A DNA stretch of 39,262 nt. It comes from Pseudoxanthomonas koreensis (GTDB lineage Bacteria > Pseudomonadota > Gammaproteobacteria > Xanthomonadales > Xanthomonadaceae). Positions 1 to 39,262 of this stretch are shown here, one piece after another; position 1 is the stretch's first letter; each line of letters begins with the position of its first letter. The notes beneath the pieces were generated by a model. It ran no database searches, had not been told where the DNA came from, and saw nothing but the letters and a program-made list of their open reading frames with translations. Location of the stretch: positions 1 to 39,262 of the forward strand of contig NZ_PDWM01000029.1 in the NCBI RefSeq assembly GCF_010093225.1, in the 5' to 3' direction. Both the position numbers and the translations under genes were made by a program.

Positions 1-14
1 CCGCCGCGCCGCCT

Positions 15-54
15 GCCCCCCGTAGAGCCGGGCAAGCCCGGCTCTACGGGGGGC
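15..54. repeat. GTAG-type REP palindrome
   Basis: A perfect inverted repeat with 19-base arms (15-33 and 36-54) around an AA loop. It carries the GTAGAGC...GCTCTAC ends typical of the short palindromic GTAG (SMAG/REP) repeats of Stenotrophomonas and Xanthomonas. It can form a strong hairpin and may act as a transcript end for a gene left of the window. Family assignment is by pattern only. Confidence 0.85.
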
Positions 55-201
55 GATGATGCGTCGTCGCGCGGGGCGGGGCTCACTCCGCTGCTCCTGC
101 TCCTGCAGCGATCCTTCAACGTATAGTCACTCGCACACACTACTTCGCCTTCCTGCACCCACGCCGGAACTGCGCGACGCACGACAGGGGGAACGAGGAC
201 G

Positions 202-1023
202 ATGCGCCACGACAGGCAACCCTGCGCCGCCCTGCTGGCGCTGCTGCTGCTCCCGGGCACGGTCGCCGCCATCGAACCGCTGGACCGGGTCAGCTTCAGC
301 GTCGGCAGCTACGTCTCCCGGTTCGATACGCGGCTTCGCGCCGACGGCGAACTCTTCGATGGCACGCGCGTGGACCTGAGCCGCGACCTGGGCCTGGATC
401 CGGACGGCTCGCTGGCCTTCGCCCGTGCGTCCTGGCGCCCGTTCGACCGGCACGAGTTCGGGCTGTCCTATTTCAACAACGACGTTGCCAGCGAGCACCG
501 GCTGCAGCGCGACATCGTCTTCGACGACGAGCTGTACCAGGCGGGGGCCACGGTCCACGCCCACTACGACCTCGACGCGATCGAGGCCTACTACACCTGG
601 TGGGGTTTCTCCTCGCAGAACTGGGCGCTGGGGCCGCGGCTGGGCCTGACCCTGTACCGGGTGGACCTGGGCCTGGGGCTGGAGCTCGACGTCAACGGCA
701 ACCCGGTCGGTTCCGATGCGGTGGAGGACAGCTTCAGCGGCGACCTGCCCGCGCCGACGCTGGGCGCAGGCTGGCGCTGGACGCCGGCGCAGGACTGGCG
801 GATCGCGGCCGATGCGGGCTGGCTCAACACCACCATCAACCGGATCGACGGCACCGTGGGCTACGGGCGACTGGGCGTGGAATGGTACCCCTGGCGCAAC
901 GCCGGGCTGATGCTGGACTACAACTACACCCGCATCCACGCCAGTACCGACCGCAACCACTTCACCGGGCACCTGAACCTGCGCAACTCCGGCCTGCGCC
1001 TTGGGCTGGTGCTGCGCTACTGA
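202..1023 (+). CDS. Outer-membrane beta-barrel protein of unknown function
   Basis: A 273-residue protein with a signal peptide (about residues 1-23, hydrophobic LLALLLLPGTVAA, cleavage after AA). The rest alternates polar and hydrophobic/aromatic residues (for example SVGSYVSRFDTRLRADG and WRIAADAGWLNTTINRIDG) and ends in LGLVLRY, a C-terminal aromatic of the kind recognised by the Bam complex, although Tyr replaces the commoner Phe. This supports an outer-membrane barrel of about 10-12 strands. No specific ligand or enzyme motif is visible. The ATG at 202 follows a GAGGAC Shine-Dalgarno-like stretch. It appears monocistronic; the next gene on the same strand begins 121 bases later and is unrelated in function. 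Membership of a named porin family cannot be told from the sequence alone. Confidence 0.75.
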   Translation: MRHDRQPCAALLALLLLPGTVAAIEPLDRVSFSVGSYVSRFDTRLRADGELFDGTRVDLSRDLGLDPDGSLAFARASWRPFDRHEFGLSYFNNDVASEHRLQRDIVFDDELYQAGATVHAHYDLDAIEAYYTWWGFSSQNWALGPRLGLTLYRVDLGLGLELDVNGNPVGSDAVEDSFSGDLPAPTLGAGWRWTPAQDWRIAADAGWLNTTINRIDGTVGYGRLGVEWYPWRNAGLMLDYNYTRIHASTDRNHFTGHLNLRNSGLRLGLVLRY

Positions 1024-1144
1024 GCGGCGGCCGGCCGCTGCGGTCACGGCCGAAACCTTCGAGCCCCGGCGCGCGTCCTGCTAGGATTGCGCGGCCTGCG
1101 CGCACCGCCGCACGGGCCACTCCCCCCGTCACAGAGCACGAGCC

Positions 1145-2347
1145 GTGTCCTTCTTTTCCAACGTCGAACTGGTCCCCGGCGACCCGATCCTGGGCCTGAC
1201 CGAGGCCTACAACGCCGACTCCCGCAGCACCAAGGTCAACCTGGGCGTGGGCATCTATTACGACGAACAGGGACGGATCCCGCTGCTCAAAGCGGTGCAG
1301 CAGGTCGAGCAGTCGCTGGCCGCCGCCGCGCGCCCGCGCGGCTACCTGCCGATCGACGGCCTGCCGGCGTACACCAGAGCCACGCGCGAACTGCTGTTCG
1401 GCGCCGATTCGCCGCTGCTGGCGGCCGGGCGCGTCGCCACCACCCAGACCGTCGGCGGTTCGGGCGCGCTGCGCGTCGGTGCCGAACTGCTGCGCAAGGC
1501 GCTGCCGCACGCGACCCTGGCGCTGAGCAACCCGAGCTGGGAGAACCACCGCGCGGTGTTCGGCGCGGCCGGTTTCGAGATCGTGGACTACACCTATTTC
1601 GACGCCGCCAGCCATGGCGTCGACTTCGACGGCATGCTCGCCGACCTGGGCCGGCTGCAGCCGGGCACCACGGTGCTGCTGCACGCGTGCTGCCACAACC
1701 CGACCGGTGCCGACCTCACCGTGGCGCAGTGGAAGCAGGTCGCTGCGCTGCTGAAGGAACGCGGGCTGTTCCCGTTCATCGACATGGCCTACCAGGGCTT
1801 CGACAAGGGCATCGCCGAGGACGCGGCCGCGATCCGCATCCTGGTCGAGGCCGGGATCGAGTCGTTCGTGGTCGCCAGCTCGTATTCGAAGTCGTTCTCG
1901 CTGTATGGCGAGCGCGTGGGCGCGCTGTCGGTGGTGGCGGCCAGCGCCGACGAGGCCAGGGCGGTGCAGTCGCAGGTCAAGCGCATCATCCGCACCATCT
2001 ATTCCAGCCCGTCCACCCACGGCGCTGCGCTGGTGGCCGGCGTGCTGACCAGCCCCGAGCTGCGCGCGATGTGGGAAGAGGAACTGCGCGGCATGCGCGA
2101 GCGCATCCACGCCCTGCGTGGCGCGCTGGTGCAACAGCTGGCCGCCCAAGGCCACCCGGAGTACGCCTTCATCGACCAGCAGGCCGGCATGTTCTCGTAC
2201 TCGGGCCTGGACCGGGCGCAGGTGGACCGCCTGCGCGACGAGTTCGGCATCTACGCCGTGGGCACCGGCCGCATCTGCGTGGCCGCGCTGAACCAGGGCA
2301 ACCTGGAGTACGTGGCCAAGGCGATCGCCGCGGTAAGCCGCCGCTGA
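1145..2347 (+). CDS. Aromatic/aspartate aminotransferase (class I PLP enzyme)
   Basis: A 400-residue, full-length member of the AspC/TyrB aminotransferase family, a cytoplasmic PLP enzyme that transfers amino groups between aspartate or aromatic amino acids and 2-oxoglutarate. Visible landmarks are HNPTG (184-188) and DMAYQGF (213-219), which bind PLP; SSYSKSFSLYGERVG with the Schiff-base Lys249 and the phosphate-binding Arg257; and a C-terminal GRICVAALN containing the carboxylate-binding Arg. The start is a GTG (1145) giving MSFFSNVELVPGDPILGL, the normal N-terminus of the family. A TAGGAT hexamer at 1082-1087 is a possible -10 box. Whether it prefers tyrosine/phenylalanine (TyrB) or aspartate (AspC) cannot be decided here, so no symbol is given. 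Confidence 0.93.
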   Translation: MSFFSNVELVPGDPILGLTEAYNADSRSTKVNLGVGIYYDEQGRIPLLKAVQQVEQSLAAAARPRGYLPIDGLPAYTRATRELLFGADSPLLAAGRVATTQTVGGSGALRVGAELLRKALPHATLALSNPSWENHRAVFGAAGFEIVDYTYFDAASHGVDFDGMLADLGRLQPGTTVLLHACCHNPTGADLTVAQWKQVAALLKERGLFPFIDMAYQGFDKGIAEDAAAIRILVEAGIESFVVASSYSKSFSLYGERVGALSVVAASADEARAVQSQVKRIIRTIYSSPSTHGAALVAGVLTSPELRAMWEEELRGMRERIHALRGALVQQLAAQGHPEYAFIDQQAGMFSYSGLDRAQVDRLRDEFGIYAVGTGRICVAALNQGNLEYVAKAIAAVSRR

Positions 2348-2370
2348 GCCGCTGGCGCGGATCGTTGCGG

Positions 2371-2723
<353 letters not shown>

Positions 2724-2771
2724 TGCGGCCGCGCCATTGCCAGCGGCACCGCCGCGGACGAGCATGGCCGC

Positions 2772-3887
2772 ATGCGCCGGATGCTCCGCACCCTTTCCCT
2801 GTCCCTGCTGCAGCCGCTGCCGCTGGCAGGCCTGCTGACCATCCTCACCGTCGGCTACTCGCTGCGCTTCGTCGAGCGTGCGCACCACCCCGTCGCGCTG
2901 CTCCTGCTCGGCGTGTTCCTGCTGCTGTTCACGGCCCTGCAGCTGCTGCCGGAGGCGCGGCGCCTGCCGCAGCACCTGGTGCTGCTGCTGATGCCGGCGG
3001 CGGCGCTGGGCCTGAACGCGTTGACCATGCGCGTGGGCGCCTCGCAGGTGCTGCTGGTGATCTGGGCGGCCTGCGCGTTCGCGGTGTGGAAGCCGCGCAC
3101 CGCGGGGCTGGCCGCGCTGCTGGCCAACGCGGTCTTCTACCTGCTGCTGCGCGGCAGCGTCCACTCGCCGCTGTCCATGGTCGTCATCAACATGGGCTTC
3201 CAGGCGCTGGCCGGAATCTGCACCTACTACGCGCGTTCGGCCGAGCGCTCGCGCGACGCGCTGGCGCGGGTCAACGCCGACCTGCTGGCGACCCGCGCGC
3301 TGCTGGCCGACAGCGCGCGCAACGCCGAACGCCTGCGCGTGGCCCGCGAACTGCACGACGTCGCCGGGCACAAGCTCACCGCGATGCGCCTGAACCTGCG
3401 TGCGCTGGCCACCGACCCGGCGCTGGCGCGGCGCGACGAGGTCGCGCTGGCCGAGCGCCTGGCCGGGGAACTGCTTGGCGACATCCGCCAGGTGGTGCAG
3501 TCGCTGCGCGACGACCGCGGCCTGGACCTGGCCACCGCGCTGCGCGCACTCGCCGCCCCCTTCCCGCGGCCGGCGCTGCGACTCACAATCGGCAGTGACG
3601 TGCGCGTCACCGATCCGGCCGTGGCCGAGACGGTGCTGCGCCTGGCGCAGGAGGCGCTGACCAATGCGGCACGCCACGCCGGCGCGGAACAGGTGTGGCT
3701 GCGGATCGACGACGAGGAAGGCGGCTTGCGCATCGAAATCCACGACGACGGCCAATGCGCCGGCCAGCTGCGCGAAGGCAACGGCATCGCCGGCATGCGC
3801 GAACGCCTGGCCGCCCTGGGCGGCGCGCTGGAACTGGGCCGCACCGGCGAGGGCGGGCTGCGGCTGCAGGCCAGGCTGCCAGCGTGA
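2772..3887 (+). CDS. DesK/NarL-type membrane sensor histidine kinase
   Basis: A 371-residue sensor kinase. Residues 12-155 form about six hydrophobic membrane segments with almost no periplasmic loops, the DesK-like arrangement that senses membrane state or small molecules. A short coiled segment leads to the HisKA_3 dimerisation box ARELHDVAGH with phospho-acceptor His195. The ATPase domain has the N-box QEALTNAARHA (293-303), the G1-type box HDDGQ (324-328) and the G2 box GNGIAGM (336-342). The open frame extends upstream to a TTG at 2700, but the ATG at 2772 (or 2781) starts directly before the first membrane helix and is preferred; no strong Shine-Dalgarno helps decide. Its stop overlaps the start of the response regulator, so the pair is translationally coupled. 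The signal is unknown. Confidence 0.9.
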   Translation: MRRMLRTLSLSLLQPLPLAGLLTILTVGYSLRFVERAHHPVALLLLGVFLLLFTALQLLPEARRLPQHLVLLLMPAAALGLNALTMRVGASQVLLVIWAACAFAVWKPRTAGLAALLANAVFYLLLRGSVHSPLSMVVINMGFQALAGICTYYARSAERSRDALARVNADLLATRALLADSARNAERLRVARELHDVAGHKLTAMRLNLRALATDPALARRDEVALAERLAGELLGDIRQVVQSLRDDRGLDLATALRALAAPFPRPALRLTIGSDVRVTDPAVAETVLRLAQEALTNAARHAGAEQVWLRIDDEEGGLRIEIHDDGQCAGQLREGNGIAGMRERLAALGGALELGRTGEGGLRLQARLPA

Positions 3888-4528
3888 GCATTCCGCCACG
3901 ACAGCTGCGGGTGGCCCTGGCCGACGACCAGGCATTGGTCCGCGCCGGGCTGCGCGCGCTGCTGGAACGGCACGGCGTGACCGTGGCGTTCGAGGCCGAA
4001 GACGGCCAGGGCCTGCTGGACGCGCTGCAGCTGCAGCCGGTGGACGTGGTCCTCAGCGACATCCGCATGCCCGGCCTGGACGGAATCACCGCCCTGCGCG
4101 AACTGCGCGAGGCCGGCGACCGCACGCCGGTGCTGCTGCTGACCACCTTCGACGACAGCGATCTGCTGCTGCACGCGCGCGAAGCCGGCGCGCAGGGCTT
4201 CCTGCTCAAGGACGCCGCACCGGAAGACCTGCACGAGGCGATCGTGCGCGTGGCCGCCGGCGAAACCCTGCTGGCCCCGGTCAGCACCGACCCGGTGCGC
4301 GCGCGCTACCGCTTCCATGACGACACACCGCCCAGCGACACCTTCGGCGAGCGCGAGGTGGCGATCCTGCGCCTGCTCGCCGGCGGCTACTCGAACAAGG
4401 AAATCGCGCGCACCCTGTTCCTGGCCGAAGGCACGGTGAAGAACTACGTATCCACCATCCTGGACAAGCTCGGCACGCGCGACCGCACCCGCGCGGTGCT
4501 GAAGGCGATCACGCTGCGGATCATCTGA
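3884..4528 (+). CDS. NarL/LuxR-family response regulator
   Basis: A 214-residue regulator starting at a GTG that overlaps the kinase stop (GTGA, 3884-3887); the open frame runs further upstream inside the kinase gene but those codons are not needed. The receiver domain (9-125) has the acidic pair ADD (13-15), phospho-acceptor Asp59 in LSDIRMPG, a conserved Thr-Thr region (LLTTFDD) and Lys in FLLKDA. The C-terminal LuxR-type helix-turn-helix starts at FGEREVAILRLLAGG and continues through YSNKEIARTLFLAEGTVKNY. It should be phosphorylated by the preceding kinase and bind DNA as a dimer. The targets are unknown; the palindromes at 2694-2723 are candidates for autoregulation. Confidence 0.93.
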   Translation: MSIPPRQLRVALADDQALVRAGLRALLERHGVTVAFEAEDGQGLLDALQLQPVDVVLSDIRMPGLDGITALRELREAGDRTPVLLLTTFDDSDLLLHAREAGAQGFLLKDAAPEDLHEAIVRVAAGETLLAPVSTDPVRARYRFHDDTPPSDTFGEREVAILRLLAGGYSNKEIARTLFLAEGTVKNYVSTILDKLGTRDRTRAVLKAITLRII

Positions 4529-4597
4529 GCGCGGCCGGCTACCGGCAGCCTTCAATACGAAGGGCCGCCCGTACTGCCTGACGCCAGTGCCCTGGCC

Positions 4598-5614
4598 TCA
4601 GCGCCTGACGTCGTAACGCCCCTCGCCGACCAGCGCTTCGACCTCCGCCTCGCTCACCAGGTTGAAGTCGCCGGGGATCGAATGCTTCAGGCAGCCGGCG
4701 GCCAGGCCGAAGCGGATCGTGCGCTCCGGCATCCAGCCATTGATGAGCCCGTGCAGTACGCCGGCGGCGAAGGCATCGCCGCCGCCGATGCGGTCGACGA
4801 TCGGGCCGACCTCCTCCTGCGGCGCCAGCACGGTGCCGGCGTCGCGGCCCACGAGCACGCCCGACAGCGCGTGCTGGTCGACATTGCGCGGCGTGCGGAT
4901 GGTGCAGGCCAGCCACTGCAGGTGCGGGAACGCGGCGAACGCGTCGGCCGCGGCCGCTTCGATACGCTGCAGCGCTTCGGCCTGCGGGTACTGGCCGCCC
5001 AGGACCACGCCCATGTCGCGATGGTCGGCGAACAGCAGGTCGGCCTCGGCCATCAGCCCGGACAGGATCGCCTTTGCGTCGCCCTTCCACACCTCCCACA
5101 GCTTCGGTCGGAAGTTGCCGTCGAAGGACACCTTCACCCCCGCCTTGCGCGCGGCGCGCGCGGCGGCCAGGGCGGCGGCGGCGGTGTTCGCACCCAGCGC
5201 CGGGGTCACCCCGGACAGGTGCAGCCAGTCGGCGCCGCGCAGCAGAGCCGGCCAGTCGTAGGCATCGGCGGCGGCCACGGCGAAGGCCGAGCCGGCGCGA
5301 TCGTAGAGGACCTCGGCCGGACGATGGATCGCGCCCGGGGCGAGGAAATACAGGCCCATGCGGCCAGGCGCCCGGCGCACGCCCTGCGTGTCCACGCCAT
5401 GGCGGCGCAGTTCACCGGCGGCGGCCTCGCCCAGGGCGTTGTCGGCCACGGTGCCGACCATCCGCACCTGGTGGCCGAAGCAGGACAGGGACACCCCGAC
5501 ATTGGCCTCCGCGCCACCGATGGACGCCTCCAGCCGCGGGCCCTGCAGCAGCTTCTCCCGCCCCGGCGCGGCCAGGCGCAGCAGCAACTCACCGAAACAC
5601 ACGACGTGCGCCAT
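4598..5614 (-). CDS. kdgK: 2-dehydro-3-deoxygluconokinase (KDG kinase)
   Basis: A 338-residue PfkB-family sugar kinase. It phosphorylates 2-keto-3-deoxygluconate with ATP to KDPG, the step after KduD in pectin and uronate breakdown. Visible motifs are the substrate-binding GGAEANVG (33-40), DGNFRP (165-170), and the PfkB signature DRIGGGDAFAAGV (274-286) with catalytic base Asp280. The open frame extends upstream to 5893, but the ATG at 5614 gives the family-typical MAHVVCFGELLLRL start and has GGAGGA seven bases before it. It diverges from the TonB-dependent receptor across a shared regulatory region with two operator-like sites, and kduI/kduD lie further right, which makes KDG rather than another sugar the likely substrate. 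No KDPG aldolase gene is in the window. Confidence 0.9.
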   Translation of the reverse strand: MAHVVCFGELLLRLAAPGREKLLQGPRLEASIGGAEANVGVSLSCFGHQVRMVGTVADNALGEAAAGELRRHGVDTQGVRRAPGRMGLYFLAPGAIHRPAEVLYDRAGSAFAVAAADAYDWPALLRGADWLHLSGVTPALGANTAAAALAAARAARKAGVKVSFDGNFRPKLWEVWKGDAKAILSGLMAEADLLFADHRDMGVVLGGQYPQAEALQRIEAAAADAFAAFPHLQWLACTIRTPRNVDQHALSGVLVGRDAGTVLAPQEEVGPIVDRIGGGDAFAAGVLHGLINGWMPERTIRFGLAAGCLKHSIPGDFNLVSEAEVEALVGEGRYDVRR

Positions 5615-5688
5615 TGCTTCCTCCCGGCAGGCCGATCCAGTACCGCAGGGGCACCGATGTTGGCCTGCCCCACGTCGGAGCAGGCCGA

Positions 5689-5703
5689 TGACTATCGGTG
5701 TCA
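5689..5703. promoter_or_regulatory. LacI-type operator-like site 1 (kdgK / receptor)
   Basis: TGACTATCGGTGTCA: TGAC and GTCA arms with a 7-base spacer (the symmetry extends to GATGAC/GTCATC at 5687-5705). The right half CGGTGTCA is the reverse complement of the TGACACCG half-site near kduI and the hydratase gene. It lies between the divergent kdgK and receptor genes. Proposed site for the locus's LacI-family regulator. Confidence 0.55.
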
Positions 5704-5790
5704 TCCTAGCCGACACGCGGGCGCGGCGCAGGCCCTGTCCGTGCTGCGCTGCAAGATGATGCGCCGGGCGGCTGGTGTTAGGTTCCCGTT

Positions 5791-5805
5791 TGACCAGCGG
5801 TGTCA
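5791..5805. promoter_or_regulatory. LacI-type operator-like site 2 (receptor promoter)
   Basis: TGACCAGCGGTGTCA: the same TGAC-N7-GTCA plan and the same CGGTGTCA half as the site 102 bases upstream, located 58 bases before the receptor ATG. Two sites with near helical phasing could allow looping by a LacI-family tetramer or two dimers; this is inference. Confidence 0.55.
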
Positions 5806-5862
5806 TCCGCTGGACGACCTGCCGATTCCCGAATCCGCACCAACCATTCTCTGGGAGGGGAT

Positions 5863-8634
5863 ATGAACAACCGGAACATCCGCCGGAAGACACCGGTTAC
5901 CTTGCTGGCCGCCTCGATCGGGCTGGCCCTGTCGACACCGTTCGCGTTCGCCCAGGAAGCCGCCGCCCCGCAGGACCCGGCCACGGAGGCGGCATCCGGA
6001 CAGGCCACCGACCTCGATACCGTGGTCGTCACCGGCTACCGCGCCAGCCTCGAGCGGGCCATCGACATCAAGCGCGGCGAAGCCGGCGTGGTCGACGCGA
6101 TCGTGTCCGAGGACATCGGCAAGTTCCCCGACCTGAACCTGGCCGAATCGCTGCAGCGCATCCCGGGCGTGGTCATCACCCGCGACGGCGGCGAAGGCCG
6201 CAACATCTCCGTGCGCGGCCTGGGCCCGGACTTCACCCGCGTGCGCATCAACGGCATGGAGACGATGGCCACGGTCGGCAGCACCGACCAGAACGGCGGT
6301 ACCAGCCGCAGCCGCGGCTTCGACTTCAACGTGTTCGCCTCGGACCTGTTCTCGCAGCTGATCGTGCGCAAGACCGCATCGGCCGACGTCGAGGAAGGCT
6401 CCCTCGGCGCCACCGTCGACCTGGTCACCGCGCAACCGTTCGACTTCGACGGCTTCACCGCCGCCGCCAGCGCCCAGGCCAGCTACAACGACATGGCCGG
6501 TGCCGCGACGCCGCGCTTCGCCGGCCTCATCTCCAACACCTGGGCCGACGGCAAGTTCGGCGCGCTGCTCTCGGTCGCCTACTCCGAGCGCGAGGTGCTG
6601 GAGGAAGGCACCGGCAGCGGCCGCTGGGCCAACGGCCTGAGCAATGGCGGCTTCAATGCCGGCTCGACGTTCACCGACGCGCTCGCGGCCGACGTCTTCC
6701 ATCCGCGCTTCCCGCGCTACACCTGGATGAAGCACGAGCAGGAACGCACCGGCATCACCGGCTCGCTGCAGTTCCGGCCCAGCGACCGCACCGAGTTCTC
6801 GCTGGACGCGCTGTACTCGAAGATCGACGCCACGCGCAACGAGAACTACATCGAGGCGATCTCGTTCAGCCGCAGTGCCGCCCAGGGCGGCAAGCCGGAG
6901 ACCATCGTCCGCGACGGCTACATCGACCCGTCCACCGGCGCGCTGATGTACGGCCTGTTCGACGGCGTCGACGTGCGCGCCGAGAACCGCTACGACGAAT
7001 GGAACACCGAATTCATGCAGGTCGGCCTGAGCGGCGAGCACGAGTTCAGCGACGCGTTCACCCTCAGCGGCAGGATCGGCCGTTCGACGTCGGAGCACGA
7101 GAATCCGATCCAGACCACGATCATGATGGACAAGCTGAACGTCGACAACTACAGCTACGACTACCGCGGCAACAAGTGGGCACCGGTGCTCGACTACGGC
7201 TTCGACCCGACCAGCCCGAACGGCTGGACGCTGTCCACGATCCGCATGCGCGCCAACCAGGTGAAGAACGAGTTCGATACCGCGCAGCTGGACTTCAACT
7301 GGAGCATCAGCCCGGGCTTCCGCCTGAAGGGCGGCATCCAGTCGCGGGACTACACCTTCACCGCGCGCGAGCAGCGCCGCGCCGCGAACGAGGCCACCGT
7401 GCCGAACTTCGCCGACGGCACCCGCATCGTCCCGGTCGACATGACCCAGCTGGCCAGCCTGAGCGGCGTCAATGGCTCGCCGGGCACCTGGGTGGTGCCC
7501 AACTTCAACGGCATCGCCGACTACTTCGACATCTTCAGCGGCGAGGGCACCTGGGCGTTCAGCCCGTTCGCGGCCAGCAACCGCGACGTGAACGAGAAGA
7601 ACCACGGCGCCTACCTGATGGGCGAGTTCTCCACCGACCTGGGCAACGTGCCGTTCTCCGGCAACTTCGGCCTGCGCTACGTGCGCACCGAGCAGCACAC
7701 CGTGGGCATGAACAACTCGCTGGTGACCTTCCCGTACGACCGCGAGTACAGCGACACGCTGCCGTCGATGAACCTGGTGGCCGAGGTCATGCCCGACCTG
7801 CTGATCCGCTTCGGCGCGGCCAAGGTGATGAGCCGCCCGGGCCTGTTCCAGCTCAGCGCGGTGCCCGTGGTCAGCGTCAGCGGCGGTGCGCGCACCGTCA
7901 CCGGCGGCAACCCGAACCTGGATCCGATCCGCGCCGACACCTACGACCTGACCGCCGAGTGGTACTTCCAGGACAGTGCGCTGCTGAGCCTGGGCCTGTT
8001 CTACAAGGACATCGAGAGCTTCGTGCAGACCAGCCGCGAGGTGCGGCCGTACTCCGACAGCGGTCTGCCGATCAGCTGGCTGCCCAGCGACATCAGCCCG
8101 AACGACGACTTCGTGTTCTCGGTGCCGGTCAACACGCCGGGTGGCCCGCTGAAGGGGCTGGAGGCGAACTACATCCAGCCGTTCACCTTCCTGCCCGGCA
8201 ACTGGAGCAACCTGGGTGTGCAGCTGAACTACACGTTCGTGGACTCGCAGATCCAGTACGTCACTTCCTCTGGCGCCAACTCGCTCAACACGGACCTGAC
8301 GGGCCTGTCGCGCCATGCCTGGAACGCGACGCTGTTCTACGAAGGCGCCAGGTTCGCCGGCCGCATCTCGGCCACCAACCGCGACAACTACCTGATCCAG
8401 GTGCCGGGCACCGAGCAGGGCTTCACCAGCGACGTGCATGGCCAGAACGGCACCACCCTGATCGACGCCTCGCTGCGCTACAAGCTGAGCGACCAGATCG
8501 AGGTCAGCCTGGAGGGCATCAACCTGACCGACGAGCCCTCGCTGGAGTCGTGGGTCGGCGCCAACTCGCAGCTGCCGCTCGACTACAGCGTGACCGGCCG
8601 CCAGTACCTGCTGGGCATCCGCTACAAGTTCTGA
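5863..8634 (+). CDS. TonB-dependent outer-membrane receptor for pectin-type oligosaccharides
   Basis: A 923-residue TonB-dependent receptor of the Xanthomonas/Caulobacter type. It has a signal peptide (1-30, ending AFA), a TonB box LDTVVVTG (51-58), a plug domain with ASLERAIDIKR, DIGKFPDLNLAESLQRIPGV and the conserved NISVRGLGPDFTRVRING stretch, then a beta-barrel ending in YLLGIRYKF with C-terminal Phe. It imports its ligand across the outer membrane using TonB-ExbB-ExbD energy; those genes are at the right end of the window. The start is the ATG at 5863 behind GGGAGGGG. The setting beside kdgK, esterases, kduI and kduD suggests oligogalacturonides or rhamnogalacturonan fragments as ligand; siderophore is the less likely alternative. 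A strong terminator follows at 8654-8686. Confidence 0.92.
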   Translation: MNNRNIRRKTPVTLLAASIGLALSTPFAFAQEAAAPQDPATEAASGQATDLDTVVVTGYRASLERAIDIKRGEAGVVDAIVSEDIGKFPDLNLAESLQRIPGVVITRDGGEGRNISVRGLGPDFTRVRINGMETMATVGSTDQNGGTSRSRGFDFNVFASDLFSQLIVRKTASADVEEGSLGATVDLVTAQPFDFDGFTAAASAQASYNDMAGAATPRFAGLISNTWADGKFGALLSVAYSEREVLEEGTGSGRWANGLSNGGFNAGSTFTDALAADVFHPRFPRYTWMKHEQERTGITGSLQFRPSDRTEFSLDALYSKIDATRNENYIEAISFSRSAAQGGKPETIVRDGYIDPSTGALMYGLFDGVDVRAENRYDEWNTEFMQVGLSGEHEFSDAFTLSGRIGRSTSEHENPIQTTIMMDKLNVDNYSYDYRGNKWAPVLDYGFDPTSPNGWTLSTIRMRANQVKNEFDTAQLDFNWSISPGFRLKGGIQSRDYTFTAREQRRAANEATVPNFADGTRIVPVDMTQLASLSGVNGSPGTWVVPNFNGIADYFDIFSGEGTWAFSPFAASNRDVNEKNHGAYLMGEFSTDLGNVPFSGNFGLRYVRTEQHTVGMNNSLVTFPYDREYSDTLPSMNLVAEVMPDLLIRFGAAKVMSRPGLFQLSAVPVVSVSGGARTVTGGNPNLDPIRADTYDLTAEWYFQDSALLSLGLFYKDIESFVQTSREVRPYSDSGLPISWLPSDISPNDDFVFSVPVNTPGGPLKGLEANYIQPFTFLPGNWSNLGVQLNYTFVDSQIQYVTSSGANSLNTDLTGLSRHAWNATLFYEGARFAGRISATNRDNYLIQVPGTEQGFTSDVHGQNGTTLIDASLRYKLSDQIEVSLEGINLTDEPSLESWVGANSQLPLDYSVTGRQYLLGIRYKF
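5889..5901. promoter_or_regulatory. Operator-like 13-mer inside the receptor signal-peptide codons
   Basis: GACACCGGTTACC at codons 9-13 of the receptor gene is identical to 13 bases of the kduI operator (22693-22705). It could be an internal (roadblock) operator or chance; the codons read K-T-P-V-T. Confidence 0.35.
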
Positions 8635-8653
8635 TCCGGCGGGTGAACGAACG

Positions 8654-8686
8654 GGCCGGGGCGGCGTTGCCGCCCCGGCCTTTTTT
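8654..8686 (+). terminator. Intrinsic terminator after the receptor gene
   Basis: Eleven-base perfect stem GGCCGGGGCGG / CCGCCCCGGCC (8654-8664, 8670-8680) with a 5-base loop followed directly by TTTTTT. This is a textbook rho-independent terminator 20 bases after the receptor stop codon, so the following gene probably has its own promoter or depends on read-through. Confidence 0.93.
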
Positions 8687-8773
8687 CTGGTTCCATCCAG
8701 ATGGCCGCTGATGCAAGCCCGGGGCTGCCGCGATGCGATCCATGCCGCCTGGAATACCTGGAAGTCCGATCCG

Positions 8774-11700
8774 ATGAGTGAACCGACCCCCCCGCGCCGT
8801 TGCGCGGGCCTGCTGGCCGCCCTCCTTGCCATGCCGGTCCTGGCTTCCGCTGCCGATGCCGGTCCGCAACTGCTGTTCCGGGTCTCGGCAGACGCCGGCT
8901 TCGTCGCCGACCATGCCGGCGGCGATGCGGTTCCCAACTTCCAGGACAAGGTGCGGATCGTCCCCACCGGGGTGCAGGGCGGGGCGATCGAATGGGCCGA
9001 TGACGGCGTGCTGGCATGGAACGCGCCGGGCAACATCTTCGCCGAACGCGGCACGCTTTCCTTCTTCTGGCGCCCGCGCTACGCGGTGGGCGAGGCGCCG
9101 TTCGTGATCTTCCGCGTCGGCTACGCCGACCACAGCAGCTGGGACATGGCCTGGCTGCGGATCGACTGGAACGGGCACGGCTTCGACGCCTTCGTCACCG
9201 ACGCCAACCTGGCGCGCACCCGGGTCTCGTTCAGGCTCGATGCAATGCCGGACGCGAAGTCGTGGACCCACCTGGCCTTCGCCTGGGACGAAACGCAGGG
9301 CGTGCGCCTGTACCTGGACGGCAAGGAAGTGGCGAGGGTCGACGCCACCGCCGACTACGACGCCGCGCTCGACCAGCTCGGCCTCGCCGGCCGGGTGATG
9401 GCGCCGTACCAGGTGCAGAGCCGCTACAACTTCCTGCGCGGCAGCGACTTCGACGAGATCCGCGTATACGACCGCATGCTCGACGGTGCCGGCGCCGCCA
9501 CCCTGGCCCGCCGCGGCGACCTGGCCGCGGCCAGTCCGGCCAGCGCGGTGGCCGTCGGCGAAGCCGCGCGCCGCAACGCCTGGAACCACCGCTACGGCTG
9601 GGAGCACGGCAAGGCGCCGCCGGCGCTGGCCACCGCAAGCACTTCGATCCGCCACGTCGGCTTCGACGACGTGAAGGACCTCAAGCAGTGGATGTGGAAG
9701 GGCAGCGACGGCATTCCCGAGACCACCTGGCCGGGGGTGTACAACCGCTCGCGCCTGCCCGGCCGCAACGACTACTTCCAGCTGCCGGACTGGAACACCT
9801 ACGTCGAGGGCGGCAAGGCGCTGGACCTGGCGATGCCCGACGAGCCGTTCAACCGCATCGAGATCCGCGGCGCCGCCTATGGCAAGGCGACGTACGGCGC
9901 CGACCCCGGCCACCAGCAGCCGCTGTTCGAGCGCCCGCAGGGCATCGTCCGCAGCGTCGACCAGTTCGCCGCCCGCCGCGGCGGCCACCTGCGCTTCACC
10001 AACACCACCCGGGAAACCCCGATCCAGGAGATCTGGGCCTACAACGTCACCGACGCGGCCGAGCCGGAAGGCACGCTCAAGCAGACCTACGTGATCGACA
10101 GCAAGGCGCTGCCCGATTACGGCAACGTGCAGGCGCTGCGCGGCTACATCGACGGCCGCTTCCTGCCGGCGCGACGCAGCACGGTGATGGCGCTGCCCAG
10201 CGGCGCCGGCGCGCGCAGGCGCAGCGACGCGCTCGCGCCCGCGGACGGCGGCCTGCCGGCCGTGCCCGAGCCGATCGTGCACGTGCTGGTCCCCTCCGGC
10301 GTCGGCGACGCGCCGGCGGCGCAGCCGCTGATCCGCAGCTGGGCCTACAGCTGGGAGAACATGTACGACGGCCTCGACGGCATCGCCATCGACCTCCCCG
10401 CACTGGACCTGCCGGCCGTGCAGGACGGGCTGATCCCGCTCAACATCCGGGTCAAGGACCCGATCTGGCCGGCGCGCGACATGATCGACGTCTCGGTGGC
10501 GGTGAAGCCCGGCCAGAAGCGCACGCTGTGGCTGGACCTGCGCGACCGCATCCTCACCGCCGACAGCCTGTGGCTGAGCGTGGCCGCGGCCGCGCCGGGC
10601 TTCGACGCGCGTTCGCTCGACGGCGCGCAGGTCCGGCTGGTGTTCAAGGATCGCGCCGAAGCGAAGAAGCAGCACCTCGCCGACCGCTTCAACCAGGTGC
10701 GCGACAACTGGGGCTTCCTGGTCGAGGAGCACACCACCTCCAAGCGCCAGCGCCTGTACGCGCGCGTGTACGCCGACCTCAGCGACCTGCTGCGGGTGGA
10801 CCCGGACCACGAGCAGGGCCGCCAGTACTGGAACTACATCAGCTACAACAGCCAGGGCCGGCCGCCGTTCGTGCAGCCGCAGCCGCCGAAGGGCGTGCCG
10901 CTGTGGGCATTCCGCCAGGTCCGGGACCTGGGCTACGTGCGCCGCTTCGTCGAGTGGTGGATCGACAACCGCCAGGTGGAGTACGGCGATTTCGGAGGCG
11001 GCCTGTCCGACGATTCGGACCTGGTGCAGCAGTGGCCGGGGCTGGCACTGATGGGAGTGATGCCCGACCGGCTCAACGATTCGTTGACCGCGGTGTCCGA
11101 CGCGATCTACCGCAATGAAATGTTCGCCAACGGCCTGAGCGCGATCGAGACCGACGAGCTGCACTCCTACGAGGAGGGCATCAATGCCAACAGCGCGATG
11201 CTCTACCTCAACTGGGGCGACCCGCTCACCGTCGAGCGGCTGATGGAAACGGTGCGCGCCTTCGACGAGCGCATCATCCTGCCCAACCCGCAGGGCCACC
11301 TGCTGTTCTCCAGCAACTGGTTCGGCGGCAACAAGGTCTACCGCGACCCGAACTGGCAGTGGCAGAAGCCGTATTCGTTCCCGGCGCTGCACCCGGCCTA
11401 CCTGCTCGGCGACTTCAACGCCGACCCGACCGGGCGCAGGCTGGTCACCGGCCTGGCCGACGGCTACCTGGCCCACGCCTATACCGCCGAGGACGGCGCG
11501 TGGGTGCTGCCCAACGAGATCCACTGGGAAACCGGCAAGACCCGCGGCGGCGAACTGATCCACGGCTCCGGCGGCGGCGACACCATGCACCTGTTCTGGA
11601 CCGCCTGGCGCTGGACCGGCGACCAGCGCTTCCTGCGCGCGCTCGACTACCGCGCCGACCGCAGCGGCCCGGCAAGCCTGGGCAACCTCGGTGAGAACTT

Positions 11701-12616
11701 CCTCGGCGTGCTCGGTCGCGAAGGCGACTGGGGCGCGAAGCTGCGCGAGCAGGCCGACAAGGGCGACGCCGGATTCGCCGCGCTGGCCGCCTGGCAGCTC
11801 ACCGGCGACAAGAAGTACCTGGAAGCGCTGCATGCCGAGGGCATCGAAATGAAGGCGCTGCGCGAATACATGGTCACCGAGGGCCACTGGTGGTCGGACC
11901 GCGTCGAGGCGCCGAGCGAGTTCCTGCAGCGCGAGCGCCTGGGCGGCGTGGCGCTGAAGCGCAACCAGTCCTGGCCGGGCCACACCGTGAGCTGGCGCTT
12001 CGCCGAGGAGAGCGGCGCCGAGCAGGTCGCGATCCTGGTGCCGGATCCGCGCCGCGACCGCGTCAAGGTGATCGGCTTCAACCTCGGCGACACGCCGCTG
12101 AACGCGACCATGACCGGCTGGAACGTCGACGCCGGCACCTGGCGCATGACCTCGGGCATCGACCGCGACGGCGACGACCGCATCGACGGCAAGGCCGCCA
12201 CGCGCGAATTCCCGCTGGAGAAGAGCGCTTCGGTGGACGGGGTGTTCCCGCCGATGCGGACGGTGGTGATGGAGTTCGAACTGGTGGAAAAGGGCACGCC
12301 GGTGGAGACCCGCGCGGACCTGGGCATCGGCCGCGGCGACGTGCGCGTGGCCGGCGACGCGGTGGAAGTGACCGTGCACAGCCTGGGCCATGCCGGTACC
12401 GGCGCCGGCTACGCGGTGCTGGAGGACGCGCGCGGCCGCGAACTGGCGCGCGTGGCGGTGCCGGCGATGACCGCGCCGCTGGACCTGCAGCCGAAGACCA
12501 CGGGGGTGTCGCTGCCGCTGGGCGGCCGCAGCGCGGACGGCCTGTACGTGCGCGTGGCGCTGGAAAGCGACGCCGAGGAAATCACCCGCCTCAACAACCG
12601 CCGTGCCGTCCAGTGA
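8774..12616 (+). CDS. Very large secreted protein with LamG-like domain, putative polysaccharide-degrading enzyme
   Basis: A protein of about 1,280 residues with a signal peptide (1-27, LLAALLAMPVLASAADA). Residues about 30-250 look like a LamG/concanavalin-type jelly roll (AERGTLSFFWRPRY, WTHLAFAWDETQGVRLYLDGKEVAR, FDEIRVYDRML). The middle (about 300-600) is beta-rich. Residues about 640-1130 are helix-rich with repeated Trp/Tyr/His motifs (NWGFLVEEHTTSKRQRLYAR, ETDELHSYEEGINANSAMLY, NEIHWETGKTRGGELIHGSG, DTMHLFWTAWRWTGD) that resemble an alpha/alpha toroid as in many polysaccharide lyases. The last ~120 residues look like a CARDB/Ig-type beta domain. I do not recognise the catalytic family. 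The open frame starts at 8711, but the ATG at 8774 gives the signal peptide. Context suggests action on rhamnogalacturonan or another acidic pectin part in the periplasm or outside the cell. Confidence 0.75.
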   Translation: MSEPTPPRRCAGLLAALLAMPVLASAADAGPQLLFRVSADAGFVADHAGGDAVPNFQDKVRIVPTGVQGGAIEWADDGVLAWNAPGNIFAERGTLSFFWRPRYAVGEAPFVIFRVGYADHSSWDMAWLRIDWNGHGFDAFVTDANLARTRVSFRLDAMPDAKSWTHLAFAWDETQGVRLYLDGKEVARVDATADYDAALDQLGLAGRVMAPYQVQSRYNFLRGSDFDEIRVYDRMLDGAGAATLARRGDLAAASPASAVAVGEAARRNAWNHRYGWEHGKAPPALATASTSIRHVGFDDVKDLKQWMWKGSDGIPETTWPGVYNRSRLPGRNDYFQLPDWNTYVEGGKALDLAMPDEPFNRIEIRGAAYGKATYGADPGHQQPLFERPQGIVRSVDQFAARRGGHLRFTNTTRETPIQEIWAYNVTDAAEPEGTLKQTYVIDSKALPDYGNVQALRGYIDGRFLPARRSTVMALPSGAGARRRSDALAPADGGLPAVPEPIVHVLVPSGVGDAPAAQPLIRSWAYSWENMYDGLDGIAIDLPALDLPAVQDGLIPLNIRVKDPIWPARDMIDVSVAVKPGQKRTLWLDLRDRILTADSLWLSVAAAAPGFDARSLDGAQVRLVFKDRAEAKKQHLADRFNQVRDNWGFLVEEHTTSKRQRLYARVYADLSDLLRVDPDHEQGRQYWNYISYNSQGRPPFVQPQPPKGVPLWAFRQVRDLGYVRRFVEWWIDNRQVEYGDFGGGLSDDSDLVQQWPGLALMGVMPDRLNDSLTAVSDAIYRNEMFANGLSAIETDELHSYEEGINANSAMLYLNWGDPLTVERLMETVRAFDERIILPNPQGHLLFSSNWFGGNKVYRDPNWQWQKPYSFPALHPAYLLGDFNADPTGRRLVTGLADGYLAHAYTAEDGAWVLPNEIHWETGKTRGGELIHGSGGGDTMHLFWTAWRWTGDQRFLRALDYRADRSGPASLGNLGENFLGVLGREGDWGAKLREQADKGDAGFAALAAWQLTGDKKYLEALHAEGIEMKALREYMVTEGHWWSDRVEAPSEFLQRERLGGVALKRNQSWPGHTVSWRFAEESGAEQVAILVPDPRRDRVKVIGFNLGDTPLNATMTGWNVDAGTWRMTSGIDRDGDDRIDGKAATREFPLEKSASVDGVFPPMRTVVMEFELVEKGTPVETRADLGIGRGDVRVAGDAVEVTVHSLGHAGTGAGYAVLEDARGRELARVAVPAMTAPLDLQPKTTGVSLPLGGRSADGLYVRVALESDAEEITRLNNRRAVQ

Positions 12617-12652
12617 CGCACGGCGGCACGGATGGCGCGCAGCCCCCTGTAG

Positions 12653-12780
12653 GTAGGAGCCTGCATGAGGGCGACCCGATGCCCCCTGATCGCCGCTGCA
12701 TTCAACGCGTTGGGAACACCTGAAGGCATGCGCCTTGGCGACTTCCTGCCGCCTCGGGTCGCCCTCATGCGGGCTCCTAC
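12653..12780. repeat. Dispersed palindromic element, copy A
   Basis: Ends gtaggagcctgcatgagggc (12653-12672) and the near-perfect inverted copy ending gctcctac (12754-12780) enclose a core containing CTGCATTCAACGCG, shared with copy B. It fills the gap between the large secreted protein and the small membrane protein on the minus strand, and its right end supplies that gene's TAG stop codon. Confidence 0.8.
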
Positions 12781-13055
12781 AAGGGCAGCGCCTGCATTAC
12801 GGCAACGGGAACGATCGCCGATACCAGCCAGATGGCCACGCGTTTGAGCAGTGCGGTATCCGCCGTGCCGTCCGCGGTGGTCGGCTGCTGTCCGAAGCCG
12901 ACCACGAAGGCGTGGGCCGGCAGCGCGACCACCAGCAGGAAGGCCACGATCCAGTTCAGCGTGTCATCACCCAGGTGCGGCCATATCCGCGGCATCGCCA
13001 CGCTCGTGAACACGCCTGCCAGCGCCGCCGTCAGCGGTGTCGCGGTGATCCTCAT
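12777..13055 (-). CDS. Small integral membrane protein, hypothetical
   Basis: A 92-residue protein starting MRITATPLTAALAGVFTSVAM, with three hydrophobic segments (about 5-22, 33-53 with WIVAFLLVVALPAHAFVVGF, and 72-90 with RVAIWLVSAIVPVAVMQALPL). A start at ATG 13055 is preferred over the 111-residue version because a purine-rich GGGAGGGAGAG lies upstream. No family is recognised. The stop codon TAG is formed by the GTAG end of the palindromic element, so the original C-terminus may have been changed by insertion of the element. It is antisense to and between two carbohydrate-related genes and is not obviously part of the pectin pathway. Confidence 0.55.
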   Translation of the reverse strand: MRITATPLTAALAGVFTSVAMPRIWPHLGDDTLNWIVAFLLVVALPAHAFVVGFGQQPTTADGTADTALLKRVAIWLVSAIVPVAVMQALPL

Positions 13056-13159
13056 GCCGTGCTCTCCCTCCCGCCGTCGCGGGAAGTCTACAGGCCACCA
13101 CCACCGCGGCACGATGGACGCGTGTGGCCCGCCATCCCCCTGCTTCTGAGAACAAGAAC

Positions 13160-14758
13160 ATGGTCGCGCACTTCTCCCACGCTCTCGCCCTGGCTTCGCT
13201 GCTGCTGCTTCCGGCCCTGGCCGGCGCCGCCGACACCCCCGCCAGCCACTGGAAACGCGGCATCGAACACCAGCGCCAGGCCGACCTGGGCGATGGCACC
13301 TTCCTCAACCCGGTGTTCGCCGGCGACCGGCCCGACCCGTCGGTGCTCAAGGACGGCGACGACTACTACCTGACCTCGTCCTCGTTCGACGCCTATCCCG
13401 GCCTGCCGATCTGGCACTCGCGCGACCTGGTCAACTGGGTGCCGCTGGGCCATGCGATCACCAGGAACGTCGGCTCGATCTGGGCGCCGGACATCGTCAG
13501 ACACGGCGACCGCTACTACATCTACTTCCCGGCCCGCACCGGTGGCACCGAAGGCGGCACCCGCAGCAACTACGTGGTCTGGGCCGACGACATCCGTGGC
13601 CCGTGGAGCGAGCCGGTCGACCTCGGCCTGGGCAAGTACATCGATCCGGGCCACGCGGTCGGCGAGGACGGCAGGCGCTACCTGTTCCTGTCCGGCGGCG
13701 ACTACGTGCAGCTGTCCGACGACGGCCTGAGCGTGGTGAGCGAGCCGAAGCACGTGTACGACGGCTGGAAGTACCCCGAGAGTTGGGACGTGGAGGCCTA
13801 CGCCCAGGAAGGCCCGAAGATCCACAAGCGCGGCGACTGGTACTACATGACCACCGCCGTGGGCGGCACCGCCGGCCCGCCGACCGGGCACATGGTGATC
13901 ACCGCGCGCTCGAAGTCGATCCACGGGCCGTGGGAGAATTCGCCGCACAACCCGATCGTGCGCACCGTCGACCGCAGCGAACCGTGGTGGTCTCGCGGCC
14001 ACGCCACCGTGGTCGAGGGCACCGACGGCCGCTGGTGGATGATCTACCACGGCTACGAGAACGGGTACTGGACGCTGGGCCGGCAGGCGCTGCTCGAACC
14101 GGTCGAGTGGACCGATGACGGCTGGTTCGTGGCCAGGGGCGGCGACCTCGGCCAGCCGTTGAAGAAGCCCAGCGGCACGTCCGCCGGCCCGCACGGGATG
14201 GCGCTGTCGGATACGTTCGACGGCACGCGACTGGGCCACCAGTGGTCGTTCTTCAATCCCGCCCGCGACGAATACAGGCGGCTGTCCTTCGGCAACGGCG
14301 CCATGGCCGTGCAGGGCAAGGGCAAGACCCCGCGCGACAGCTCGCCGCTGACCGTGATCGCCGGCGACAAGGCCTACCAGTTCGAAGTGGAGATGGAGAT
14401 CGAGCCGGGCGCCATCGGTGGCGCGCTGCTGTTCTACAGCGACCGCCTGTACGTGGGGGTGGGCAGCAACGGCGAGAAGTTCGTCATGCACCGCTACGGC
14501 CAGGAGCGTCCGGTCGAGGGCCTGGCGCCCGGCAAGGGCGGCAGGCTCTGGCTGCGGGTGACCCACAACCAGCACATCGTCACCTTCCACACCAGCACCG
14601 ACGGCAGGACCTGGGAGAAGTACCCGGTGCAGATGGAGGTGTCCGGCTACCACCACAACGTCGCCGGCCAGTTCCTGGCGCTGAAGCCGGCGATCTACGC
14701 CGCCGGTGACGGCAAGGTCCACTTCCGCGACTTCCGCTATCGCGCCCTGGACTACTGA
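13160..14758 (+). CDS. Secreted glycoside hydrolase family 43 enzyme
   Basis: A 532-residue GH43-type enzyme (beta-xylosidase, arabinofuranosidase, arabinanase or exo-galactanase activities are known in the family). It has a signal peptide (1-24, ending AGAA). The five-bladed propeller shows the expected acidic triad: Asp59 in GDRPDPSVLKDGDDYYL (base), Asp162 in KYIDPGHA (pKa modulator) and Glu218 in AYAQEGPK (acid). Residues about 355-530 form a concanavalin-like C-terminal domain (LSDTFDGTRLGHQWSFFNP onward). The ATG at 13160 starts directly before the signal peptide; the frame extends upstream to 13124 without need. In a pectin locus the likely job is trimming arabinan or galactan side chains after uptake or at the cell surface; exact specificity is not visible. 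Confidence 0.9.
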   Translation: MVAHFSHALALASLLLLPALAGAADTPASHWKRGIEHQRQADLGDGTFLNPVFAGDRPDPSVLKDGDDYYLTSSSFDAYPGLPIWHSRDLVNWVPLGHAITRNVGSIWAPDIVRHGDRYYIYFPARTGGTEGGTRSNYVVWADDIRGPWSEPVDLGLGKYIDPGHAVGEDGRRYLFLSGGDYVQLSDDGLSVVSEPKHVYDGWKYPESWDVEAYAQEGPKIHKRGDWYYMTTAVGGTAGPPTGHMVITARSKSIHGPWENSPHNPIVRTVDRSEPWWSRGHATVVEGTDGRWWMIYHGYENGYWTLGRQALLEPVEWTDDGWFVARGGDLGQPLKKPSGTSAGPHGMALSDTFDGTRLGHQWSFFNPARDEYRRLSFGNGAMAVQGKGKTPRDSSPLTVIAGDKAYQFEVEMEIEPGAIGGALLFYSDRLYVGVGSNGEKFVMHRYGQERPVEGLAPGKGGRLWLRVTHNQHIVTFHTSTDGRTWEKYPVQMEVSGYHHNVAGQFLALKPAIYAAGDGKVHFRDFRYRALDY

Positions 14759-14785
14759 GCGTCGCTCCCGCTCCCGCGCTCTTCT

Positions 14786-14916
14786 GTAGGAGCTCCCTTC
14801 AGGGGCGACCCGACCCCGCTGGAAGGCACTGCATTCAACGCGCAACCTCCGGATCGGTCGCCTTGAACGCGGCCTGCGTCCAGCCTCCTCGGGTCGCCCC
14901 TGAAGGGAGCTCCTAC
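14786..14916. repeat. Dispersed palindromic element, copy B
   Basis: Ends gtaggagctcccttcagggg (from 14786) and the exact inverted copy finishing gctcctac (14889-14916). The core holds CTGCATTCAACGCG (as copy A) and GGATCGGTCGCCTTGAACGC, which reappears reverse-complemented in copy D. It lies between the convergent GH43 and carboxylesterase genes, where the terminal hairpin could act as a bidirectional transcript end. Confidence 0.85.
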
Positions 14917-14927
14917 AACAGGAACGG

Positions 14928-16589
14928 CTACATCGTGCCGCGCTGGATGAAGGGTGCCTGCTGCCAGAAGCGGCGTTCGGCGCCGCGCGGATCGTCGGCC
15001 AAGCTCGCCGGCAGGTCGAACAGCATCGTCTGCCGCCGCGCCATCGAGTACGGTTCCCAGCGCGCCAGGCCGCGATGGTTCGGATCGCCATGCCGCGCCA
15101 GCGCCAGCAGCGCGTCGCTCATCCGGTCGGCCATCGCCTGCGCATCGGCGCCATCGCCGGTGCGCGAGCCGGGCTGGCGCACGTTGTCGAACACCAGCGG
15201 GATGTCGAGGGTGTGGAAGGCGCGGAACCTGCCTTCGTCCAGCGGCGAGCCCCAATCCAGCTGGTAGGCCCAGGTCGGTGCGCTGCCGGCCGGCTGGCGC
15301 GCCCGCGCCTCCAGCTCCTCGACCGCGCCTCGCCAGGAGCGGCCGGCGGTGGTCGCGGCGAAGAACACTTCCGACGGGGTGTAGTGCGGATACAGGCGCC
15401 GGTATTCGGCCACCACCAGGTCGACCCGGAGGTCGACGAACTGCTGTTTTTCCAGGCGGGCCGGCAGCGCGTCCCAGGTGAGCGCGAAGTTCTGCGGATC
15501 GTTGCCGAGGAAGGCGCGGGTCTCGTCGCGGGTGTTGCCGACGACCATCGGGATCGCGGCCGACTGCGCCGGCGCATCGGGCCAGAACGGGTGCCGCGGC
15601 AGCACCTCGCCGTCCATCACCGGGCCGAAGTACAGGCGCGTCTCCTCGATCCGCGAGAAGTCGCGCGCGCCGGTGCCCTCCAGGATCGCCTCCGTAGGCA
15701 GCGCACGCAGCCGTGCCAGCGCGTCCGCGGCGGCCGGATCGATCCCGACCGTCTCCAGGAACCGCTGCGCGCGTTGCATCGCCGCGCGCGGGCCGGCGGC
15801 GGTGACCTGCTGCCCGCTCATGGTCCATGCCTTGTGGAACAGCCCGCGCGCGGCCGGCATCGCCATCAGCGTGGCGATCTTGGCGCCACCGCCGGACTGG
15901 CCGAACACGGTCACGTTGCCGGCGTCGCCGCCGAACCCGGCGGCGTTGTCGCGCACCCACTGCAGCGCCAGCACCAGGTCGAGCTGCCCGGCGTTGCCCG
16001 AGGTCGAATAGCCCGGCCCGCCGAGCAGGCCCAGGTACAGGTAGCCGAATGCGTTGAGCCTATGGTTGACGGTGACCACCACCACGTCGCCGCGCCGGCA
16101 CAGGCGCGTGCCGTCGTACAGCGCATCGCTGCCCGAGCCGGTGTCGTAGCCGCCGCCATGGAAGTAGACCAGCACCGGCCGCTTGCCGCCGTCGCGCAGG
16201 CCCGGCGTCCACACGTTGAGGAACAGGCAGTCCTCGCTGCCCGGGCCGTCGTTGCCGCGCTGCGGCGCCGAGGCGGCGTAGTCCAGCGCATCGGCCACCT
16301 CGCGCCAGGGCGCCGGCGGGCGAGGCGCCAGGAAGCGCGTGGCCGCGGTGTCGGCGCCATAGCGGATGCCCTTGAACACGCTCACGCCCTGGCGCGACAT
16401 GCCACGCACGGGCCCGCTGCGGGTGCGCGCGATCACACTGCCGTCGCCGCCGGCGAACGCCCGCGGCGCGGCGCCGGCCAGCACGAGGCCGGCGCCAAGG
16501 CCGGCCGCCTGCAGCAGGCGGCGGCGTTGCGGATCGGTGGCCGCGTCCGTCGATGCCGTGGCGAGGGTGGGATGTCGTTCCAGGGTCAT
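14928..16589 (-). CDS. Tat-exported type-B carboxylesterase
   Basis: A 553-residue alpha/beta-hydrolase of the carboxylesterase type-B family. The N-terminus carries a twin-arginine export signal (QRRRLLQAAGLGAGLVLAGAAPRAFA, 21-46). The oxyanion motif YFHGGGYD (142-149), the type-B signature SEDCLFLNVW (118-127) and the nucleophile elbow FGQSGGGAK (Ser232) are clear; the acid is probably Glu in GNTRDETRAF and the base His in ALARHGDPNH. It should cleave ester groups (acetyl, methyl or feruloyl) from plant polysaccharide fragments in the periplasm. The start ATG (16589) overlaps the stop of the upstream esterase by four bases (ATGA), so the two are one operon with coupled translation. The open frame runs upstream to 17132 only as a shadow of the neighbour. 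Confidence 0.9.
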   Translation of the reverse strand: MTLERHPTLATASTDAATDPQRRRLLQAAGLGAGLVLAGAAPRAFAGGDGSVIARTRSGPVRGMSRQGVSVFKGIRYGADTAATRFLAPRPPAPWREVADALDYAASAPQRGNDGPGSEDCLFLNVWTPGLRDGGKRPVLVYFHGGGYDTGSGSDALYDGTRLCRRGDVVVVTVNHRLNAFGYLYLGLLGGPGYSTSGNAGQLDLVLALQWVRDNAAGFGGDAGNVTVFGQSGGGAKIATLMAMPAARGLFHKAWTMSGQQVTAAGPRAAMQRAQRFLETVGIDPAAADALARLRALPTEAILEGTGARDFSRIEETRLYFGPVMDGEVLPRHPFWPDAPAQSAAIPMVVGNTRDETRAFLGNDPQNFALTWDALPARLEKQQFVDLRVDLVVAEYRRLYPHYTPSEVFFAATTAGRSWRGAVEELEARARQPAGSAPTWAYQLDWGSPLDEGRFRAFHTLDIPLVFDNVRQPGSRTGDGADAQAMADRMSDALLALARHGDPNHRGLARWEPYSMARRQTMLFDLPASLADDPRGAERRFWQQAPFIQRGTM

Positions 16590-17638
16590 CGCTCGCTCCG
16601 GGGGAAAGTGGCCGCCGCGGGCGCCGGCGACTGCGCATCGCCGGCCGGCGCGTGCGCCCGGATCCAGTCGATCGCCAGCCGCGGCCACGACGCCAGCGTG
16701 CCGTGTGCCTCGCGCACGCCGAAGCCATGGCCGCCGTGCGCGTAGAGATGGGTTTCGTGCTCGATGCCGGCCTGGCGCAGCGCCGCCTCGAACAGCAGGG
16801 TGTTCTCGACCGGCACCGCCGGATCGTCCTGAGCGTGCAGCAGGAACACCGGCGGGGGGCGCGCATCGACCCGGTGCTGCAGCGAATACGCCCGCACCGA
16901 GGCGGCATCCGGCGCATCGCCGAGCAGCCTTTGGCGCGAGCCCGGGTGCGCATGCGCGCCCATGTCGATCACCGGATAGACCAGCACCGCGTAAGCCGGG
17001 CGCGCGTCCAGCGCATCGGCCGTGTCCACCGGCGCATATACGCGCTCGCCGTGGCGGGTGGCCAGGCTGGCCGCGACATGGCCGCCGGCGGAGAAGCCCA
17101 TTACTCCGACGCTGTCCGCGTCCAGGCCCCACTCGGCCGCATGCCGCCGGATCAGCCGCATCGCCCGCTGCGCGTCGGCCAGTGGCACGTCGCGCCCGCC
17201 ACGATGCCCTTCGCCGGGCAGCCGGTACTGCAGTACGAACAGGGTCAGGCCGCCGTCCCGGGCGAACGCCGGCACCAGGGCGCTGCCCTCCCTGTCCAGG
17301 ACCACGCGCTGGTAGCCACCGCCGGGAACCACCAGCAACGCGCGCCCGTCCGGCCGGGCGGGGCGGTACACGGTCAGCGAGGGTGCGATGACGCCGTCGA
17401 CGTAGCGGTCCGGCACAGCCGGATCGACACCGCGTTCGACGATGCGCGGGGCCAGCGCCAGGCCTTCCGATCCCGGCGCCGGGCCGGGCCAGAGCGGCAC
17501 CTGCGCCGACGGGAGGCTACCGGCCAGGGCCGGGACACCCAGGGTGGAAAGGGCGGTTGCCGCGCACAGCGCTCCCATCCGAATGCGGGCGTGCATCCGC
17601 GCGCGCATGCGCCCGAGGAGCCGCTGGATCGACTGCAT
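16586..17638 (-). CDS. Secreted alpha/beta-hydrolase, putative xylan/pectin acetylesterase
   Basis: A 350-residue alpha/beta-hydrolase of the BD-FAE/Aes-like group. Residues 1-39 are an Arg-rich start plus hydrophobic segment ending PALAG, a probable signal peptide. The oxyanion loop is VVPGGGYQRV (103-112), the nucleophile Ser183 lies in GFSAGGH, the acid is Asp in HAQDDPAVP (268-276) and the base is His304 in AHGGHGFG. These are the marks of small acyl-ester hydrolases such as acetyl-xylan or pectin acetylesterases. The ATG at 17638 is chosen because GGAGG lies six bases upstream; the ATG at 17650 is possible but has no such site. It is first in a two-gene operon with the carboxylesterase and diverges from the hydratase/TRAP operon. 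Two esterases together suggest heavily acetylated substrate. Confidence 0.85.
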   Translation of the reverse strand: MQSIQRLLGRMRARMHARIRMGALCAATALSTLGVPALAGSLPSAQVPLWPGPAPGSEGLALAPRIVERGVDPAVPDRYVDGVIAPSLTVYRPARPDGRALLVVPGGGYQRVVLDREGSALVPAFARDGGLTLFVLQYRLPGEGHRGGRDVPLADAQRAMRLIRRHAAEWGLDADSVGVMGFSAGGHVAASLATRHGERVYAPVDTADALDARPAYAVLVYPVIDMGAHAHPGSRQRLLGDAPDAASVRAYSLQHRVDARPPPVFLLHAQDDPAVPVENTLLFEAALRQAGIEHETHLYAHGGHGFGVREAHGTLASWPRLAIDWIRAHAPAGDAQSPAPAAATFPRSER

Positions 17639-17696
17639 GGAAGCCTCCATCTGATGTTGCGTTGCAGCGTGCAGTGGCGCATTGACGCAGTGCACA

Positions 17697-17726
17697 TTGC
17701 GGCATGACACCGGTTTACCATATACA
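17697..17726 (+). promoter_or_regulatory. Promoter and LacI-type operator of the hydratase/TRAP operon
   Basis: TTGCGG (17697-17702) and TATACA (17721-17726) spaced by 18 bases form a plausible sigma-70 promoter. The spacer contains TGACACCGGTTTACCA (17705-17720), matching the kduI operator apart from one extra T. A repressor bound there would block the promoter and could also affect the divergent esterase operon. Confidence 0.55.
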
Positions 17727-17789
17727 GCTCCGGCGCCCGCTGTCGATCCGCGGTGCAACACACTACGAGCCTATTCCTGGGGAGACATC

Positions 17790-18632
17790 TTGAGCACTGT
17801 CACAGGCCACAAGGACGATGCGCCGGCGCCGCCGGAACTGTCGGCCATCGCGGACCGCTTCGTCGCCGCGCGCCGGCGTGGCGTGGCGCTCGAAGCCTTT
17901 CCAGGCGTGATTCCCGCGGATCTGGTCAGCGCCTACCGGGTGCAGGACCTGGCGATCGCGCAGTGGCCCGACCAGGTGGTCGGCTGGAAGGTCGGCTACA
18001 TCGCCGCCGAGCGTCGCGACGCCTCCGGGGACGAGCGCCTGCTCGGCCCGATCTTCTCCCGGCAGCTGCGAAATGTCACCGGTGGCAGCATGCCTATCCC
18101 GGTGTTCGTGGGCGGCTTCGGCGCGGTCGAGGCCGAGTACGTGCTGCGCCTGCTGGCCGACGCGCCGGAAGGCAAGCTGGACTGGACTCCGGACGAGGCG
18201 GCGGCCGTGCCGGCAACCCTGTACATCGGCGTGGAAGTGGCCAGCAGCCCACTGGCGACGATCAACGAGCTCGGCCCGCGGGTGGTCGTGTCCGACTTCG
18301 GCAACAACAACGGCCTGGTCCTGGGCGCGGAAGTCCCGGACTGGACCGCGCTGGAGGACTCGGCGCTGCTGGCCGAGACCTTCATCGACGACGCCAGCGT
18401 CGGCAGCGGCGGCGCCTCGCGCCTGCCCGGCGGCCTGCGCGCTGCGTTCGCCTTCGCCCTGTCGCGCTCGGCGCGCCGCGGCCGCCCGCTGAAGGCGGGC
18501 GAGTACGTCGCCACCGGCAACGCCACCGGCATCCACGACATCGCCGCCGGGCAGCGCGCCCGCGTCGTGTTCCAGGGCCATGGCACCCTGGACTGCCACG
18601 CCGTGCCCGCCGCCGAGGAGGTTCCCGCATGA
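17790..18632 (+). CDS. MhpD-like 2-oxo-4-pentenoate hydratase / FAH-superfamily protein
   Basis: A 280-residue cytoplasmic protein of the 2-keto-4-pentenoate hydratase (MhpD) branch of the fumarylacetoacetate-hydrolase superfamily. Matching blocks are YRVQDLA (about 51), VGWKVGYIA (about 66-74), the metal-ligand region EAEYVLRL, YIGVEVASSPL, VSDFGNNNGLVLG and the C-terminal RGRPLKAGEYVATGNATGIHDIAAG. The start is taken as the TTG at 17790 because GGGGAG lies five bases upstream; an upstream ATG (17682) would place the promoter/operator inside the gene. Its stop overlaps the TRAP binding-protein start (ATGA). Aromatic meta-cleavage hydratases are the classical members, but nothing else aromatic is here, so it more likely acts on a 2-keto-deoxy acid from uronate or deoxysugar breakdown. 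The reaction is not proven by sequence. Confidence 0.8.
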   Translation: MSTVTGHKDDAPAPPELSAIADRFVAARRRGVALEAFPGVIPADLVSAYRVQDLAIAQWPDQVVGWKVGYIAAERRDASGDERLLGPIFSRQLRNVTGGSMPIPVFVGGFGAVEAEYVLRLLADAPEGKLDWTPDEAAAVPATLYIGVEVASSPLATINELGPRVVVSDFGNNNGLVLGAEVPDWTALEDSALLAETFIDDASVGSGGASRLPGGLRAAFAFALSRSARRGRPLKAGEYVATGNATGIHDIAAGQRARVVFQGHGTLDCHAVPAAEEVPA

Positions 18633-19657
18633 GCCATGGCCTGACCCGGCGGCGCCTGCTGCTGGGCGGTGCCAGCGCCGCCTGCGCGCTGCCGCTGGCC
18701 GCGGCCGGGCGCGCGTTCGCCGGCACCACCGGCAAGGTCGACGCCGCCGGCCACCGCGTGCTCACGGCCACCGACGTGCACGTGTCCGACTACCCGACCG
18801 TGGAAGCGGTGCGCTGGATCGGCCAGACCCTGGAGCGCGAGACCGGCGGCCGGCTGACGCTGCGCCTGTACCACTCCGGCCAGCTCGGCCGCGAGGCCGA
18901 GGCGATCGACATGGCCCGCTACGGCGTGATCGACATCACCCGGGTGTTCTCCGGCGCGCTCAACAACGCCTTCCCGCTGACCCAGGCGCTGTGCCTGCCG
19001 TACGTGTTCGATTCGATCGGGCACATGCGCCGGGTGATCGACGGCGACGTCGGCGAAGAGGTGCTGCGCAGCTTCGAGACCCGCGATCTGGTCGGCCTGG
19101 CGATCTACGATTCCGGCGCGCGCTGTTTCTACAACACCAGGCGCCCGATCGTGGAGCCGAAGGACCTGCACGGCATGAAGATGCGCGTGGCCGCCTCGGA
19201 CATCTTCATCAAGCTGGTCCGCCTGCTCGGCGCCAACCCGACGCCGATGTCGCTGGGCGAGACCTTCTCGGCGATGGAGACGCACATGATCGACGGCGCC
19301 GAGAACAACATGCGCAGCTTCCATTCCAGCCGCCACTTCGAGGCGGCCGGGTTCTGGTCCGAGACGCGCCACTCCTACGCGCCGGACGTGCTGGTCATGT
19401 CGCGCGCCAGCTTCGTCTCGCTCTCGCCGGCCGACCGCGAACTGCTGGTCCGCACCGCGCGCGAATCGGTGCCGGTGATGCGCGCCAAGTGGGACGAGTC
19501 CGAAGGCGTGGCGCGCGCGGCGGTGCTGGAGCACGGCATCCAGGCCAACGAAGTCGACATGCCCGCGTTCCACAAGGCCGCCCAGCCGCTGCTGGACGAG
19601 TACCACCGCAAGCCCGAAATCGAAGCCCTCTACCGTCGCATCCGCGACCTCGCCTGA
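18629..19657 (+). CDS. TRAP transporter periplasmic substrate-binding protein (DctP family)
   Basis: A 342-residue DctP-type solute receptor. The N-terminus has a twin-arginine signal (LTRRRLLLGGASAACALPLAAAGRAFA, 5-31). Family blocks are YHSGQLGREAEAIDMARYGVID, LPYVFDSIGHMRRVIDGDVG, DLHGMKMRVAASDIFIKLVRLLGANPTPM with the conserved Arg that binds the substrate carboxylate, and GETFSAMETHMIDGAENN. It delivers an organic acid in the periplasm to the DctQM permease. The ATG at 18629 overlaps the previous stop and sits behind GAGGAGG. Neighbouring kdu and kdg genes suggest a uronate-derived acid (monomeric or dimeric galacturonate, or 5-keto-4-deoxyuronate) as substrate. A 634-residue frame starting at 17753 is not real before this ATG. 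Confidence 0.93.
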   Translation: MSHGLTRRRLLLGGASAACALPLAAAGRAFAGTTGKVDAAGHRVLTATDVHVSDYPTVEAVRWIGQTLERETGGRLTLRLYHSGQLGREAEAIDMARYGVIDITRVFSGALNNAFPLTQALCLPYVFDSIGHMRRVIDGDVGEEVLRSFETRDLVGLAIYDSGARCFYNTRRPIVEPKDLHGMKMRVAASDIFIKLVRLLGANPTPMSLGETFSAMETHMIDGAENNMRSFHSSRHFEAAGFWSETRHSYAPDVLVMSRASFVSLSPADRELLVRTARESVPVMRAKWDESEGVARAAVLEHGIQANEVDMPAFHKAAQPLLDEYHRKPEIEALYRRIRDLA

Positions 19658-19666
19658 ACCGGACCC

Positions 19667-20209
19667 ATGACCGAGACCGCATCCACCGTCCCGGCCAGCC
19701 CCGCGCAGCGCGCGCTGGACCGGCTTGCCGGCATCGCCATCGCCATCGCCGCCGCCGCCCTGGTCGGACTGGTGGTGGTGCAGGGCTGGCAGGTGTTCGC
19801 CCGTTACGTCATCAACGATTCGCCGAGCTGGACCGAGCCGGTCACCCTGCTGCTGCTGGCCACGGCGATGAGCCTGGGCGCCGCCGCCGGCGTACATACC
19901 CGCCGCCACTTCGGTTTCTTCCTGTTGCACGACCATGTCCGGCCGGCGATCCGCAAGGCCATCGACGTGGTCGTGGCTCTGGTGATCGCCGGCATCGGCG
20001 CGGTGATCGCCTGGTGGGGCGCGATCCTGCTGTTCGACGGCCTGGGCATCCGTGCCGCCGGCGCCCACCTGCCGCAGAGCATCAACTACCTGCCGCTGTC
20101 GCTGGGCGGCGCGCTGATGGTGCTGTTCGCGATCAACCAGCTGGTCCAGGGGCTGGCGCGGAAGGCGCCGGCCGCGCCGCAACCGGCGCCGCAGGACGGA
20201 GACCTCTGA
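19667..20209 (+). CDS. TRAP transporter small permease subunit (DctQ family)
   Basis: A 180-residue membrane protein with four hydrophobic segments (about 20-42, 59-76, 95-117 and 134-156). It has the DctQ family's conserved pattern: VVQGWQVFARYVINDSPSWTEPVTLLLL in the first half (RYV-N-S-WTEE-like motif) and HFGFFLLHD after the second helix. It couples the binding protein to the large subunit in the inner membrane. It starts nine bases after the binding-protein stop, and its own stop overlaps the ATG of the large subunit by one base (TGATG), showing translational coupling. No defect is visible. Confidence 0.92.
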   Translation: MTETASTVPASPAQRALDRLAGIAIAIAAAALVGLVVVQGWQVFARYVINDSPSWTEPVTLLLLATAMSLGAAAGVHTRRHFGFFLLHDHVRPAIRKAIDVVVALVIAGIGAVIAWWGAILLFDGLGIRAAGAHLPQSINYLPLSLGGALMVLFAINQLVQGLARKAPAAPQPAPQDGDL

Positions 20210-21489
20210 TGGCCATCGCCCTGCTTTTCCTCGTCTTCGCGGTGCTGCTGGTGATCGGTGTCCCGGTCGCCTTCGCCCTGGCCGCCGCCTCGCTGGTCGC
20301 GCTGCTGTACCTGGACCTGCCCTCGGTGGTGATGGTCCAGCAGATCTCCGCCGGCTCCGGCTCGGCCTCGCTGATCGCGATCCCGCTGTTCATCTTCGCC
20401 GGAGAGATCATGATGCGCGGCGGCATCTCCGAGCGCCTGATCGCGCTGGCCTCCTCGCTGGTCGGCCGCCTGCGCGGCGGCCTGGGCCAGGTCTCGATCC
20501 TGTCCTCGCTGTTCTTCGGCGGCGTGTCCGGATCGGCGATCGCCGACGTCTCGGCGGTGGGCGGCACGATGATCCCGCAGATGGTCAAGCGCGGCTACGA
20601 CCGCGACTTCGCCGTCAACGTCAGCATCACCGCCGCCCTGGTCGCGCTGCTGGTGCCGCCGTCGCACAACCTGATCCTGTTCTCGGCCGCGGCCGGCGGC
20701 GGGCTGTCGATCGCCCGGCTGTTCGCCGCGGGGATCATGCCGGCGCTGCTGATGACCGTGGTGCTGATGGTCACCGGCTACGTGGTCGCGCGCCACCGCG
20801 GCTACGGCACCGAACCGTTCCCGGGCTGGCGTGCGGTACTGGTGCGGCTGGTGTCGGCGCTGCCCGGCCTGGGCCTGGTCGCGCTGATCTTCGTCGGCAT
20901 CCGCGCCGGCATCTTCACCGCGGTGGAATCGGCGGCGATCGCCGTGGTCTACGCGCTGCTGGTCACGGTCGTCCTGTACCGCCAGCTGCGCCTGCGCGAG
21001 TTCCTCGAGACGGTCGTGCATGCCGCGCGCAGCACCGGCGTGATCCTGTTCGTGATCGCCACCGCGGCGGTGTTCGGCTGGCTGCTGGCCTACCTGCAGG
21101 TGCCGGCGGCGGCGGTCGAGTTCCTGCAGTCGTTCGCGCACAGCAAGTACATGGTGCTGCTGATGATCGTGGTCATGCTGCTGCTGCTGGGCACGTTCAT
21201 GGACCTGGCGCCGATGATCCTGATCTGCACGCCGATCTTCCTGCCGGTGGCCAAGGCCTACGGCATCGACCCGATCCACTTCGGCCTGGTGCTGGTCCTG
21301 ACCGGCGGCCTCGGCCTGGTCACCCCGCCGGTGGGCTCGGTGCTGTTCATCGGCACGGCGATCGGCAAGATCAGCGTCGGCGAGAGCATGCGCACGATCT
21401 GGCCGTTCTGGCTGGCCGGGCTGGGGGTGCTGCTGGTGGTGACATTCGTCCCGCAGCTCTCGCTCTGGCTGCCGGGCGTGCTCGCCTGA
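20209..21489 (+). CDS. TRAP transporter large permease subunit (DctM family)
   Basis: A 426-residue, very hydrophobic protein of the DctM family (about 12 membrane segments), the ion-coupled channel of the TRAP system. Family motifs are clear: IPLFIFAGEIMMRGGISERLI, SSLFFGGVSGSAIADVSAVGG, PPSHNLILFS, and near the end GLVTPPVGSVLFIGTAIGKIS. Na+ is the usual coupling ion in TRAP systems. The length is normal and the start is the ATG overlapping the DctQ stop. With the hydratase, DctP and DctQ it completes a four-gene operon ending in GC-rich hairpins at 21501-21537. Confidence 0.94.
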   Translation: MAIALLFLVFAVLLVIGVPVAFALAAASLVALLYLDLPSVVMVQQISAGSGSASLIAIPLFIFAGEIMMRGGISERLIALASSLVGRLRGGLGQVSILSSLFFGGVSGSAIADVSAVGGTMIPQMVKRGYDRDFAVNVSITAALVALLVPPSHNLILFSAAAGGGLSIARLFAAGIMPALLMTVVLMVTGYVVARHRGYGTEPFPGWRAVLVRLVSALPGLGLVALIFVGIRAGIFTAVESAAIAVVYALLVTVVLYRQLRLREFLETVVHAARSTGVILFVIATAAVFGWLLAYLQVPAAAVEFLQSFAHSKYMVLLMIVVMLLLLGTFMDLAPMILICTPIFLPVAKAYGIDPIHFGLVLVLTGGLGLVTPPVGSVLFIGTAIGKISVGESMRTIWPFWLAGLGVLLVVTFVPQLSLWLPGVLA

Positions 21490-21500
21490 CCTTGTTTCCT

Positions 21501-21537
21501 GCGCCCGGCCAGCGGCCGGGCGCAACCGGGGCCCCGG
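21501..21537. terminator. Hairpins after the TRAP operon
   Basis: Ten-base stem GCGCCCGGCC / GGCCGGGCGC (21501-21510, 21514-21523) followed by CCGGGGCCCCGG (21526-21537). There is no T-tract, so this is a possible rho-assisted end or mRNA 3' stabiliser. Confidence 0.5.
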
Positions 21538-21544
21538 CTCCGGC

Positions 21545-21550
21545 TAGAAT
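21545..21550 (+). promoter_or_regulatory. Putative -10 box of the LacI-type regulator gene
   Basis: TAGAAT, 28 bases before the regulator ATG. The same GCTAGAATCG context occurs 9 bases after the kduI operator half-site, supporting it as a -10 element in this genome. Confidence 0.4.
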
Positions 21551-21577
21551 CGACCGATCCCTCCAGCGACCACCTCC

Positions 21578-22633
21578 ATGCCCGCGCGCCCCACCTCCGC
21601 TACCCCGAATGGCCGGCTCGCCTCCGGCAAGGCCGCGACCATCAACGACATCGCGCGGCTGGCCGGGGTCTCGAAGAAGACGGTCTCGCGGATCATCAAC
21701 CACTCGCCGCTGGTGCGCAAAGACACCCGCGAGAAGGTCGAGGCGCTGATGCGCGAGGTCGGCTACACGCCCGATCCGCTGGCACGCGGCCTGGCCTTCC
21801 GCCGCTCGTTCCTGATCGGCATGGTCTACGACAACCCCACCGCGCAGTACATCGTCGACATGCAGTACGGCGCGCTGGACGCACTGCGCGAATCGGGCTT
21901 CGAACTGGTGGTGCACCCCTGCGACACCCGCAGCCCGGGCTATATCGACGGCGTGCGCCGCTTCGTCCAGCAGCAGAAGCTGCACGGGGTGATGCTGGTG
22001 CCGCGCGCCTCCGAGGACCAGAACCTGGTCGACATGCTGGCCGAGACCGGCTGCCGCTACACCCGCATCGTGCCGGTCGGCTTCGACGACCGCGACGGGC
22101 GCATGATCGTCACCCACGACCGCGACGGCGCGGCCGAGGCGGCCGACTACCTGCTGACCCTGGGCCACCGCGACATCGCCCTGATCACCGGTCCGCTGGC
22201 CTACCGCTCGGCGATCGAACGCACCGAGGGCTTCGTCGGCGTGCTGGCCCGGCGCGGGATCGAGGTGCCCAAGTCGCGGATCATCGAGGCCAGCTACACC
22301 TTCGAGTCCGGCGTGGCCGCGGCCGAGAAGCTGCTGGCCGGCAAGAACCGTCCCACCGCGATCTTCTGCGGCAACGACGAGATGGCCGCCGGCGTGTACA
22401 AGGTCGCCATGCGCGCCGGGATCAGCATCCCGCGCGACCTGTCGGTGATCGGCTACGACGACAGCCCGCTGGCCGCGCGGCTGTGGCCGTCGCTGACCTC
22501 GGTCCGCCGCCAGACCCGCGACACCGGCCGGATCGCAGCCAGCATGCTGATCCGCACCGACAACGCGCCGTTGCCGGTCGCCAGCGTGCGGCCGCACCTG
22601 ATCGTCCGCGACTCCTGCCAGCCTCCGGGCTGA
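21578..22633 (+). CDS. LacI-family transcriptional regulator, probable KdgR-type pectin regulator
   Basis: A 351-residue LacI-family repressor. The N-terminal helix-turn-helix is TINDIARLAGVSKKTVSRII (21-40), followed by the hinge helix region DPLARGLAFRR. The periplasmic-binding-protein-like effector domain (about 75-345) has typical blocks GMVYDNPTAQYIVDMQYGA, HGVMLVPR, GHRDIALITGP, PTAIFCGNDEMAAGVYKVAM and IGYDDSPLAARLWPSLTSV. It probably binds the ACCGGT-centred operators beside kduI, the hydratase/TRAP operon and the receptor, and is released by a pathway intermediate such as KDG. LacI-type KdgR proteins serve this role in several proteobacteria that lack the IclR-type KdgR of enterics. 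Its place between the TRAP operon and kduI is the main evidence for the specific role. Confidence 0.88.
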   Translation: MPARPTSATPNGRLASGKAATINDIARLAGVSKKTVSRIINHSPLVRKDTREKVEALMREVGYTPDPLARGLAFRRSFLIGMVYDNPTAQYIVDMQYGALDALRESGFELVVHPCDTRSPGYIDGVRRFVQQQKLHGVMLVPRASEDQNLVDMLAETGCRYTRIVPVGFDDRDGRMIVTHDRDGAAEAADYLLTLGHRDIALITGPLAYRSAIERTEGFVGVLARRGIEVPKSRIIEASYTFESGVAAAEKLLAGKNRPTAIFCGNDEMAAGVYKVAMRAGISIPRDLSVIGYDDSPLAARLWPSLTSVRRQTRDTGRIAASMLIRTDNAPLPVASVRPHLIVRDSCQPPG

Positions 22634-22690
22634 CCCTCCACCCTCGTCCGTCCCGCCCGAATCCCGACGCGGGTTTTGCCGCAACGCGGA

Positions 22691-22720
22691 ATGACACCGG
22701 TTACCGTCATTCGCTAGAAT
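22691..22720 (+). promoter_or_regulatory. kduI promoter with overlapping LacI-type operator
   Basis: ATGACACCGGTTACCGTCAT (22691-22710) is an inverted repeat; flanking bases extend the arms to 7 (GAATGAC / GTCATTC). Its left end doubles as a -35 (ATGACA, 22691-22696), 18 bases from the -10 TAGAAT (22715-22720). A bound repressor would sit on the -35 and spacer. Start codon of kduI at 22802. Confidence 0.7.
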
Positions 22721-22801
22721 CGCCTTCCAAAGCCGTCGTCCAATGCACAGGCCAGAGCCGGGTTCCACCGCCCTGGCGCACCGCCCGAGGAGCCCGACTC
22801 G

Positions 22802-23650
22802 ATGTACCAGAAGACCTACTACGCGACCCACCCCGGCGTCATGCAGGGCGCCAGCAACGACGAACTGCGCGACCTGTACCTGATCGGCGAGCTGTTCGCC
22901 GCCGACGAGGTGCGCCTGAACTACACCCACTACGAGCGCTTCGTGATCGGCGGCGCCGCCCCGGTGAACCAGGCCGTGTCGCTGCCGAAGCAGACCGAGC
23001 CGGCTTCGGCCGCGGGCAAGCCGTTCCTGGAGCGCCGCGAGCTGGGCGTGATCAACGTCGGCGCCGGCACCGGCACGGTGACCGTCGACGGCACCGCCTA
23101 CACCCTGGGTCCGAAGGACGGGCTGTACGTGGCGATGGGCAGCGAGGAGGTGAGTTTCGCCTCGGCCGACGCCGCCAATCCGGCGAAGTTCTACCTGACG
23201 TCGACCCCGGCCCACGCGCGCTTCGAGACCAGGCAGCTGTCGATCAAGGACGCCGTGGCGCTGGAGCGCGGCGCGCTGGAGACCAGCAACGAGCGCACCA
23301 TCTACCAGTTCATCGTCCCGGCCACCTGCCAGTCCTCGCAGCTGCTGCTGGGCCTGACCGTGCTCAAGCCCGGCAGCGTCTGGAACACCATGCCGCCGCA
23401 CCTGCACGACCGCCGCAGCGAGGTCTACTTCTACTTCGACCTGGGCGCCAACGACCGGGTCTACCACTTCATGGGCCAGCCGGACCAGCAGCGCCACATC
23501 GTCATGCAGAACGACGAGGCGGTGGTCTCGCCGCCGTGGTCGATCCACATGGGCTCGGGCACCAGCAACTACGCCTTCATCTGGGCGATGGGCGGCGAGA
23601 ACCTGGACTACACCGACATGAACGTGCTGGACATCTGCCAGCTGAAATGA
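22802..23650 (+). CDS. kduI: 5-dehydro-4-deoxy-D-glucuronate isomerase
   Basis: A 282-residue KduI, the cytoplasmic zinc isomerase converting 5-keto-4-deoxyuronate (from unsaturated galacturonate released by lyases) to 2,5-diketo-3-deoxygluconate. The metal site is plain: His200 and His202 in PPHLHDRR, Glu207 in RRSEVYFYF and His249 in WSIHMG. Other family blocks are [24 protein letters not shown] and [10 protein letters not shown]. Length and ends are normal for the family. It has its own operator-controlled promoter upstream and is followed by a hairpin and REP pair before kduD, so kduI and kduD may be partly uncoupled. Confidence 0.97.
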
Positions 23651-23655
23651 GGTGA

Positions 23656-23681
23656 CGCGCCACCGGTCCGCCGGTGGCGCG
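23656..23681 (+). terminator. Hairpin after kduI
   Basis: Perfect 11-base stem CGCGCCACCGG / CCGGTGGCGCG with a TCCG loop, 6 bases after the kduI stop, without a T-run. Probable attenuator or mRNA 3' stabiliser between kduI and kduD. Confidence 0.5.
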
Positions 23682-23688
23682 CACACGC

Positions 23689-23781
23689 GTAGAGCGGGGC
23701 TTGCCCCGCTGCTCTTCCCGTCAGCGCCGGGACATGGCCCGGCTTCTCCAAACGTGTTCAGCGGGGCAAGCCCCGCTCTAC
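23689..23781. repeat. Paired GTAG-type REP (BIME-like)
   Basis: Two hairpins, AGCGGGGC-TT-GCCCCGCT (23693-23710) and AGCGGGGC-AA-GCCCCGCT (23760-23777), in opposite orientation. The unit begins with GTAG and ends with CTAC, the mark of the Stenotrophomonas/Xanthomonas GTAG repeats. It occupies most of the kduI-kduD gap. The single palindrome at 15-54 is a sequence variant of the same family. Confidence 0.85.
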
Positions 23782-23795
23782 AAAAGGAACCGCAC

Positions 23796-24554
23796 ATGGC
23801 AAGCAACCCGTTCAGCCTGGAAGGCAAGGTCGCGCTGGTCACCGGCGCCAACACCGGCCTGGGCCAGGGCATCGCGCTGGCGCTGGCCGAAGCCGGCGCC
23901 GACATCGCCGCCGCCGGCATCGTTCCGGCCGATGAAACCGGCGAGAAGGTCCGCGCGCTGGGCCGCCGTTTCCTCAACATCGACGCCAACCTGATCAGTA
24001 TCGAGCCGGTCGAGCGCATCGTCGCCGAAACCGTCGCCGGCCTCGGCGGACTGGACATCCTGGTCAACAACGCCGGCCTGATCCGCCGCGCCGACGCCGT
24101 CGAGTTCAGCGAGAAGGACTGGGACGACGTGATGAACGTCAACATCAAGTCCGCGTTCTTCATGTCGCAGGCCGCCGGCAGGCACTTCATCGCCCAGGGC
24201 AGCGGCAAGATCATCAACATCGCCTCGATGCTGTCCTTCCAGGGCGGCATCCGCGTGCCCTCGTATACCGCCTCCAAGAGCGGCATCGCCGGCATCACCC
24301 GGCTGCTGGCCAACGAGTGGGCGAACAAGGGCATCAACATCAACGCGATCGCCCCGGGCTACATGGCCACCGACAACACCGCGCAGCTGCGCGCCGACGA
24401 GGACCGCAGCAAGGCGATCCTCGACCGCATCCCGGCCGCGCGCTGGGGCGTGCCGGCCGACCTGGGCGGCACGGCGGTGTTCCTGGCCAGCAGTGCCGCG
24501 GACTACGTCAACGGCGCGGTGATCCCCGTCGACGGCGGCTGGCTGGCGCGCTGA
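23796..24554 (+). CDS. kduD: 2-dehydro-3-deoxy-D-gluconate 5-dehydrogenase
   Basis: A 252-residue short-chain dehydrogenase. It reduces 2,5-diketo-3-deoxygluconate (the KduI product) to KDG with NAD(P)H. Visible are the Rossmann motif TGANTGLGQG (16-25), NNAG (91-94), catalytic Ser144 in NIASMLSFQGG, and Tyr157/Lys161 in PSYTASKSG. The stretch SFQGGIRVPSYTASKSG and the ending YVNGAVIPVDGGWLAR are typical of KduD rather than generic SDRs. The ATG at 23796 follows AAGGA; the frame runs upstream into the REP region and should not be used. KdgK at the left end of the locus completes the route to KDPG. Confidence 0.96.
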   Translation: MASNPFSLEGKVALVTGANTGLGQGIALALAEAGADIAAAGIVPADETGEKVRALGRRFLNIDANLISIEPVERIVAETVAGLGGLDILVNNAGLIRRADAVEFSEKDWDDVMNVNIKSAFFMSQAAGRHFIAQGSGKIINIASMLSFQGGIRVPSYTASKSGIAGITRLLANEWANKGININAIAPGYMATDNTAQLRADEDRSKAILDRIPAARWGVPADLGGTAVFLASSAADYVNGAVIPVDGGWLAR

Positions 24555-24642
24555 GCCCGTCTCGGGTTCGAGCCTGCCACGGGCGCGCGGTCCTGGCGCC
24601 GCACTCTCTCTCCGCGCCCGCGGCAGGCGCTTTCCCGATCCA

Positions 24643-24683
24643 GGCCCCGTCCGGCACAGTTGCATGCCGGCGGGGCCTTTTTC
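24643..24683 (+). terminator. Intrinsic terminator after kduD
   Basis: Stem GGCCCCGTCCGGCA (24643-24656) with TGCCGGCGGGGCC (24665-24677, one-base bulge), followed by TTTTT. It lies 88 bases after the kduD stop and ends only 17 bases before the next ATG, so the next gene's promoter must overlap it, or that gene is expressed by read-through. Confidence 0.8.
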
Positions 24684-24699
24684 TTGGAGTTGGAGCGAA

Positions 24700-25827
24700 A
24701 TGATGCCGACCCGACTGCTGCTGACCGTGCTGCTGGCATGCAGCCTTGCGTTCCAGGCCCAGGCCGCGCCGCGCCGGGTGTTCATCGCCGGCGATTCCAC
24801 CGCCGCCGAGTACGGCCCCGAGCGCGCGCGCCGCAACGGCTGGGGCCAGCAACTGCAGTCCTTTCTCGACCCGGCGTACTACGAAGTGCGCAACCACGCC
24901 GTCGGCGGACGCAGTTCGCGTGGCTTCGTCGAGGAAGGCCGGCTGGAGCCGATCGCCGGGGAGCTGCGCAAGGGCGACGTGCTGCTGGTCCAGTTCGGCC
25001 ACAACGACGCGAAGGTCGAGGACCCGGCCCGCTACAACGAACCGCGGCAGGACTATCCGCAGTGGCTGATGCGCTTTGTCGCCCTGGCCCGCGAGCGTGG
25101 TGCGACCCCGATCCTGCTCACCCCGGTCTCGCGCAGGGTCTGGGACTTCGGTTCGCTGCTGGACACCCATGCCCGCTACAGCGACGCGGTGCGCGAACTG
25201 GCCGCGCGCGAGCAGGTCGCCCTGCTCGACCTCGACGCCAGCAGCAGTGCCTGGATCCGCGCGCTGGGCGACGAGGCTTCGAAACCGTACTTCGAGCACG
25301 TGCCCGAGCGCGGCGTGCGTGACGACACCCACTTCAGCATCGCCGGCGCGACCCTGGTCGCCTGCCTGGTGGTGCGCGACTGGAAGGCGCTGGATCCGCA
25401 ACTGGCCGCGCACGTGGTGCGCGATACCGACTGCGGCGCCCCGGCCAGCGCACGCGCCGACCTGGCCGCGCAGAAGCATCCGTCCTCGGTGGTGCACGAG
25501 GCCGACTTCGCCCGGCAGCAGCCGGGACCGCACGGCGGGCCCGGCCGCACCACCGCCTATACGCTGTTCGCAGACGCGCCGGAACTGCCGTTCGTGATGC
25601 GCAAGCGGGTGCTGCACAAGGGCGCGGGCATCGGCCTGCACCAGCACCACAAGGACGAGGTCTATTACGTGGTGGGTGGCCGCGGCCGCTACGTGCTCGA
25701 CGGCAAGGCCTACGACGTGGCCACCGGCAACGCGACGCTCACCCGCGCCGGCAGCACGCATGCGATCGAGCAAGTCGGCGAGGAAGACCTGGTCCTGCTG
25801 CTCGCCTATCCGGTGTCTTCACCGTGA
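24700..25827 (+). CDS. Rhamnogalacturonan-acetylesterase-like SGNH hydrolase fused to a cupin domain
   Basis: A 375-residue secreted two-domain protein. It has a signal peptide (1-22, ending AQA). Residues 26-235 are an SGNH/GDSL esterase of the rhamnogalacturonan acetylesterase (CE12) type: block I FIAGDSTAAEYG with nucleophile Ser33, block II Gly70 in AVGGRSSRGF, block III Asn102 in QFGHNDAK, block V DDTHF (Asp208, His211). Residues 262-370 form a single cupin with metal-type ligands His314, His316, Glu320 (GLHQHHKDEVYYV) and His354. The esterase part should remove acetyl groups from rhamnogalacturonan I. The cupin may bind a sugar acid or act on the freed product; its role is unknown. MMPTR at 24700 or MPTR at 24703 are both possible starts behind GGAG. 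The gene ends the pectin locus. Confidence 0.88.
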   Translation: MMPTRLLLTVLLACSLAFQAQAAPRRVFIAGDSTAAEYGPERARRNGWGQQLQSFLDPAYYEVRNHAVGGRSSRGFVEEGRLEPIAGELRKGDVLLVQFGHNDAKVEDPARYNEPRQDYPQWLMRFVALARERGATPILLTPVSRRVWDFGSLLDTHARYSDAVRELAAREQVALLDLDASSSAWIRALGDEASKPYFEHVPERGVRDDTHFSIAGATLVACLVVRDWKALDPQLAAHVVRDTDCGAPASARADLAAQKHPSSVVHEADFARQQPGPHGGPGRTTAYTLFADAPELPFVMRKRVLHKGAGIGLHQHHKDEVYYVVGGRGRYVLDGKAYDVATGNATLTRAGSTHAIEQVGEEDLVLLLAYPVSSP

Positions 25828-26195
25828 TCGCATCGACCGGTTCAGTCGGATGAAGTGTTCACAATTCTGAAGGTTTCCCCGTTTGTCCGGTTGTGGCCTG
25901 CCATGGCGTTAGATCGGAATACGACAGGGCATTCGTTGGACCGGGAAACAGCAGGCCGGGCGCACCACATCGCAGGTGCGCCGCGGGGGAACCAACGAGT
26001 CGAGTCGCACATGCAATCCGCCCTGTTCTGCCCGATCCGGTGATCGGCGCGATTCCGTGACCTGCCGCCGCCACTGGTGCGTCGGATCCCTGTCACGGAG
26101 CGATGGCAGGCTGTGCCGACGCTCGCCCCCCCGGGTGACCGTCATTGGGAGCATTCCCCGCAGTCGGATGACACAGGGTGCAGGAGCAAGGAACG
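25828..26195. other. 368-base non-coding gap upstream of the sigma-54 activator
   Basis: No convincing gene on either strand. It contains a 7-base inverted repeat GCGCACC / GGTGCGC (25960-25966, 25975-25981) and a relatively AT-rich start (25850-25890, TGTTCACAATTCTGAAGG) that may hold the activator's promoter, but no clear -35/-10 pair or sigma-54 site. It separates the pectin locus from the amyloid locus. Confidence 0.5.
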
Positions 26196-27515
<1,320 letters not shown>

Positions 27516-27607
27516 GATCGGCTTCAACCGAGACGGGGGCGGGGCCGGGCACTACGTTAGACGCGCCGGACGGGTCGAGGATGAACTACGCGTCTCCATG
27601 CGTGGTG

Positions 27608-27677
27608 GGGGTCGCCCCTGAAGGGAGCCCCTACAAAGCAGCGCCTTTTGTAGGAGCTCCCTTCAGGGGCGACCCGA
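27608..27677. repeat. Dispersed palindromic element, inside-out pair of ends (copy C)
   Basis: Two ends of the element facing each other: GGTCGCCCCTGAAGGGAGCC up to CTAC (27634), then GTAGGAGCTCCCTTCAGGGG from 27650. The orientation is opposite to copies A, B and D (GTAG ends inside, not outside). Together they form a stem of about 24 base pairs with a TTTT-containing loop between the convergent activator and fapF-like genes, a likely bidirectional transcript end. Confidence 0.8.
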
Positions 27678-27749
27678 GGCGGGTCGGACCCCGACTCTCA
27701 ACGCACCGGGCGGCACCGAGGACCACCGCCGGCCCGCTTCCAAAGCCGG

Positions 27750-29099
27750 CTACAGGCTGTACGGAATCCTGAAACCAAGGCTGAAATCCGGCGCATCCGG
27801 GGTCAGGCCGATACCGAGTATCCCCACGATCGTCGCCTCCGGGCTCAGCGCGTGGGTGACGCCCAGGTTGAACATCGCCGCATTGGCATCGCTTCCAATC
27901 ACCTTTCTCCACGGGCTACCCTCATAACGGGTCTGCGCGCGCGCGCTGAGCCGGTTGCTCAGCGACATGCTGAAGCTCGTACGCTCGTTGAAGGCGAAAG
28001 CCACACCGGCGCCGTAGTAGAACGAATCGCCCAGCTTCACATCGCCCGGATTGACCGTGTCGGGGTTGGTATCGAGATCGTCGAAGCTGGCCTCGAACGA
28101 ATAGGTGTAGCCGATGTTGCCGAACAGGATCGCCGGGTCGGTGGTCTTCACCGCCGACACGCCGATGCTGGCCTGCCAGACCCCGTTGCCGGTCGGCTGC
28201 TCGTCCGGTATGGCGAAGCGGACGTAGTCGTCGTCGTCACGCTCGAGCACGGTCCACGGGATCCCGTACGGCTCGCGCCCGGTCGGCGCGGTGACGCCGA
28301 AGTTGAGCACGGTCTCGGGCCGGCTGCCCTGCTCGGGAAGCAGCAGGTAGTTGGCGCTCAGGGTGACATCGCCGATGCCGCTGCCGGTGGTCTCTTCCTG
28401 CGCGATCGCCGCCGCCGCGCCACCCGCGCCGCCCTTCTGGTAGACCGTCTTCCGGGCGACGTACGGCACGTCCATGTTCAGGCTCAGCCGTGGGCCGATG
28501 CCCCAGCGCGCCGCCAGGTTGTAGTTCAGGGTGTCGGATTCGACATTCTCGATGGCGATGTTGCCCAGGAAGATCGCATCGAGAGCAAGGAAGCCATTGA
28601 GGGTGAGCTGCTTGCGGTCGTAGCGGTTGTAGGTGAGGCTGTTTTCTATCACCAGGCTCTGGTCGAACAGGGTCCGGGTCTGCCGCTTCACGTCGGCCAC
28701 GCTGCGGCTCATCGCTTCGCTGCGCGCCTGCTCGGCTTCGGCCGCAGTGCTGGCATAACCTTCCTGCGTGGGCGGCGGCTGAGCTGTCGCCGGCGACGGC
28801 GCGGCCGGGACGGCGGCGACCGGCGCGACCGCACTGTCGGTGACGGCGGCGGGCACCTTGCCCGCCAGCCGCGCCTGCAGCGCCTGCACCTGCATGTCGA
28901 GCTCGCGAAGGCGCCGCACCTCCTGGGCATAAGCGGTCTTCAGCTCGGCCAGCTGCTGGCTCAGCTGGCGCAGTTCGGCCTGGTCGGCCGGCGTACCGGT
29001 CTGCGCGGAGGCCAACGGCGCGGCCAGCGACGCGCCCAGTGCGGTCAGGATGGCCAGGCGCAGGGCCGGGAGGGATACCACCGTCGTCTTCCTGATCAC
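27750..29099 (-). CDS. fapF: FapF-like outer-membrane amyloid-secretion channel
   Basis: A 449-residue protein with the layout of FapF, the trimeric outer-membrane pore for Fap amyloid subunits. It has a signal peptide (1-32), a heptad-rich coiled coil (about 38-80, ELRQLSQQLAELKTAYAQEV onward), a Pro/Ala-rich linker (82-112), a short helical plug-like segment (115-150) and a beta-barrel (about 150-449) with alternating aromatic strands ending in FSLGFRIPYSL. The start is a GTG (29099) behind AGGAG. It is the last gene of six in the order fapA-F. The call rests on domain order plus operon position; sequence identity to Pseudomonas FapF was not computed. A general transporter of the phenol-degradation/MetA barrel family is the alternative. 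Confidence 0.8.
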   Translation of the reverse strand: MIRKTTVVSLPALRLAILTALGASLAAPLASAQTGTPADQAELRQLSQQLAELKTAYAQEVRRLRELDMQVQALQARLAGKVPAAVTDSAVAPVAAVPAAPSPATAQPPPTQEGYASTAAEAEQARSEAMSRSVADVKRQTRTLFDQSLVIENSLTYNRYDRKQLTLNGFLALDAIFLGNIAIENVESDTLNYNLAARWGIGPRLSLNMDVPYVARKTVYQKGGAGGAAAAIAQEETTGSGIGDVTLSANYLLLPEQGSRPETVLNFGVTAPTGREPYGIPWTVLERDDDDYVRFAIPDEQPTGNGVWQASIGVSAVKTTDPAILFGNIGYTYSFEASFDDLDTNPDTVNPGDVKLGDSFYYGAGVAFAFNERTSFSMSLSNRLSARAQTRYEGSPWRKVIGSDANAAMFNLGVTHALSPEATIVGILGIGLTPDAPDFSLGFRIPYSL

Positions 29100-29138
29100 G
29101 AGTTTCTCCTGTGCCTGCCCTGGCCTGCTTGCGGTTGT

Positions 29139-29936
29139 TCAGTAGCCGATGGCGATGCCACGGCTCAGCGCGATCGCCTGGGCCACGTTCTGGCCCAGCG
29201 CCGCGCGGCCCTGCGACGTGTTCCGGACCAGGTCCAGTTCCATCCGGTTGCTGACCTGCTGGCCGTCGGTCGCCAGCTGGATGGTCTGGCCCATGCCGCT
29301 GCGGCTGATCCACTGTTCCACCGCCCCGTGGCCATCGATCTGCAGGAGCACGCGGGCGATGTTGTTCTCCACCGAAGCCACCGCGTTCATGCCCGGGGCC
29401 GAAGCCGTGGCGACGGTGCTGGCGGCAAGGCCGGCGGGCGGCGCTTCCGGCGGCGCCTGGCGCTCGGTCACGGTGATCTGGGCCGTGTTCTGGGCGACAT
29501 TGCCGTCGCCGGCGACCTGCACGCTCTGGACCACGCCGGTGACGTTGGCCAGGCCCGCATTGTCGATCTCGCGCTGCCCGGACGGCGGCGGCGGCGGCGC
29601 ATCGATCGCGGTGATGCTGACGTGCGGCTGGAAGGTCACGACCGGTTTGCCCGGCTGGCGCACATCCATGGTCACGGTCATGCTGCTCGTCAGCTGCTGC
29701 CCGGCATCGTTCTGCCAGGTCGACACCATGGTCACGCCGAACCAGGCCACAGTGTTGCTGCTGACCGTATAGCGGCCGCGCATGTCGCCCATTTCCTCGT
29801 CGCTCAATTCAACCAGCCCGCTGCCGTTGCCCACGGGGACGGGCGGCGGCCTTTCGGCCTCCTGGGCCAGGACGGGCAGCGCCACGGGGGTGGCGGCCAG
29901 GCCGATGGCCAGCCTCAGGATGCGTTTTCCGTTCAT
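29139..29936 (-). CDS. fapE: FapE-like secreted/chaperone component of the amyloid system
   Basis: A 265-residue secreted protein (signal peptide 1-24, ending VLAQ). Residues 44-55 read LSDEEMGDMRGR, similar to a double-glycine leader. Later there are beta-rich segments, among them NVTGVVQSVQVAGDGNVAQN (about 131-150), which resembles amyloid or curlin-type repeats with regularly spaced Gln and Asn, and a Pro-rich spacer (APPPPPSG). No cysteine is visible. The ATG (29936) has AGGAGG in front, overlapping the fapD stop. It lies between the C39 peptidase and the FapF-like channel, the position of fapE, a minor fibril and export component in Pseudomonas. The assignment is mainly positional. Confidence 0.65.
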   Translation of the reverse strand: MNGKRILRLAIGLAATPVALPVLAQEAERPPPVPVGNGSGLVELSDEEMGDMRGRYTVSSNTVAWFGVTMVSTWQNDAGQQLTSSMTVTMDVRQPGKPVVTFQPHVSITAIDAPPPPPSGQREIDNAGLANVTGVVQSVQVAGDGNVAQNTAQITVTERQAPPEAPPAGLAASTVATASAPGMNAVASVENNIARVLLQIDGHGAVEQWISRSGMGQTIQLATDGQQVSNRMELDLVRNTSQGRAALGQNVAQAIALSRGIAIGY

Positions 29937-29948
29937 GTCGCGGTCCTC

Positions 29949-30665
29949 CTAGAACAGGTCGGCATGGCTGAAGCCGAAATCGATCAGCTCGGCATCGGTG
30001 ATCGGGCCCTGCCGCGCATACAACGCCCTTGCGCTGGGCTTGGTACTGGGTTGCAGCAATACGGTGTTGCGGTCGAAGTCCGAGCCGATCACGACGAACA
30101 CGGCGCGCGACGGCCACGACTCGAGGAATGCGGCCAACGGCATGATCCGGTTTCCGAGCATGGGATCGCCGATTTCGACCTGGTCGCCGTTGACCTGCTT
30201 GAGCACGACGAAATGGCGGAAGCCGTTCACGTCCATCAGCACCAGGCTCGGTACGCGCAGGTTGCGCAGCCGTGCCTCGTCGACCCGGTATCCGCGCCCG
30301 CGCATGCCCAGCGATTCGACGTAGCGCTTGATGTCGAGCAGCGAGAATCCGCGCTCCTTGACGATTTCCGGATCGGCGACGGAAAGCATGCCTTCGATCA
30401 CCGTGTTCTCGTCGGCATCCAGGTGGTAGGCATAGCGCAGAATGGTGGCCAGCGACGCGGCGCCGCAGCTGTAGTCGGTCTGCTGCCGCACCAGGTTGCG
30501 GAAGCGCGACTCGCGCATGCTTTCCACCGGGACGCGGTATAGCGCGCCGTTCGGCAGAACCCCGGAGAAGGCGACGTCGGCCGCGCGCGAGGGCCATGCG
30601 ACGAGCGCGGACAGCGCCAGCAGCAGCGCCACGCGGAGCAGGCTCGGGGACAGGGGGCGCGACAT
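29949..30665 (-). CDS. fapD: FapD-like C39-family cysteine peptidase
   Basis: A 238-residue periplasmic protein with signal peptide (1-29) and a peptidase C39 domain: oxyanion Gln and catalytic Cys67 in QQTDYSCGAASLATIL (61-76), catalytic His151 in GFRHFVVLK and Asp167 in IGDPML. C39 peptidases normally sit on bacteriocin ABC exporters and cut leaders after Gly-Gly; the stand-alone form without ABC domain is the FapD type, required for Fap fibril export in Pseudomonas. The catalytic triad is intact. The ATG (30665) is preceded by CAGGA. It follows fapC after a gap of 171 bases containing two strong hairpins and precedes fapE by 12 bases. Possible cleavage motifs are seen in the FapA- and FapE-like proteins. 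Confidence 0.88.
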   Translation of the reverse strand: MSRPLSPSLLRVALLLALSALVAWPSRAADVAFSGVLPNGALYRVPVESMRESRFRNLVRQQTDYSCGAASLATILRYAYHLDADENTVIEGMLSVADPEIVKERGFSLLDIKRYVESLGMRGRGYRVDEARLRNLRVPSLVLMDVNGFRHFVVLKQVNGDQVEIGDPMLGNRIMPLAAFLESWPSRAVFVVIGSDFDRNTVLLQPSTKPSARALYARQGPITDAELIDFGFSHADLF

Positions 30666-30736
30666 GGCGGATTCCTGTAACAGCTACGTCGAGAGAGAAC
30701 GCATCCGGGTTCATCCACCGGACACCGGAAGTGGAA

Positions 30737-30802
30737 GCCCCGCCCCGCGGGGGAGGCGGGGCGGGGCGTTCCGTGATGTCCCGGCCACGGCGGATGGCCG
30801 GG
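30737..30802 (-). other. Two stem-loops between fapC and fapD
   Basis: A perfect 12-base stem GCCCCGCCCCGC / GCGGGGCGGGGC (30737-30748, 30756-30767) and an 8-base stem CCCGGCCA / TGGCCGGG (30780-30787, 30795-30802), with no T-run. Likely a partial terminator or 3' stabiliser that lets subunit mRNA (fapABC) exceed that of the export genes (fapDEF). Role inferred from position. Confidence 0.6.
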
Positions 30803-30836
30803 AGTCACCCTTTGCCGTCCTTGCGGACGCGATCTG

Positions 30837-32675
30837 TCAGCCGCCCGGACCACCAGTGCCCGGCTGGGCGACCGCCAGCGACAGGCTGTTGGACTGCTGG
30901 TTGCCGGTACCGGCCGAGATGTTCACGCCGATGTTGCCCGTCGCGCTCTGGAACGCAGCGCCCGAAAGCGTCGCCGAATTGGACGCGTCGGAAACGGTAT
31001 CCAGGGTCGGCAAGGCCAGCAGGCCGGAGAGCGAGGCGGTCAGTTCCGCGTTGCCCAGTTCATTGAAGGTGATATCGCCACCTTCCGTGGTCTTCCAGGT
31101 GCCTTTCTCGTCGGTGTCGAATGCGATGCCGCCGACGCCATCGGCGTACGGGTTGGCGACCGCGTTCTGGATTTCGTTATCCATGTCGAGATGGCCCGTC
31201 GTACCGCCATTGGGATGGTTGAGTGCGCCATTCCAGGAGTCCAGATAGAAATTGTCCTTCTGGTAGGCGTTGCCGCGGCCCTCGTAAGTGCCGCTGGCGC
31301 GGCCACTGTAGGAACCGATCGCGCCACCCAGTTTGCCGGTGACCGCGCCGGTCAGGTTCACCGCGACCTCTTCCAGGCCTTCCCTGACCTTCGGTGCATT
31401 GGTGACCGTGTTGCCGGCGGACACCTGGTTGGTGCTGACCGCCGCCGACGCATAGCTCGCGGTAGCCACGGAAGCCGCCAGCGAGTTCTTCTGCTGGTTG
31501 TTGTTGCCCGAGGTGACGTTGACGCCAACGTTGCCGCTCGCAGCGTTGAAGGCGTTGTCGCCGACCGAAGCGGTATTGGCCACGCCCAGGTTCGAGGTCT
31601 GGTTTCCGGCCCCGGTCTGCTGCACGAAGACCTTCGAGTCGGCCAGGCCAAACGCGAAGCTGGCGTCCGCGGCCGACAGTGCGGCGGCGTTGTCCTGCTG
31701 GTTGTTGTCGCCGGCACCGACGTTGAAGTGCAGGTTGCCCGAAGCCTCAGAGGCGACGTCGTCGGAGATGGATGCGTCGTTGCTCAGCTCGTCATTGGCA
31801 CCGACGTTGCCGCCAGTGGCCTGACGGTTGTCGATCACCGCAATCGCAGCCGAATCGATCTCCAGGTCGCCGGACACGGTCGGGCTTCCGGTGAAGTTGA
31901 TGCTCGAGGTCAGCGACAGGTCGGACTCTAGTTCGGCCGAAACGCCATGCTCATCCACTTCCTTGTCGATCGTGATGTCGTGGTCGACGAAGACCACTTC
32001 ATTGTGGTCGATGTCGGTGTCGACGAAGTTGCGCTCCCAGTTGAACTCGATGTTCGCCGAGGCGTTGAACTCCTTGTTCACCTCGGTATTGATCGAGGTG
32101 TTCTTGTCGAAGTTGTCGTTGTAGGTCGTGGCGACGTCGTGGGTGGCGGTGGAAGTCCGCTCGAACGTATCGCTGTAGGAGATGTCCGACGTAAGCGACT
32201 TGTCCACCGTGTCGCTATAGGAAACGTCCGACGTGAACGACTTGTCCACGGTGTCGCTGTAGGACGTATCGACGGCATGGTTGGCGGTGGAGGTCCTGTC
32301 GAACGAATCGCTGTAGGAGATGTCCGACGTAAGCGACTTGTCCACCGTGTCGCTGTAGGACGTGTCGATCGCATGGTTGGCCGTGGTGGTCCGGTCGAAC
32401 GTATCGCTGTAGATCAGGTCCACGTCCTTGTTCACATCCGATGTATAGGTATCGCTGACGACCACGTCCACGTCCTTGTTGACATCCGACGTGTAGGTCT
32501 TGTTCGTGGTCAGGTTGGTGGCGATGTTCGTATCGATGTTCGTATCGATATTGGTGTTGATCGCGGTGTTCAACGTCGCGGTGGGGGTTGGGGTGGGGCT
32601 TTCGCTTTCGGCGCTGGCAGCTGTCGCGGCGGTAATCGCCACGGCAAGCACGGTCCACTTCAGGGTCCTTTTCAT
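30837..32675 (-). CDS. fapC: FapC-like major amyloid subunit with extended tandem-repeat region
   Basis: A 612-residue secreted protein (signal peptide 1-22, ending ASA). Three Fap-type amyloid repeats are plain: GNLHFNVGAGDNNQQDNAAA (313-332), GNVGVNVTSGNNNQQKNSLA (381-400) and GNIGVNISAGTGNQQSNSLS (580-599), separated by linkers of about 48 and 179 residues. Before them lies an unusual Thr/Ser/Asp-rich region (about 35-200) built of 14- and 18-residue units such as SYSDTVDKSLTSDI and SYSDSFDRTSTANHAVDT. There is no cysteine, so the C-terminal CxxC of Pseudomonas FapC is absent. It should form the bulk of extracellular fibrils used in biofilms. The ATG follows GAGAGAGGA. Base composition is less GC-rich than in neighbouring genes, partly from the Asn/Thr/Asp content. 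Confidence 0.87.
   Translation of the reverse strand: MKRTLKWTVLAVAITAATAASAESESPTPTPTATLNTAINTNIDTNIDTNIATNLTTNKTYTSDVNKDVDVVVSDTYTSDVNKDVDLIYSDTFDRTTTANHAIDTSYSDTVDKSLTSDISYSDSFDRTSTANHAVDTSYSDTVDKSFTSDVSYSDTVDKSLTSDISYSDTFERTSTATHDVATTYNDNFDKNTSINTEVNKEFNASANIEFNWERNFVDTDIDHNEVVFVDHDITIDKEVDEHGVSAELESDLSLTSSINFTGSPTVSGDLEIDSAAIAVIDNRQATGGNVGANDELSNDASISDDVASEASGNLHFNVGAGDNNQQDNAAALSAADASFAFGLADSKVFVQQTGAGNQTSNLGVANTASVGDNAFNAASGNVGVNVTSGNNNQQKNSLAASVATASYASAAVSTNQVSAGNTVTNAPKVREGLEEVAVNLTGAVTGKLGGAIGSYSGRASGTYEGRGNAYQKDNFYLDSWNGALNHPNGGTTGHLDMDNEIQNAVANPYADGVGGIAFDTDEKGTWKTTEGGDITFNELGNAELTASLSGLLALPTLDTVSDASNSATLSGAAFQSATGNIGVNISAGTGNQQSNSLSLAVAQPGTGGPGG
32105..32500 (-). repeat. In-gene tandem repeat of the FapC-like subunit
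   Basis: Near-identical DNA blocks begin at 32162, 32300 and 32396 (sharing CGAACG(T/A)ATCGCTGTAG), offset by 138 and 96 bases, that is 46 and 32 codons (14+14+18 and 14+18 residue units). The high DNA identity indicates recent duplication and likely copy-number variation between strains. Confidence 0.85.
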
Positions 32676-32715
32676 GGTGTCCTCTCTCTTGCTCTCGGTT
32701 GGTTGGATTGCCGCC

Positions 32716-33402
32716 TCACGGGCCGGTCGAGATCGACAACATCAGGCTGTTGCCGGTCGCGTTGGCCGAACCCGCGATCTGGTTGAGCTGCAGCACGCCC
32801 TCGAATCCGCGCAGCGCGGTGGCTTCCACTGCCACGTTGCGGCTGGCGGTCTTGCCCGCCGGATTGCGGGCGCGTTGCCGCTCTGCCGACGCGAAGGCGC
32901 TGGCGGACATCGGTCCGTCCTGCCCCTCGCGTGTGCCCTGTTGCGCCACCACCATCGACACCGCATTGAGTTCCGCGTTGCCGCTGCCGCTGGCCTGGTT
33001 GATGGAAGCGATTCCGCTGGCGCCGGCCAGGGCCGAGCCGCCGATCACCGCGCTGGCCCGCGCCGGTGCGTCGTACACGTCGGCATCGCTGCGCTGGCGC
33101 GCGTCCACCGTGGCGATGGCGTAGCTGCCGACGGCGATGGCGCGCAGGTTGGCCTGCTGGTTGAGGTCGCCGGCGGCCTGGTTCACCGCGATCGCGCCGG
33201 TGCTGCCGGCCAATGCGTTCTGGTCGATCCGGGTCTGGGCAAGGTAGCCGAGCATTTCGGCGTAGTCGTCGCGCACCTGGGCCTGGCCCGGGCCCGGCAG
33301 CAGCAGTGTCGCGGCGAACGCGGCGGCGCACAGCAGCCACCAGGCCGGCGCCGTGGTCCGGGCGCGGATGGCCGCGGCGCGGCGAGGCTGGCGCGAGGTC
33401 AT
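32716..33402 (-). CDS. fapB: FapB-like amyloid nucleator subunit
   Basis: A 228-residue protein with an Arg-rich then hydrophobic N-terminus (about 20-42, WWLLCAAAFAATLLLPGPGQAQ), a probable signal peptide. Three imperfect Fap-type repeats are visible: GAIAVNQAAGDLNQQANLRA (69-88), GIASINQASGSGNAELNAVS (130-149) and GVLQLNQIAGSANATGNSLM (202-221). FapB is the minor subunit thought to nucleate FapC fibres. The only cysteine is inside the signal peptide, so the mature chain has no CxxC. The ATG at 33402 lies two bases after the fapA stop; a GTG at 33408 overlapping that stop (GTGA) is the alternative. Position and repeats make the call firm, though identity to Pseudomonas FapB was not measured. 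Confidence 0.82.
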   Translation of the reverse strand: MTSRQPRRAAAIRARTTAPAWWLLCAAAFAATLLLPGPGQAQVRDDYAEMLGYLAQTRIDQNALAGSTGAIAVNQAAGDLNQQANLRAIAVGSYAIATVDARQRSDADVYDAPARASAVIGGSALAGASGIASINQASGSGNAELNAVSMVVAQQGTREGQDGPMSASAFASAERQRARNPAGKTASRNVAVEATALRGFEGVLQLNQIAGSANATGNSLMLSISTGP

Positions 33403-33404
33403 GC

Positions 33405-33908
33405 TCACGGACCCTTGCCCGGAGTGACGCCGGCACCCAGCGGGAAGTGGGAGAGCGCGCCGGTCACGGTCGGGGCGATACCGCGGGTGGCGCCCGTGAC
33501 CGAGCCGGTGGCGCCACCGACGGTGCTGATGAATCCGCTTCCGGACAGCACGCCATCGGGACCGGTGGTCCTGCCGAGCGAACCCTGCACCGCCCGGTCG
33601 GTCAGCTGGGTGGGCATGCTCGTGCGATCGGCCGCGGCAACCTGCAGCTGTCCGGACGAAAGTTCGGCGAACTCGTCGTCGGACATCTCACCCGTTCCCA
33701 GGGTGCCATGCACTTCGCGGTTCGGCTTCGGATCGACGATCAGAGCAATGCCGGGTGGCGCCGGGCGGTATGCCGGACGCGCGCTGACGTCGCGCAGCAG
33801 CACCATCTCGCCCTTCTTCGGGTGCACGCCGGCATATGCCTCGGCCGCATGGGCGACCGGCGCGGCGAGCAGCAGCACCGGCAGGCAGGCAATGAGATGT
33901 CGTGACAT
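33405..33908 (-). CDS. fapA: FapA-like first protein of the amyloid operon
   Basis: A 167-residue secreted protein (signal peptide 1-22, ending AHAA). It has Pro-rich and Gly/Thr-rich parts; residues 74-86 read EMSDDEFAELSSG, resembling a double-glycine-type leader and the LSDEEMGDMRG segment of the FapE-like protein. The C-terminal third (GSGFISTVGGATGSVTGATR, then GIAPTVTGAL) is low in charge and may be disordered. FapA in Pseudomonas is a small secreted component or chaperone that influences which subunit enters the fibre. The call is mainly positional: it is the first gene behind the sigma-54 promoter and directly precedes fapB. Confidence 0.65.
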   Translation of the reverse strand: MSRHLIACLPVLLLAAPVAHAAEAYAGVHPKKGEMVLLRDVSARPAYRPAPPGIALIVDPKPNREVHGTLGTGEMSDDEFAELSSGQLQVAAADRTSMPTQLTDRAVQGSLGRTTGPDGVLSGSGFISTVGGATGSVTGATRGIAPTVTGALSHFPLGAGVTPGKGP

Positions 33909-33940
33909 GTGCGCGATTCCGTGCGTGGGCTGAACAGCAA

Positions 33941-33956
33941 CGCACGACCCGTGCCA
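33941..33956 (-). promoter_or_regulatory. Sigma-54 (-24/-12) promoter of the fap operon
   Basis: Minus strand TGGCACGGGTCGTGCG: perfect TGGCAC at -24 and TGC at -12 with exactly ten bases between the invariant GG and GC, matching consensus TGGCAC-N5-TTGCW. It ends 33 bases before the fapA ATG. Together with a sigma-54 activator gene in the same locus this is a strong promoter candidate. Confidence 0.8.
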
Positions 33957-34199
33957 ATCGCGTTTTTTCTTTTAATTCATTTGCTTGCAGAAATTCCGGC
34001 GCAGCCCGGGGTGAACCGGTGTTACATCCGCGCAGCAGCCGGGAGACGGCCGATGGTGCGGAGCCCGTCATGGCGGGCTTTCACCCGCTGTTGCGGCCTT
34101 GAAACAGGAGCCGCCGCAGATTTACAGCGACTCGTTCAGGAACATTGGCGCATCCGCCGCCGCGTGATCATCGCTGCCGCCACCCAGCCTGCGCTGGCC

Positions 34200-34205
34200 T
34201 AGAAT
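34200..34205 (+). promoter_or_regulatory. Putative -10 box of a leaderless cls transcript
   Basis: TAGAAT six bases before the cls ATG (34212), with no Shine-Dalgarno sequence between. Transcription starting about seven bases downstream would begin at the start codon. No clear -35 was found. Confidence 0.4.
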
Positions 34206-34211
34206 CCGGCC

Positions 34212-35657
34212 ATGCCCGAATTCCTGTCGGCGGTCTGGGACCGCATCGCGTCGATCCCGAACCTGGGCCTGTACCTGCTCGCCGCCTGGCTGCTGTACAT
34301 GCTGTGGCTGGGCGTGTGGATCATCCTGCAGAAGCGCGAGCCGGTGGCCACCCTGAGCTGGGTGATGTCGCTGGCGCTGCTGCCCTACATCGGCTTCCTG
34401 ATCTACTTCCTGTTCGGTCCGCAGAAGATCCAGCGCCAGAGCCTGCGCCGTGGCCGCGCGCGACAGGGCATGGAGCAGTACTCCGGCAGCCAGGACGGCG
34501 ATCCGCAGGTCCTCGAACTGTCGCGGCTGGCTCTGGCCAGCACCGGCCTGCCGCCGTCCTCGGCCACCTCGGTGCAGTGGCTGGTCGACGGCCACGCCAC
34601 CTTCCAGGCGCTGCTGCAGGCCATCGCCGGCGCGCGCCACCACGTGCACCTGGAGTACTACATCTGGGAACCGGACCGCACCGGCCTGCGCGTGCGCGAC
34701 GCGCTGGTCGAATGCGCGCGCCGCGGCGTGCAGGTGCGCCTGCTGCTGGACGCGGTCGGCGCCGGGCGCATGCGTCGCCGCCACCTGCAGCCCCTGCTCG
34801 ACGCCGGCGCCGAGGTGGGCTGGTTCCACCCGACCCGGTTCCGCCCGTTCACCCGGCCCTGGCTCAACCTGCGCACCCACCGCAAGATCGTCGTCGTCGA
34901 CGGCCGCACCGGCTTCGTCGGCGGCATCAACATCTGCGACACCCAGGACGAGTCGCTGGATCCGGGCGCCTACCGCGACCTGCACCTGCGCGTGGAGGGC
35001 GTGGTGGTGCGCAGCCTGCAGCTGGTGTTCGTGGAGGACTGGGTCTACGCCGCCGGCTGCGAGGCACGTGCCTTCGGCGCGCCCGAATACTGGCCGCGGC
35101 TGGAAGCCGGGCCGGTCGGCGCGCAGGTGCTGGTGTCGGGCCCGGATTCGTCGTGGGAGGCGATCCACCGCCAGCACGTGGCCGCGATCCACGAGGCGCG
35201 GCGCCGGGTCTGGCTGGTGACGCCCTACTTCGTGCCCGGCGAGGCGGCGCGCATGGCGCTCACCTCGGCCGCGCTCGGCGGGCTGGACACCCGCCTGATG
35301 GTGCCGCGCTGGAGCGATTCCAGGCCGGTGACCCTGGCCGCGCGTTCCTACTTCGACGAACTGCTCAAGGCCGGCGTAGGCGTGTACGAATACGGCCCGC
35401 GCATGCTCCACACCAAGGCCCTGCTCATCGACGAGGACCTGTGCATCGTCGGCAGCGCCAACTTCGACCATCGCAGCTTCCGCCTCAACTTCGAGGTGTC
35501 GATCATGCTGCGCGACCGCGACAGCTGCGAGGCGCTGGAACGGCTGCTGGAAGGCGAAATGCAACAATCCCTGCCGGTACGGCTGGACCGGCCGATGGGG
35601 CTGTGGCGTCACCGCCTGCCCGAGGCGTTCGCGCGCCTGTTCTCGCCGCTGCTGTGA
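34212..35657 (+). CDS. cls: Cardiolipin synthase (phospholipase D family)
   Basis: A 481-residue inner-membrane cardiolipin synthase. Two N-terminal membrane helices (about 16-38 and 46-68, YLLAAWLLYMLWLGVWIILQ and WVMSLALLPYIGFLIYFLFG) are followed by two phospholipase-D domains. The first HKD motif is HRKIVVVDGRTGFVGGINI and the second HTKALLIDEDLCIVGSANFD with HRSFRLNFE after it. It joins two phosphatidylglycerol molecules to cardiolipin plus glycerol. The length and motifs are typical of ClsA. The ATG is followed directly by MPEFLSAVWDRI, and a TAGAAT box lies only six bases upstream, so the mRNA may be leaderless. It diverges from the fap operon. Confidence 0.95.
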   Translation: MPEFLSAVWDRIASIPNLGLYLLAAWLLYMLWLGVWIILQKREPVATLSWVMSLALLPYIGFLIYFLFGPQKIQRQSLRRGRARQGMEQYSGSQDGDPQVLELSRLALASTGLPPSSATSVQWLVDGHATFQALLQAIAGARHHVHLEYYIWEPDRTGLRVRDALVECARRGVQVRLLLDAVGAGRMRRRHLQPLLDAGAEVGWFHPTRFRPFTRPWLNLRTHRKIVVVDGRTGFVGGINICDTQDESLDPGAYRDLHLRVEGVVVRSLQLVFVEDWVYAAGCEARAFGAPEYWPRLEAGPVGAQVLVSGPDSSWEAIHRQHVAAIHEARRRVWLVTPYFVPGEAARMALTSAALGGLDTRLMVPRWSDSRPVTLAARSYFDELLKAGVGVYEYGPRMLHTKALLIDEDLCIVGSANFDHRSFRLNFEVSIMLRDRDSCEALERLLEGEMQQSLPVRLDRPMGLWRHRLPEAFARLFSPLL

Positions 35658-35794
35658 GGACGACGGACGGACCGACGGGCGGACGCACGGGTGGCCGTCG
35701 CGGTGTCCGAGGCGGCATCATTGCCCCGCCGGTGGCCGTCGCCGCCGGTCCGGGACCCCGGTCCGCGTCTGTCCCAACGGGAAGGAGACTTGCG

Positions 35795-36067
35795 ATGCAC
35801 TGGCTCTATCTGCTGCTGGCGCTGGGCGCCATGCTGCTGGCCCTGACCACCGTCCACGGCTGGCTGCTGGTGCTGTCGTTGCTGGCCGCCGTGGCCCTGT
35901 CCGTGGCCTGGATCCGTGGCTGGTACCAGGAACGCATCGGTGACAACCAGCGCGACGAGTCGGCCATGATCGACCCGCTCGAACTGCGCCGCCTGCGCGA
36001 ACTGGCCGAAGCGCGCAAGCGCGAAGCCGCCGCCCAGACCCGGGATCCGGCGCCGCCTTCGGCATGA
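35795..36067 (+). CDS. Small membrane protein upstream of pdxJ
   Basis: A 90-residue protein with two hydrophobic helices (about 3-20 and 22-43: [39 protein letters not shown]) and a charged cytoplasmic tail ([17 protein letters not shown]). The ATG is preceded by AAGGAG, and the stop overlaps the pdxJ ATG (ATGA), so the two are co-translated. Family and function are unknown. The tail looks like a short coiled coil, and the protein resembles small uncharacterised membrane proteins next to cell-envelope genes. Confidence 0.7.
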
Positions 36068-36849
36068 GCGCCCGGCTCAGCGTCAACGTCAACAAGGTCG
36101 CCGTGCTGCGCAACTCGCGCGGCGGTCACGAGCCGGACGTGGCCGCCGCCGCGGAAGCCTGCCTGCGCGCCGGTGCGCACGGCATCACCGTGCACCCGCG
36201 CCCGGACCGGCGCCACATCGTCGCCGAGGACCTGCCGCCGCTGGCCGCGCTGGCCGCGCGGTTCGACGTGGAACTGAACGTCGAGGGCAATCCGTTCGCG
36301 CCGCCGCGGCCGGGCTACCCGGGCCTGCTGGCGCTGTGCGAGGGGGTGCGCCCGGCCCAGGTGACCCTGGTCCCCGACGACGACGGCCAGCTCACCTCGG
36401 ACCACGGGTTCACCTTCGACGGCGACCTCGCCCCGCTGGCCGCGCAGGTCGCCGCCTTCGCCGCGCTCGGCTGCCGGGTCAGCCTGTTCGTCGATGCCGG
36501 CGTGCCCGGGCTCGAGCGCGCAGCTGCGCTGGGAGCGGAGCGGATCGAGATCTACACCGGCCCCTACGCCGAAGCCTTCGCTGCCGGCGATGCCGGCGCC
36601 GCGCTGGCGGCCTGCATCGATACCGCGCGCCGCGCCCAGGCCGCCGGGCTGGGCGTGAACGCCGGCCACGACCTCTCGCAGGCCAATCTCGGCGCCTTCC
36701 TGGCGGCGGTGCCCGGCGTGCAGGAGGTGTCGATCGGCCACGCCCTGGTGGGCGAGGCGCTGTACGCCGGTCTGGACGCCACGGTCCGCGGCTACCTGTC
36801 GGTCATCGACGGCGCTCCGCCCGCCCCGTCTCCGTCTCCTGTCCTGTAG
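36064..36849 (+). CDS. pdxJ: Pyridoxine 5'-phosphate synthase
   Basis: A 261-residue PdxJ, a cytoplasmic TIM barrel that condenses 1-deoxyxylulose 5-phosphate with 3-amino-2-oxopropyl phosphate to pyridoxine 5'-phosphate (vitamin B6). Visible are [17 protein letters not shown] (5-21), [22 protein letters not shown] with the conserved Glu, [37 protein letters not shown] and [17 protein letters not shown]. All are family landmarks. In Xanthomonas pdxJ also lies next to exbD2. The last residues (about 250-261, [11 protein letters not shown]) are an unusual Pro/Ser tail, and the stop codon TAG belongs to the GTAG end of a dispersed palindromic element, so the natural C-terminus may have been replaced. 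Confidence 0.95.
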
Positions 36850-36978
36850 GAGCTCCCTTCAGGGGCGACCCGAGGGGGCTTGAACCCAGCCGCGCTCAAG
36901 GCGACCGATCCGGGACGCTGTGGGTTGAACGCGGCTGCGTTCCGACGGGATCGGGTCGCCCCTGAAGGGAGCTCCTAC
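36846..36978. repeat. Dispersed palindromic element, copy D
   Basis: Ends GTAGGAGCTCCCTTCAGGGG (from 36846) and its exact inverted copy finishing GCTCCTAC (36951-36978). The core contains CTCAAGGCGACCGATCCGG, the reverse complement of a stretch in copy B. It begins at the base before the pdxJ TAG stop codon. Confidence 0.85.
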
Positions 36979-37004
36979 AGGACGCGGATGCGGTCGCCAC
37001 AAAA

Positions 37005-37032
37005 GGAAACGCCGCCCGGAGGCGGCGTTTCC
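37005..37032 (-). terminator. Intrinsic terminator of the tonB-exb operon
   Basis: Perfect 12-base stem GGAAACGCCGCC / GGCGGCGTTTCC with a 4-base loop; on the minus strand it is followed by a T-rich stretch (complement of AAAA at 37001-37004). It lies 57 bases after the exbD2 stop codon. Confidence 0.88.
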
Positions 37033-37088
37033 AGCTGCCTGGCCCGTGATCCCACCGCTGCAGGAAGCGGGATCGGCAGGCCTGGCGG

Positions 37089-37505
37089 TTACTGCTGCTG
37101 CACGAAGTTGATCTTCATCATCTGCGCGTTCTTGGCCGCGGCCAGCACCCGTGCGACGGTCTCGTACTCCGAGTCGGAACTGGCGTCGATGCGCAGCTCC
37201 GGCTGGTTGGTCGGATCGCGCTGCACCTCGGTCTCCATCATCTGTAGCAACGAGCCCAGCGCAACCGGGCTGTTGTTCCAGTAGACCTGGTTGGTGGAGT
37301 CGATGCGCAGGTCGATCGGCGGCGGCGGCTCCTTCAACACCGGCGGCGGGTTGATGACCCGCTGCGGCAGGGCCACGTCGATCGGGTAGGTCATGATCGG
37401 CGCGGTCACGATGAAGATGATCAGCAGCACCAGCATCACGTCCACCAGCGGCGTGACGTTGATGTCGGCCATCGGGCCCTTGCCGGATCCGGAACTGAAA
37501 GCCAT
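37089..37505 (-). CDS. exbD2: Second ExbD-type proton-channel protein
   Basis: A 138-residue ExbD/TolR-family protein with one N-terminal membrane helix carrying the essential proton-path Asp22 ([20 protein letters not shown]) and a periplasmic domain with a Pro-rich linker ([14 protein letters not shown]). It is the second of two ExbD genes, starting 3 bases after the stop of the first. In Xanthomonas campestris the equivalent exbD2 is not needed for iron uptake but has been linked to plant cell-wall (pectin) responses. That link fits the pectin locus in this window. The terminator at 37005-37032 ends the operon. Confidence 0.95.
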
Positions 37506-37508
37506 GGC

Positions 37509-37931
37509 TTAGTGACCCTTCTCTTTGGTGGCGACGAAGCCGATGTCGAGCATGCCCTGGGACTGCGCGACGCGGGTGACGTCGTTGATCGTGCGCATCT
37601 TGGTGGTGCGGTCGCCACGCAGGTTGAGCTTGGGCTGCGGCACCTGCTGGGCGACGCTGGACAGGCGCGACTCCATCACCTCGCGGGTGATCTCCTCGTC
37701 GTTCCAGAACAGCGAGCCATCCTCCTTCACCGAGATGGTGATGGGCATGACCTTCGGTGCTTCATCGTCTTTCTCTACCACGTCGGTCTGCGGCAGCTCG
37801 ATCTTCACTTTGTGCTGCATCAGCGGCGCGGTGATGATGAAGATGATCAGCAGCACCAGCATCACGTCCACGAGGGGCGTGACGTTGATGTCGGCCATCG
37901 GGCCGCCGCTGTTGTCGGAACTGAAGGCCAT
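37509..37931 (-). CDS. exbD: ExbD proton-channel protein of the TonB system
   Basis: A 140-residue ExbD. The first ~35 residues ([20 protein letters not shown], then FIITAPLM) hold the single membrane helix with the conserved Asp22; the remainder is periplasmic. With ExbB it forms the proton-driven motor that energises TonB. Its first 35 residues are nearly identical to those of ExbD2, showing duplication of the gene; the periplasmic halves differ strongly. The ATG at 37931 is the natural start. Confidence 0.95.
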   Translation of the reverse strand: MAFSSDNSGGPMADINVTPLVDVMLVLLIIFIITAPLMQHKVKIELPQTDVVEKDDEAPKVMPITISVKEDGSLFWNDEEITREVMESRLSSVAQQVPQPKLNLRGDRTTKMRTINDVTRVAQSQGMLDIGFVATKEKGH

Positions 37932-37978
37932 GCGGGCTCTCCGTAAACTTCTTGGTTCGTTCTTCTAGTACCGCCGGC

Positions 37979-38737
37979 TCAGCGCACGCGCGAGCCGGTG
38001 GCGAAGAAGTCGTGCAGATCGTGGGCGAACGAATCGAACTTGGCGATCGTGGCGCTGTTGATCTTGCTGAAGAAGTTGTAGGCGAACACGGCCGGGATCG
38101 CGACGAACAGGCCGATCGCGGTCATGATCAGCGCCTCGCCCACCGGGCCGGCGACGGCGTCGATCGAGGCCGAACCGGTCGCACCGATCTTGATCAGCGC
38201 GCCGTAGATGCCCCACACGGTGCCCAGCAGGCCCACGAACGGTGCGGTCGCACCGACGGTCGCCAGCAGGATCATGCCCGACTGCAGCTTGCTGCTCTCG
38301 CGGGTCACGGCCTGGCGCAGGGCGCGGTCGACGAACTCCGAGCGGGTCAGCGACTCGCCCAGGCCCGAGCCGGCACCTTCGGCGCGCTGGTGGTGGGCGG
38401 CGGCCTGGGCGGCGTCCAGGGCGATCTTGGAGAACGGCTCGCTGCGCGGCTGCTCTTCCATCACGCGGATCGCGTCCTGCGCGTTCGGGGCTTCCCAGAA
38501 CGCATTGACCACGCGGTCGGCGTAGGACTTCAGGCGGGTGTTCTTGATGGCGTTGAAGATCGTCCAGTACCAGGACGCGGCCGACATCAGGACCAGGGTG
38601 AGGAGCACGATCCACGAGACGGCGAATTCGCCCGGATTGGCGATCATCTCGCTCAGCAGGTGGTCGAAGCCCATCTGCGTGAGGGCGGAGGCGTTGCCGC
38701 CCCCGGCGGCGGCGGCGATGAAGAGTTCCTGCAGCAT
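37979..38737 (-). CDS. exbB: ExbB motor protein of the TonB system
   Basis: A 252-residue MotA/TolQ/ExbB-family proton-channel protein. It has three membrane helices (about 40-60 WIVLLTLVLMSAASWYWTIF; about 155-178 MILLATVGATAPFVGLLGTV; about 200-222 ALIMTAIGLFVAIPAVFAYN) with a large cytoplasmic loop between the first two. The conserved ATAPFVGLLGTVWGIYGA and TAIGLFVAIPAV signatures are intact. With ExbD it converts the proton gradient into force on TonB. Gene order tonB-exbB-exbD1-exbD2 is as in Xanthomonas. It is separated from tonB by 89 bases containing a hairpin. Confidence 0.96.
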   Translation of the reverse strand: MLQELFIAAAAGGGNASALTQMGFDHLLSEMIANPGEFAVSWIVLLTLVLMSAASWYWTIFNAIKNTRLKSYADRVVNAFWEAPNAQDAIRVMEEQPRSEPFSKIALDAAQAAAHHQRAEGAGSGLGESLTRSEFVDRALRQAVTRESSKLQSGMILLATVGATAPFVGLLGTVWGIYGALIKIGATGSASIDAVAGPVGEALIMTAIGLFVAIPAVFAYNFFSKINSATIAKFDSFAHDLHDFFATGSRVR

Positions 38738-38795
38738 GACGCTTACCTTTGGTTTGTTTGATGGAGAAGGAAGGCGGAAACGCTAGGCCCGGTTT

Positions 38796-38817
38796 CCGTC
38801 ATGGCGGGCCATGACGG
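38796..38817 (-). other. Stem-loop between tonB and exbB
   Basis: Perfect 9-base stem CCGTCATGG / CCATGACGG with a CGGG loop, no T-run. Probable mRNA processing or attenuation hairpin within the operon. Confidence 0.55.
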
Positions 38818-38826
38818 ATGCGGACA

Positions 38827-39262
38827 TCAACCCAGGGTGAAGTTCACCGGGACCCGGACGCGACCGGCCGCCTTCTGGCCGTTCACAGTTGCGGGATTGA
38901 AACGCCATTTACGTGCGGCTTCCATCGCGGCGCGGTCCAGGTCGCGGTTGCGGCTGGACTTCTCGACCGACACGTTGGTCACGTTGCCGTTCGAGTCGAC
39001 GTCGATGACGAGGACGACCTCGCCTTCGATGCCGGCGCGCGCGGCGGCCGGCGGGTAGCGCGGCGGATTCATGTTCTTGGAGGAGATGTCGACGCTGGCG
39101 CCGATGTCGGCGACCGGCTGCGGCGGCGCGGGCGGCGCCGGCGGCTGGAACACGTCGGTCGGGCGCGGCTCGGCCACGTCGATCGGCGGGGCCTCCGGCG
39201 GCGGCGGCACCGGCGAGGGCTTCGGCGGCGACAGCTCCTTGATCGGCGGCGGCGGCTTGTCC
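38827..39262 (-). CDS. tonB: TonB energy-transducing protein (partial, cut by window end)
   Basis: The C-terminal ~145 residues of a TonB protein; the start lies beyond the window. A Pro-rich periplasmic spanner (many PPP runs, PPPPEAPPIDVAEPRPTDVF) leads to the C-terminal domain that binds TonB boxes of receptors: PPRYPPAAARAGIEGEVVLVIDVDSNG, SVEKSSRNRDLDRAAMEAARKWRFNPA and the final RVPVNFTLG. The 'YP..A...GIEG.V' pattern is the TonB_C signature. It is the first gene of the exb operon and supplies energy to TonB-dependent receptors such as the one at 5863. Confidence 0.95.
   Translation of the reverse strand, partial: DKPPPPIKELSPPKPSPVPPPPEAPPIDVAEPRPTDVFQPPAPPAPPQPVADIGASVDISSKNMNPPRYPPAAARAGIEGEVVLVIDVDSNGNVTNVSVEKSSRNRDLDRAAMEAARKWRFNPATVNGQKAAGRVRVPVNFTLG

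Follow-up and report, generated by a model that had tools for sequence, protein, structure and literature searches.

The best described relatives of the locus reported here are the functional amyloid (Fap) systems of Pseudomonas, in which the FapF barrel is a trimer. In P. fluorescens PF07, fap is controlled by BrfA/RpoN, and c-di-GMP sensing by BrfA has been reported (PMC13101488). PMC5557850 states that the C38A active-site mutant of FapD abolishes FapC secretion and that FapE is N-terminally processed, its N-terminal peptides being missing by mass spectrometry (MS). The same paper calls the FapD target 'unclear', describes C39 sites as GG and sometimes GA, holds that canonical C39 sequences are absent from the Fap proteins, and leaves the periplasmic linker of FapF (residues 60-100), which reviews name, as a possible FapD target by the published MS. 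In the Xanthomonadales, Fap was in print in 2013 for Stenotrophomonas and Rhodanobacter (PMC3792158). This qualifies the remark of an earlier sequence-only reading of this DNA that the repertoire of the lineage appeared little studied; FapF is moreover common in the family, a search of 297 family genomes, among them the present one, listing a match of at least 320 bits for 78. A literature search for Fap in Xanthomonadaceae returned nothing on topic.

The window, that is the whole stretch of 39,262 nucleotides that was analysed, contains six consecutive minus-strand ORFs (33908-27750) whose positions and best NCBIfam matches run from A to F, in the order fapA-B-C-D-E-F:

33405..33908, minus strand: fapA, 167 aa, putative periplasmic chaperone (NCBIfam FapA, 7.1e-10)
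32716..33408, minus strand: fapB, 230 aa, minor/nucleator subunit with three Fap-type repeats (NCBIfam FapB, 1.4e-25)
30837..32675, minus strand: fapC, 612 aa, major fibre subunit (NCBIfam FapC, 5.4e-51)
29949..30665, minus strand: fapD, 238 aa, C39 peptidase, exported and free-standing (NCBIfam FapD, 3.0e-77)
29139..29936, minus strand: fapE, 265 aa, secreted minor component (NCBIfam FapE, 4.4e-29)
27750..29099, minus strand: fapF, 449 aa, outer-membrane barrel exporter (NCBIfam FapF, 7.2e-114)

All six ORFs are intact, and the gaps between them, from fapA to fapF, are -4, 40, 171, 12 and 39 nt. The complete fapA-F operon proposed from the letters is borne out by these coordinates and this order, and a search of the six proteins against Fap family models, which had been put forward as a check, placed all of them in Fap families and none in unrelated ones. 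The six proteins all score under the curated equivalog cut-offs of NCBIfam. This shortfall is a matter of a naming threshold and not a biological trait, so membership of Fap is kept here and the divergence is stated. The FapF cut-off is passed by none of the 297 family genomes and the FapE cut-off by 19 of the 79 genomes searched in a family that we presume to be Pseudomonadaceae (its member G457 has an OprF match of 260.6 bits, the next in the class sample having 64); the cut-offs reflect Pseudomonas-like sequences. That the locus is a Fap functional-amyloid system can be taken as practically certain and it is the complete and probably working one of a Pseudoxanthomonas-like bacterium. The operon itself is ordinary, being one more Fap locus. 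Its longest gap is the following:

30666..30836, minus strand: fapC-fapD intergenic region, strong G+C-rich hairpins, no T run (RNA fold -87.6 kcal/mol, z -3.7)

No terminator-like sites were listed on the minus strand of this region, which possibly sets the subunit ratio.

The stand-alone C39 peptidase with intact Cys/His/Asp noticed earlier was recovered as described: FapD matches Pfam Peptidase_C39 (1.6e-19), and C67, H151 and D167 are each invariant in 74 of 74 FapD. The outer-membrane protein had been read as a coiled coil plus a barrel. The barrel stands, as residues 132-447 of FapF match the Pseudomonas FapF crystal structure 5o65 (1.5e-79), whereas for the N-terminal coiled coil the matches, at about residues 27-79, are only weak ones to coiled coils in general.

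Three Fap repeat cores are present in FapC (residues 313, 381 and 580) and three weaker repeats in FapB (residues 71, 132 and 204). The count of two repeat-bearing proteins given before was right about these but too low, for FapE carries one Fap-repeat-like segment as well (residue 134). The distance from repeat 1 to repeat 2 is 68 aa in all 41 long-type FapC (of 42) with three detected repeats. The different subunit architecture that had been claimed is real for FapC and consists of a long N-terminal segment and the lack of a C-terminal CxxC:

31962..32609, minus strand: Thr/Asp/Ser/Asn-rich N-terminal segment of FapC, about residues 23-238 (composition and length comparison)

Part of the coding sequence of this segment is made of tandem DNA repeats with periods of 42, 48, 96 and 138 nt (85-87% match). 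Cys occurs in the last 80 residues of none of the 42 long-type FapC, against a CxxC in 8/8 presumed Pseudomonadaceae. N-terminal lengths taken from the longest ORFs are inflated by upstream starts in some loci, and signal-to-repeat distances were later used instead; these were usable for 32 of the 42 FapC, and the distance in this genome is the fourth longest of the 32, the two largest (465 and 469) being possible start artefacts.

Besides these details of FapC, the analysis goes beyond the earlier reading in features that the latter had missed, a BrfA-like regulator adjoining fapF with a sigma-54 promoter-like site, and a leader-like motif in FapE:

26178..27515, plus strand: brfA-like sigma-54 enhancer-binding protein, 445 aa, convergent with fapF (Pfam Sigma54_activat 2.1e-69, HTH_8 8.7e-07)
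33941..33956, minus strand: -24/-12 (sigma-54) promoter-like element TGGCACGGGTCGTGCG, 32 nt ahead of the ATG of fapA (sequence match)
29772..29810, minus strand: leader-like motif of FapE at residues 43-55 (E-L-S-D-E-E-M-G-D-M-R-G-R), with the FapD cut proposed to fall before Y56

The BrfA-like protein has an intact GAFTGA and a Fis-type HTH, and it is 38-46% identical to the protein in the same place in 8/8 presumed Pseudomonadaceae loci. By a script rule, a convergent sigma-54 activator adjoins fapF in 53 of 72 loci; among the presumed Pseudomonadaceae loci it does so in 8/8. Matches to the -24/-12 pattern in the window number 14, with 17.9 expected, and so are not above chance. Upstream of fapA a similar element was found in 57/70 loci (window included) and in 0/20, 3/65 and 0/73 of the controls, at a threshold of at least 18 of 20.5 points; the score, its weights and the threshold are our own and were picked after the window site had been seen. 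Many of the loci are close relatives, so that locus counts are not independent. The arrangement of activator and promoter-like site matches the BrfA/RpoN layout of PF07 fap, and BrfA-type control of fap in this bacterium is very likely.

The double-glycine leader consensus of C39 peptidases has hydrophobic residues at -12, -7 and -4, Gly at -2, and Gly, Ala or Ser at -1. FapE agrees with it at -12, -7, -4 and -2 and departs from it at -1: I/L/V (-12), L/M (-7), G (-2), R/K (-1) and Y/F/W (+1) are each found in 152/152 distinct FapE, and a hydrophobic -4 in 150/152 (153 distinct sequences, one dropped as truncated). Because Arg/Lys holds -1 in every sequence, the motif is called double-glycine-type and not a canonical member. 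The set includes 20 ORFs from 19 presumed Pseudomonadaceae genomes, all 20 with the motif, which is also present in a separate Aeromonas FapE. A first, stricter regex had given 21/74; from the aligned columns this pattern proved too restrictive, and the final counts were taken from these columns. A 103-row alignment, with rows less than 85% identical and without ORFs above 320 aa, lists a single fully invariant FapE residue ahead of residue 130, namely G54. Across FapA-F the leader register fits only two of 50 conserved-Gly columns, FapE G54 and FapD G148, and of these G148 lies within the catalytic domain. The AlphaFold model of FapE has a helix at 46-55 (block-mean pLDDT only about 54-70); pLDDT is below 50 at 56-58, and a beta domain modelled with confidence follows from 62. 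It is fairly probable that the motif is the FapD cleavage site, although a cut after Arg/Lys departs from the C39 canon and counts against it. The MS gap spans about 70 residues against a motif site at about residue 40 in the presumed Pseudomonadaceae; tryptic sites at 40, 46, 59 and 69, found in 5/20 of their FapE, could account for this mismatch.

A sister FapD/FapF system was also compared. Its FapE-like protein has a canonical GG in 10/10 loci (L222-L231), as in 4/4 plasmid-record loci where such a protein was found, and by hhalign the FapE and sister FapE-like families align at the motif position (94.4%, E 9.4e-8). A second small protein of this system has GG in 10/10, and in two sphingomonad records the pair is GK or GR. 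The hydrophobic -4 is missing in 2/4 plasmid-record FapE-like proteins (L244, L245) and in 1/10 of the other small proteins (L224). The large protein is Gly-rich (read in L222, L223 and L230), the FapB and FapC models give no match in this system, and its FapF-like barrel, of which one was scanned, reaches 169 bits against NCBIfam FapF. Such a system with two GG-leader proteins is present in the Xanthomonadaceae as well as among records of Cupriavidus, Vibrio and sphingomonads, and no description of one was found in the literature. Bacteriocin-leader models gave no consistent matches to FapE and the sister proteins (two models, each in 1/20 members, E about 0.1), and none in further scans of the sister-system proteins.

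The idea that FapD has an evident acidic pocket to take the Arg/Lys was considered and rejected. The one candidate is D236 in the C-terminal tail, a possible partner for this residue, which is Asp/Glu in 79/81 FapD and Gly/Ser in 10/10 sister enzymes. Further conserved FapD differences, e.g. K113, R122 and L170, leave the Arg/Lys at -1 unexplained, and any effect of R122 would rather be to disfavour a basic residue. FapA was considered separately as a second leader substrate, as a similar stretch exists in one Xanthomonadaceae subclade; its Gly is not conserved (62 FapA), so the claim is not made.

The motif might instead stay uncut and serve FapF, FapD or the fibre end as a conserved element for docking or folding, with FapD acting mainly on the FapF periplasmic linker. 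The linker is the target left possible by MS and named in reviews, the model shows the motif as a helix, and some C39-like domains are described as chaperones without cutting in PMC6173800. The register is nevertheless that of a C39 leader, the sister proteins have GG at the same place, none of the 18 conserved FapF Gly columns fits the register, and the active-site Cys of FapD is required. We regard this alternative as unlikely; FapF may also be a FapD target besides FapE.

Under the favoured reading, in which FapD cuts FapE, a BrfA-like activator, of a kind that responds to c-di-GMP in P. fluorescens, and sigma-54 at the -24/-12 site would drive transcription of fapA-F. The Fap proteins would cross the inner membrane via Sec, and FapA would serve as chaperone for the subunits. 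Periplasmic FapD would then remove the N-terminal pro-segment of FapE by way of the leader helix (I/L/V-12, L/M-7, hydrophobic -4, G-2), cutting after Gly-Arg/Lys, here between R55 and Y56. With this cleavage FapB, FapC and FapE would be licensed to leave through FapF, and FapC would polymerise outside. The cleavage site, the licensing role and any function in the present bacterium are inferred. Taken as a whole, a Fap locus with BrfA-like control and a FapE leader cut by FapD is the best explanation and a likely one. The other alternative, a diverged relative that builds a different surface fibre or is not functional, could appeal to the six scores under the cut-offs and to the long N-terminal segment and missing CxxC of FapC, and is very improbable given six intact ORFs in order, conserved catalytic residues and repeats, a conserved promoter-like site and regulator, and Pseudomonas-like cut-offs that no family genome passes for FapF and 19/79 presumed Pseudomonadaceae genomes pass for FapE.

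The family-wide comparison singles out one testable FapE peptide bond for FapD, and it ties this enzyme to a second FapD/FapF-type system with textbook double-glycine leaders. If true, it explains the need for both FapD and FapE in secretion and gives a defined point for blocking Fap export. We lean slightly to the broader view that enzymes of the FapD type mark out a leader pathway acting after Sec, in which exported proteins would keep a second leader (G-G or G-R/K) whose removal by a soluble periplasmic C39 peptidase licenses passage through a FapF-type barrel; Fap would be one branch, with FapE as substrate, and at least one other would have two GG-leader proteins.

Compared with Pseudomonas Fap, the locus agrees in gene content and order, in its three FapC repeats, and in the C39 triad and FapF barrel family and has, as judged from the presumed Pseudomonadaceae genomes, the same convergent BrfA-like gene, -24/-12 element and FapE motif, whereas its FapC N-terminal segment is longer, the last 80 residues are free of Cys and the scores lie under the family cut-offs. 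With the Fap of Stenotrophomonas and Rhodanobacter (PMC3792158) it shares the order Xanthomonadales and the operon layout, but the host here is Pseudoxanthomonas-like and the FapC signal-to-repeat distance ranks fourth of 32. The sister system and the Fil system of Acinetobacter (FilB/FilC, for which a literature search found nothing) resemble Fap in that a C39 peptidase adjoins a FapF-like barrel, and the sister system does so too in its small proteins with GG leaders; it differs from Fap in its Gly-rich large protein and the lack of a FapB/FapC match. Finally, C39 processing by bacteriocin ABC exporters has the same leader register and peptidase family, whereas FapD is exported and free-standing, its substrate would cross by Sec first, and the -1 residue of FapE is Arg/Lys.

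The six open reading frames of the fap operon (27750-33908, minus strand) were confirmed at the positions claimed for them from the sequence alone, and the proposed order fapA-B-C-D-E-F was borne out by NCBIfam models that match in sequence from A to F (E 7.1e-10 to 7.2e-114). All six proteins score under their own NCBIfam curated cut-off, and Pfam cut-offs were passed solely by Peptidase_C39 (FapD) and by Phenol_MetA_deg, a barrel family (FapF). The outer-membrane barrel assignment holds, as residues 132-447 of FapF match the FapF crystal chain 5o65 (1.5e-79). Moreover, the stand-alone C39 peptidase does have an intact Cys/His/Asp set (C67, H151, D167), invariant in 74/74 homologues. The sequence-only reading had placed the repeats in two proteins; this stands for FapC (three) and FapB (three weaker ones) and needs widening, since FapE also has one similar segment.

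The genome carries one FapF, one strong FapD and a sigma-54 gene, and Pseudoxanthomonas provides three of the best five named relatives. A FapF-type match was obtained in 121 of the 297 family genomes searched. By the listing, 78 of those genomes, this one among them, score 320 bits or more, and 61 of the 77 others in that set were retrieved. The remaining 43 lie mostly at about 125-169 bits, the score level of ten opened loci (L222-L231) that hold a second FapD/FapF-like gene set, the sister system. A contig titled Bacillus subtilis (L162) has a Stenotrophomonas-like fapF, 67% identical to that of the window, and is probably contamination or mislabelled.

The candidate FapD cleavage site is a FapE motif at residues 43-55 of the window protein, ending in G54-R55, with the cut proposed before Y56. 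The 173 FapE ORFs comprise 153 distinct sequences, of which one, being truncated, was set aside. In the other 152 the aligned columns, numbered from the proposed cut, hold I/L/V at -12, L/M at -7, G at -2, R/K at -1 and Y/F/W at +1, each in 152/152, and a hydrophobic residue at -4 in 150/152. This strict motif falls in the register of double-glycine leaders. Only two of the 50 conserved-Gly columns scanned in FapA-F fit that register, and the second lies inside the FapD catalytic domain. In 20 FapE ORFs from presumed Pseudomonadaceae, with starts picked by script, the motif Gly stands at precursor residue 38-42.

According to PMC5557850, FapD acts as a C39 protease in the periplasm, FapC secretion requires the FapD active site, and mass spectrometry found complete N-terminal processing for FapE alone among the Fap proteins. 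A 2025 review states that FapE and FapF are thought to be processed by FapD (PMC12822426). No named FapE cleavage site appeared in the passages covered of the Fap, FapD/FapE, double-glycine and regulator literature searched, and the site may already be in print elsewhere.

AlphaFold run on 103 FapE sequences (mean pLDDT 79.4) places a helix of low to moderate confidence at residues 46-55 and a confident beta domain from residue 62, with pLDDT below 50 at residues 56-58 and 1-4. An AlphaFold-based statement in PMC11787515 calls FapE a beta-solenoid.

The sister system is exemplified by the following locus:

L222:6111-10725, sister system in another Xanthomonadaceae

A FapD-like enzyme occurs together with a FapF-like barrel in each of the ten loci, and the gene order is the same in 10/10: a small exported protein, then the enzyme, a FapE-like protein and the barrel. 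A gene for a Gly-rich protein lies upstream in the three loci with ORFs read (L222, L223 and L230). The two small proteins of L222 were named by neither NCBIfam nor Pfam models. Leaders ending in RGG were found in the FapE-like protein (10/10) and in the other small protein (10/10), the latter lacking the hydrophobic -4 in L224. In a profile comparison, FapE and the FapE-like family aligned across the motif (94.4%, E 9.4e-8, 34 columns).

Seven loci were opened from the 18 plasmid-collection records matched. One is an Aeromonas Fap with the G-R-Y motif; this A. caviae record (L240), filed as a plasmid, is 4.9 Mb long and probably a chromosome. The FapE-like protein of four others (L241, L242, L244, L245) has GG in 4/4 and a hydrophobic -4 in 2/4. 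The other small protein shows GG in L244, GK in L241 and GR in L245, and its start is unreadable in L242. This variation between GG and GK/GR within one sister protein family supports the reading of the FapE G-R/K as a putative modified double-glycine site. Matches were limited to the enzyme and barrel in Acinetobacter fil (L243) and to the barrel in Indioceanicola (L246). Acinetobacter FilA (L243:3569-4435) has a leader-like N-terminal stretch with Gly-Gln at its end, and the C39 gene of that locus reads as two ORFs.

The catalytic residues are identical between 81 FapD and ten sister enzymes, whereas D236 in the FapD tail is Asp/Glu in 79/81 FapD and Gly/Ser in the ten. This acidic position may be a partner for the Arg/Lys at -1, but it does not raise the odds of the proposed cleavage site. 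The FapD C-terminus D-A-E-L-I-D-F-G-F (residues 224-232, 29970-29996) resembles the FapE leader core. Speculatively, the C-terminal tail is possibly a pseudo-substrate.

Regulation was considered from the neighbouring gene:

26178-27515, plus strand, brfA-like sigma-54 activator, convergent to fapF, with a Fis-type HTH and an intact GAFTGA

Among 72 loci that carry both fapE and fapF (three lacking either were left out), a BrfA-like gene stands convergent downstream of fapF in 53 and at another position in 14; none was found in the other five. It is convergent in 8/8 presumed Pseudomonadaceae loci. In P. fluorescens PF07, brfA occupies the corresponding position and fap has a -24/-12 promoter dependent on RpoN and BrfA (PMC9207406; for RpoN also PMC8202526), and BrfA senses c-di-GMP (PMC13101488). 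A -24/-12-like element lies 32 nt upstream of fapA. Within the window alone such matches are not above chance (14 against 17.9 expected from shuffles). Across loci, the element (at least 18 of 20.5 points) occurs 5' of fapA in 57/70, window included, against 0/20 for the cardiolipin synthase gene, 3/65 for the brfA-like gene and 0/73 for fapD; by this sequence comparison the promoter-like element is above chance. A 24-nt REP-like element, GTAGGAGCTCCCTTCAGGGGCGAC, forms three inverted pairs (14786-14916, 27611-27673 and 36846-36978), one of them between fapF and the brfA-like gene, with 30 genome copies at up to two mismatches (reversed control 0).

In FapC of the window, the conserved part is preceded by about 216 residues rich in Thr, Asp, Ser and Asn, a stretch coded in part by DNA tandem repeats. 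From signal core to first repeat this FapC measures 307 residues, the fourth longest of the 32 measurable among 42 long-type FapC. The C-terminal CxxC is present in 8/8 presumed Pseudomonadaceae FapC, and no Cys occurs within the last 80 residues of the long type (42/42). In another Xanthomonadaceae subclade (L072-L090) FapC is short and present in as many as four copies, with two to four tandem fapC in 14 of 17 loci showing fapC, some second ORFs being over-long from upstream starts. The fapC-fapD gap (30666-30836) contains strong hairpins (z -3.7) without a T run, which may set the subunit ratio.

As an operon, the fap locus of the window is ordinary; the proposed FapE cleavage site and the sister system merit a bench test. 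The CxxC is also absent from some Pseudomonas FapC (PMC3684753), and a 2025 survey locates FapC length variation in the linkers (PMC12392863). Fap was already reported in Stenotrophomonas and Rhodanobacter (PMC3792158) and a 2018 review added 25 genera (PMC6173800); therefore this operon is of an already known kind.
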